From positions 1 to 44,953 of the forward strand of contig NZ_BJDZ01000025.1 of NCBI RefSeq assembly GCF_005405405.1: a stretch of DNA of 44,953 nt. Direction: 5' to 3'. This DNA comes from Lactiplantibacillus plajomi. GTDB taxonomy: Bacteria; Bacillota; Bacilli; Lactobacillales; Lactobacillaceae. Positions 1 through 44,953 of the stretch are shown here, one piece after another (within the stretch, counting starts at the first letter, position 1; each line of letters begins with the position of its first letter). A program made the position numbers and the translations under genes. Below the pieces are notes generated by a model. That model made no database searches. It was not told the DNA's origin and saw only the letters and a program-made list of their open reading frames with translations.

Positions 1-51
1 CAAGTCTCATTTAAAATCAAAATTACAAAAAAGAACCCAATTCGTAAATGA
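1..51 (+). pseudogene. C-terminal end of an ISL3-type transposase (cut by the window edge)
   Basis: Reading from base 1, frame 1 gives 16 residues beginning QVSFKIKIT, then TGA at 49-51. The same stretch recurs at 29599-29651 at the end of the decayed ISL3 copy, where one-base differences shift the frame. Only the tail is visible, so whether the gene is intact to the left cannot be judged. Confidence 0.7.
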
Positions 52-98
52 ATTGGATTCTCAAATTAGTCCTCATCAACACCGGTTGACAAAGAGCC
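1..98 (+). mobile_element. Right end of an ISL3-family insertion sequence
   Basis: Bases 73-98 end in an imperfect terminal repeat finishing TTGACAAAGAGCC. Its reverse complement (GGCTCTTTGTCAACCGG...) resembles the left end at 28763 (GGCTCTATGG...TGTTGATGG). Bases 1-90 are nearly identical to 29599-29688. The element ends 29 bases from the stop codon of the next gene, so it inserted just behind that operon without breaking it. Confidence 0.75.
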
Positions 99-127
99 TG
101 ATAATCACGGGTCCTTCATTAACTTAT

Positions 128-2428
128 TTAGTGACTGCCGACAACCGGCTTAGTTTCGGTTGCTGGTAAGTCGTCCAAGAAATGACTGAAGCATTGCTTT
201 AAGAAGTGCACACTGCCGTCGTCGTTGATCCGACCGGCTGCGTCGAACTTCGTGCCAGCTTGTGGCAACATAAATTCGTTACCCGGCATCACGTGCGCGT
301 CAACCCCTGGTGAATCCAAGATTTGACGTAAGTTCATTTGCGCCCGAACCGTTCCTTGAATCCCAAGCGACGTCCCAACGATCATCACGGGCTTTTCTTT
401 GAATGGATGTTCCGCGCAGGATAACCATTCAATGGCACTCTTCAAAGCGGCTGGTACGGCGTGGTCGTATTCGGGAACCCCGAAGACCACCCCGTCAGCG
501 GCCTCGACCTTCGCGGCCAAGTCCTTAACGACGGCTGGTTCGCTATCTACGTCGTCTTCGTTGAACAGTGGCAGGTCCTTAATTTCGCAAATATCGAAGT
601 TAACTTCGGTTTCGAACAGGTCCTTCATGGCGTAAAGTAACTTACGGTTGTAAGACTTCGAAGCGTTCGTACCGACGATTGCCACAATGTTGGGTTCGTC
701 ATCACCCGCAGCGGCTTGCTTTTGGGCGTTTTCGCTGGCAGCCGCCCCGGCAACGAAGCCGGAAGAGATGCCCCAAGTGTTCATCATACTTGGCATGGAA
801 TCGTGACCATTGGCACCACCGATAATTTCACCGGCACCGAAGTAGTTCGCAACCGGTGCGTTCTTAGTCGTCACGAGTTGCAGGTTATCAGCGTTGACAC
901 TGTAACCACCTAAAGTCGTGGCGAAGCGGTCACGTTGTTCGATCACGTAGAAGGTGTCGCCTTCAAATTCGTGTAAGAACTTCGGATCACGGCCGAATTC
1001 GCGGTCGTGGCCATCCTTAACGTAGCCTTGGTAGTTGGCCACGGTCTTCGCTAATTCGTCGGCATCAATACCGGCCTGCTTAGCAACCGTTGCGAGGTTC
1101 CCCTTAACGAAGATCGGCCGCTTGGTTGGATCAGCGAAGAACTTTTCGATTTCTTCAGCGGTGAAGTCGTGTAGGACTAGTAAGTCGTAAACTTTCTTCC
1201 AAGTCCGGGCATCCATTACGAGGTAGGCGACCTTGTCGTCCTGCTTCAAGATGGCGTTCCGGAAAGCCGTATAAACGTTGGATTCGTTAACGATGCGGTC
1301 ACCCTTACTGTTAACGTAAATGGCGCCCATGTCAGTGGCTTCCTTAGAAGCGTAAGTGGTTAACTTGGCCACGCCGGGTTCAACTTCGACCCCGTGTGGA
1401 TAGATCTTATACCAACCCAGGTCGTGGGTCTGTAAATCTAAATTCTGGTTAAATTGATAAGCGTCACCAGTTGACGTCATCGGGCCGTAGTAGTCAATCC
1501 CTTGACTTTCGTCACCGCGCATCTTCTGGCTGGCACCGTGACCACCAGCGGCTAATACGACCGATTTCGCCTTAATCTTAACGTCGCCGTTATGTTGCTT
1601 GGCCACCACGCCGTTTAATTCGTGACGGCGATTGAAAGTTAATTCTTCAACCCGGGTATCCACTAAAATTTGGCCACCGGCAGCTTCAAAGGCCTTTGAA
1701 ACCTTTTGAATAAATTCAAAGCTGCTGGCACTTGGTAATTCGATTTGCCGTTCGATCGAGTGTTCCGGCGTTTGGGTCTGCGCTTTTTGGTAGTGCAAGT
1801 CGGCAAACTTGCTAATAAAGTCGATGGCATCACCAATGTTATGCACCATTAAGTCCGTTAAGGCCGGGTAGTTGGTTTCCAAACTTTCACGGCTAACGTC
1901 TTGGGCTAGCATTTCGGGCGTATCGTGATTGTTATCAAAGATTTGGGCGGACACGTTCGAACCGGTACCAACCACGTTGGAACCGTTCAAAATCGTAGCG
2001 CCACCTAAATAACCGTTCTTTTCAACTAAGGTCACCTTTTGACCCATTGAGAGTGCCCGGCAAGCGGCAACCAAGCCAGCTTCCCCACCACCGATGACTA
2101 ACACGTCGGTCTTAATATGCTTCGTTTGACTCGCTTGTTCCTGTTTAGGCGTTGGCGTCACGTTGATACCGGCCGCTTCAACGGCCTTATCAGCGGAAGT
2201 CAGGAGCGCCTTGGTCATAACGGTGGCACCACTAATGGTGTCAACGTTAAATGATTGTTCCGTAATAATATTATGTTTGAGTTTATCGATCACCTGATTA
2301 AAGATTCCGGACGTTTCGGAATGCTTTAAAATCTTTAAATCTTCAATTTTATTATCCTGCAGGTCAACTTCATAGTTGATGATGCCGTTATGGCCCATCG
2401 CTTGACCCGTTACTTGTTGTTCACTCAT
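128..2428 (-). CDS. Three-domain flavin reductase: FMN_bind, FAD_binding_2 and NADPH-dependent FMN reductase domains
   Basis: The protein is 766 residues with no signal peptide, so cytoplasmic. Residues 1-90 are an FMN_bind domain with the ApbE flavinylation motif D63-TISGAT, predicting covalent FMN on T69. Residues ~105-575 are a fumarate-reductase-like FAD domain with the dinucleotide motif VIGGGEAG at 111-118. Residues ~585-750 are an NADPH-dependent FMN reductase (flavodoxin-like) domain. Electrons could run from NAD(P)H through FMN_red and covalent FMN to FAD and an unsaturated acid, as in soluble fumarate/cinnamate/acrylate reductases. The C-terminal FAD motif reads GGANGHDSMPSM instead of the GSNRLGGNA seen in the paralogue at 16460-18217, so the usual substrate-binding Arg is missing and fumarate is unlikely. 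The start overlaps the apbE stop (ATGA). Operon partners suggest a shikimate- or dehydroshikimate-type substrate (inference). Confidence 0.85.
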   Translation of the reverse strand: MSEQQVTGQAMGHNGIINYEVDLQDNKIEDLKILKHSETSGIFNQVIDKLKHNIITEQSFNVDTISGATVMTKALLTSADKAVEAAGINVTPTPKQEQASQTKHIKTDVLVIGGGEAGLVAACRALSMGQKVTLVEKNGYLGGATILNGSNVVGTGSNVSAQIFDNNHDTPEMLAQDVSRESLETNYPALTDLMVHNIGDAIDFISKFADLHYQKAQTQTPEHSIERQIELPSASSFEFIQKVSKAFEAAGGQILVDTRVEELTFNRRHELNGVVAKQHNGDVKIKAKSVVLAAGGHGASQKMRGDESQGIDYYGPMTSTGDAYQFNQNLDLQTHDLGWYKIYPHGVEVEPGVAKLTTYASKEATDMGAIYVNSKGDRIVNESNVYTAFRNAILKQDDKVAYLVMDARTWKKVYDLLVLHDFTAEEIEKFFADPTKRPIFVKGNLATVAKQAGIDADELAKTVANYQGYVKDGHDREFGRDPKFLHEFEGDTFYVIEQRDRFATTLGGYSVNADNLQLVTTKNAPVANYFGAGEIIGGANGHDSMPSMMNTWGISSGFVAGAAASENAQKQAAAGDDEPNIVAIVGTNASKSYNRKLLYAMKDLFETEVNFDICEIKDLPLFNEDDVDSEPAVVKDLAAKVEAADGVVFGVPEYDHAVPAALKSAIEWLSCAEHPFKEKPVMIVGTSLGIQGTVRAQMNLRQILDSPGVDAHVMPGNEFMLPQAGTKFDAAGRINDDGSVHFLKQCFSHFLDDLPATETKPVVGSH

Positions 2429-3378
2429 AAATAAAACACTCCTTTACGTCGCGGTTGCAATCCACTTGTAACCGTCACTTGTTGCTGTCGATCAATAAAT
2501 ATTGCTTCGGTATCGGGTAACTGCTCGATAAGCGTCGCACCCGCTATCGGACCTTTAAAATAGGTGACCGTCGATAAAACTTCGGCTAGTTCTGACTGAG
2601 CCGTAATAATTGTGACCTGGTCGACCTGATTTTCTACCGGGTAACCGGTTTGTGGATCCAGAATATGGTGGTAACGGTGGCCGTTAGCCTCAAAGTAACG
2701 TTCAAAAATACCGGACGTTACCACGGTCCGCGCCGGGGTTTGTACCTGTAATAACGGGTACCCGCGCGGGGCAGCTGGGGCCTGGACGCCAACTTGCCAA
2801 CGACCATCCGGACTTAACGGATTGTCTCCGAGGAGCTTAACGTTCCCACCGAGGTTCACAATGGCGTGCCTCACACCCGCGGCTTGCAACTGGCTCACGA
2901 TTTGATCCGCAAAGTAACCCTTCGCGATCGCACCGAGGTCGAGTTGCATGCCGGAACGCTTCAGGAAAACGCTACGCTGCGTAGCGTTTAAGGCCACTTG
3001 ATCGAGAGTCATCAAATGTAAGCGTTCCTGAACCGCCGCCTGGTCCGGGACCTGCTGACCACCGAAACCGATCCGCCATAATTTAACCAGCGGGCCAATC
3101 AACACGTTAAAGCTATCCGCGTGCTGACGGGAATAGGCCAACGCATCTTGAATCAGGGTAAAGCAGGCTGGGCTGACCGTAACGGGGTACTGACCCGCAG
3201 CCTGGTTCACGGCACTTAGTTCTGAATCCGGCCGGTTGACTGAGAAAACCCGGTCCATGTTTTCTAAGTAATCGTAGACGGCCTCAACGACCGCCTGACG
3301 TGGTTCAAAGAGGGTCAGGGAAATGACGGTCCCCATCATGGTGAATTGTGACACGTACTTTTTTTGTGGAACGGTCAT
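2425..3378 (-). CDS. apbE: ApbE-type FAD:protein FMN transferase
   Basis: This enzyme moves FMN from FAD onto a Thr/Ser of a partner protein. The 317-residue sequence shows the family motifs LDLGAIAKGY (147-156), NLGGNV (175-180), TSGIFERYF (221-229) and HHILDPQTGYP (237-247). The usual metal-binding AD near residue 265 is AE here, a conservative change. There is no signal peptide or lipobox, unlike exported ApbE proteins, so it should act in the cytoplasm. Its stop overlaps the start of the flavoprotein gene that carries the D-x-x-SGAT acceptor site, which makes that protein its likely target. The start follows AAAGGGCG. Confidence 0.92.
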   Translation of the reverse strand: MTVPQKKYVSQFTMMGTVISLTLFEPRQAVVEAVYDYLENMDRVFSVNRPDSELSAVNQAAGQYPVTVSPACFTLIQDALAYSRQHADSFNVLIGPLVKLWRIGFGGQQVPDQAAVQERLHLMTLDQVALNATQRSVFLKRSGMQLDLGAIAKGYFADQIVSQLQAAGVRHAIVNLGGNVKLLGDNPLSPDGRWQVGVQAPAAPRGYPLLQVQTPARTVVTSGIFERYFEANGHRYHHILDPQTGYPVENQVDQVTIITAQSELAEVLSTVTYFKGPIAGATLIEQLPDTEAIFIDRQQQVTVTSGLQPRRKGVFYL

Positions 3379-3393
3379 TTCCGAACGCCCTTT

Positions 3394-4155
3394 CTAGTTA
3401 AGTTTCAAATCTTCAAGTTCGGGACGCAGGTGATCCAACGCAATTTGCCCCGGTGCGGAAGCCGCACCCACGGTTGCAAATGATAAGCAGGAGCCGAAGA
3501 CTTCGCCAGCTAACCGGGAAACCTTGCCTAAATCGCCCATCGACATCGTAATAACTGGTTGACTCAACGTCTTGTGGGCGGCGTTAGTCGCTTGCAGTAA
3601 CGTTAAAACGTCATCGGCTGACTGTGGCATGACGGCCATCTTCGCAACGTCGGCCCCAAAGTCGACCATGCTGGTCAAGCGCTTCACGATTTCAGCCTTA
3701 CCCGGCGTCTTGTCAAAGTCGTGGTTACTCATGATTACAACGACTTTGGCGGCGTGAGCCATTTTTACCAAGCCCCTAACGGCCGCTTCATCGTGATAAC
3801 GTTCAACGTCCAACGCGTCGGTGAATTCACCGGCCAAGACGTTTTCGCAAACCTTGAAATAATCGGCGTCGCTAAGTTCGAGGTTACCGCCCTCACCCTT
3901 AGTCCGGAAAGTCGTCAACAAGGCGATCGAACCGAGGGCGCTGCGTAACCACCGCCCCGTTTGTTGGAGTTGTTCAACGTCGGTCACGCCCTCAAAGAAG
4001 TCGATCCGCCATTCAACAACGTCCGGGTCAGCGGCCTTAATTGGATCGACGGCGGCTAAAATATCCGCGGTCGTTTTGCCGGTAATCGGCACGGCCAGTT
4101 TTGGTCGGCCAGTACCCAGACTTAAATTACGTAATTTAACGACTGGTTGATTCAT
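3394..4155 (-). CDS. aroD: 3-dehydroquinate dehydratase, type I
   Basis: Interconverts 3-dehydroquinate and 3-dehydroshikimate through a Schiff base. At 253 residues it has the full set of class I features: EWRIDFF (48-54), H145 in SNHDFDKTP, the Schiff-base lysine K172 in DVAKMAVMP, R214, and the phosphate/substrate loop AASAPGQI near 231-238. The start lies inside the end of the upstream MFS gene (20-base overlap), preceded by AGGGGGC. In this operon (quinate/shikimate dehydrogenase, transporter, flavin reductase) it probably works in the catabolic direction rather than in aromatic amino acid synthesis. That role is inferred from context, because type I enzymes serve both. Confidence 0.93.
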   Translation of the reverse strand: MNQPVVKLRNLSLGTGRPKLAVPITGKTTADILAAVDPIKAADPDVVEWRIDFFEGVTDVEQLQQTGRWLRSALGSIALLTTFRTKGEGGNLELSDADYFKVCENVLAGEFTDALDVERYHDEAAVRGLVKMAHAAKVVVIMSNHDFDKTPGKAEIVKRLTSMVDFGADVAKMAVMPQSADDVLTLLQATNAAHKTLSQPVITMSMGDLGKVSRLAGEVFGSCLSFATVGAASAPGQIALDHLRPELEDLKLN

Positions 4156-5365
4156 GAGTCGTTGCCCCCTTTTGATTTTTTTCGAATAACCGGTAGTACC
4201 GAACGGTGATCAATACGGCGAGGACGAATCCAATCAACGCGATGATCACGTCAAAGAGGAAGATCCCGGCTAAGTTATCAGACATCATCCCGGTAAACAA
4301 CGGGATCGTAAACGATGCGATTGAACCGGCCGTATAGAACGCCCCGGTAATGGTCCCCTTACCTGATGGGAAGAAGGTCGACATGACGGTCAACCCGAGT
4401 TGCATCACCCCACCGGCAGCGGAGAAGCCGACAACGAATGACATGATCGAGCACATCAATGCCGTTGGGAAGAGGTACATCAATAACAGTGAAACGAATG
4501 AAATCAAGGTGTAAACGCCCAAGAATTGAATTTCTTTAACGGCACGTTTTGCCAAGGCAGCGGTGACCAACACGCAGACGATCGAGCCGATACTGTAATA
4601 ACTGATCAACGCCCGCGAACTGGCATCACCCATGCCGGCAACCTTAGTCCCGTACTGGCTGAGCCATTGACTGACCAAGTAGAAGGTCGCTTGCGAAACA
4701 TAGCCGTATAAGATGAAGAGCGTCCCATCAAGCCATAAGTTACCCTTAGAAACTGGTTTATCTTCGGCTTCAGCGGTCTTTTCTTCAACCTCAGCATCCT
4801 GGTTGGCAACCGGGAACTTGCCGGCCGTTACCATGAAGATCAGGTTAACTAACAGTACGACGATACATAATACGAAGGACCAGCCGTACCAGATGCTGTT
4901 GGCCACTAAGAAACTAACGAATAGCGGTAACCCGAATTGACCAACGGAAATGAACGCTTTGATGATAACGTTGGCCGTCCCCTTTGATTCTGGGAACATT
5001 TCCATTAAGGCCGGGTAAGTCCCGGAATCCAAGAAGGAGTTGGCGATTCCCGCTAAGATCCCGAAGATGTAAGCCACCGCGATCGAGGTACTGAGCAGAA
5101 TCCCACCGAAGAATAACAGGTAGGTGATGACCCCTAAGATAACGAACGGCTTACGACCGAACTTATCGGATAACCACCCGGAAACGAGTAAGACGATTAA
5201 CCGCCCGATCCCGAGGGATGAAATAACGACGGCGACACCACCGGTCGTTGTGTTCCAGTGCTTAGCCAACGCCTCCATATTTTGCGCCAAGATGATGACG
5301 CCCATCCCATGAATGAAGTAGTTTAAATATAGACTGATGGCAGTCGGCATATACTTATTTTTCAT
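4136..5365 (-). CDS. MFS transporter, probable quinate/shikimate-type acid permease
   Basis: A 409-residue major facilitator protein with about 12 hydrophobic segments. The loop 2-3 signature is GWLSDKFGRKPF, after the SSLGIGRL stretch, and a hydrophilic central loop (around VEEKTAEAEDKP) separates the two halves. It is clearly paralogous to the MFS protein at 7417-8625; the segments around GILAGxANSFLDSGTYPALME are nearly identical. It lies between aroE and aroD in one operon, overlapping aroD by 20 bases. The substrate is inferred only from these neighbours; quinate, shikimate or their reduced products could be imported, exported or exchanged. Confidence 0.85.
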   Translation of the reverse strand: MKNKYMPTAISLYLNYFIHGMGVIILAQNMEALAKHWNTTTGGVAVVISSLGIGRLIVLLVSGWLSDKFGRKPFVILGVITYLLFFGGILLSTSIAVAYIFGILAGIANSFLDSGTYPALMEMFPESKGTANVIIKAFISVGQFGLPLFVSFLVANSIWYGWSFVLCIVVLLVNLIFMVTAGKFPVANQDAEVEEKTAEAEDKPVSKGNLWLDGTLFILYGYVSQATFYLVSQWLSQYGTKVAGMGDASSRALISYYSIGSIVCVLVTAALAKRAVKEIQFLGVYTLISFVSLLLMYLFPTALMCSIMSFVVGFSAAGGVMQLGLTVMSTFFPSGKGTITGAFYTAGSIASFTIPLFTGMMSDNLAGIFLFDVIIALIGFVLAVLITVRYYRLFEKNQKGATTHESTSR

Positions 5366-5391
5366 ACTAAAACCTCATTAATTATCTATAA

Positions 5392-6276
5392 TTATTTAGC
5401 GTCGTCATCGAATAAGATGTGGCGAATGTAATCAACCGGCATATCTTTATTAGTCCAAAGCTTGAAAGCAGCGGCCCCTTGTTCGAGCATCATGCCTAAG
5501 CCATTGAAGACGTGCTTCAAACCAGCTTGCTTAGCCACCTTCATCAACTTCGTTTCGCGAGGTGCGTAAACCGTATCGAAGACCACTAAATCAGGGTTGT
5601 TGAACCAGCTCGGGTCGTCAACTAAGGTCTTGTCTTCAAGCGGCTTCATACCGACACCGGTTGAATCCGTGTAGATGAACGAGCTTTGGATTTCTTTCTT
5701 GAAATCGTCGCGGTCTTCTAATTCGTGTAAGGTTGCATGGCAGTCGGTCTTTTCGTTGATCAACTTGACGTTGCGCTTAGCGTTTTCCCATTCAGCATCG
5801 TGTTGGTTGAAGATCGACATTTCCTTGACCCCGTCCAAAGCAGCTTGAACGGCAATCGCAGTTCCGGCACCACCGGCACCCGCTAAGGTCATCTTTTGAC
5901 CACGGATATCGATCCCTTCATCGTCCAAGGACTTCATGAAGCCGATTCCGTCGGTCGTGTAACCGGTTAAAATACCGTCATCGTTAACCACCGTGTTGAC
6001 CGCACCGACCATTTCAGCAGCTGGGTCTAACTTATCCAATAACGGAATAACCTTTTGCTTGTTAGGCATCGAAATGTTAGAACCACGCATGTCTAACGTG
6101 CGAATTGATTGAATTGCTGAAGGTAACGTATCGTTATCCACTTCGAATGCCAAGTATGCGTAATTTAATCCTAATTTGGCAAAAGCGTTGTTATGCATGG
6201 TTGGTGACATCGAGTGCCGAATCGGATATGCCATTAACCCAATCAATAAAGTGTGTCCATCAATACGTTCTGTCAT
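5392..6276 (-). CDS. aroE: Quinate/shikimate dehydrogenase (AroE/YdiB family)
   Basis: An NAD(P)-dependent dehydrogenase acting on shikimate and/or quinate, 294 residues. The substrate site shows YPIRHSMSPTMHN near the N-terminus, the catalytic lysine in NISMPNKQ, and the catalytic Asp in TTDGIGF. A Rossmann motif AGAGGAG follows, and the C-terminal glutamine lies in MLEQGAAAFKLW. The SMPNKQ form is like YdiB (quinate/shikimate dehydrogenase) more than strict AroE. It is the first gene of the operon with MFS, aroD, apbE and flavin reductase, and is divergent from a LysR gene. RBS TAGGAGTGG precedes the ATG. A catabolic role is favoured by context. Confidence 0.9.
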   Translation of the reverse strand: MTERIDGHTLLIGLMAYPIRHSMSPTMHNNAFAKLGLNYAYLAFEVDNDTLPSAIQSIRTLDMRGSNISMPNKQKVIPLLDKLDPAAEMVGAVNTVVNDDGILTGYTTDGIGFMKSLDDEGIDIRGQKMTLAGAGGAGTAIAVQAALDGVKEMSIFNQHDAEWENAKRNVKLINEKTDCHATLHELEDRDDFKKEIQSSFIYTDSTGVGMKPLEDKTLVDDPSWFNNPDLVVFDTVYAPRETKLMKVAKQAGLKHVFNGLGMMLEQGAAAFKLWTNKDMPVDYIRHILFDDDAK

Positions 6277-6311
6277 GCTAATCCACTCCTAAAAATTTAA
6301 TTTTTTGATGA

Positions 6312-6359
6312 TTTGTTACTCAATTCACTTGCTATCGTAACAAAATGCTTTAGTATAAT
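6312..6359. promoter_or_regulatory. Divergent aroE/LysR control region with inverted repeat TTTGTTAC-N17-GTAACAAA
   Basis: Perfect 8-base arms lie at 6312-6319 and 6337-6344. The left arm is part of TTTGTTACTCAATTCA (6312-6327), which recurs exactly, on the other strand, at 8652-8667 in front of the second MFS gene. TATAAT at 6354-6359 is the likely -10 of the LysR gene, with a weak -35 (TTGCTA, 6329-6334). The arrangement suits a LysR-type activator site. Binding is inferred. Confidence 0.65.
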
Positions 6360-6420
6360 AAATATGAATGCTTCGTTTAATCAATTGAATTTTTTTATGA
6401 ATGAAAGGGGTATCAGTAGT

Positions 6421-7350
6421 TTGAACCTTAGGCATTTAGAATTTTTCAAAGAATTAGCACACACCCAACACATGGCTAAAGCGGCTGATAATCTCGGGAT
6501 TTCTCAACCTTCCTTAAGTTACGCCATCAAAAAGCTAGAAAAAGAAATTGGCGTGCCATTATTTGAGCCCGACGGCCGTAACATCAAGTTAACCCCGATT
6601 GGGGCGGTCTATTTAAAGTATATTACCGCTAGTTTAAACGATTTATCACAAGGTAACGAGCTCGTCCAGCAGTTGATGAATCCCGATACCGGGCACATTA
6701 ACCTCGGTTTCACTTACACAATGGGCCAGCAACTGGTTCCCGAACTCATCACCCAGTTTCAACTCGACCCGCAAAATCAAGCGGTTAGTTTTTCGCTTGG
6801 TCAGGGGAATTCTAACGAGTTACTCGCCGCCCTCGCTGACGAAAAGTACGACCTGGTTCTCGCCTCCAATGTGGATAAACTCGGTGAACAGCCAACTGCT
6901 AACCTGTTCGACTTCATTCCGATTGTGCAGCAGGCCATCGTTGCCGCGGTTCCGACCAACCACCCGTTGGCGTTGAAGGAAAGCTTGACTGTCCGCGACT
7001 TGGCCCCCTACCCAATGATTCTATTTTCCAAAAACAGTGGGCTACGGCCGTTGATCGACCAGGTCCTCTCCCAGGCGCACGTCAAGCCCAAAGTTGCTTA
7101 CGAAGTCGAAGAAGACCACACGATGGCCGGATTCGTCCGCTTTAACTTGGGCATCGCCATCATGCCAGACCTCCCACTACTCGATCAAAGTAGCGTCTTG
7201 CTAAAGCCACTCGAAGACCAACCGCTCCAGCACCAGATTTACCTGATTGTTAAGCGTAACCACTTCTTAACGCCCTCCGTGCACCGGTTCCAGGAGTTCA
7301 GTCGGAACTACTGCTGGCAAAACTACACGAATAAAAAGCGCCTGCTATAA
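6421..7350 (+). CDS. LysR-family transcriptional regulator
   Basis: A 309-residue regulator starting at TTG 6421 (NLRHLEFFKELA...). Helix-turn-helix residues ~13-38 read AKAADNLGISQPSLSYAIKKLE, and a LysR substrate-binding domain follows (~85-300). Earlier in-frame ATGs reaching to 6313 are rejected: the longest would begin upstream of the -10 at 6354-6359, and TTG 6421 has GAAAGGGG ten bases before it and gives the standard LysR N-terminus. It is divergent from the aroE operon and next to a second MFS gene that shares its candidate operator. By family precedent it would sense a pathway compound such as quinate or shikimate. Confidence 0.9.
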   Translation: MNLRHLEFFKELAHTQHMAKAADNLGISQPSLSYAIKKLEKEIGVPLFEPDGRNIKLTPIGAVYLKYITASLNDLSQGNELVQQLMNPDTGHINLGFTYTMGQQLVPELITQFQLDPQNQAVSFSLGQGNSNELLAALADEKYDLVLASNVDKLGEQPTANLFDFIPIVQQAIVAAVPTNHPLALKESLTVRDLAPYPMILFSKNSGLRPLIDQVLSQAHVKPKVAYEVEEDHTMAGFVRFNLGIAIMPDLPLLDQSSVLLKPLEDQPLQHQIYLIVKRNHFLTPSVHRFQEFSRNYCWQNYTNKKRLL

Positions 7351-7356
7351 GCACGC

Positions 7357-7419
7357 AAAAATGAGCAACCCGCCTAACGCCTTTATAAAAAGACGTTAAG
7401 CAGATTGCTCATTTTTTTA
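7357..7419. terminator. Bidirectional Rho-independent terminator
   Basis: AAAAATGAGCAA...TAACGCC pairs with GACGTTA...TTGCTCATTTTTTT around a short A-rich loop. A-run and T-run flank both sides, so it can stop the LysR transcript and the converging MFS transcript. The right T-run overlaps the MFS stop codon. Confidence 0.85.
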
Positions 7420-8625
7420 CGCTTGTTCAATTTTTGACGCTACTTGCGGTGCGCTAGCAAGGCCGAGCACAATCACGCTGCAGACGACCCCGATTAAGGC
7501 AATCGCCACGTCGAACCACATAATCTCTAAAATACCAACGTGCGAAATCCAAGCGGTAAACACCGGGATCGTGAACGACGCCAAGCCGCTCGCCGTGTAA
7601 TAAATCCCCGTAATTCGGCCCTTAGCCTTCGGAAACGTATTACTCATGATGGTCAGCCCCAGTTGCATGACGCCACCAGCGGCCGAACAGCCGATTACAA
7701 ACGAACTGATCAGCGCTACGTGCCAAGCCGGGATTAAGGTCAACGCCAGCAGGGCCAATAACGAAATGACGGTATCAGCCAACATGAACCACACCGGTTT
7801 GATCACCCGTTCGACCAACAGGGCGGTCACGACCACCCCCAAAATTGAGCCAACACTGTAAATGCTGACCAGCATCCGGGCGTGGACGAGGTTCAAATCG
7901 ATCACGTCGGTACCGAACTTGGTTAACCACTGGCTGACCAGGTAGAAGATCGCCATTGAAACGTAGCCAAAAATTGTTAAAACGATCCCTAGGACCAGTT
8001 TGCGCGGCGTCCAGTGTTCTTTAACCGGCGTCCCGGCGTCCGTCTGTTCCGTCCGTACCGTCGAAAGTTTCGGAAAACGGCGCGCACGTAGAAAGACGAA
8101 GTTCGCCGCCATCAAAACCACGCATAGCAGAAATGACCAGCCGTACCACAAGTGAAAATGGTCGAGCCCAGCCACCAGGATCGGTAAGAGTAGCTCGCCG
8201 ATCGAAGCGAAGGCCTTAATCATAATGTTAGCGGTAGCTTGCCGCTGCGGATAAAGTTCCATTAACGCCGGGTACGTCCCGGAATCAAGGAAGGAATTGG
8301 CCATTCCGGCGAGGATCCCGAAGAAATACGCGGTATACATGTTCGGTGAAAGGACGATACCCGCAAAAAAGAGCGTGTAGGTCGCAATCCCGATTTGCAC
8401 AAATACCTTCCGGCCCCAACGGTCAGAGAAGGTCCCCGCAAGGTACAGCACCAGCAACCGGCCAATTCCTAAAGATGAAATGACTAACGAAACGCCAGCA
8501 TCGCCAACGTGCCATTGCCGGCCCAAAACCGTCATGTTCTGTGCGAGAATCACGATGGCCATGCCGTGAACGAGGTAGTTTAGGTACAAACAAACAGTAG
8601 TCTTAATTCGCTCTGTCGATGTCAT
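7417..8625 (-). CDS. MFS transporter, paralogue of the aroE-operon permease
   Basis: A 402-residue, 12-segment major facilitator protein. It shares with the protein at 4136-5365 the runs LYLNY near the N-terminus, SSLGIGRL, FSDRWGRK (loop 2-3 signature) and FGILAGMANSFLDSGTYPALME. ATG 8625 is preferred because GGGTGA lies 5-6 bases upstream and it aligns with the paralogue; an in-frame GTG at 8634 is possible. It is monocistronic, convergent with LysR, and carries the 16-bp candidate operator upstream. Two related permeases may handle uptake and product export, or two related acids. The substrate is inferred only. Confidence 0.85.
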   Translation of the reverse strand: MTSTERIKTTVCLYLNYLVHGMAIVILAQNMTVLGRQWHVGDAGVSLVISSLGIGRLLVLYLAGTFSDRWGRKVFVQIGIATYTLFFAGIVLSPNMYTAYFFGILAGMANSFLDSGTYPALMELYPQRQATANIMIKAFASIGELLLPILVAGLDHFHLWYGWSFLLCVVLMAANFVFLRARRFPKLSTVRTEQTDAGTPVKEHWTPRKLVLGIVLTIFGYVSMAIFYLVSQWLTKFGTDVIDLNLVHARMLVSIYSVGSILGVVVTALLVERVIKPVWFMLADTVISLLALLALTLIPAWHVALISSFVIGCSAAGGVMQLGLTIMSNTFPKAKGRITGIYYTASGLASFTIPVFTAWISHVGILEIMWFDVAIALIGVVCSVIVLGLASAPQVASKIEQA

Positions 8626-8651
8626 ATGAGTCACCCGTGCCTTGTTAAATT

Positions 8652-8667
8652 TGAATTGAGTAACAAA
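8652..8667 (-). promoter_or_regulatory. Copy of the LysR-associated 16-bp operator upstream of the second MFS gene
   Basis: The minus strand reads TTTGTTACTCAATTCA, identical to 6312-6327, and lies 27-42 bases upstream of the MFS start. A second half-site TTAACAA follows within 12 bases on the same strand, so the spacing differs from the aroE/LysR site. The rest of 8635-8923 has no gene; apart from this site I see an inverted repeat and a terminator, listed separately. Confidence 0.6.
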
Positions 8668-8815
8668 CCACTAATTGCTCATGTATTAACAACAATTTAA
8701 AAGTAAACGGTTGCATTTGTCAAGGGTCGCCGGCACGCTGACCAAGCCCTAACGCTGATGACACGTAATCATTAAGCCTTGTGAACCATATTACCAGTTA
8801 CCCCATAGCGTCACC

Positions 8816-8873
8816 GTAGCGCTTTACTGGTTAACCTTGCTAGACCGGTGTTTTGCTCATACTAAAGCGCTAC
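8816..8873. repeat. Inverted repeat with 11-base perfect arms
   Basis: GTAGCGCTTTA (8816-8826) and TAAAGCGCTAC (8863-8873) enclose 36 bases with a smaller possible pairing (CTGGT/ACCGG). It lies just beyond the terminator at 8874-8908. Purpose unknown; it could be a back-up structure for terminated minus-strand transcripts. Confidence 0.5.
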
Positions 8874-8908
8874 AAAAAAGCACCGGTTGCGTGTTGGCAC
8901 CCGGTGCT
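8874..8908 (-). terminator. Rho-independent terminator of the mup/mur operon
   Basis: On the minus strand AGCACCGGGTGCC...CAACCGGTGCT is followed by TTTTTT. It lies 16 bases past the stop of the EIIA gene. Confidence 0.85.
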
Positions 8909-8923
8909 CTAACTGCTTAATCC

Positions 8924-9406
8924 TTAATTTAACGTGACCGTGGCCGCGGAAGCGCCCCCCGTCACCGTCGTGGTTGCCGTTAAGGCCAGCGTCTTTACCT
9001 GGTCCATATTAGTAATCACGGTAATGACGGTCGTCGGCTTACCAACCGCTTCAATCGCGGCTAGATCCATCTTTGCGAGCGGTTGGCCAGTCGTGACCTG
9101 ATCACCAACTTTGACCTGAACGTCAAAGGGTGCACCCTTCAACTCCACGGTATCTAGGCCTAAGTGGATCATCAATTCCAAGCCGCTAGTTGTCGTTAAC
9201 ATCACGGCGTGCTTGGTTTCCGCCACGGTTTTGATTTCACCGTCCGCGGGTGCGACAATTTGTCCGTCGCTCGGGGTAACGGCAAAGCCGTCACCCATCA
9301 TTTTTTGTGAAAAGACCTGGTCGGCCACCGCCGTAATCGACATTAACTGACCACTCACCGGTGCCGCCAACGTGGTTGGTGCCGGCTTTTTCTTAAATCC
9401 AAACAA
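8924..9406 (-). CDS. Free PTS EIIA, glucose (Crr) type
   Basis: A 160-residue EIIA of the glucose family. The phosphorylated histidine is H81 in LMIHLGLDTVEL, with the partner H66 in TKHAVML. The start is TTG 9406, with AGGGGATGG upstream, overlapping the end of the RpiR gene. It is the last gene of the operon with mupG, murQ, a IIBC permease and the regulator. The IIBC protein lacks an IIA domain, so this subunit probably phosphorylates it. A role as a general glucose EIIA cannot be excluded. Confidence 0.88.
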   Translation of the reverse strand: MFGFKKKPAPTTLAAPVSGQLMSITAVADQVFSQKMMGDGFAVTPSDGQIVAPADGEIKTVAETKHAVMLTTTSGLELMIHLGLDTVELKGAPFDVQVKVGDQVTTGQPLAKMDLAAIEAVGKPTTVITVITNMDQVKTLALTATTTVTGGASAATVTLN

Positions 9407-9417
9407 CTTGCCATCCC

Positions 9418-10266
9418 CTAATCAAAATAATGTTGAATTGCGTCGCGCGTCGCCACGAGTTGCTCGATGTGGTGATCATAATCAGTGGTGACAAAGGTGT
9501 AGTACAGTAAGTCACTCACGAATAGTTGCGCCATTAACGAAGTTGTGGCGGTCGTCCGCGCCGTTTGATTTTCCTCACTGTCGTCATTTAATAACACGAC
9601 GTCAGCCAGTTCACCCAGCGAACTAGTCGCCTTCCTAGTCAGTACGATCACCGGAATTTTGAGCGAACGCGCTAACTTCGCTAACTGTAGGCTCGCCGCC
9701 TTTTCACCCGAATTGGAAATCAATACGAGGACCGCATCGGCTGCCTGCGTGACCAGTCCAACGGCTAACAGGTGGGTATCCAGCGACCGAACGACCGCCT
9801 TGCCGACCCGGACAAACTTCTGCTCAAAGTCGGCGGCGACCACGTTGGACGCGCCTAAACCGTAGACGTAGACGTTCGCCCGGCTAGCAATTAAGTGGCT
9901 GGCTTTGGTCAGTGCGGCGGCGTCTAAGCGGGCGTTGGTCTCCTCAATCGTGTGGGTCACCCGTAACGCCAGCTTGGATTTGACCGCCTCCAGCGTATCG
10001 TGTGGGTTGATTTCGTCGTAGAGGCTTTGGTCAACGGTCCGTTCAGCCGACAGTCGCAGTTTCAGCGCCGGGTAACCGCCGTCTGGGATCAACGCTTTAC
10101 CGAACCGCGCGACCGTCGCGGTACTAACACCGGCCGCGGTCGCCAGTTCAGCGGTACTCATTTGAATCACACTATGGGTGTGTGCCAAGATGTAGCGCCC
10201 GACCTTTTGCTCCGCGTGTGAAAATAAGGCTAACTTGTTACGAATCGTTAATAACACACTTGTCAT
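9418..10266 (-). CDS. murR: RpiR/MurR-family transcriptional regulator
   Basis: A 282-residue protein with an N-terminal helix-turn-helix (STAELATAAGVSTATVARFGKAL, ~37-60) and a C-terminal SIS sugar-phosphate domain (~125-265; VYVYGLGASNVVAADFEQKF, LISNSGEKAASL). RpiR proteins bind phosphorylated sugars; with murQ and mupG beside it, MurNAc-6-phosphate is the natural ligand candidate. It sits between the IIBC and EIIA genes. The palindrome at 13813-13827 in the operon promoter is its likely operator (inference). Confidence 0.88.
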   Translation of the reverse strand: MTSVLLTIRNKLALFSHAEQKVGRYILAHTHSVIQMSTAELATAAGVSTATVARFGKALIPDGGYPALKLRLSAERTVDQSLYDEINPHDTLEAVKSKLALRVTHTIEETNARLDAAALTKASHLIASRANVYVYGLGASNVVAADFEQKFVRVGKAVVRSLDTHLLAVGLVTQAADAVLVLISNSGEKAASLQLAKLARSLKIPVIVLTRKATSSLGELADVVLLNDDSEENQTARTTATTSLMAQLFVSDLLYYTFVTTDYDHHIEQLVATRDAIQHYFD

Positions 10267-10294
10267 TGGCGCTCACTTCCTACGTTTATCAAAA

Positions 10295-11800
10295 TTAAAC
10301 CGCTTTTTCGACGACGTGGCCGTCAACGTCCTTGGCCACCTTCGCACTGGCTGGTACGCCAAAGAAGTAGGTGGCTAAGAAACCACCGGCGTAGGCCGAT
10401 AACAGGCCGATAACGTAACCCAACCAGTGTCCGTTACTGATCAATGGAATCAGGGCGACCCCGGAAGGTCCAATGGCAATCGCGCCGATGTTGCCTAAGC
10501 CCCCAATAACGGCACCACCGATACCACCACCGATACAAGCGGTGATGAACGGCCGGCCGAGTGGTAAGGTTACCCCGTAAATCAACGGTTCACCGATACC
10601 TAGAATCCCAACGGGTAAGGCCCCTTTGATCATGTTCGTTAATTGATGGTTGTTGCGGCAACGGAGCCATAGTGCAATCGACGCACCGACTTGGCCGGCA
10701 CCGGCCATCGCTAAGATCGGCAGTAACGGCGTCATTCCAAGTTTGTTGATCATTTCAATGTGGATTGGCGTCAAAATTTGGTGTAACCCAAACATAACCA
10801 TTGGTAAGAAGAACAGACCCAAAACGAAGCCGGAGAAGGCCCCACCAACGTTTAAGACCCACTGAACGCCACCAACTAAGCCGGTCGAAATAACCCCGGC
10901 AATCGGCATCACGATAAAAATCGTGAAGACCCCGATAACTAACAGCGTAATCGTTGGCGTCACAATGATGTCAACTGAGTCCGGAATAACCTTATGCAAC
11001 CACTTTTCAACTAATGATAAGACCCAAACGGCGAAGATAACCCCGATGATCCCACCTTGACCAGCGGAAAGGGCTTGGCCGTTAAAAATGTTATGAATTG
11101 GCGCTTCCGGCGTAACCCCGGTCAGCAAGGTGACGGCCCCGATAACTCCACCTAAACCAGCGGTCGCACCGAAGACGGTCGCACTGTTGATCCCGACGTA
11201 GATCACTAAGTACGAGAACAGCCCACTATTGATGACCTTGAGGACGTTAATAAAATCGGTCCAGTTCTTGCCGATATCACCGGCAACCATCATGTTAGAC
11301 AAAATTGCCGCAATCCCGGAAATTAAACCAGCCCCAACGAATACTGGAATTAATGGAATAAAAATGCTTGAAATCGAACTTAAAATTTTACGCATTGGGG
11401 TTTGCTTAATTTTGGCCTTCTGGGCAGCGTGAACTTCCTTCGCCTTAGCCTCGACCATTTCCTTATCACGTTGATGTTCCGACTTACCGCTGGCCGCATC
11501 CTTAGTAGCAAAGGTGCTCGGATCTGGGAACGGGTCACCGAGACCGACGCCCACTTCTTTGACCATTTCCGCGGCAACCTTATCCACGGTACCCGGACCA
11601 ACGATAACTTGCAAGGTATCTTCTTGAACGACCCCCATCACGCCATCAATCGCCTTTAAGCCGTCCATATCGACTAACGATTCGTCGCGAATCGTCAGCC
11701 GTACCCGGGTCATACAATGAATCAGTTTTGCCACGTTTTGTGGGCCACCAACGTGATCATAAATCGCGTGGGCCAGCCGTAAGTACTTATCTTCAGCCAT
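10295..11800 (-). CDS. murP: PTS IIBC component, N-acetylmuramic acid type
   Basis: A 501-residue membrane protein. The IIB domain (1-90) has its phosphorylated cysteine C29 in [12 protein letters not shown] charged linker leads to a IIC domain (~130-490) with about ten hydrophobic segments and the sugar-site region [20 protein letters not shown]. No IIA domain is fused. It lies between murQ and murR, 12 bases after murQ, with AGGAGGG at the start. MurNAc or MurNAc-GlcNAc uptake follows from context; alone, the sequence would allow sucrose- or beta-glucoside-family substrates. Confidence 0.85.
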
Positions 11801-11812
11801 GTTAAATCCCTC

Positions 11813-12703
11813 CTATTTGACGGCTTGACGAACAAATCCCTTCGCTCGTTGTAACCGCTGCGCTGCTTCATCCTTATCCATATCCGTTAACACCATTACG
11901 ATGGCCAACTTAACGTCTTGGTCGGCCGCTTCAAAGGCCGATGCCGCCGTTGCTGCCGAACAATCGGTCGCTTGAACGATGATCCGCTTCGCCCGTTCCA
12001 CCAATTTTTCATTGGTTGGCTTCACGTCGACCATCAAGTTCTTATACACCTTACCAATGCCGATCATCGAAACCGTCGATAACATGTTTAACACAAGTTT
12101 TTGCGCTGTCCCGGACTTTAAGCGGGTCGAACCGGTCAAGACTTCCGGCCCGACCTCGACTTCGATCGCCGTTTTGGCGTGGGCACTGATGACCGCGTGG
12201 GCGTTGCAGGCCACGCTAATGGTCGCCGCACCAACTTTTTGCGCGTAATCTAAGCCACCGATCACGTACGGCGTCCGCCCACTAGCAGCGATGCCAACGA
12301 CCGTATCGTTAGCCGTTAACTTCAAGTCGACTAAGTCTTGGCGCCCCAGCGTCTCCGAATCTTCGGCACCTTCCACGGCAACCGTCATGGCGGACATCCC
12401 GCCAGCAATCAACCCGCGCACCATCTCGGGACTGGTCCCGAACGTCGGCACGCATTCGGCCGCGTCTAAGACGCCTAACCGACCGCTGGTTCCGGCGCCC
12501 ATGTAAATCAAGCGCCCGCCCGCCTGAAAGTGGGCCACAATCGTATTGACCGCGCTTTCAATTTGGGGCAACGCCGCGTGAATCGCGGCCGGCACCTTTT
12601 GATCCTCTTCGTTCATCAAAGTCAAAACTTGCTTGACCGAGAGCGTGTCCAGCGTCATCGACTGCTGGTTACGCGTCTCGGTCGTTAAGTTTCCTAAGTT
12701 CAC
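11813..12703 (-). CDS. murQ: N-acetylmuramic acid 6-phosphate etherase
   Basis: Cleaves the lactyl ether of MurNAc-6-P to GlcNAc-6-P and D-lactate. At 296 residues it is full length. Hallmarks are [20 protein letters not shown] (~70-89, with the catalytic glutamate in the AEC stretch) and [15 protein letters not shown] in the SIS fold. The start is GTG 12703, sharing one base with the stop of the upstream mupG-like gene (TAGTG). Its product enters amino-sugar metabolism encoded elsewhere. Confidence 0.95.
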
Positions 12704-13755
12704 TAATATTCACCCTTTCCCTTCATCGTGACCGCCTGGTTACTGCCGATTAACGGTAACAAAGCCAAATCACTAGCGGCCACCTGACCAATGACGTTAA
12801 CTTTCGCGTCCGCCGGTAACGGCGTTTTCACCAACTGTAACTCACCCACGTAGCGCCCGTAATCGTCGTTGTCGACCGTGATTGCGCCGATTGGCCGCGC
12901 TTGCGGTGCGGTTGGCGGCACCTGCTTGATCAAGCGCCGACCTTCGACTAACCGAACCACGTCGCGCGCGACGTCCGGCCGGTTGTGCCACGTCCGTTTC
13001 GTCAACTCCGGTCGCTGCGTGTGAACGGATAATTGCACCGTTGCATGATTAAAAAATTGATCAAATTGTTCACACGCCGCCGGACTCAGCACCGAATCGC
13101 CAACGTACACCTTATCAACTAGTAATTCGCGTTGTAGTCGTAAAGTTGCAGCTAACGGGTTAGCGTGACGGTCGGCTTCCAAGGTCGGCAAGCCGGCGTG
13201 AAGCGGTCCCCGTAAATCTGTATCACCCGCCACAAACGCCATGGTGGTAAATCCCTGCTCCTTCAACCATCGATTTTTTAACCGTAACCAGTTGGCGTCT
13301 AAGCCGGTTTCCGGTCGTGGATAATAGTTATGCCAAGCTTCCAAGTGATCAAAATCAGCCCCGGCGGCCGTCAATTCGGCGACATCGGCCGAACTGATTG
13401 TGCTGGCATTCAGCGCGATTGGTAACCGGTGCGACAAGTCAGCAATCATCGTCATCTCGACACCGTCGTCCACCCGTAACGCCGTTAACCCGAGTTGGCT
13501 CAAGGTCGCCGTATCGTCAATCGCAACGCCCATCCGTTGCATCCCCGCTGCCGATACGTCCGCCGTTAGCGCCAGTCCCAAGTCGTGACACGCTTGTCCG
13601 AGTGCTGAAACCCGTTGTAAATATTGGCGCGGGTCGTCTTCCGGAATATGCATTGACGTGAAAACGCCGGAAAAGCCGGCCGCGGCCATCCGGCGTATTT
13701 GTGCGATCCGTTCAGCACTCAACGACTGATTCAAGTACACGGAAAAACCTAACAT
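12703..13755 (-). CDS. mupG: MupG-like (DUF871) 6-phospho-N-acetylmuramidase
   Basis: A 350-residue protein of the DUF871 family: an N-terminal TIM-barrel-like part ([36 protein letters not shown]) and a C-terminal beta-rich domain. In Staphylococcus aureus the family member MupG splits MurNAc-6-P-GlcNAc into MurNAc-6-P and GlcNAc, which fits its place directly before murQ with overlapping stop/start. It is the first gene of the operon, with GGAGGT before ATG 13755. The enzyme assignment is by family and context. Confidence 0.85.
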
Positions 13756-13774
13756 TAATGAACACCTCCGTCTT

Positions 13775-13828
13775 TGTTATCGCTTTCATGTACAATTCAA
13801 ATATAGCATTGCTGTAATTAAATTACAA
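13775..13828 (-). promoter_or_regulatory. mup operon promoter with cre site and 15-bp palindrome
   Basis: On the minus strand the cre site TGAAAGCGATAACA (13775-13788) fully fits TGWAANCGNTNWCA. Upstream is -10 TATATT with extended TGC (13800-13805) and, 17 bases further, TTGTAA (13823-13828). The perfect palindrome TGTAATTTAATTACA (13813-13827) covers the -35/spacer and is a likely RpiR operator. The layout predicts glucose repression plus specific repression. Confidence 0.7.
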
Positions 13829-13935
13829 TGTCAAAAAATAATTGCCAGTTTTTGTGAAACTATGTTTCTAAAAGCAAACTTATTTTTGGGATTAATTTTC
13901 ATCAGCATTTCACTCCTAACGCATCCTCGTTCTAA

Positions 13936-13956
13936 ATTATTTCATGAAATCTACCG
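13936..13956 (-). repeat. 21-bp repeat, copy 1 (between the response regulator and mupG)
   Basis: Differs at two positions from 16347-16367. Both contain the palindrome-like core ATTTCRTGAAAT followed on the plus strand by TACCG-type sequence. Both lie on the upstream side of minus-strand units. The rest of 13829-14014 holds only the terminator at 13975-14010. Confidence 0.55.
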
Positions 13957-13974
13957 GTGAAGTTTAACGTAAAA

Positions 13975-14010
13975 AAGCTTTGCGAACCAACGACTGGTTT
14001 GCAAAGCTTA
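13975..14010 (-). terminator. Rho-independent terminator of the two-component operon
   Basis: On the minus strand AAGCTTTGCAAACCA pairs with TGGTTCGCAAAGCTT and is followed by TTTTTT. It begins just past the response-regulator stop. Confidence 0.88.
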
Positions 14011-14014
14011 AGTC

Positions 14015-14743
14015 CTATTCAAGCACGGCTTGGCGGTACTGAATCGGTGACTGACCAACCTTCTTACGAAAAATCCGGCTGAAGTAGTGGGCGTCCTCGT
14101 AACCGATCTTATTAGCAATCGCGCTGACATTGTATTGCAAGATCGGACTCCGCAATAATTCGCGGGCCCGCCGCATCCGGGTATCGATCAGGTACTCGGA
14201 AAAGGTTAGCCCGTACGCCTGCTTGAACTGCTTACTAAGGTAGGTCTCACTCACAAACAGACAGCCGGCCACTTGCGATAACGTCAAGTCCTTTTCAAAG
14301 TAGTGGGTTTCGATGTAGGACTTCACCTGCGCCGCTAAACTGACCGGTTGAGCCGGCTCGTCCGGCTGGTCAGCCAGCTTGGTGGCGAAGGTCGTCATCA
14401 GCTTTTGCAAGTCGCTACGCGGAATTGGCTTTAATAAGTAGTCGAGCACGTTCAACTTAATGGCCCGTCGCGCAAAGTCGAAGTCGTCAAAACCACTGAT
14501 GATCACGATCAACGTCTGCGGATAGCGGTGATTGAGTAGTTCGATCAGGTCCAACCCGTTTAAGTCACCCAGATTAATGTCGATCAGAGCGGCCGCAATC
14601 GGGTGCTGTTCGAATTCGTGCAAGGCAGCTTGACCACTATCAGCCGTGATGATTTCACCAAACGGGGTCGTGCTAGCTTGTAAGTAGCGCGCCAGCCCCG
14701 TCCTGAGCGCGCGTTCGTCATCAACGATCAGTAATCGTTTCAT
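14015..14743 (-). CDS. Response regulator, receiver plus AraC-type DNA-binding domain (YesN-like)
   Basis: A 242-residue regulator. The receiver domain (1-120) has the acidic pair in IVDDE, the phosphorylated Asp in ALIDINLGDLNG (near 54) and the lysine in LLKPI (near 105). The C-terminal AraC domain (~140-240) shows LSQVAGCLFVSETYLSKQFK and the second helix-turn-helix IGYEDAHYFSRIFRKKVGQSP. It overlaps its histidine kinase gene by 23 bases. The nearest likely target is the divergent flavoprotein gene at 16460. Confidence 0.93.
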   Translation of the reverse strand: MKRLLIVDDERALRTGLARYLQASTTPFGEIITADSGQAALHEFEQHPIAAALIDINLGDLNGLDLIELLNHRYPQTLIVIISGFDDFDFARRAIKLNVLDYLLKPIPRSDLQKLMTTFATKLADQPDEPAQPVSLAAQVKSYIETHYFEKDLTLSQVAGCLFVSETYLSKQFKQAYGLTFSEYLIDTRMRRARELLRSPILQYNVSAIANKIGYEDAHYFSRIFRKKVGQSPIQYRQAVLE

Positions 14744-16325
14744 TATCGAGTTCCCCCTTAATAATCGGTACCGTCACTTGGACGCTGGTCAAGTCCGGTT
14801 GACTGCGGAACCGGAGCTTAGCGTGCCCGTTATAGAACAGTTGTAGCCGGTGACAGACGTTATAAATCCCGTACCCATCGCGCCCTTCGCGGTAACTACC
14901 GTCGTTTAAGGCGGTCAGCACTGCCGGGGCAATCGGCACCCCGTTATTCGCCACCGTAATCACGAGCGTCGCGTCGGTTCCCCGTTCAGCACGAATGGTC
15001 AGCCGCCCAACCGGCTGCTTTAATGGTCGAATCCCGTGGTTAATCGCGTTTTCGACTAACGGCTGTAAGATAAAGTGCATCACCGGTTGGTCTAATAGGT
15101 CGGCGGCCACCCGCACGTCGAAGTGGGCCAACTGCGGGAAACGCACCGTTTGAATCTTAACGTAACTATTCACGTGGGCTAGTTCATCGCGTAAGCTGAT
15201 CAGTTCCTGGCCGTGGTTCAAGCCCTTGCGGAAGAAGGTACTCAGGTTTTCCAGCATGTCCACGGCCGCGTCCGCTTCACCCCCTAAAATCTGCCACTGA
15301 ATCGTATCCAAGGTGTTATAAAGGAAGTGCGGCTGAATTTGGCCCTGTAAAACCCGAATCGAGGCCTCGCGGTACTTCGCCTCATTTTCATACACCCGCG
15401 CCAACATGGTGTTGAAGGTCGTCGCCAGCGTCTGAATTTCCTGCGGCCCCTCAACCGTGGCCCGAATATCGTGCCCCCCGGCCTGAATCCGGGTCATAGT
15501 CGTCGTTAACCCCACTAACGGGTGAACGATTCGCCGCCATAAAATCAGCAGTAGACCGCCCAGTAAACCACTCACAACGAGGGCAATGACCAGCAGTAGC
15601 CGCATCATCTGTTGGGTGCTTTCGCGGAGGTCCGCTTTCTGGACGATGTAGTTGATTTTCCAGCCCGGCAGTTGGGCTAACCGCGTCGACAACAGTACCT
15701 CCCGTTGCGGGTCGATCCGCGGGGCCTTGGCTTCGCCCCCTAACAGCTCGCCACTCCCATCGTAAATCGACAGGTTATGCGCAAGCGCTTCCACTTTGGT
15801 CAACGGAACCGCGGCCGCAATGTAGGCGGTGTGGTCCGCCAGCGGTTTTGCTAAGCGGTACAGGATGATGACAATCGACTGGCGGTCCTCCTTGGACGTC
15901 AACAAATTACTGACAGTGTAAGCCTTAGCTGGCGTCCGCTGCATTTCGCGGTAGTAATCGCGGTTTTTCACCGAAAAATCGGGGTAGGTCGCCGAGTGCG
16001 ACACCCCGTCGGTCGACACGAGTCGCAGCGACACGTAGTTATCCAAGTCAAAATTCGTGACCGCGTCGGTTTCCTTAAAGAACTGCGCGCGGGTGTACGT
16101 CCGTTGCGCCGGCAAGTTCGCCAATAAGCGTAGCTCGGACAGCCGTTCCCCGAACCAGCCGTCAATTTGATTGGCGCGGTCGTCCACCATTTGCTGGGTC
16201 ATCGACGTATTGATTGGTAACACGTTGCGGGTCATTTCCAGGCGCATGGCCACGTAGATCATCCCAATCAAGGTAATTGAAATCAGTAAAAACAAACTGA
16301 CAATTTGCGTTTTCAGCGAGCGCAT
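14721..16325 (-). CDS. Sensor histidine kinase, YesM-like with extracellular sensor domain
   Basis: A 534-residue membrane kinase. There is one transmembrane helix near residues 8-28, an extracellular Cache-like domain (~30-240), a second helix (~242-268), HAMP, and a His_kinase domain with the phosphorylated His in QIQPHFLYNTLDTIQW. The ATPase domain has LVENAINHGI and DGYGIYNV. ATG 16325 is chosen because GGAGGG lies six bases before it; the ATG six bases upstream touches the RBS. The large outside domain suggests an extracellular ligand, plausibly the substrate of the neighbouring lipoprotein reductase (inference). Confidence 0.92.
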   Translation of the reverse strand: MRSLKTQIVSLFLLISITLIGMIYVAMRLEMTRNVLPINTSMTQQMVDDRANQIDGWFGERLSELRLLANLPAQRTYTRAQFFKETDAVTNFDLDNYVSLRLVSTDGVSHSATYPDFSVKNRDYYREMQRTPAKAYTVSNLLTSKEDRQSIVIILYRLAKPLADHTAYIAAAVPLTKVEALAHNLSIYDGSGELLGGEAKAPRIDPQREVLLSTRLAQLPGWKINYIVQKADLRESTQQMMRLLLVIALVVSGLLGGLLLILWRRIVHPLVGLTTTMTRIQAGGHDIRATVEGPQEIQTLATTFNTMLARVYENEAKYREASIRVLQGQIQPHFLYNTLDTIQWQILGGEADAAVDMLENLSTFFRKGLNHGQELISLRDELAHVNSYVKIQTVRFPQLAHFDVRVAADLLDQPVMHFILQPLVENAINHGIRPLKQPVGRLTIRAERGTDATLVITVANNGVPIAPAVLTALNDGSYREGRDGYGIYNVCHRLQLFYNGHAKLRFRSQPDLTSVQVTVPIIKGELDNETITDR

Positions 16326-16346
16326 GGTCATCCCTCCGTTTTGTAT

Positions 16347-16367
16347 ATTATTTCACGAAATGTACCG
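16347..16367 (-). repeat. 21-bp repeat, copy 2 (kinase/flavoprotein intergenic region)
   Basis: Near-identical to 13936-13956 (two differences). On the minus strand it overlaps a TAATAT that could be the kinase -10. On the plus strand it lies 52-72 bases upstream of the flavoprotein -10, a normal place for an activator site. It is a candidate site for the adjacent AraC-type response regulator. Confidence 0.55.
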
Positions 16368-16404
16368 AAAAGTCCACCTGATGTCAGGATTGTCCAACGA
16401 AAAA

Positions 16405-16425
16405 ATAGCGCTTCCCCGCTATACT
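16405..16425 (+). promoter_or_regulatory. Probable -10 of the lipoprotein reductase gene with a short inverted repeat
   Basis: TATACT at 16420-16425 is a good -10, but no convincing -35 lies 16-18 bases upstream, which suits activator-dependent transcription. ATAGCG (16405-16410) and CGCTAT (16417-16422) form an inverted repeat overlapping the -10. The GAGGAGG RBS follows before ATG 16460. Confidence 0.5.
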
Positions 16426-16459
16426 AAGGGTAAATCAAGTCTTTAGAGGAGGCCACATT

Positions 16460-18217
16460 ATGAAGAAACGTTGGTGGGGACTATTATTCACAGTCATTGC
16501 AATTTTTACGTTGACCGCCTGTTCATCCGGTAGCAAGAACCAAACGGTCGAGGGGACCGGCTCCGGGAAGCACGGGGACATCAAGGTGTCCGTTAAGTTC
16601 AAAGGTGACAAGATCGACAGTATCAAGGTACTGAGTCAAAACGAAAATAAGGTGTTGGCAAAACCGGTATATAGCCAGTTGAAAGACACCATCGTGGCGA
16701 AGAACTCGACCGACGTCGACGTCGTCAGTGGTTCAACTGCCACTAGTAAGGGCTACATCGCTGCCGTTAAGGACGCCGTTAAAAAGGCCGGCATTTCACT
16801 AAAAGCCGTTAAAGTAAAGTCCAGCAGTAGCGACCCGAAAGTTGCCAAGGTCAATAACTACGATGTCGTCGTCGTTGGCTCCGGCGGTGGCGGCTTTGCC
16901 GCGGCGATTGAAGCCAAGCAGGCCGGCAAAAAAGTCGCTATTTTGGAAAAAATGCCAACGGTTGGTGGGAACACCCTGATTTCCGGTGGTGAAATGAACG
17001 CGCCCGGCAACTGGGTTCAAAAGAAGCTGGGTATCAAGGGCGACTCGGTTAAGAGTTACTATAAGGACACCATGAAGGGCGGCGACAACCTCGGTGACCC
17101 GAAGATGGTCCACATCTTAGCGAATAACGCGCTCGGTTCCGCCAAGTGGTTGCGCGACGACGTTCACGTGAAGTTCTTAGACGACCAACTCTTCCAGTTC
17201 GGTGGCCATAGCTATAAACGGGCGCTGATTCCCGTTGGCCACACCGGTCAGGAACTGATTACTAAGCTGGATGCCAAGGCAAACTCGCTCAACATCCCGA
17301 TTTACGTGAATACCAAGGCCACTTCGTTAATTAAGAAAAACGGCCGGATCACCGGGGTTAAGGCCCGTTACGAAGACAAGAAGAACGTCACCTTTAACGC
17401 TAAGAAGGCCGTCATTTTAACGACCGGGGGCTTTGGTTCCAACGTTAAAATGCGGACGAAGTATAACAAGGAATACGACAAGCGCTACAAGTCCACCGAC
17501 ACGGCCGGCACGACTGGTGACGGAATCGTCATGGCGCAAAACGTGGGTGCGAAGTTGACCAACATGAAGTACATTCAAACCTACCCAATTGCCAACCCGA
17601 AGACCGGGATGATCTCACTGCTCGCCGACACCCGTTTTGACGGCGCCATCCTAGTTAACCAAAAGGGACAGCGCTTCGTTGAAGAATTGGAACGGCGCGA
17701 CGTTATTTCTAAAGCCATCTTGAAGCAACCTGGTGGCTACACGTACCAAATCTGGAACGACAAGATCGACGGAATTTCCAAGACCAAGGCCGCACATAAA
17801 GCGGAATACAACGAATTGATCAAGGAACACCTCCTTTACAAGGCCGATACGATCGACGAATTAGCGAAGGACGTGGATATCGACCCAGCCGCACTGAAGG
17901 CCACCATCAAGAAGGTCAACCAGTACGCGAAGACTGGTAAGGATAAAGACTTTCATCACCGCGCCGGATTGGTTTCGCTTGAAAAAGGCCCTTACTACAT
18001 TGAAAAGGCCGTCCCATCCGTCCACCACACCATGGGTGGCCTGGTCATCAATGATAAGACCGAAGTGTTGAACACTAAGGGACAAGCAATTCCTGGCTTG
18101 TACGCTGCCGGTGAATTAACCGGGGTTATCCAAGGCTCTAACCGCCTTGGTGGTAACGCCATCGCCGACATCATCACCTTTGGTCGGATCGCCGGTAAGA
18201 CTGCCGGTAACCTTTAA
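16460..18217 (+). CDS. Flavinylated lipoprotein reductase (FMN_bind plus fumarate-reductase FAD domain)
   Basis: A 585-residue exported lipoprotein: signal peptide with lipobox LTA-C21. The FMN_bind domain (~30-110) carries flavinylation motif D87-VVSGST, predicting FMN on T93. The FAD domain (~133-585) starts DVVVVGSGGGG and keeps the fumarate-reductase-like catalytic motifs ERRD, HHTMGG and GSNRLGGNAIAD. Homologues of this layout in Gram-positive bacteria are extracellular reductases fed by membrane quinones or NADH dehydrogenase through flavin carriers. The Arg-containing motifs fit a small carboxylate acceptor such as fumarate or urocanate; the acceptor is unknown. The only ApbE in this window looks cytoplasmic, so another ApbE must flavinylate it. 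It is divergent from the YesMN-type two-component system. Confidence 0.9.
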   Translation: MKKRWWGLLFTVIAIFTLTACSSGSKNQTVEGTGSGKHGDIKVSVKFKGDKIDSIKVLSQNENKVLAKPVYSQLKDTIVAKNSTDVDVVSGSTATSKGYIAAVKDAVKKAGISLKAVKVKSSSSDPKVAKVNNYDVVVVGSGGGGFAAAIEAKQAGKKVAILEKMPTVGGNTLISGGEMNAPGNWVQKKLGIKGDSVKSYYKDTMKGGDNLGDPKMVHILANNALGSAKWLRDDVHVKFLDDQLFQFGGHSYKRALIPVGHTGQELITKLDAKANSLNIPIYVNTKATSLIKKNGRITGVKARYEDKKNVTFNAKKAVILTTGGFGSNVKMRTKYNKEYDKRYKSTDTAGTTGDGIVMAQNVGAKLTNMKYIQTYPIANPKTGMISLLADTRFDGAILVNQKGQRFVEELERRDVISKAILKQPGGYTYQIWNDKIDGISKTKAAHKAEYNELIKEHLLYKADTIDELAKDVDIDPAALKATIKKVNQYAKTGKDKDFHHRAGLVSLEKGPYYIEKAVPSVHHTMGGLVINDKTEVLNTKGQAIPGLYAAGELTGVIQGSNRLGGNAIADIITFGRIAGKTAGNL

Positions 18218-18239
18218 TTCGTTTACCACCCTAACCTAG

Positions 18240-18275
18240 AAAGCGCCGCTCACAATTTTCTGTGAGCGGCGCTTT
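18240..18275. terminator. Bidirectional Rho-independent terminator
   Basis: AAAGCGCCGCTCACA and TGTGAGCGGCGCTTTT form a perfect GC-rich stem around ATTTTC, between the converging flavoprotein and GH1 genes. Confidence 0.9.
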
Positions 18276-18285
18276 TGCTAGTCAA

Positions 18286-19776
<1,491 letters not shown>

Positions 19777-19801
19777 TTAATCAACACCCTTTCTGGTTAG
19801 T

Positions 19802-19864
19802 TCATTAATATATTAATGATAGCCCTTACAGGTCAGTATAAGCAAATTGTAGCGGTAGTGACAA
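19802..19864 (-). promoter_or_regulatory. GH1 gene promoter and 18-bp palindrome in its leader
   Basis: On the minus strand TTGTCA (19859-19864) and TATACT (19835-19840) are spaced 18 bases apart. Downstream, TCATTAATATATTAATGA (19802-19819) is a perfect palindrome in the leader, a possible repressor site. No full cre match is seen. Confidence 0.6.
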
Positions 19865-19909
19865 ATTAGAGACTCAGTAAACTAATCTTTCCACAATGTC
19901 TAACTTGCT

Positions 19910-19948
19910 AAAAAAGGTGATAAAACCAGATGGAATTATCACCTTTTA
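19910..19948 (-). terminator. Rho-independent terminator after the HAD gene
   Basis: On the minus strand AAAAGGTGATAAT pairs with TTATCACCTTTTTT, about 20 bases past the HAD stop codon. Confidence 0.8.
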
Positions 19949-19967
19949 CTATTTTAAAGACTTAATA

Positions 19968-20597
19968 TTAAAGTGAAACCAATTTTAATAAATCTTCCGG
20001 TTTCTTCAGCAGATACTTTGCGTTTTCAAATTTCTCATCGGGCAACGCACCCCATCCAGCAGCAGCAAAGTCTATTTTTGCTTCATTAGCAGCTCGCATA
20101 TCATAAACACTATCACCAACATACAGCGTCGTACTAGGATCTAATCCATTCGTCTTTATTGTATAAATTAACGGATCACCGCTTGGTTTTGGCTTAGCAG
20201 TTAAGTCTGAGGTCGTTACAATTTTAGTATTCGCAATCATCGGAAAATACTTTGTCTCTTGATCAAATTGAAATCTATTCTTTGAAGTAACAACACCTAT
20301 TTTCAAATCTACATGTTTCAACTTTTCAAACAAACTCTCAATACCCGGAAAATATACCAACTTATGCATATTGCTTGTAAAATCCTTCATGTAATAACGT
20401 AAAACTGTTTCTGGGTCCTTTACGCCAAAGCTTCTTAAAATCTTATCTCCCGGTTGGCCAATTAACTGCCGATATTTTTCTAACGGAGCTTCAACATTTT
20501 CAACTTTAATTGCTGCCGTTCTAAGAGTTTCAGCTATTAAGTTTGCAGAATTAATTAGTGTATTGTCAATATCAAATAAAATTGCGTGGTAAGCCAT
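19968..20597 (-). CDS. HAD-family phosphatase, phosphoglycolate-phosphatase-like
   Basis: A 209-residue class I HAD hydrolase. Motif I is LFDIDNTL near residues 7-14, motif II is VVTSKN, the conserved lysine lies in AKPKPSGDP, and motif III is LYVGDSVYDMRAA. An alpha-helical cap lies between motifs I and II. It follows the polyol dehydrogenase gene but is separated from it by a terminator at 20636-20673, so it may have its own transcript or rely on read-through. It may dephosphorylate a pentitol or ketose phosphate to limit sugar-phosphate stress; this is a guess from context. AAGGAG precedes the ATG. Confidence 0.85.
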   Translation of the reverse strand: MAYHAILFDIDNTLINSANLIAETLRTAAIKVENVEAPLEKYRQLIGQPGDKILRSFGVKDPETVLRYYMKDFTSNMHKLVYFPGIESLFEKLKHVDLKIGVVTSKNRFQFDQETKYFPMIANTKIVTTSDLTAKPKPSGDPLIYTIKTNGLDPSTTLYVGDSVYDMRAANEAKIDFAAAGWGALPDEKFENAKYLLKKPEDLLKLVSL

Positions 20598-20635
20598 TCA
20601 ATTTACTCCTTACTTTAAAAAATGCATTAATTCCC

Positions 20636-20673
20636 GAAAAAAGGTGCTAAGAACACAGCTCTTAGCACCTTTA
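20636..20673 (-). terminator. Rho-independent terminator after the polyol operon
   Basis: On the minus strand AAAGGTGCTAAGA pairs with TCTTAGCACCTTT and runs into TTTTTT. It lies between the zinc dehydrogenase and HAD genes. Confidence 0.85.
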
Positions 20674-20724
20674 AACAAGGAGGTAGTAATTCGATTACTA
20701 ATATGTCATTTGTTTAAAACTGAA

Positions 20725-21801
20725 TTAATCGGCTAAGTCTGGATCGTCTGGGTTCGACGCAATCATAACCTTTAATTCCTTACCAGCCATCATTGCATCA
20801 AAAGCGTCGCGCCAGTGTTCGAGGTCAAAGACCTTCGTAATCATGGCGTCTTCGTTAATTGCACCCTTGCTTTCAAGGTGCAATGCAATTGGCCAGTCGT
20901 ATGGGTTTTGTGAACGAGAACCACGGTAAGTGATTTCGTGTTGGATAATTGAGCGTTCGTCCAATTCGTTTAACGGTTTTGAGAACAAACCAACTTGTTG
21001 GAAAGTACCGCCCTTACGGATAAGTGGCAATGCAGCGTTAACAGCTGGCGTAGCACCTGAACAATCGTAGACCTTAGTCACACCAACGCCATCGGTGGCA
21101 TCCATGATAACCTTTTCCAAGTCTTCCTTTTGGGTATCCACAACAATATCCGCACCGAGTTCCTTGGCAATTTGTAAACGATCAGCATCCTTAGTAATAC
21201 CGGAAACGATTACAAAAGCACCAATTTCTTTAGCGATTTGTAATGAAAGTAATCCCATTGGTCCAGGACCGATGATGAGTAACTTGTCATGCAAGGTAAA
21301 TGGTGTCTTTTGGTACATTGCGTGAACACACGATGCTAATGGTTCAGACATCGCGGCCATCTTGTAAGAAACGTTGTCAGGTAAAACATGGGCACTTTCT
21401 TCACGGGTTAAAACATAATTAGCCATTGATCCGTTAGCCTTGGTCCCGATACCAACCCGGTTTGGGCAAAGGTTGTATTCTTTGTCTTGGCAGTAAATAC
21501 AAGTTTCATCGGTTGCAAAGGTCGTTTCACTAGTAACCCGGTCGCCTGGCTTTAAATTCTTAACGTCAGGACCAACCTTAACAACTTTACCAGAGAATTC
21601 ATGACCTAATACTAAAGGTGTTACGGCATTTGCGTATTGACCCTTGAAAGTATGAATATCAGTCCCACAGATTCCCGTGTAGGCAACCTTCAATAATACT
21701 TTGTCACCCGTCACTTCAGGAATTGGAATCTGTTTCAATTCCATGTTGTCATAACCTGCATCCGTTTTTACAACGGCTTCCATCGTTTTTGTTGTATCCA
21801 T
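20725..21801 (-). CDS. Zinc-dependent medium-chain polyol dehydrogenase
   Basis: A 358-residue MDR-family dehydrogenase. The catalytic zinc cysteine is in GICGTDIHTF with the following GHE, and the NAD-binding motif is GPGPMGLLSLQIA. The structural zinc lobe shows only three of four usual cysteines (TFATDETCIYCQDKEYNLC), so that site may be weakened. It is the last gene of the operon with galactitol-type PTS genes and a second, related dehydrogenase 32 bases upstream. The substrate is probably a polyol or polyol phosphate; two enzymes may serve two pentitol/hexitol phosphates or different carbons of one. Confidence 0.88.
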   Translation of the reverse strand: MDTTKTMEAVVKTDAGYDNMELKQIPIPEVTGDKVLLKVAYTGICGTDIHTFKGQYANAVTPLVLGHEFSGKVVKVGPDVKNLKPGDRVTSETTFATDETCIYCQDKEYNLCPNRVGIGTKANGSMANYVLTREESAHVLPDNVSYKMAAMSEPLASCVHAMYQKTPFTLHDKLLIIGPGPMGLLSLQIAKEIGAFVIVSGITKDADRLQIAKELGADIVVDTQKEDLEKVIMDATDGVGVTKVYDCSGATPAVNAALPLIRKGGTFQQVGLFSKPLNELDERSIIQHEITYRGSRSQNPYDWPIALHLESKGAINEDAMITKVFDLEHWRDAFDAMMAGKELKVMIASNPDDPDLAD

Positions 21802-21833
21802 AAATAACTACGCCTCCGTCAAGTGATTAAAAC

Positions 21834-22898
21834 CTATTTTTCTCCACTTTCAATGCCGTTCGGGTAAAACATAACTTTATTGAATGATTCCGAACGACTA
21901 GTAATCATGTCATACGCATCTTGCATTTGATCTAAAGTAAATTTATGCGTAATCAAATCATTAATCTTTATTTTCCCAGAATTTACAAAATCAATTGATG
22001 TTGTCCATTCTTTGCCAGGGAACGGTGCGGAATAAGAATTCCAGAACCCCTTAAGCGTTAATTCATGCCGGAAAATGCTTTCAAAAGCTTGTTGATGTAA
22101 AGTTACATCAGCATATGCAATACCGACATAGCCAATTTTCCCTCGCCGTGCTGTAACTAACATGGTCTGCTCTTCAGTAATTTTTGATCCAGCGCACTCC
22201 ATAGAAATATCCACACCACGATTGTCAGTCAACTTATTAATTTCCTCAACTAAATCAGTTTTAGCTGAATTGATTACGTGCGTGCAACCTTCTTCAATAC
22301 CCTTTTGGAGTTTCGCATCATCAATATCAATACCGATAATATCTTTAACACCAGCGGTCTGGAGGAGACGGACAACTAAATCGCCAACCGTTCCTAAACC
22401 GAACACTGCCACAGTATCACCAATTTTTGCATCAATTCCAAAAACAGCGTGGGCTGCAACGGCCATTGGTTCGATCAAAGCTCCGTCTTCATACGACATT
22501 TCACCAATACTCAACACATTTGCTGCGGGAGCGTTTACAAATTGTTCAAAACCACCATTTTCTTGTTGTCCTAACATGGAATAGTTTTCACACATTTGAA
22601 ACATTCCAACCTTGCAGTAGTAGCAATGATAACAAGGCTTAAAAGGCGCAACCGCAACTCTGTCATTAACAGAAACATTTGTAACATTTTTACCAACTTT
22701 AACAACTTTGCCAGCAAATTCATGTCCCATAACAGAAGGGTATCCGTATCTCCACCCAGATTTCATTTTATGACTATCAGAACCACAAGTTCCTGCAGCC
22801 ATAACCTGAACTTGAACTTCGTCTTCTTTAGGATCCGCAATATCAATATCACGAACTTCGAATTTATTAAGCGCTGTTAGCATTGAAGCTTTCATCAT
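21834..22898 (-). CDS. Zinc-dependent polyol-phosphate dehydrogenase (galactitol-1-P dehydrogenase-like)
   Basis: A 354-residue MDR dehydrogenase. The catalytic zinc motif is GTCGSDSHKM with GHEFAGKVVKVG. The structural zinc lobe is complete (PCYHCYYCKVGMFQMC), and the Rossmann motif is FGLGTVGDLVVRLL. It lies directly after the IIC gene, as gatD-type genes do in PTS polyol operons. Galactitol-1-P, arabitol-P or xylitol-P to the matching ketose phosphate are possible reactions; with xpk beside the cluster a C5 substrate is attractive. Start: the first of two adjacent ATGs after AGAGG. Confidence 0.88.
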   Translation of the reverse strand: MMKASMLTALNKFEVRDIDIADPKEDEVQVQVMAAGTCGSDSHKMKSGWRYGYPSVMGHEFAGKVVKVGKNVTNVSVNDRVAVAPFKPCYHCYYCKVGMFQMCENYSMLGQQENGGFEQFVNAPAANVLSIGEMSYEDGALIEPMAVAAHAVFGIDAKIGDTVAVFGLGTVGDLVVRLLQTAGVKDIIGIDIDDAKLQKGIEEGCTHVINSAKTDLVEEINKLTDNRGVDISMECAGSKITEEQTMLVTARRGKIGYVGIAYADVTLHQQAFESIFRHELTLKGFWNSYSAPFPGKEWTTSIDFVNSGKIKINDLITHKFTLDQMQDAYDMITSRSESFNKVMFYPNGIESGEK

Positions 22899-22932
22899 AA
22901 ATAACCTCTTTTACCAAATCAATTAATCCAAA

Positions 22933-24204
22933 CTAAAATACCGCGTTCCAAACATCTGCTAGCTTCAATAGAATCCAGTTCAAGAAGTTACCACCCATAT
23001 CAAGTGATGAAACTTGGGTTGAACCTGCAGGCATCTTAACAACACCTTCAAGCATTGCAGTATGAACATCAGCAAAGTCCGTAGCCATTAATAATGCTAA
23101 AGTAATAACAATTGCTCCTGAAATAACTGAGTGAATAATGTTACCTTTACGTGAAGCAACAATCAATGAAACATAGAATGGAATGGTTGCCAAGTCACCG
23201 AAAGGTAAGACACGGTTACCTGGAAGGATAACGGCAATAAATAAAGTAATTGGAACAAGCAACAAACCTGTAGCAAGAGTTGCAGGAGCACCCGTTGAAA
23301 GTGCAGCATCCATCCCTAAGTAAATTTCACGATCTTCACCATAACGTTTCGTCAAAACGTCACGTGCAGATTCAGAAATTGGAATTAAGCCTTCCATTAA
23401 TAGTTTAACCATCCGTGGCATCAGCATCATAACGGCACCCATGTTAATACCAAGTTTCAAAACTCCGGCAACATCGTATCCACCTAGTAAACCAATAGCT
23501 GCACCAATAATAATACCCATCATCATTGGTTCACCAAAAATACCAAATTTCTTTTGAATAGTTTCAGCATCAGCATGCAAGTTCTTTAGCCCAGGGATAC
23601 GTGCAACAACCCAAGCAACAGGAATACCAATCAAACCAAAGGCATCACTAGAACCGGTAGGAAAACTAATTCCTTCTAGACCATAAAAATCTTGAACACT
23701 TTTTGCCGTTCTATCGGCAATTACTAAACAGAAAATCATGTATAAAATAGCTGAAATAATACTAAATACCCAACTCTTCGTTACAATATACGCAACTGAG
23801 CCGGCAGCAACCATGTGCCAATAGTTCCAAATATCAATATCCAGTGTTTTAGTAACTTTCAATAGAATAAGAATAATGTTAACAACCAATAGGATTGGAA
23901 TCAAAATTGAAGAAATCGGTTGTGCCCAAGCACCGGCTGCGGCTGACGGCCAACCAACATCAACAATAGTTAAGTTAAAACCAAATCTCTTAACCATGGC
24001 CTTAGCAGCCGGACCAATATTAGTTGTTAATAAATTAATAACTAAGTTAATACCAACCATCCCAATACCAATCGTCAAAGCAGATCGTAAAGCTTTCGCT
24101 GGTTTAACTCTAAAAATAAGAGCAATAATAAAAATCATGATTGGGAGCATGACAGATGCACCCATGTTCAAAACGTATTGAACAACATTCCCAACTTGCT
24201 GCAT
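22933..24204 (-). CDS. gatC: PTS IIC component, galactitol family
   Basis: A 423-residue membrane permease with about 10-12 hydrophobic segments and GatC-like stretches (LRSALTIGIGMVGINLV; GEDREIYLGMDAALSTG). It lies 22 bases after the IIB gene with GGAGGT before the ATG. IIA, IIB and IIC are all separate proteins, as usual for this family. GatC-family permeases also carry pentitols in Firmicutes, so the symbol marks family, not proven substrate. Confidence 0.9.
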   Translation of the reverse strand: MQQVGNVVQYVLNMGASVMLPIMIFIIALIFRVKPAKALRSALTIGIGMVGINLVINLLTTNIGPAAKAMVKRFGFNLTIVDVGWPSAAAGAWAQPISSILIPILLVVNIILILLKVTKTLDIDIWNYWHMVAAGSVAYIVTKSWVFSIISAILYMIFCLVIADRTAKSVQDFYGLEGISFPTGSSDAFGLIGIPVAWVVARIPGLKNLHADAETIQKKFGIFGEPMMMGIIIGAAIGLLGGYDVAGVLKLGINMGAVMMLMPRMVKLLMEGLIPISESARDVLTKRYGEDREIYLGMDAALSTGAPATLATGLLLVPITLFIAVILPGNRVLPFGDLATIPFYVSLIVASRKGNIIHSVISGAIVITLALLMATDFADVHTAMLEGVVKMPAGSTQVSSLDMGGNFLNWILLKLADVWNAVF

Positions 24205-24226
24205 GATTTATACCTCCGTAAATTAA

Positions 24227-24532
24227 TTAATTTGCTTCGTCTTGAATCTTTTTAGCAGTATCAATAACTTCCTTATTTAGCTTATCGACACCGATACCAG
24301 TTAAATAACCCATCGCCTTAATAGTAGGAATACTATACGTAGTTGGTAATACAGTAGTTGAGATTAACATATCAGCATCTTCCTGCTTAGATGCAGCCTC
24401 AGCAATCTTAATTTGCATTAAGTTTACGTCAATATTGTTATCTTTAAATAATTGTTCTACCTTACTCATAACAACGGTTGAAGTAGCAATCCCAGCACCG
24501 CATGCAACTAATACATTTACTTTTTTGGTCAT
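24227..24532 (-). CDS. gatB: PTS IIB component, galactitol family
   Basis: A 101-residue phosphocarrier; the phosphorylated cysteine is in the N-terminal loop NVLVACGAGIATSTVV (C near residue 11). Length and sequence are typical of GatB. It lies between the IIA and IIC genes with TAGGAGTG before the ATG. It accepts phosphate from the IIA gene product at 24553-25032. Confidence 0.93.
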   Translation of the reverse strand: MTKKVNVLVACGAGIATSTVVMSKVEQLFKDNNIDVNLMQIKIAEAASKQEDADMLISTTVLPTTYSIPTIKAMGYLTGIGVDKLNKEVIDTAKKIQDEAN

Positions 24533-24552
24533 AATAATACACTCCTATATTT

Positions 24553-25032
24553 TTAATTTTTATTACTTAGTAATTCATGAACAGTTGATACAGAATCAAC
24601 ATTTTCCAATTTTTCAACTAACGCATCATCTTGAATAATCGACATAAGTGCTTGCAACATTTCGAGTTGCGCGTGTGGCTTATTAAGTCCCAACACAAAT
24701 GCCAACTTTGCTCCAACTTCTTGACTAGGGTCATCCATACGTTTAAAGTTCACGGGTTGATCATTTACAACAACAGCCACAAACTCTTTCTTGATGGTAT
24801 CCGCATCCGTATGAGGAATTGCTACTCCTCGATGTTCCAGTTGCAAACCCGTTGGAAAAGTTGCCTCACGTTTTGTGATTTTAGGTAAAAACTGATCCGT
24901 TACAAATCCATTCTCTTTCGCAACATCACTAACAGCACCAAATAATTCATCTGTACTCTTAAACGATGTATGCAGGAAGATTAACTGATCACGTAAATAA
25001 TCGCTAACTTCAACCGTATTATTTGTTGTCAA
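24553..25032 (-). CDS. gatA: PTS IIA component, galactitol/fructose family
   Basis: A 159-residue EIIA of the fructose-mannitol fold (PTS_EIIA_2); the phosphorylated histidine is H74 in GVAIPHTDAD. The start is TTG 25032, nine bases after GGAG, and no better ATG exists. First gene of the PTS/dehydrogenase operon, read from the promoter at 25083-25110 with a cre site between promoter and start. Confidence 0.92.
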   Translation of the reverse strand: MTTNNTVEVSDYLRDQLIFLHTSFKSTDELFGAVSDVAKENGFVTDQFLPKITKREATFPTGLQLEHRGVAIPHTDADTIKKEFVAVVVNDQPVNFKRMDDPSQEVGAKLAFVLGLNKPHAQLEMLQALMSIIQDDALVEKLENVDSVSTVHELLSNKN

Positions 25033-25061
25033 TTTCTTCCACTCCTTTCATTTCAAAGCGC

Positions 25062-25110
25062 TGTAATCGCTTTCATGTCTAAATTGTATCATTTTGCATT
25101 TGCTTTGCAA
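25062..25110 (-). promoter_or_regulatory. gat-type operon promoter with cre site
   Basis: On the minus strand -35 TTGCAA (25105-25110) and -10 TACAAT (25083-25088) are 16 bases apart. The cre site TGAAAGCGATTACA (25062-25075) is a perfect fit to TGWAANCGNTNWCA and lies downstream as a roadblock. The -35 coincides with a TTGCAA motif of the putative DeoR operator set. Confidence 0.7.
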
Positions 25111-25301
25111 GCATTTTCTTTAAAAAAGATCAAGTGATTATTTTCACTATCGAAGCATTGCATTGCAAAATTCAATTGCAAATGATTTTTCTACTACTTT
25201 AGGCTATTATAAAAGCTTAAATTACAATACTTTTATCAACATATAATTTTGCAAGCCAATAAATACATTGCCAAATTATATTAATCATCTTTATTTGCAA
25301 A
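25105..25301. promoter_or_regulatory. Cluster of TTGCAA(A) motifs between gatA and the DeoR gene
   Basis: Plus-strand copies lie at 25105-25110, 25163-25170, 25176-25182, 25249-25254 and 25295-25301. The last overlaps the -35 region of the regulator (-10 TATACT at 25316-25321, a short 15-base spacer). Spaced repeats of this kind are usual DeoR-type operators. Two more copies frame the xpk RBS (26228-26245). There is no gene in 25033-25358. Confidence 0.55.
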
Positions 25302-25358
25302 AAAACGCCAACTGTTATACTATTCTGTTAATTTCAATTCAGTATGGAGATGAAGTCG

Positions 25359-26141
25359 ATGGAAGTTGCTCAAAGAGAGAAATATATTATTGATTTACTT
25401 AACAGATCCCAAAGTGTCCGAATTTCAGATATCAGTAAGCAGTTAAACGTATCTAGGGAAACAATACGAAAAGATATTTATACTCTTGATCAACAAGGCC
25501 TCGTCCATGCTGTTCGTGGTGGTGCTACTTTGCCTGAAAGCATTAGCGAGACCAGATATGGAAAGCGCCAGCATCAAGAAGTATCTGAAAAGAAAAAAAT
25601 TGCAGAAAGTGCGGTTTCGTTAATTCATAATGGTGATTCTGTCTTTATTGATTATGGTACAACCGCTTTTCAAGTTGCAGAGGCAATAAAACATAGTAAA
25701 CTTCAAAATTTAACGATTATTACTACCTCCTCGTTTGTCGTAACCTCACTGCAATTCATAAAAAATATACAAATGGTCGTACTCGGAGGAAGTATGCGGA
25801 CAAGTGAGGGATCTCTATCAGGACCAATCACACTCGATAATATTCACAACATATATGCCGACATTGGATTCTTTGGCTGCGGTGGTGTTAGTTTCGAAGC
25901 TGGAATTACCAACCATTACGTGGAAGAAGTCGAAGTTTCAAAGAAGATGATGACACATTGCAGAACTAAAGTTGTTCTGGCTGATCATACTAAATTTAAG
26001 AAAAATGCCATGTATAAAACTGCAGGCGTAAATGCTATTGATGTTTTAATCTCGGATTGCCAAGTAGAATCCAAAATGGAAAGTGACTTAAAAAGTGCTT
26101 CCGTACCTGTACTCGTCGCATCCAACAAGAAATTAAAATAA
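25359..26141 (+). CDS. DeoR-family transcriptional regulator
   Basis: A 260-residue regulator: helix-turn-helix ISDISKQLNVSRETIRKDIYTL (~20-42), then a DeoR C-terminal sugar-phosphate sensor with VFIDYGTTAFQVAEAI and ADIGFFGCGGVS. ATG 25359 is preferred over 25344 because GGAGATGA lies nine bases before it and gives the standard N-terminus MEVAQREKYIIDLL. It is divergent from the PTS operon and 107 bases upstream of xpk. It probably represses the PTS operon, itself and possibly xpk in the absence of a phosphorylated inducer. Confidence 0.9.
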   Translation: MEVAQREKYIIDLLNRSQSVRISDISKQLNVSRETIRKDIYTLDQQGLVHAVRGGATLPESISETRYGKRQHQEVSEKKKIAESAVSLIHNGDSVFIDYGTTAFQVAEAIKHSKLQNLTIITTSSFVVTSLQFIKNIQMVVLGGSMRTSEGSLSGPITLDNIHNIYADIGFFGCGGVSFEAGITNHYVEEVEVSKKMMTHCRTKVVLADHTKFKKNAMYKTAGVNAIDVLISDCQVESKMESDLKSASVPVLVASNKKLK

Positions 26142-26169
26142 TTTGTCTAAACGTTTTTTCTAAATTCTC

Positions 26170-26245
26170 TTGACTTTATAATTGGAACCGCTATCATAGT
26201 AACCGTAATGATAAATAAAACAAACATTTGCAAAGGAGTTGCAAA
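26170..26245 (+). promoter_or_regulatory. xpk promoter with near-consensus cre and paired TTGCAAA motifs
   Basis: TTGACT (26170-26175) and TATCAT (26192-26197) are 16 bases apart. A cre-like TGGAACCGCTATCA (26183-26196, one mismatch) overlaps the -10. TTGCAAA at 26228-26234 and TTGCAAAA at 26239-26245 flank the AAAGGAG RBS and match the motifs at the PTS promoter. Confidence 0.6.
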
Positions 26246-26248
26246 ATA

Positions 26249-28639
26249 ATGAGTGAAACAGTTAAAGACACATCCGTTGATTATTCTTCAGACTCATATT
26301 TAAATCTCGTCGACAAGTATTGGCGTGCTGCTAACTATGTATCTGTTGGTCAACTCTATTTAAAAAACAATCCATTATTAAAGACGCCATTGAAGGCTTC
26401 TGATGTTAAGGTGCACCCAATCGGCCACTGGGGCACGATTGCTGGTCAAAACTTCATCTACGCCCACTTGAACCGGGTCATTAACAAGTATGGTTTGGAC
26501 ATGTTCTACATCGAAGGCCCGGGTCATGGTGGCCAAGTTATGGTTTCCAACTCCTACTTAGATGGTAGTTATACCGAAACTTATCCAAAGATTACCCAGG
26601 ATACCGCTGGTATGAAGCGCTTATTCAAGCAATTCTCATTCCCAGGCGGGGTTGCTTCCCATGCCGATCCTAAGACGCCAGGTTCAATCCACGAAGGTGG
26701 CGAACTTGGTTACTCAATCTTACACGGTGCCGGTGCGGTTTTGGATAACCCGAACTTAATTGCCGCAACCGTTGTTGGTGATGGTGAATCAGAAACTGGT
26801 CCATTGGCAACTTCTTGGCAAGTTAACAAATTCCTCAACCCGATTTCAGACGGGACTGTATTACCAATCTTGAACTTAAATGGTTTCAAGATTTCTAACC
26901 CAACCGTTCTTTCACGTGAATCACATGAAGAACTTGAAGACTACTTTAAGGGCCTTGGCTGGGATCCTCACTTTGTTGAAGGTGACGACCCTGCCAAGAT
27001 GCACAAGTTAATGGCGGCCGAAATGGATAAGGTTATTGAAGAAATCAAGGCTATTCGCAAGAATGCCAAGGACAACGATGACCAATCACGTCCTAAGTGG
27101 CCAATGATCGTCTTCCGCGCACCTAAGGGCTGGACTGGCCCTAAGTCATGGGACGGCGAACCAATTGAAGGTTCATTCCGTGCTCACCAAATTCCAATTC
27201 CTGTTGACGGTAACCACATGGAACACGCTGACAAGTTGGTTGAATGGCTCAAGTCATACAAGCCAGAAGAATTATTCGACGAAAACGGTGCTTTGAAGCC
27301 CGAAATTGAAGCAATTGTACCAGCTAAAGACGCTCGGATGTCAACCAACCCCGTTACTAACGGTGGTAAGTTGACTAAGGATCTTATCACACCAAACATC
27401 GATGACTATGCTCTTGATAACAAGGAACATGGTAAAGAAGACGGTTCTGATATGACCGAATTAGGTAAGTATATTCGTGACTTAATCAAGTTAAACGAAC
27501 ATAACAAGAACTTCCGTGGTTGGGGTCCTGATGAAACCTTATCTAACAAGTTAGGCGCTGCCTTTGAAGACACTCGCCGTCAATGGATGGAACCAATTCA
27601 CGAACCAAACGATGCTTTATTAGCACCTCAAGGCCGGATCATTGACTCCATGTTGTCAGAACACATGGACGAAGGGATGTTGGAAGCCTACAACTTAACT
27701 GGTCGTTACGGCTTCTTTGCAAGTTACGAATCATTCTTGCGGGTCGTAGACTCAATGTTGACCCAACACTTCAAGTGGTTACGGAATTCCCATGAAGAAA
27801 CACCATGGCGTGCCGATGTACCTTCATTGAACGTGATTGCTTCATCAACTGCTTTCCAACAAGACCACAACGGTTACTCTCACCAAGACCCAGGTATCAT
27901 TTCACACTTGGCTGAAAAGAAGACCGGTTACGTTCGCGCTTACCTTCCAGGCGATGCCAACACTTTAATTGCTGCTTTTGATAAAGCTATCCAAAGTAAG
28001 CAATTGATCAACTTGATCATCGCAAGCAAGCACCCACGTCCACAATGGTTCACGATGGATGAAGCTAAGCACTTAGTTAACGATGGTTTAGGCGTTGTTG
28101 ACTGGGCAAGTACCGATAACGGTGAAGAACCTGACGTTGTCTTTGCAACTGCCGGCTCAGAACCTACTACTGAAAGTTTAGCTGCCGTTTCAATCTTGCA
28201 CGCTAACTTCCCAGAAATGAAGATTCGTTTCATTAACGTTGTTGACCTCTTGAAGTTGAAGAAGGATGACCCTCGTGGCTTATCAGACGCTGAATTCGAC
28301 GCCTTCCTCACTAAGGACAAGCCTGTTATCTTCGCATACCACGCTTACGATGACTTAGTAAAGACCATCTTCTTCGATCGTCACAACCATAACTTACACG
28401 TTCACGGCTACCGTGAAGAAGGTGACATTACGACACCATTCGACATGCGTGTACGTAACGAACTCGACCGCTTCCACTTAGTTAAGGCTGCCTTGTTAGC
28501 CTCACCTGAATACGCCGTTAAGGGCGCACATCTTATTCAAGAAATGAACAGTGAATTAGACAAGCACCACGATTACATTCGTGCTGAAGGTGACGACTTA
28601 CCAGAAGTGCTTAACTGGAAATGGACGCCATTAAAGTAA
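26249..28639 (+). CDS. xpk: Xylulose-5-phosphate/fructose-6-phosphate phosphoketolase
   Basis: Splits xylulose-5-P (or fructose-6-P) with phosphate into acetyl-P and glyceraldehyde-3-P (or erythrose-4-P). At 796 residues it is full length for lactobacilli. The N-terminal part has [43 protein letters not shown] and the thiamine diphosphate motif [11 protein letters not shown]; the C-terminal part has [21 protein letters not shown] 26249 is chosen because AAAGGAG lies ten bases before it; an in-frame TTG at 26228 precedes the RBS. Shared TTGCAAA motifs link it to the PTS/dehydrogenase operon, suggesting an extra phosphoketolase serving that pathway. Codon use looks biased for high expression. 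Confidence 0.96.
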
Positions 28640-28672
28640 CAATTAATTTTTAAAATCTCTTTCTAAGTTTTT

Positions 28673-28710
28673 AAAACTCCAAACCTAGTGCCTGGTTTGG
28701 AGTTTTTTTC
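28673..28710 (+). terminator. Rho-independent terminator of xpk
   Basis: AAAACTCCAAACC pairs with GGTTTGGAGTTTTTTT around AGTGCCT-like loop bases, about 35 bases past the stop. Confidence 0.9.
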
Positions 28711-28784
28711 TATAGTCTTAGATTCTAAGATGTTCTCAATCAGAATAAAAAGTGTCAATAAGGGCTCTATGGTATTTGGTGTTG

Positions 28785-29651
28785 ATGGACAAGATCCATC
28801 AATACCATTTTTTTGTACAACAAAAAGACATACCGTCCTATGCTACAATCAAGTCGATCAAAACATTAGTCACGCATGACCTTGTAAAAAGAATTTTAAG
28901 AGTTAGCGGGGTACTAACCTATGATGTTAAATATTGCCCACGCTGTGGCCAAACTCCCATGCTTAAAAATAGGCATAAACTAGTTAACATTCGCCTTTCT
29001 CGTGTTAGTGAACTCATTACAATCTTCAACTTAAGAAAACAACCTTTCATCTGTAAAACTTGTGGTGCCACGGTTCTGGCAGAAACTTCATTAGAAAAAA
29101 ACAACATCAAATCTCAGAAAATGTTCTTCACGCCATTGATTTGACCTTGACTGAAGATCACACGATGAGTAGCATTGCGGCTCAATATAACGTTTCAACC
29201 AATACGATTGTTCGGCGGTTATGATTACTCGGATAAGGCACTCAGCCAGTTTTCAGCGGATCACCAGTAACTCTTTGTATCGGCGAATTCAGATCCACCA
29301 GCAATCAGATGAGCTTTATCAGCAGCAAATGATTCGCGTTGTTATGGATTTTAATTCCCAGTATCAGCCAGTCGTACGGGAACTATTTCCCAACGCCAAA
29401 CTAGTGACCGATAACTTTCAGACGTTGCAATCTCTCAATCAGACCCGAGTTCAACTGATGAAACAGTTCAAACCAGATACCCACGAATACCGGACGCTTA
29501 AACACGGCTGTCAAAAGGTCCCATCGAGGGTATTAACCAAACAGATTAAACGACCTGCATATGGTTATCTAAACAGGTAAAATTTTATCTATCGAATTCA
29601 AATCTCATTTAGAATCAACATTACAAAAAAAGGACCCAATTCGTAAATGAA
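28785..29651 (+). pseudogene. ISL3-type transposase, frameshifted and internally deleted
   Basis: The N-terminal part from ATG 28785 includes the zinc-finger-like CPRCGQTP and CKTCG of ISL3 transposases. Near 29093 the frame shifts and continues as QISENVLHAIDLTLTED..., then meets a stop at 29221. A later piece (~29335-29515) has VVMDFNSQYQPVVRELFPNAKLVTDNF, the central DDE-region type motif, and KLVTDNF-like spacing. The C-terminus (GPIEGIN, then NFIYRIQISF) is in shifted frames. About 290 codons remain of an expected ~400 or more, so the gene is dead. Confidence 0.85.
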
Positions 29652-29761
29652 TTGGATTCTCAAATTAATCCCCATCAATACCGGTTGATGTGCATGGCGG
29701 TTATAAAATGTAGGAAAATGGCGGCGAGAGAATTGTCGGTTTTCCTACATTTTTTGATATT

Positions 29762-31012
29762 ATGAATCACATTGAAGAGGAGGTTTTCAATGTGAGACAT
29801 GATATCCGCGAAGGAGCGAAACAGTACGTGAATAACGAAATTAAGCCAAATTATGCAGCACTTGGGAGACAATATGGTGTTGATTACCGAACCGCTAAAA
29901 GAGCTTACGAAGAAGCACTGAGAGGTAAAAATGCCATGCCCGTAAAGCGTAAAAGGGCTAGCTTGTTGGATAATTATAGAGACATCATCTGCCGTAAATT
30001 AGACCTGAATTGTTCAGCTCAGTCAATTTACAAATTTATTCAGAAGAAAGGATTTCAGGGTAAGTACACAATCGTTCGAGAATACTGTGCTACCGTCCGC
30101 AAAGAGCAAACTCATAAAGCCACCATTCGAGTTGAACACACGCCGGGCCTATCGGCCCAAGTTGACTGGAAAGAGGAAATGACACTATACAACAAGGCAG
30201 GCAAACCAGTTCGTTTCAACATTTTTCTTTATGTACTTCCCTTTTCAAAACGAAAGTATATCAGTTTGGTCTTTGAACGTAGCCAGGATACCCTCTTTCA
30301 GTGCCTTAATGACGCTTTTAAAGCTACTGGAGGGGTTCCTACAGAAGTCTGGTTCGATAATATGAAACAGGTTGTCGATCATACTAAATCTAGTTTTGGT
30401 AAAGCAGTCTTTAATGAACGATTTCGTCAATTTAGCCACGATGCCGGCTATAATCCGATTGCATGTAGGGTATTCCGCCCACAAACTAAGGGCGTCGTTG
30501 AAGCCTTAGCCAGAACAATGGAAAGATTACGGCCGTATAACTATGAATTTGAAGATGAGGTGGAATTAAATAACTTAGTGACTGATCTCTGCCAGGATTT
30601 GAATCTTGAGGTATCTCAAGTTACCAATCAGGTTCCGCTAGATATGTGGGAGCATGAAGAAAAGGAGTACTTACATAAACTCCCAGCTAACCTTTTAAAA
30701 CCATTCTTCGAGGAAGATATTACCCGTATCGTCTCAAAAGAATCGATGGTTAACTTTCGTAAATGTAAGTACTCCGTTGATCCACGCTACATTGGTCGCA
30801 CAGTCGATATTGAGCTGACCGATGATGAGCAGCGTATCCAAATTTATTATAGCGGAGAATTGATTCGTTCGCACAAAATAACGACAAATCAATTCAATTA
30901 TGAAAATCATGACCGTGTTCGGATACTGGGCTCAGACCTTTTAAAGGGCCAGAGTGAGCAGGATATACAGGCATACATTGAAGAACATTTAACAGAATAT
31001 GACCAAGTTTAA
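29762..31012 (+). CDS. istA: IS21-family transposase IstA
   Basis: A 416-residue transposase: an N-terminal helix-turn-helix (NYAALGRQYGVDYRTAKRAYEE, ~30-52), then a DDE core with D in QVDWKEE, D in VWFDNMK and E in KGVVEALAR. Full length and uninterrupted, so potentially active. Its last codons overlap the earliest possible istB start, the usual coupling in this family. A later in-frame start (for example the GTG at 29792) is possible, since no strong RBS fixes the first ATG. Confidence 0.93.
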   Translation: MNHIEEEVFNVRHDIREGAKQYVNNEIKPNYAALGRQYGVDYRTAKRAYEEALRGKNAMPVKRKRASLLDNYRDIICRKLDLNCSAQSIYKFIQKKGFQGKYTIVREYCATVRKEQTHKATIRVEHTPGLSAQVDWKEEMTLYNKAGKPVRFNIFLYVLPFSKRKYISLVFERSQDTLFQCLNDAFKATGGVPTEVWFDNMKQVVDHTKSSFGKAVFNERFRQFSHDAGYNPIACRVFRPQTKGVVEALARTMERLRPYNYEFEDEVELNNLVTDLCQDLNLEVSQVTNQVPLDMWEHEEKEYLHKLPANLLKPFFEEDITRIVSKESMVNFRKCKYSVDPRYIGRTVDIELTDDEQRIQIYYSGELIRSHKITTNQFNYENHDRVRILGSDLLKGQSEQDIQAYIEEHLTEYDQV

Positions 31013-31022
31013 GGTGATGAAA

Positions 31023-31760
31023 ATGACTAGTAAATTTCAAGAGCTACTGATTAACCTGGAGTCCTTAGGACTCACTAAAATGGCGGCCTATTTGCCTGAG
31101 TACGTCGATCAAATAAATCAACAGCAAATGCCTTTTACAGAGGCCATGTTGGCGCTAACTAATGCCGAGATAGACTGGAATCAAGAACAGCAGATAGCCC
31201 GTATTATAAAACGTGCACGTTTTCCCCAAGCTAAAACACTAAAGGGCTTTGATTTTAAGTTTCAGCCTAGCATCAATCAGAAAGAGGTACTTGGTTTTCA
31301 AGACTTAGCGTTTCTGGAGAAGAAAGAAAACCTAATTTTTATTGGTAGTCCGGGGGTCGGTAAAACACATTTAGCAATTGGCATTGGGATTGAAGCCTGC
31401 CATCAAGGTAAACGGGTACTCTTCATCAATTGTCATGAACTGTTATTGAGATTACGGACTGCCAACGAGAAAGGCACCTTAGAGCGTTGTATTAGCCGAT
31501 ATGCCCGTTATGAGCTTTTGGTTATCGATGAAATCGGCTATTTGCCCATCGGGCACGACGAAGCTAATCTCTTTTTTCAACTCATAAATGCCCGTTATGA
31601 ACGACATTCGACGATTATAACCAGTAACAGCGATCTTTCCGGCTGGGTAGAAATATTTCAAAATCCGGCAGTTACAGCGGCTATTCTTGACCGCTTAGTT
31701 CACCATGTGCATGTTGTCAAGATCACCGGAAAGTCTTATCGATTAAAAGGTGTTAATTAA
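31023..31760 (+). CDS. istB: IS21-family helper ATPase IstB
   Basis: A 245-residue AAA+ ATPase that assists IstA in target capture: Walker A GSPGVGKTHLA and Walker B LLVIDEIGYLP, with the sensor region TSNSDLSGW and ILDRLVHH. ATG 31023 lies after AAGGTG; an ATG at 30999 inside istA is an alternative giving eight more residues. It is intact and followed by the right end of the element. Confidence 0.93.
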   Translation: MTSKFQELLINLESLGLTKMAAYLPEYVDQINQQQMPFTEAMLALTNAEIDWNQEQQIARIIKRARFPQAKTLKGFDFKFQPSINQKEVLGFQDLAFLEKKENLIFIGSPGVGKTHLAIGIGIEACHQGKRVLFINCHELLLRLRTANEKGTLERCISRYARYELLVIDEIGYLPIGHDEANLFFQLINARYERHSTIITSNSDLSGWVEIFQNPAVTAAILDRLVHHVHVVKITGKSYRLKGVN

Positions 31761-31851
31761 CCGCCCAAAACCTACATTTTTAAACCGCCATAAACCTACA
31801 TTTTATAACTGCCCTTGACATTGACAAAGAGCCACAATTTATATATACAAA

Positions 31852-31878
31852 AGCCAGCGTGCAAAGACGCTGGCTAGT
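31852..31878 (-). terminator. Probable terminator of the glucitol-type operon
   Basis: On the minus strand AGCCAGCGT-CTTTGC-ACGCTGGCT is followed by TTTTG. A second inverted repeat, ATTAGTTC (31900-31907) with GAACTAAT (31930-31937), lies closer to the SorC gene stop. No gene is seen in 31834-31987. Confidence 0.65.
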
Positions 31879-31987
31879 ACATGTAAACTTTAATCCTAAA
31901 TTAGTTCGCCTCTTTACAAGGAACCTCAAGAACTAATGTTTAGTTGCTATATTGTTAATATCTACTCAAAATTAAAACACACGTAGA

Positions 31988-32935
31988 CTACAAACATAAA
32001 TTTTCTGCAATGTCCCAGTCAATAAACAGCGTATTAATTACACCTTGATCTAACATTGCCTGAATTCCCGCCGCCTTTTGCTCACCAACTGCCATAACAA
32101 CTACATCAGAAATTTTTTTCAAATCGTTAATTGTAATACCAATTAATCGTTTTGAAAAATCAGTTTTTACTGTTTTTCCATCTGAATTAAAGAAATCTGA
32201 CACCACATCACCAATTGCACCAACACGCTCTAATTCATCCGTTTCATTCTTGGTGATATATCCTAGTTTACACCATGTTGATTCACGAACATCATTACCA
32301 ATACCAATAAATGCCACGTCAACACTTTTTGCGGCTTTAAGTGCCGATGACACTAATGAAGTCTGCCGTAAATCTTTCGCATTCTCCGCAGTATCTGCTA
32401 TAACCGGCGCATAAAAAGTAGAATATTGAGAATCCAGTTTACTAGCAAGCTCTGAGACTAAATAATTTGCATGAATATTTAGATTCAGCAAACCCATACC
32501 GCCAACTAACGGAACAATTACTGCTTGTTCTGACTTTTGGTAATCTACCTCGTCTACAAAATGAGATATTGCATTTCCCCAACCTATCCCTATTTTAATT
32601 TTCTTTTTTAAAATGCTTTTCAAATACTGAGCACCCAATAAACCAACTTGATCAAAAATTGCATCTGTTGATCTATTAAAACGTGTCGATACTACCCGTA
32701 CACTATTCAAATGATATTTTTCCTGTATCTTTAGTTCTAATTCCACTACCTCTTTATCATGATCCTTCACAAAAAATTCAACCAAGTTACTATCTCTTGC
32801 CTGCTGAAGAATTTTTGAAACCGCAGGGCGCGACACACCAATTGTCTTGGCAACCTTCTCTTGTGTCATATTCTGTTCATAATATAGTATCGCAGCTCTA
32901 AGTAACAAGTCACGATTTGCCGATTCATTTTTCAT
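31988..32935 (-). CDS. SorC-family sugar-responsive transcriptional regulator
   Basis: A 315-residue regulator: N-terminal helix-turn-helix MTQEKVAKTIGVSRPAVSKILQQA (~18-42), then a large sugar-phosphate-binding domain (~60-312; IGIGWGNAISHFVD, VPLVGGMG, DVAFIGIGN). It is the last gene of the glucitol-type PTS cassette, after gutM. It would respond to the phosphorylated substrate. Paired AACA-N2-TGTT repeats at 36831-36859 are a candidate operator. Confidence 0.9.
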   Translation of the reverse strand: MKNESANRDLLLRAAILYYEQNMTQEKVAKTIGVSRPAVSKILQQARDSNLVEFFVKDHDKEVVELELKIQEKYHLNSVRVVSTRFNRSTDAIFDQVGLLGAQYLKSILKKKIKIGIGWGNAISHFVDEVDYQKSEQAVIVPLVGGMGLLNLNIHANYLVSELASKLDSQYSTFYAPVIADTAENAKDLRQTSLVSSALKAAKSVDVAFIGIGNDVRESTWCKLGYITKNETDELERVGAIGDVVSDFFNSDGKTVKTDFSKRLIGITINDLKKISDVVVMAVGEQKAAGIQAMLDQGVINTLFIDWDIAENLCL

Positions 32936-33042
32936 TACATATAGGCCTCACTTAATATAGATAACTACCAACAAAATCAATAGCTAACTTATATCATATC
33001 GTGAGACACTTCAATCTAAATATCACAAATAGAAGTGCGCTG

Positions 33043-33414
33043 TTAGCTGTTTATGATCTGTCGTTGTGCATTTGCTGCTGCTTCCTGTATAACTCGATGA
33101 TGACGACTACTTAATACTTTAGCACTACTTACGTTCTGATTAATTACATCCTCATAATAATGAAACCTTGCAAAGATAGATATACCACGAATTATTCTAC
33201 AGTCCTTAATGGTATTATTTGAATCAATCACAACCAGGCAAACTTCACTAATCTTAAATTTTGGCTGATATTGACCAACACCGAAAAATCCATTTTGATT
33301 ATCCTGTAAGATATCACGGTATTCAGTCGTATAAACTCGGCTATTGATAATACCTAAAATCTGCCTGAGTACCGCAATAATAATCAAAAATAGCACAAAT
33401 AATAACCCATTCAT
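33043..33414 (-). CDS. gutM: GutM/SrlM-family protein
   Basis: A 123-residue protein typical of the GutM family, found beside glucitol PTS genes and described as an activator of the glucitol operon. It starts with a hydrophobic segment (LLFVLFLIIIAVLRQILGI), so it is probably membrane-anchored, then GVGQYQPKFKISEVCLVVID. It lies 24 bases after the IIBC gene and before the SorC regulator. Its molecular role is not clear from sequence. Confidence 0.85.
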   Translation of the reverse strand: MNGLLFVLFLIIIAVLRQILGIINSRVYTTEYRDILQDNQNGFFGVGQYQPKFKISEVCLVVIDSNNTIKDCRIIRGISIFARFHYYEDVINQNVSSAKVLSSRHHRVIQEAAANAQRQIINS

Positions 33415-33437
33415 GGTAATCCTCCCCTATATATACA

Positions 33438-34445
33438 CTATCTCAGCATAAACGAAAAGCCATACGCAATTAAAACCGCAATCGGTGCAGTTAATAATCT
33501 TGAAAACAACATGGCAGGTGTACCAGAAGTAATTGTATCCGGTTCAGCCTCACCCAAAGTTAATGCAACTGGAATAAAGTCACATCCTGCTTGTGCATCA
33601 ATCGCAAATAAAGCTGGTAATGCCAGATACATTGGAACAACACCCGTACCAATTTGTTGACCAATTAAGGTACCTACGACCGCTGCAATAACACCCGCAG
33701 GGCCTAAAATCGGAGACAAAAATGGTAATGCACAGATGATACTCAATATTACTAAGCCAACAATATTACCTGCTAGTGGGCTTAAAATATTAGCAAGTAC
33801 CTTACCAATGCCTGAATAATTAATAATACCGACTAACGTCGCAACAAACGCCATAAATGGTAAAACATTTTTAATTAAAGTGTCGATTGTATCTCGACCA
33901 GCTTGATAAAACGTATTGACAAAGTCTCCCGCAACTTTACCAACTACATCAATAAGCTTCAAAAATCCAGTTTCTTCCTTTTTACTTGATCCTGAATTAT
34001 TTGTAACTGTTGCTGCTGCAGTATCTTGTTTTTGTGGCTCGGACTCTTCGGAAGTATCCTTCTCAAGCGCTTCTCCACCAGCATCAACATTACTACTGTC
34101 TACCCCTGATACGAAAATGTCTTCTTTAATATATTTTGCCAACGGCCCAGCAGGCGTAATAGCAACTGTATTGATAGTGGGAATCTTCATTTTAGGATAT
34201 ACACCACTCCGTGCAGTCCCACCACAATTAATAACAGCAGCAAAAGTTTGCTCCTTTGGAATAGGATTTTCAAATGAATCGACCACTTTAGCCCCAGTCA
34301 AATCGGCAATCTTTTGAGCAACTGGATCAATACCACCGCCAGTAACACTGATAACATAAGGCTTTTCATCAGTAGGTTGAATAACTAACGGCCCACCCCA
34401 ACCGTGACTGCCTTTATTAACGGTAACACTTTTATAATTACTCAT
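33438..34445 (-). CDS. srlE: PTS IIBC component, glucitol/sorbitol family
   Basis: A 335-residue protein. The IIB domain has its phosphorylated cysteine C74 in AAVINCGGTARSGVYPKM. An acidic/Ser-rich linker (~120-155) leads to a IIC domain with several transmembrane segments (~175-335; ICALPFLSPILGPAGVIAAV; QAGCDFIPVALTLGEAEPDT). It starts two bases after the stop of the companion IIC gene. The family carries glucitol; the substrate here is uncertain because the expected SDR dehydrogenase is missing. Confidence 0.92.
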   Translation of the reverse strand: MSNYKSVTVNKGSHGWGGPLVIQPTDEKPYVISVTGGGIDPVAQKIADLTGAKVVDSFENPIPKEQTFAAVINCGGTARSGVYPKMKIPTINTVAITPAGPLAKYIKEDIFVSGVDSSNVDAGGEALEKDTSEESEPQKQDTAAATVTNNSGSSKKEETGFLKLIDVVGKVAGDFVNTFYQAGRDTIDTLIKNVLPFMAFVATLVGIINYSGIGKVLANILSPLAGNIVGLVILSIICALPFLSPILGPAGVIAAVVGTLIGQQIGTGVVPMYLALPALFAIDAQAGCDFIPVALTLGEAEPDTITSGTPAMLFSRLLTAPIAVLIAYGFSFMLR

Positions 34446-34447
34446 GG

Positions 34448-35023
34448 TTAAGCCTCCTTTGCATTTGTCTTCTTCAAATCATTAACATCCATTTCCTGAT
34501 TTAAAATGTTAGTATTTCCATTTCGTTTGAAGAAAAACATACTAAAGCGCTCAGTGACAATCCCACGAATAAGAATAACAACTATACCGGTAAGAGCGTA
34601 TAACATGGCCAGCTTCGTCTGATCTCCCCCAGCCTTACTAAAGCCACTAGCAATACCTAAAAACACAAATAACTCTGCCGAGTTGGCATGTGGGAATAAT
34701 CCTGTAACCGGGTGTAAGAAAGAAACGCATGAATCAACATAAGCAGGCTTATACTTTTCAGGTAAGAAACGTCCTGCTGTATAACACATTGGGTTAGTAA
34801 AGAAGAACACACCTAATATAGGTAGCAATGTATAACGTAACAAAGTAAATTTAGTCAGTTTTGACATAAAGCGATTGACACGATCTTCACCAATGAAGCT
34901 TACCAATGCATTAATAGCTGTAATCAATAGGGGGATGATATCTGTCATATACCCCATGAAAACTTTTCCGCCAGCCTTAAATAATCCAATAAACGCTGAC
35001 GCCGCTGTTGTTAAATAATCCAT
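34448..35023 (-). CDS. srlA: PTS IIC2 component, glucitol/sorbitol family
   Basis: A 191-residue membrane subunit with four or so hydrophobic segments and GutA/SrlA-type sequence (GGKVFMGYMTDIIPLLI; LHPVTGLFPHANSAELFVFLG). It pairs with the IIBC protein to form the permease. AGAGGTAAG precedes the ATG. The gene order IIA-IIC2-IIBC-gutM-regulator is typical of lactobacillus glucitol-type operons apart from the dehydrogenase. Confidence 0.92.
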   Translation of the reverse strand: MDYLTTAASAFIGLFKAGGKVFMGYMTDIIPLLITAINALVSFIGEDRVNRFMSKLTKFTLLRYTLLPILGVFFFTNPMCYTAGRFLPEKYKPAYVDSCVSFLHPVTGLFPHANSAELFVFLGIASGFSKAGGDQTKLAMLYALTGIVVILIRGIVTERFSMFFFKRNGNTNILNQEMDVNDLKKTNAKEA

Positions 35024-35046
35024 AACTTACCTCTACTCTTTCTAAA

Positions 35047-35409
35047 TCACTGAATTTCAACGATTTGGTTTACCGTTACTTCAGGCACGCTAACTTTTGA
35101 AGATGAAACAAATACAGAGCCAGGTAACTTACCCATGTCTTCATCAGTATTATTAAAATAGATTGACAAATGACCAAGGTTGTCAAAGTTTTTATTCGCT
35201 TCGCTACCGACAAAATCAATATTGAACTCCTGATTACCAAAAATAATTTTTCCATTTTCATGCAAAACATTTGTATCATTAGTTTGCTTTTCGTGTAACG
35301 CTGCAACATCTTGCAACTCTTGAGGTGCATTCGGATTAAACATAATTAATACACCACCGTCTAATAATTCTTGTACACCTTCACCAATATTTGTAATTTT
35401 TGTTTTCAT
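35047..35409 (-). CDS. srlB: PTS IIA component, glucitol/sorbitol family
   Basis: A 120-residue EIIA of the glucitol family. The phosphorylated histidine is in ALHEKQT (near residue 43), after the typical GGVLIMFNPNAPQELQD. ATG 35409 is chosen because GGAGGG lies eight bases before it. An upstream in-frame ATG (35439) falls inside the cre site and would add ten residues not seen in the family. Confidence 0.92.
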   Translation of the reverse strand: MKTKITNIGEGVQELLDGGVLIMFNPNAPQELQDVAALHEKQTNDTNVLHENGKIIFGNQEFNIDFVGSEANKNFDNLGHLSIYFNNTDEDMGKLPGSVFVSSSKVSVPEVTVNQIVEIQ

Positions 35410-35424
35410 TTGTATTCCCTCCGT

Positions 35425-35438
35425 TGTTAGCGCTTTCA
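35425..35438 (-). promoter_or_regulatory. cre site upstream of the glucitol-type EIIA gene
   Basis: The minus strand reads TGAAAGCGCTAACA, a full match to TGWAANCGNTNWCA. It is 15 bases upstream of the EIIA start, so CcpA bound here would block transcripts entering the PTS genes. I see no convincing -35/-10 pair immediately upstream. Confidence 0.7.
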
Positions 35439-35451
35439 TTGATTTATAAAA

Positions 35452-35552
35452 GAAAAGTAATTACACCTTTCTCAAATAAGCATTTTCCGCTTATATTGCA
35501 GTCTCTTTATAAATAAACCTACAACTGCATTCGACCCGTGTAATTACTTTTC
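35452..35552 (-). other. Possible three-way-junction RNA structure between the SAF oxidoreductase and EIIA genes
   Basis: A perfect 15-base outer stem (35452-35466 with 35538-35552; GTGTAATTACTTTTC on one arm) encloses two shorter stems: ATAAGC/GCTTAT (35476-35481, 35489-35494) and TGCAGT/ACTGCA (35497-35502, 35524-35529). On the minus strand the outer stem ends in TTTTCTTTTAT, so it may act as a terminator or attenuator between the two transcripts. It does not show the conserved core of the purine riboswitch. Confidence 0.5.
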
Positions 35553-35565
35553 ATAGAACTTCTAT

Positions 35566-36813
35566 TTAATGAAAGACGCGATCTTGTAGTGCACGCAACT
35601 TCACAACAACTGCGTTAGAATCTAATTCTACGGAGTCTTTTGTAAGTGGTGTTCCGTTCTTAATATCTTTCTTTGCAATCGTGTTACCAGTGATGCAGCC
35701 AACTGGAACGTGTTCATTTTCAACAAATTGTTCATACTTTTCAATGACACCACGAACTGAGTAACCACCAATACCATCAATTGTTTCGCCAGCTTTAATG
35801 TCACGCTTAGCAACAGCAATAGTTTCTGAAACTGGTGCACCGATTGGAACAATGGCATGATCATGGTTAAGAACCGCCTTAGCAATTGTAAGTGGTGTTT
35901 CCAAACTAGCTAAGTGGAATGGACGATAAAGAATGTGATGTTTCCGATCACCCTTCTTCAACAAGTAATTCATTTCATTGGCAACGCCTTCATTTTGACC
36001 TTCAACAATAACGAAGACACCTGGCGCAATCCCATCAACGTATTCAACAACGCCAAAGTTGTCAAGAACACCACCGTTTTCTTTCAAGTCTAAGTCTTTA
36101 ACAGTTTCGTCCAAGTCGCCTTTGATACCGTGCATACCAGTAATATCTGGAGTTAACCCAGTGGCATTTGATAACAAGGTCATTTCTGCCATTGTCTTAG
36201 TCCCATCTTGGAAAGCAGCTAACATATGTGGCGACATGTGTTTACTATCTGCTTCTGCCTTAGCAGTATCTGGGTTAGCTTCCAACTTAATCTTATTATT
36301 CTTACCCTTACCAGCAACTAACACTTTCATACCCATTGACTTAGCAAATTCGAATAATCCAGTTGTCACGGCAGGTTCATCACCATCAGAACCCGTGTAA
36401 ACAAGGTTACCAGCATCATATAATTTCTTCATTAACGGTCCAATGGTAACGTCAATTTCAACGTTAAGTAAAACTAAATGTTTTTTGGCAATCAATGTTT
36501 CAAGTGCTAATTGTGCCCCAACTTCGGTCACACCAGTTGCATCTACAACTACTTCAACTTGATCAGAATGAACAATTTGTTTGAAATCGGTTGATAGAAG
36601 AATCTCTTCTGGTTTCTTTGAGTTGGCATTAAAAGAATCACGGGCGCGTTCAGCATTTTTGATGTTAATATCACTAATACCCTTAACAACCATACCAGGG
36701 ATTCCTGCGATTTGAGAAATCATCCCAAATCCCATTTGACCAGCACCAATAACCCCAACCTTAATCGGATTATTTTCTGCTTCACGTTGTTGTAACTGTT
36801 TATACAAAGTCAT
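35566..36813 (-). CDS. NAD(P)-dependent oxidoreductase, homoserine-dehydrogenase-like with C-terminal SAF domain
   Basis: A 415-residue protein with an N-terminal Rossmann fold (KVGVIGAGQMGFGMIS, ~18-33; DVVVDATGVTEVG-like region) and a C-terminal SAF domain (~325-405; VAKRDIKAGETI, GCITGNTIAKKDIKNGTPL). The layout fits COG4091, predicted homoserine-dehydrogenase-like proteins whose substrates are mostly unknown. It stands first in a glucitol-type PTS cassette, where sorbitol operons normally have an SDR sorbitol-6-P dehydrogenase. It probably oxidises or rearranges the phosphorylated polyol taken up by the adjacent PTS; the reaction is not known to me. AAGGAGAGTG precedes the ATG. Confidence 0.85.
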   Translation of the reverse strand: MTLYKQLQQREAENNPIKVGVIGAGQMGFGMISQIAGIPGMVVKGISDINIKNAERARDSFNANSKKPEEILLSTDFKQIVHSDQVEVVVDATGVTEVGAQLALETLIAKKHLVLLNVEIDVTIGPLMKKLYDAGNLVYTGSDGDEPAVTTGLFEFAKSMGMKVLVAGKGKNNKIKLEANPDTAKAEADSKHMSPHMLAAFQDGTKTMAEMTLLSNATGLTPDITGMHGIKGDLDETVKDLDLKENGGVLDNFGVVEYVDGIAPGVFVIVEGQNEGVANEMNYLLKKGDRKHHILYRPFHLASLETPLTIAKAVLNHDHAIVPIGAPVSETIAVAKRDIKAGETIDGIGGYSVRGVIEKYEQFVENEHVPVGCITGNTIAKKDIKNGTPLTKDSVELDSNAVVVKLRALQDRVFH

Positions 36814-36828
36814 AATTAAGCACTCTCC

Positions 36829-36888
36829 TTAACATTTGTTAACCTCTTGAACACTTGTTACATTAGTATGAAAACGCTTACGTGTCAA
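36829..36888 (-). promoter_or_regulatory. SAF-oxidoreductase promoter region with near-cre and tandem AACA-N2-TGTT repeats
   Basis: On the minus strand TTGACA (36883-36888) is a perfect -35; the -10 is weak (TAATGT after 17 bases). A cre-like site, plus strand TGAAAACGCTTACG (36869-36882, one mismatch), fills the spacer. AACATTTGTT (36831-36840) and AACACTTGTT (36850-36859) are tandem dyads 19 bases apart, candidates for the SorC operator. Confidence 0.55.
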
Positions 36889-37162
36889 TGCTTTTTCACA
36901 AAAAAAATCATATATGTTATATTGAAACTTTCAAACTACCTTTCATACCGGCGTTTATGCGATTTATATTCTCCATATTTTTTTGACACTTGAACATTAT
37001 CAACACAAAATTTTCTTTCACATATTGGGATTTAGTCTGAAAACACCAATTTAAAACCACATTACAATAAGGCTTGATTAGCAATCATCAATATGAAACT
37101 TGTAAAAACAAAAATTTTTACAAGATTTAAAATCTAAGTACGAAACGTAAGAGACTATAAAA

Positions 37163-37225
37163 TGGCCATGAAGGTCGCTCTTTCTTATCGTTTCTAAACA
37201 ATAGAAAGAGCAACCCTCATGACCC
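37163..37225. repeat. Long imperfect hairpin (about 25-bp stem)
   Basis: TGGCCATGAAGGTCGCTC... pairs with ...GAGCAACCCTCATGACCCA around CGTTTCTAAACA, with GCTCTTTCT/AGAAAGAGC as the perfect core. On the minus strand it runs into TTTTATAG, so it could be a terminator. It is isolated from any gene. Confidence 0.5.
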
Positions 37226-38149
37226 AAATACCGTTATTAGTTATAACTAACAACTTCAATTTTATTATCACACACCAATCCGGCAATTAATTTTTACCGG
37301 TAAATCACTTAGAAGCTACGCCGTAATACTAGTATGGTTAGTCCTAAATTTAAAATAGAACAGTTTGTCAATCTTGCTTAACACAAATATTTCAATATGC
37401 ATTTTTCGAATACTGACAAAGAACCATTGTACGGCTTATCTGGCATCAACCACTTGTAAAACTACATCGAAAACCACGGGGTCACATGTTGGAAGTTTCA
37501 TTCACTGACTTAAGTCTAATAACACCTCCCCCTCGATACACAGGTCGCTTACTACACTGATCAAAGCCGGCTAGAGCCGACTAATATTTATGAAGCTACG
37601 CTGTCGAGTCAGATAAGCCCCCCTTTGTTAAGCACTCCTTGGGTTAATCTATTAAATATCCACCAAACGCGACTGTCGAGCAGACTAAAGTTGACTATTA
37701 GTACGACGATTTAGTAAAGGGCTAATAAGTATCCAGTAAAAAAAATCGGACGATTTTAATCAAATAAGTTAGTCGCTACGGAAAGCATCATTCACGATGA
37801 CAACTCCAAAATCGTGACTTTTAATAATGATTCTAAGTCTGTAACTCGTCTCAAGTAACTAACATAGTAATTCTATTTTACATAGTTATACTCACCCTAA
37901 GAACGACAATCAAAGCTGTACGATCCGTAAATTTGTTTCCCAAGGACGTTTAATATGAGGATTGACCATTACCACAATTTAAACTATACAAGCTGTTTCG
38001 AACTAGCAGCTATTTATTTTGCCTGACTAAATCACCATCTAAGAATGTTCTGTGTGCGTTTCATCTCATTCGACAACTCAATAATTAATTAAATTGCTGT
38101 TTCAGACAAATAATATAATTGTAGTTTATTGGCTGATTTGTACAATAAA

Positions 38150-38206
38150 TAAAAATATCCGTTACTAGTAACCAAGATATACTTGATTACAAGCAACAGA
38201 TATTTC
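38150..38206 (-). terminator. Terminator-like hairpin at the end of the ascorbate-type PTS operon
   Basis: Imperfect arms around AAATATCYGTT...CCAAG/CTTG...AACAGATATTT form a stem of about 24 bases. On the minus strand it is followed by TTTTTATTTATT, about 50 bases past the stop of the HAD remnant. Confidence 0.65.
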
Positions 38207-38257
38207 GAAACACTGCTCTGAAAATCATATAAACCAAATAAAAATATTTTACATTTC

Positions 38258-38608
38258 TTATAGATTGACCATTTTAATCTTTGGCTTTTTTAACCCTAAC
38301 TTTTCATGAAGGACTTGCACGGCATACTTCTTACTAGTATTATCCGTTAATGGACGTGCATCAATTAACCGTCCATCTGTTGTAAAAGTCATACTACCGT
38401 TTGAACAAATCATGTAGGTATTCTCACATCGACTCAATTCAAGTTTTTCCAACCTGATCTTAGTATCATGATAGGTTGAGGCTGTACAAATAGCCAACCT
38501 TGTTTTCCCATAAATAAAACCTTTCACTTGAAATATTTCATTCTTCGATTTTAAGTTAGTCCTATCTATATCAACTACTAGCAGATCAATACTCAATACA
38601 ACCACCAT
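38258..38608 (-). pseudogene. Remnant of a Cof-type HAD hydrolase
   Basis: The 116-residue frame resembles only the N-terminal third of Cof-type HAD phosphatases: LLVVDIDRTNLKSKNEI (motif I, normally DIDGTL), AICTASTYHDTKIRLEKLEL (motif II region, normally ATGR) and YMICSNGSMTFTTDGRLI. The motif I glycine is Arg, and motifs III and IV are absent. It stands last in the operon 38 bases after the deoC-type gene. It could be a short expressed protein, but loss of function is more likely. Confidence 0.7.
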
Positions 38609-38646
38609 ACCTTAGCATATCTTAAAAAGCTACAAACGGTAGAAAA

Positions 38647-39321
38647 CTAATTATTAATCAACGATAACTCTTCCTTGACAATTTGAACTCCTGCACTAGC
38701 ACCTAAGCGAGTTGCACCAGCCTCAACCATCTTTTGAGCATCTGTATAATTATGAATCTTCCCAGCAGCTTTTACTTCTAACTGATCTCCAACCGTCTGT
38801 TTCATTAGCTTAACAGCATGTACAGTCGCACCACCTGCTAAAAATCCCGTTGAGGTTTTCACAAAATCAGCATTAGCATCTCTGACAATATTACATGCAG
38901 TAACTATTTCTTCATCCGACAACAGTCCTGCTTCAATAATAACTTTAAGCTTGCAATTATTATCATGAGCTACTTTTGAAACGGATTGAATATCGTGCGA
39001 CACGTCAGCTAATTTACCACTTTTGAAGAAACCAATGTTCATAACCATATCAATTTCATCAGTACCTGCTTCTATAGCTTCACTCGCCTCATAAACTTTT
39101 TCGGCAGTTGTCGTTGAACCTAAAGGAAAGCCAATAACGGTAACAACATCGACGTCTGCCTGTTTTAGCTTATCTGAACAAAACTTTGTCCAACACGGAT
39201 TAACGCAGACAGAAGCAAATCCATTCTCTATTGACTCGCTAATTAATTTTGTGATTTCAGTTTCGGTGGCAGTTGGGTCCAACAATGTATTATCAATATA
39301 TTTCGAAATCCTACTTTTCAC
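38647..39321 (-). CDS. deoC: DeoC-family aldolase (deoxyribose-phosphate aldolase-like)
   Basis: A 224-residue class I aldolase. The Schiff-base lysine is in DFVKTSTGF, with a second lysine in EVKAAGKIHNY and the stretch LKVIIEAGLL. The usual KASGGIRT-type segment is KAAGKIHN, so the Gly-Gly and Arg that line the phosphate pocket are changed and the substrate may differ from 2-deoxyribose-5-P. The start is GTG 39321 with AAAGGAAG upstream. It follows a split transketolase and ascorbate-type PTS in one operon, not nucleoside genes, so a catabolic sugar-phosphate role is likely. Confidence 0.85.
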   Translation of the reverse strand: MKSRISKYIDNTLLDPTATETEITKLISESIENGFASVCVNPCWTKFCSDKLKQADVDVVTVIGFPLGSTTTAEKVYEASEAIEAGTDEIDMVMNIGFFKSGKLADVSHDIQSVSKVAHDNNCKLKVIIEAGLLSDEEIVTACNIVRDANADFVKTSTGFLAGGATVHAVKLMKQTVGDQLEVKAAGKIHNYTDAQKMVEAGATRLGASAGVQIVKEELSLINN

Positions 39322-39350
39322 TGTGACGCTTCCTTTCGCCGACTACACTA

Positions 39351-40313
39351 TTAAAACGAAAAATGTTTTTTTACCTTACTTAATATCTGTTTCGATGTTA
39401 AACCATACGCTTGTTGAAGGTAGTCCGGAGTCCCTACTTGTCCAAAATAATCTTCGTTACCAACGCGTAGTAATGGTACACCAACCATTTTTTCTGCCAT
39501 TACTTCTGATACAGCGCTGCCTAATCCACCAATAATGTTATGGTTTTCAATTGTAACTATACCGCGTTTGTTCTTTGCTCGTTCCAATAATAAATCCGTA
39601 TCTAAAGGTTTAATTGTGAACATATCTACTACATCAGATGAAATACCAATTTTGCTTAGTTCATCATGCACATCGATTGCTTCAGAAACAAGTTGCCCAG
39701 TAGCAATAATCAGTAAGTCAGATCCTTCGTATAAAAGATTTCCCTTTCCAATTTCAAACGAGGAATTTTCCGCATAAACATTCCGTACTGACTTTCGATT
39801 TCCACGTACATAATGGATTCCCTGACCCAAATTACTAAATTCCTTAATAATCCATTCCATTTGAACTGCATCAGCAGGATCACATACAATCGTTTCCGGA
39901 ATCGATCTCATAATGGCAACATCTTCATAAGAAGTGTGTGTTCCCCCATTAAAACCTGCATTAAATCCAGGATCAGAACCATAAATGTTAATTGTGTTTT
40001 TAGAGTAAGCGCCTGACATGTAAACTTGATCCAATGCTCTACGTGCAACAAATGGTGCAAAAGTATGCACATATGGCGTATACCCCGTTAGACTAAGTCC
40101 AGCAGAAACACCAATCATATTAGCCTCAGAAATTCCAACATCGATAAATGATTTCCCATGAGCACTTTTAATGCGATTAAAGTTGCTTGCTCCTGCTAAG
40201 TCAGCATCCAGCGCAATAACTTTATCATTTTTGTTCATTAAGTCCATCAATGAATCTACAACAACATTACGCAACTCTTTACCATTTTCTCGTCTTTCAT
40301 CCAATTTAAACAT
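39351..40313 (-). CDS. Transketolase, C-terminal subunit
   Basis: A 320-residue protein matching the pyrimidine-binding and C-terminal domains of transketolase: DADLAGASNFNRI, FIDVGISEANMIGVSAGLSLTG and YGSDPGFNAGFNGGTHTSYEDVAIM, then a C-terminal domain from ~190. Its partner is the N-terminal subunit immediately upstream (5-base gap; RBS GAGGGG lies at the partner's end). Two-subunit transketolases are widespread in catabolic operons, where they transfer C2 units from unusual ketose phosphates. Confidence 0.92.
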   Translation of the reverse strand: MFKLDERRENGKELRNVVVDSLMDLMNKNDKVIALDADLAGASNFNRIKSAHGKSFIDVGISEANMIGVSAGLSLTGYTPYVHTFAPFVARRALDQVYMSGAYSKNTINIYGSDPGFNAGFNGGTHTSYEDVAIMRSIPETIVCDPADAVQMEWIIKEFSNLGQGIHYVRGNRKSVRNVYAENSSFEIGKGNLLYEGSDLLIIATGQLVSEAIDVHDELSKIGISSDVVDMFTIKPLDTDLLLERAKNKRGIVTIENHNIIGGLGSAVSEVMAEKMVGVPLLRVGNEDYFGQVGTPDYLQQAYGLTSKQILSKVKKHFSF

Positions 40314-40318
40314 ATACT

Positions 40319-41173
40319 TTACCCCTCGTAGATAGACTGCAATTTGGCTAATGCTTCATCCGTCTGAGAATTAAGCTCATCATCATTAAACTTCACAGAA
40401 TGATTGTTCTCCATATTCTCAAATAACGGAACACCAGCACCTTTAACAGAATCAAGAACCATACAATTTGCGGTATCCTTTGTAGTTTTTAAATATTCAA
40501 TGCCGTCGTCAATTGATTCCAGATTATCCCCTTTAACTTGAATAGTATTAAAGCCAAAAGATCTCATCTTACTTGCAATATCCCACTGCTTAATAACATC
40601 ATCCGTCCAACCATCTAACTGTTTTTTATTATCGTCAATAATTACAATTAAATTATCAAGCTTGTTACTTGCAATGTACTGAAACGCTTCCCAGCATTGT
40701 CCCTCATTGAGCTCACCCTCACCAACAATTAAATAAACAAAGTTCTTTGATTCTCGTAGTTTCAATCCTGTTGCAATACCAGCTGCCTGGGAAGTTCCTT
40801 GTCCTAAAGAACCTGTCGTGGCATCTACACCAGGGGTACGTAAATGATCAGGGTGTGACGGTAATGACGTACCGCCTTTATTTAAAGTGCTTAATTTTTC
40901 TTCATCGAAAAAGCCAGAAATTGCAAGTGCGCTATATAACGCGGGACCTGCATGTCCCTTTGAGAGAACTAGTCGATCTCGCAATTCCCAGTTTGGATCA
41001 TCAGCATTAAATTTCATCTGTTTACCATATAGAACTGCTAATAGATCTGAAATGGATAGAGAGCCGCCAATGTGACCTTGACCTACATTTTTAATAGCCT
41101 GAATTGCATCAAATCTAATATGAGCCGCTAATTTTTGTAATTTTTGAAGTTCTTCCTGTTTCAATATAAACAC
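40319..41173 (-). CDS. Transketolase, N-terminal subunit
   Basis: A 284-residue protein matching the diphosphate-binding domain of transketolase: GHIGGSLSISDLLAVLYG, LSKGHAGPALYSAL, TGSLGQGTSQAAGIA and the thiamine diphosphate/Mg motif GEGELNEGQCWEAF...IIDDNKKQ. The start is GTG 41173 after GGAAAGTGA. It works only with the C-terminal subunit at 39351-40313. It follows the ascorbate-type IIC gene, so it probably acts on the sugar phosphate made by that permease. Confidence 0.92.
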   Translation of the reverse strand: MFILKQEELQKLQKLAAHIRFDAIQAIKNVGQGHIGGSLSISDLLAVLYGKQMKFNADDPNWELRDRLVLSKGHAGPALYSALAISGFFDEEKLSTLNKGGTSLPSHPDHLRTPGVDATTGSLGQGTSQAAGIATGLKLRESKNFVYLIVGEGELNEGQCWEAFQYIASNKLDNLIVIIDDNKKQLDGWTDDVIKQWDIASKMRSFGFNTIQVKGDNLESIDDGIEYLKTTKDTANCMVLDSVKGAGVPLFENMENNHSVKFNDDELNSQTDEALAKLQSIYEG

Positions 41174-41193
41174 TCACTTTCCGATATATTGAA

Positions 41194-42561
41194 CTAATCC
41201 GCAACTTTTTTACTCTTATTACTAAACGCCGTAAGTGCAAACATGATAATGAGGATAATAACCGTTACAGCGATGATTGCCATCTGTCCTCCCATACGCG
41301 ATGCCTGACCCAGTAGCAATCCTTCAACACCATAATCTGTGTCTGAGAACGTAGAACCTGTAAATCCAAGATTGCTTACAAGTGGCATTAGGAATAGTGG
41401 CATAAAGCTAATAATTACTCCCTGAACAAAAGAGCCTGCCACGGCGCCTTTGATTCCACCAGTCGCATTGCCATAAACTGCAGAAGTTGCACCACAGAAG
41501 AAATGAGGAACAACACCAGGAATAACGATTGTTGTACCTGCAAATGCCATGATGATCATCGAGACAATTCCGCCAATAAATGATGAGAAGAACCCAATCA
41601 ATACAGCGTTTGGTGCATATGGGAATACAATTGGACAGTCTAATCCAGGTTTTGAATTTGGCACTAATCGTTCGGAGATTCCCTTAAACGCAGGAATAAT
41701 TTCACCCAAGACCATTCGAACACCTGCTAAAATGATGTAAACTCCAGCTGCAAAGTATCCTGCTTCTTGAATAGAATAAACGATATAGTTTGTACCATCA
41801 CTCAGTTTTGATTGAATGTACTCAGGCCCCGTTACAATTGCAACAATGACATAAACAATCGTCATGGTAATAGCAATACTTACTGTCGAATCTCTTAAGA
41901 AAGCCAAGCTTTGCGGAAAATTAATGTCTTCAGTAGATTTTGTTTTCTTTCCTTTTCGACCAAAAATTTTCCCAACAAATGCAGAAATCATATACCCAAA
42001 ATTACCTGTATGGGCCAATGCTACATCATCAGTACCTGTAATTTTCCTTGTAAACGGTTGCAAAATTGCCGGCCAAATTGCCCCAGCCATACCTAAGAAC
42101 GCCCCACCAACTAAGATCATCAAGGCATTATTCATTTTAGCTCCAGTTAAAATAACTGCAATAATACATGCTTGGTAGAAGAACGCATGTCCAGTTAAAT
42201 AGACATACTTAAACTTAGTAAATCTTGCAAAAAGGATGTTGAAGGCCATACCAGTAACCATAATCAAAGCGCTTGTCGTTCCAAAACTCTTAATGGCCAC
42301 AGCAATAATTGCTTCATTACTTGGAACGACACCCGTAACATGGAATGCCTGCTGGAACATTTGGCCAAACGGAGTTAATGCTGACGTAATAATGTTTGCG
42401 CCTTGCGTTAAAATTAAAAACCCGACAAAAGTCTTTATTCCGCCCTTGATAACTTCAGTAGACTTCGCTTTTTGTAATAACAGACCTAAAATAGCAATTA
42501 ACGCAACCAATATGGCGGGGATACTAAAAATATCCACAATAATTTGAAGTACTGACTTCAT
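41194..42561 (-). CDS. PTS IIC component, ascorbate (UlaA/SgaT) family
   Basis: A 455-residue membrane permease with about 11 hydrophobic segments and UlaA-like sequence (TEVIKGGIKTFVGFLILTQGANII; GHAFFYQACIIAVIL; GLDCPIVFPYAPNAVLIGF; FFCGATSAVYGNATGG). GAGGGG precedes the ATG. The family was first known for L-ascorbate, but here the ascorbate-pathway genes (UlaD, UlaE, UlaF, UlaG types) are absent, so the carried sugar is open. Confidence 0.9.
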   Translation of the reverse strand: MKSVLQIIVDIFSIPAILVALIAILGLLLQKAKSTEVIKGGIKTFVGFLILTQGANIITSALTPFGQMFQQAFHVTGVVPSNEAIIAVAIKSFGTTSALIMVTGMAFNILFARFTKFKYVYLTGHAFFYQACIIAVILTGAKMNNALMILVGGAFLGMAGAIWPAILQPFTRKITGTDDVALAHTGNFGYMISAFVGKIFGRKGKKTKSTEDINFPQSLAFLRDSTVSIAITMTIVYVIVAIVTGPEYIQSKLSDGTNYIVYSIQEAGYFAAGVYIILAGVRMVLGEIIPAFKGISERLVPNSKPGLDCPIVFPYAPNAVLIGFFSSFIGGIVSMIIMAFAGTTIVIPGVVPHFFCGATSAVYGNATGGIKGAVAGSFVQGVIISFMPLFLMPLVSNLGFTGSTFSDTDYGVEGLLLGQASRMGGQMAIIAVTVIILIIMFALTAFSNKSKKVAD

Positions 42562-42597
42562 TAAAATCGTCCCCTCTCAAAACTTCCACAATATTTT

Positions 42598-42882
42598 TTA
42601 TTTAGTAATACCGTTTTCGTCTAAAACTTTTTGGAGCTTTTCTCCTAGTTCTTTTTTGTCAATAATACTGTCAAGTACAATTACGTTATCTAAATTATGG
42701 ACACTATTTTCTAAGTCTTTACCAACAAAGAAATAATCTGCAGAACCTGGTACAGCACTCCCAACATCAAAATGTGTTGTCTCTACGCTTCCAATCCCCT
42801 TTTCCTTTAAAATACTCTGCATATTCATATCCACCATAAAGCTTGAGCCTAATCCAGATCCACAAACAGCTGCAATTTTCAT
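42598..42882 (-). CDS. PTS IIB component, ascorbate (UlaB) family
   Basis: A 94-residue phosphocarrier; the phosphorylated cysteine is C7 in AAVCGSGLGSSFMVDMN. It starts one base after the stop of the PRD regulator, whose last codons contain AAGGAGATAAG as its RBS, so the two are coupled. No free IIA gene lies in the operon; the IIA domain fused to the regulator may donate phosphate. Confidence 0.92.
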   Translation of the reverse strand: MKIAAVCGSGLGSSFMVDMNMQSILKEKGIGSVETTHFDVGSAVPGSADYFFVGKDLENSVHNLDNVIVLDSIIDKKELGEKLQKVLDENGITK

Positions 42883-42883
42883 T

Positions 42884-44845
42884 TTACTTATCTCCTTTTT
42901 GCAAAATGCTTAATATTTTATTTGTATCATTTTCATTCAATAATTCATCCAGCACTTTCTCATCCGATAAGATATCCGCTAAACTTGAAAGCGCCCTCAA
43001 ATGCGTTGTATTGTCGATTGCTGCCAAACAAATGAAGAGTGAAACCTCATGCTCTGCCTGATCAAGAAGTAAAATTGGATGTTTAACTTTCAGTACCGAC
43101 ATACCTATTTTGTTAACACCATCCTCTGGTCGAGCATGTGGCATTGCAATTCCACGACCTATATGGATAAAAGGTCCATACTGTTCAACTTTATCAATCA
43201 TTGCATCTACATATCTTGGTTCTACAGCCCCCTGTTTAACCAAAGGTTTGGCTGCAAATGCAATTGCTTCTTTCCAATTCAATTTTTCATCAGTTACTTG
43301 AATAGTATCTTTAGTTATAAGGTCTGTTAGCATTGGTCTATCATCTTCCTCAATTGCACAAAATTTATTAAACTTCCTATTAACTGCTTTATATAAATCT
43401 TCTAATGTAACTCCTGGGTTTAAGGAAACATACGGTTTAATAGCTTCAATTACCTCTGTACTACTAGGGACAGAAAGCTCTGGTAATAACACACGCTTTT
43501 GCACATCATAAATGAGCTTGTTTTTTTCTGCTTGTGACATAAGTGGATGAACAATAAACACTTTATTACTGTCCAATTCGCTAACTTCTAATTCAACCGT
43601 TGTAAAAATCATGTCATAATGTTGAGACCCAACATTTTCAACTTCACGTATCGTACCAATTTTTTCAAAATTAATTGCTGGTAAAATTTGTTTTAATTCA
43701 GATTGAAGCATTACTGATGAACTGGTCCCATTAGGGCATACTATCATCGCCCTACAAGCGTTTCTATATTCTTCTCTGTTGTTATACACCGAGCCTGCAA
43801 ACAAAACAGTAAGTAATGCGACTTCTGAATCGGAAAGCCTAATATTTAAGCTCTTAGACAAATCGTTTAATGATTGCCTTGTAAATATATATATATCCTT
43901 ATACTCTTTTTTCACATTGTCTAAAATATTGTTAATCACCCTAAAATCCATTACAATTCGGAAATAGGCTGGAACTAAATGATTGAAGACGCTCAACAAA
44001 AGATCTCGATAGTCATTAAACTCAATTCCCATTAACTTTTCCATTTTTTGAATAATATTCGCAGAATATTCTAAAAATTCATCAAATATCGGGCTCTCAA
44101 TATTACCGTCTGCCACAGTTAGTAAAGAAAATGTTATATAAGCGCTTTCTTTTTCCTGCGTTTGCTTATCAAGAGTATCTTTCCTTAGATTAACTGGAAA
44201 AAATTCCTTAATCTCGGCAAATAGCCGCAAGCTGCGCACATCATATTGACTTACTGGCATTATCTTTAACTTAGATAGTCTTGGGACTGTGCCACATAAA
44301 AAGAACGTGATTTCATCTAATCTTTCCGGTACTACGGTCATGTTAGATTTACTGATTAATCCCATGATTTCATCACGCATAGCCGAAAAACTAGTAAATT
44401 GATTAATTCTTATCCAATCGTACAATGCAAATTGACCACTCTTTTGATTAAATAATCTTGAAATAGCTTGCTGTGCTAATGATCGAATGGTCAATTCATT
44501 TCCAGTTAAATAAAACCCAGATTGTCGTTGATAATCAACTCGTACTTTAAAATCACTTAAGTACTGCCGTAATTGCTTAATATCACTTATAATCGTACCC
44601 TTTGAAACATTCAGAAATGATTGAAAATGATAAACCGATAATCTTTCAAACTCACTGTAACAAAGTAAATATACGATATCCCTCCTTTCTTCTCGCCTGT
44701 ATACAGGTATCCGTGTCAAATTAGTCATCAACATGGCCCACTCTTTTGACGTAATTGGTGTAACTTTCACTTGTGGGTTTGAAAAATGATATTCTATTAG
44801 GTGAGTTTTAGCCGCCGCCGATAATATTCTACATGCTTTTTCCAC
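42884..44845 (-). CDS. PRD-type transcriptional regulator with EIIA domain, N-terminally truncated
   Basis: The 653-residue frame has one helix-turn-helix (FQSFLNVSKGTIISDIKQLRQYL, ~80-103), two PRD regions (~180-400), a IIB-like segment (AMIVCPNGTSSSVMLQSEL, ~375) and a C-terminal EIIA domain with the phosphorylated His in GIAMPHARPE. Family members normally begin with another helix-turn-helix of about 70-80 residues. Here the readable frame upstream continues only as ...DRGPGVTVEKACRIL before an IS end at 44863. The GTG at 44845 is the best remaining start, but no good RBS is seen. Regulation may be altered or lost, while the EIIA domain could still serve transport. Confidence 0.8.
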   Translation of the reverse strand: MEKACRILSAAAKTHLIEYHFSNPQVKVTPITSKEWAMLMTNLTRIPVYRREERRDIVYLLCYSEFERLSVYHFQSFLNVSKGTIISDIKQLRQYLSDFKVRVDYQRQSGFYLTGNELTIRSLAQQAISRLFNQKSGQFALYDWIRINQFTSFSAMRDEIMGLISKSNMTVVPERLDEITFFLCGTVPRLSKLKIMPVSQYDVRSLRLFAEIKEFFPVNLRKDTLDKQTQEKESAYITFSLLTVADGNIESPIFDEFLEYSANIIQKMEKLMGIEFNDYRDLLLSVFNHLVPAYFRIVMDFRVINNILDNVKKEYKDIYIFTRQSLNDLSKSLNIRLSDSEVALLTVLFAGSVYNNREEYRNACRAMIVCPNGTSSSVMLQSELKQILPAINFEKIGTIREVENVGSQHYDMIFTTVELEVSELDSNKVFIVHPLMSQAEKNKLIYDVQKRVLLPELSVPSSTEVIEAIKPYVSLNPGVTLEDLYKAVNRKFNKFCAIEEDDRPMLTDLITKDTIQVTDEKLNWKEAIAFAAKPLVKQGAVEPRYVDAMIDKVEQYGPFIHIGRGIAMPHARPEDGVNKIGMSVLKVKHPILLLDQAEHEVSLFICLAAIDNTTHLRALSSLADILSDEKVLDELLNENDTNKILSILQKGDK

Positions 44846-44862
44846 AGTGACACCTGGTCCCC

Positions 44863-44953
44863 TGTCAATAAAATAGACAATTTAAATAGAGACTTTTTTG
44901 TCCTATGCCACGACTAAATTTTGAATTTGAGTTTGATACTCATCTTCAAGTTG
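44863..44953 (-). mobile_element. End of an insertion sequence, probably IS3 family (cut by the window edge)
   Basis: Reading inward, the end is TGTCAATAAAATAGACAA, with related AAATAGAGAC just inside, followed by a stop codon and a short coding tail. It begins exactly where the regulator frame loses similarity. The TG start and gene placement fit IS3-family ends, but family assignment from 91 bases is tentative. Confidence 0.45.
44903..44953 (-). CDS. C-terminal tail of a putative IS transposase
   Basis: Sixteen residues ending EYQTQIQNLVVA, then TAG at 44903. The xYRTQ-like ending resembles the last residues of IS3-family OrfB proteins. The rest lies beyond the window. Confidence 0.4.
   Translation of the reverse strand, partial: QLEDEYQTQIQNLVVA

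Follow-up and report, generated by a model that had tools for sequence, protein, structure and literature searches.

That lactobacilli reduce the plant acids quinate and shikimate has been known for decades, and the question raised by the locus described here is which gene product carries out this reduction. Among the matches listed from the open-licence PMC literature, no gene was assigned to it. The available portion of one article, which cites a 2015 study, holds that quinic acid may be converted to shikimic and dihydroshikimic acid and act as a hydrogen acceptor for lactic acid bacteria (PMC13204703). We analysed a 44,953-nucleotide stretch of DNA from Lactiplantibacillus plajomi (contig NZ_BJDZ01000025.1 of assembly GCF_005405405.1; referred to below as the window), in which positions 128-8634 hold seven genes encoding AroE, an MFS transporter, type I AroD, ApbE, an FMN_bind/FAD_binding_2/FMN_red fusion protein (hereafter FRD), a divergent LysR and a second MFS transporter. 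We consider it probable (roughly 0.6) that this regulon is a quinate/shikimate electron sink in which FRD serves as the electron-sink reductase of either acid.

Organisation of the locus

The genes and the sequence features that bear on their roles are collected in Table 1. A sequence-only reading of this DNA had listed an aroE/ydiB-like gene, an MFS gene, aroD, apbE, a flavoprotein fusion, LysR and a second MFS gene, all seven of which are present as described, and had noted that ApbE flavinylates D-x-x-SGA-T proteins; the flavoprotein carries a motif of this kind. AroE/YdiB, AroD, a transporter and LysR, the set by which we recognise a quinate/shikimate catabolic regulon, are all found here. 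Genes for plain quinate/shikimate assimilation would look alike except for FRD.

Table 1. Features of the locus, in window coordinates.
Feature	Position	Strand	Basis or remark
Terminator-like hairpin, 13 pairs	31..62	-	just 3' of FRD
FRD, fusion reductase, 766 aa	128..2428	-	domain matches
NGHDSMPSMMNTW, FRD residues 540-552	773..811	-	Ser544 where UrdA has substrate-binding Arg560
Family signature EQxxRFATTLGG, FRD residues 497-508	905..940	-	replaces His-His-T-M-G-G of fumarate/urocanate reductases
Tyr386 of FRD	1271..1273	-	site of proton-donor Arg (Arg402 of Fcc3, Arg411 of UrdA)
Flavinylation motif D63-T-I-S-G-A-T69, FRD residues 63-69	2222..2242	-	alignment
ApbE, FAD:protein FMN transferase	2425..3378	-	4 bp overlap with FRD start
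AroD, type I 3-dehydroquinate dehydratase	3394..4155	-	domain and sequence matches
MFS transporter 1, probable quinate/shikimate importer	4136..5365	-	domain and sequence matches
AroE/YdiB-type shikimate (quinate) dehydrogenase	5392..6276	-	domain and PDB matches
15-bp element TGAATTGAGTAACAA	6313..6327	-	36 bases before AroE
LysR-type regulator	6421..7350	+	listed ORF 6313-7350; orthologs align from TTG at 6421
MFS transporter 2, second regulon member	7417..8634	-	domain match and 15-bp element
15-bp element, second exact copy	8652..8666	+	17 bases before MFS transporter 2, orientation opposite relative to its gene

The top PDB matches of AroE are 3tnl, which we take to be a Listeria entry, and YdiB-type quinate/shikimate dehydrogenases. 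The ApbE of the operon, encoded by one of three apbE genes in the genome, has no lipoprotein leader in its sequence. Sites returned by a promoter and terminator scan of the region, hairpins included, were no commoner than in shuffled sequence.

The 2.76-Mb genome contains just two exact copies of the 15-bp element, one preceding AroE and the other preceding the second MFS gene, and the element is conserved at both positions across genera. LysR, which would bind this shared element, probably controls both transcription units through it. When up to two mismatches were allowed, the pattern matched six times in the genome and its reversed control seven times; the four additional copies, each with two mismatches, are thus at background level, and we do not propose a third member of the regulon.

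Linkage of FRD with aro genes

With FRD as the sole query, 36 loci were retrieved (the near set). AroE at 70% identity or more is present in 33 of them (the exceptions being L026, L032 and L036), AroD in 32, with one further locus in which AroD is fused to FRD, and LysR in 30, while ApbE is missing from 12; at least three gene orders occur. The natural fusion, a protein of 825 residues from L. pobuzihii with a full-length DHquinase_I match, is known from that species only, the fusion in 1 of 54 matching genomes being identical to L034. Ten further loci of the near type include one with only an AroD fragment and three without an aro gene, two of which (L138 and L139) have about 8 kb of flank. 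In a phylogenetic tree, 30 aro-linked rows fell within one clade of 34 (SH-aLRT 97), and the aro-linked FRD clade stood apart from the HcrB candidate and from canonical fumarate reductases. Because the linkage extends across many genera, with shuffled gene order and one natural FRD-AroD fusion, FRD belongs with AroE and AroD, and its grouping with aro genes is more than chance.

Of the 10 loci of a distant branch of FRD proteins (29-35% identical), 7 have an AroD gene and 6 an AroE gene in the neighbourhood; three contain no aro gene within roughly 7-8 kb, and in one AroD occurs without AroE. Six of these ten proteins carry an OYE domain in place of FMN_red, which is likely to be their NAD(P)H input. 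By tblastn, the TIM-barrel and SDR neighbour genes had no match in the window; they may represent a further branch of the pathway.

Domains and active site of FRD

FRD comprises FMN_bind (residues 12-83), FAD_binding_2 (108-544) and FMN_red (580-724), and so carries an NAD(P)H flavin input domain in the same protein as FAD_binding_2. Its FMN_bind domain fits the D-x-x-[ST]-G-A-[ST] pattern of ApbE-flavinylated reductases, with D63, S66, G67 and A68 conserved in every one of 35 aligned rows and T69 conserved in 34 of them, and covalent FMN is predicted on this basis. FMN_red is missing from 11 of the 35 rows, and a search near these proteins for a standalone FMN_red gene found none. As far as domain content can indicate, an FMN_red or OYE input points to reduction by NAD(P)H rather than to oxidation. 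The structure model of FRD (pLDDT 80.6) matched urocanate and fumarate reductases, ketosteroid dehydrogenases and cyclohexanone dehydrogenases in Foldseek.

The catalytic residues of fumarate and urocanate reductases are gone from FRD, whereas the L. plantarum HcrB candidate keeps them. Glu378, Arg381, Arg402, His504, His505 and Arg544 of Fcc3, of which we take His504 and Arg544 to be catalytic positions, are all replaced, and Fcc3 His365 corresponds to FRD Tyr343 in most alignments and is placed differently in one. A loosened form of the EQxxRFATTLGG pattern, which was composed after viewing the rows, matched 55 of 55 FRD rows (at least three of them duplicates) as opposed to none of 17 paralogs. 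Tyrosine at column 386 also occurs in 5 of the 17 paralogs, and the distant branch has Asn and Leu in place of Tyr386 and Arg390. Judged from these alignments, the active site of FRD appears unlike the usual carboxylate-binding site of fumarate, urocanate and HcrB-type enzymes. The lost Arg/His/Arg triad is only suggestive of an enone substrate; Arg390 or Arg501 could be an alternative carboxylate binder, and the replaced residues could alternatively reflect a quite different substrate.

Proposed function and its alternatives

FRD is best read as an enzyme that is flavinylated by ApbE and reduces a hydroaromatic C=C bond with NAD(P)H; in this reading we infer substrate, direction and cofactor. 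The sequence-only reading had spoken of a regulon, a word now backed by the 15-bp element common to the operon and the second MFS gene, and had proposed that FRD reduces an alpha,beta-unsaturated acid supplied by AroE and AroD. Its assignment of FRD to AroE/AroD stands on linkage, gene orders and the fusion, and its choice of reduction on the NAD(P)H-type input domain. Its generic unsaturated acid fares less well: the residues are unlike carboxylate-binding sites, and the fusion with AroD favours 3-dehydroshikimate, a substrate that it had not singled out. As 3-dehydroshikimate is the AroD product, the fusion makes it a more likely substrate than shikimate, at about 60:40.

In the proposed scheme, quinate and shikimate would be imported by the MFS proteins, the YdiB-type AroE would interconvert quinate with 3-dehydroquinate and shikimate with 3-dehydroshikimate, and AroD would dehydrate 3-dehydroquinate to 3-dehydroshikimate. 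ApbE would attach FMN to Thr69 of FRD; NAD(P)H would reduce the C-terminal FMN_red domain, from which electrons would pass to the covalent FMN and on to FAD, and FAD would pass a hydride to the hydroaromatic acid at its ring double bond, C1=C2, with 3-dehydroshikimate the most likely acid. The remaining ketone could then be reduced by AroE to give dihydroshikimate, and one NAD(P)H would be reoxidised per acid. Going by their descriptions, lp_3490/lp_3491 of L. plantarum are probably the counterpart of the operon; in the available parts of the sources, both rise with cranberry proanthocyanidins and lp_3491 also rises in carrot juice.

Direct action of FRD on shikimate, yielding dihydroshikimate in one step, is a form of the same electron sink that we regard as rather unlikely. 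It agrees with dihydroshikimate being the product named for quinic and shikimic acid in the accessible part of PMC13204703, and with the presence of AroE, the maker of shikimate, in 33 of 36 loci; however, the residues that bind or protonate ordinary unsaturated carboxylates are gone from FRD, the AroD fusion points one step upstream, and AroD is as constant as AroE (32 loci plus the fused one). That the operon is mainly assimilatory, converting quinate to shikimate for aromatic amino acids with FRD as a side branch or for detoxification of 3-dehydroshikimate, we hold to be decidedly unlikely. The genome has no DHQ_synthase match, its single Shikimate_dh_N gene is the AroE of the operon, and its chromosomal lower-half aro genes include an MFS-chorismate mutase fusion, the MFS part of which is 42% identical to MFS transporter 1; with neither DHQ synthase nor a second shikimate dehydrogenase, the operon may therefore also feed aromatic amino acid synthesis. 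A mainly assimilatory role would nevertheless leave unexplained a covalent-flavin reductase that has an ApbE of its own and stays beside aro genes in many genera, and because 8 of 21 genomes of the genus hold four Shikimate_dh_N genes (the role of the extra copies being presumed), a missing second AroE is not the usual reason.

The remaining alternatives reassign FRD itself. A hydroxycinnamate reductase acting on caffeate freed from caffeoylquinate would be in keeping with the HcrB candidate, in which the same three domain types occur, and with the available text, in which a plant phenolic extract induces the likely counterpart from L. plantarum, but the operon holds no esterase, a separate HcrB-like gene (L043) is present in the same genome, FRD lacks residues that the HcrB candidate keeps, and the accessible part of a review gives the L. 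plantarum Par1 homologs as lp_0952/lp_0055, not lp_3490/3491 (PMC10295242); we judge this role highly improbable. An HcrB-type hydroxycinnamate reductase was rejected, as FRD lies outside the HcrB clade, is without its Arg/His/Arg set and has aro neighbours. Still more improbable is an oxidative enzyme that introduces double bonds into a cyclohexanone ring on the way to an aromatic acid: 3-ketosteroid and cyclohexanone dehydrogenases, which act in this way, are among the Foldseek matches, a similarity of fold only, but FMN_bind with FMN_red or OYE input domains fits NAD(P)H-driven reduction, and fermentative hosts would presumably need electron sinks, not sources. Least credible of all is a soluble fumarate reductase, as a transcriptome paper, in its available part, reads lp_3491; the family-level similarity to flavocytochrome c is offset by replaced Fcc3 catalytic residues and by neighbours that are aro genes. 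A flavocytochrome c-type fumarate reductase was itself rejected, with catalytic residue set, clade and neighbours all against it.

The operon is a concrete gene set with a role proposed for each gene, and the flavinylated reductases gain a clade with replaced catalytic residues. The "fumarate reductase" label of the likely L. plantarum counterpart, on which an account of NAD regeneration in plant juice relies, is called into question and is probably wrong. More tentatively, and at somewhat below even odds, FRD may represent a distinct hydroaromatic (3-dehydroshikimate) reductase family that is spread across several Lactobacillales families, swaps FMN_red and OYE, is once fused to AroD, and supplies the missing gene for quinate/shikimate reduction.

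Comparison with known systems

Akin to the operon described here, the Listeria qui operon with QuiR is, as we understand it, a LysR-controlled AroE/AroD set, in which we know of no FRD-family flavoprotein. Vibrio Ard and Crd, which we take to be NADH:acrylate and cinnamate reductases, presumably contain OYE or FMN_red inputs in addition to FMN_bind and FAD_binding_2, a combination also seen in part of the distant branch; to our knowledge they have no aro linkage.

The HcrB candidate resembles FRD in possessing FMN_red, FMN_bind and FAD_binding_2, but it is about 25% identical over the FAD part, its FMN_red is N-terminal, the canonical catalytic Arg/His/Arg are kept, and the surrounding 10.5 kb contains no AroE or AroD match; the gene taken as HcrB (L072/L082) adjoins a lone FMN_red gene. 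HcrB, the hydroxycinnamate reductase encoded by lp_1425 of L. plantarum, is NADH dependent and LysR controlled according to the accessible part of the review (PMC10295242). PDB 2lfc, which holds the clamp domain from the L. plantarum ortholog, matches FRD residues 349-499 (E 8e-79); it is a structural-genomics entry that bears the name fumarate reductase. UrdA and the flavocytochrome c3 fumarate reductase share the FAD_binding_2 fold with FRD, and the UrdA tyrosine that we take to be Tyr373 is aligned with FRD Tyr343, whereas Arg411, the His520 region and Arg560 of UrdA, as given in the available part of PMC7921117, correspond to Tyr386, Ala503-Thr504 and Ser544 of FRD. In Klebsiella, as in the arrangement proposed here, a cytosolic ApbE flavinylates a soluble FMN-containing fumarate reductase according to the accessible text (PMC12052999), the substrate being the point of difference.

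The operon and its conservation

The window is contig G000:C25 of a 2.76 Mb genome (completeness 99.99%). Genes for AroE, an MFS transporter (MFS1), AroD, ApbE and a 766-residue FMN_bind/FAD_binding_2/FMN_red fusion reductase (FRD) are closely packed on its minus strand, with a LysR gene on the opposite strand and a second MFS gene (MFS2) past LysR. Residues 63-69 of FRD form the D-x-x-S-G-A-T motif, and its closest relatives come from Lactiplantibacillus species. The sequence-only reading had named this gene set, all of which is present, and had interpreted it as a candidate quinate/shikimate reduction regulon, a view that is partly supported: the genes and a regulon element are real and conserved, while the last reductive step, by FRD, is a well-founded inference.

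Coordinates of features in the window and at other loci
Feature	Location	Strand
FRD	window 128..2428	-
Regulon element before AroE	window 6313..6327	-
MFS2	window 7417..8634	-
Regulon element before MFS2	window 8652..8666	+
Response regulator, histidine kinase and 585-aa flavoprotein	window 14015-18217	
TIM-barrel + SDR pair	L006:341-3986	
TIM-barrel + SDR pair	L030:5947-7641	
TIM-barrel + SDR pair	L140:6289-7981	
MFS-chorismate mutase fusion	L069:10871-12313 (G000:C5)	
Distant FRD relative	L121:8028-9863	

With FRD as the sole query, one genome per species was scanned and 36 loci were obtained, so that their neighbours were not built into the result. AroE (at least 70% identity) was found in 33 of these loci, AroD in 32, LysR (at least 50% identity) in 30, MFS in 29 and ApbE in 24; L026, L032 and L036 were without AroE at that threshold. 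At least three gene orders occurred: AroE-MFS-AroD-ApbE-FRD; AroD-ApbE-FRD-AroE-MFS (Lentilactobacillus, Companilactobacillus); and FRD leading, with AroE and AroD behind (Ligilactobacillus, Tetragenococcus, Loigolactobacillus). The L. salivarius megaplasmid pMP118 carries LysR, TIM barrel, SDR, FRD, AroE and AroD in that sequence. In Ligilactobacillus pobuzihii (L034), AroD is not absent but joined to the FRD C-terminus in a single 825-aa open frame; among 397 Lactobacillaceae genomes, 54 matched (two by fragments only), and one match, identical to L034, covered the whole fusion. Broken genes were seen at four loci (LysR, MFS1 and AroD in L018; ApbE in L027; FRD in L035 and L036), which may reflect dispensability in some niches or sequencing errors.

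The regulon element, TGAATTGAGTAACAA, is conserved in the spacer that separates LysR from the operon's leading gene, irrespective of which gene comes next. The own genome has two exact copies, one preceding AroE and the other MFS2. A further four copies, each with two mismatches, are background, the element giving six hits in total and a reversed control pattern seven (control mismatch numbers not listed). A scan of the 36 loci and the window that tolerated at most two mismatches returned 53 hits, 48 of them upstream of the operon or MFS2 and five elsewhere (counted by hand from the scan output). The element precedes the operon at 29 loci and in the window, and MFS2 at 17 of the 18 loci having that gene and in the window. 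Because the two copies are oppositely oriented relative to their genes, the element suits a DNA-binding site better than an RNA element. Its presence before the operon tracks that of LysR (28/30 loci with LysR, the exceptions being L029 and L038, versus 1/6 without, L034), from which we infer that LysR binds it.

Host aromatic pathway and other flavoproteins

A single gene run in G000 encodes shikimate kinase, prephenate dehydrogenase, EPSP synthase, chorismate synthase and an MFS-chorismate mutase fusion. DHQ synthase had no match in this genome (the same search was positive in 11 of 14 controls), and the operon AroE is its one Shikimate_dh_N gene (0 to 4 per genome in 21 genomes of the genus), so the operon may additionally supply shikimate for aromatic amino acids. 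The lower pathway genes are nevertheless present, which suggests that the cell relies on importing quinate/shikimate or aromatic amino acids. The fusion lies among aro genes, and its chorismate mutase domain is of type II; its MFS part is 42% identical to MFS1, and the protein may therefore be a shikimate/quinate importer tied to aromatic synthesis.

Elsewhere in the window, a 585-aa FMN_bind/FAD_binding_2 protein has a lipoprotein-like start, is apparently exported, and keeps HHTMGG and the canonical Arg residues. Genes for a histidine kinase and a response regulator of the AraC type lie opposite it, and it is read as a second flavinylated reductase, probably extracytosolic, served by a sensor of its own.

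The FRD profile matched 28 of 395 Lactobacillales genomes (E<=1e-100). The flanks of 20 of these were retrieved, half of them near-type loci and half a distant type at 29-35% identity. The near-type flanks, at least three of which duplicate loci of the 36-locus scan, held AroE and AroD together in six cases, an AroD fragment alone in one and no aro gene in reach in three (one on an 8.4 kb contig). Distant-type flanks contained AroD in 7/10 and AroE in 6/10, with none in L121, L123 and L127 across 7-8 kb. Six of the ten distant proteins have an N-terminal Oxidored_FMN (OYE) domain, versus the C-terminal FMN_red of the window FRD; L120, L121, L123 and L128 have neither. The L121 protein, with a lipoprotein-like leader, the family signature and no aro neighbours in ~8 kb, is possibly an extracellular version. 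In a tree of 51 rows, all 30 aro-linked FRDs fell inside one clade of 34 (SH-aLRT 97), separate from an HcrB candidate and canonical fumarate reductases, under an arbitrary root and with several very long paralog branches whose joins are possibly false (tool warning).

Substrate and active site

3-Dehydroshikimate is the product of AroD and is made or used by AroE. This chemistry, the AroD-FRD fusion in one species, and L122, where AroD is present and AroE was not found in the flank covered, point to 3-dehydroshikimate as the FRD substrate. Dihydroshikimate, named as end product in PMC13204703 (citing a 2015 study), is compatible with reduction of either acid, 3-dehydroshikimate or shikimate. 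Direct action on shikimate would be a sub-case of the favoured explanation, an electron-sink regulon in which FRD reduces a hydroaromatic C=C, and not an additional one. Next to FRD, L. plantarum and others have a further pair of AroE-like genes as well as SDR and TIM-barrel genes, which are candidates for a hydroaromatic dehydrogenase and a protocatechuate branch; Whiting and Coggins' work on L. plantarum reportedly included a separate NAD-dependent hydroaromatic dehydrogenase. The conserved TIM-barrel (AP_endonuc_2) and SDR pair, found beside FRD genes at the tabulated and other loci and at times accompanied by two extra AroE-like genes, comprises a candidate 3-dehydroshikimate dehydratase and hydroaromatic dehydrogenase.

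Cranberry proanthocyanidins elicit a response of lp_3490 and lp_3491 (PMC8004764); lp_3491 also responds to carrot juice, in a study that interpreted it as part of a citrate-to-succinate route regenerating NAD (PMC4895336). The descriptions of these tags (FMN-binding protein, EC 1.3.5.4) would place both in the FRD operon, a mapping that is tentative, since the L. plantarum genome examined has a single fused gene against the two tags. Among the matches listed from open-licence PMC literature, no paper assigned genes to quinate/shikimate reduction.

Could FRD instead be a fumarate reductase or HcrB? An AlphaFold2 model from a 27-row alignment (mean pLDDT 80.6) matched urocanate and fumarate reductases best in Foldseek, then ketosteroid and cyclohexanone dehydrogenases; 2lfc, a domain from the ortholog in L. 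plantarum, was also hit. Parts of the active-site region, including residues 310-322, 337-357 and 500-505, were modelled with low confidence. The model does not decide between substrates. In profile and pairwise alignments, which agreed, the proton-donor Arg of Fcc3/UrdA falls on Tyr386, the two His on Ala503 and Thr504, and the carboxylate-binding Arg on Ser544. The compared Fcc3 sites include His504 and Arg544. Glu378/Arg381 correspond to Lys362/Thr365, and His365 to Tyr343 in most alignments, one being gapped elsewhere. UrdA residue roles and most Fcc3 numbers follow PMC7921117 and PDB titles.

Tyr386, Arg390, Glu497, Gln498, Arg501, Thr504 and Ser544 are invariant in 35 aligned near rows; the distant branch retains the last five in 10/10, with Asn at column 386 and Leu at 390, and Tyr386 also occurs in 5/17 paralogs. 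The pattern EQxxRFATTLGG, composed after the rows were inspected and loosened to admit observed variants, matched 45/45 near rows (at most 42 distinct), 10/10 distant rows and 0/17 paralogs from the own and L. plantarum genomes. Replaced catalytic residues alone name no substrate; they speak against both identities. The HcrB candidate of L. plantarum (830 aa, adjoining a lone FMN_red gene) keeps the canonical residues, unlike FRD, and the HH/HY-TMGG motif is retained by five further paralogs. On this comparison, neither fumarate reductase nor HcrB is a likely identity for FRD.
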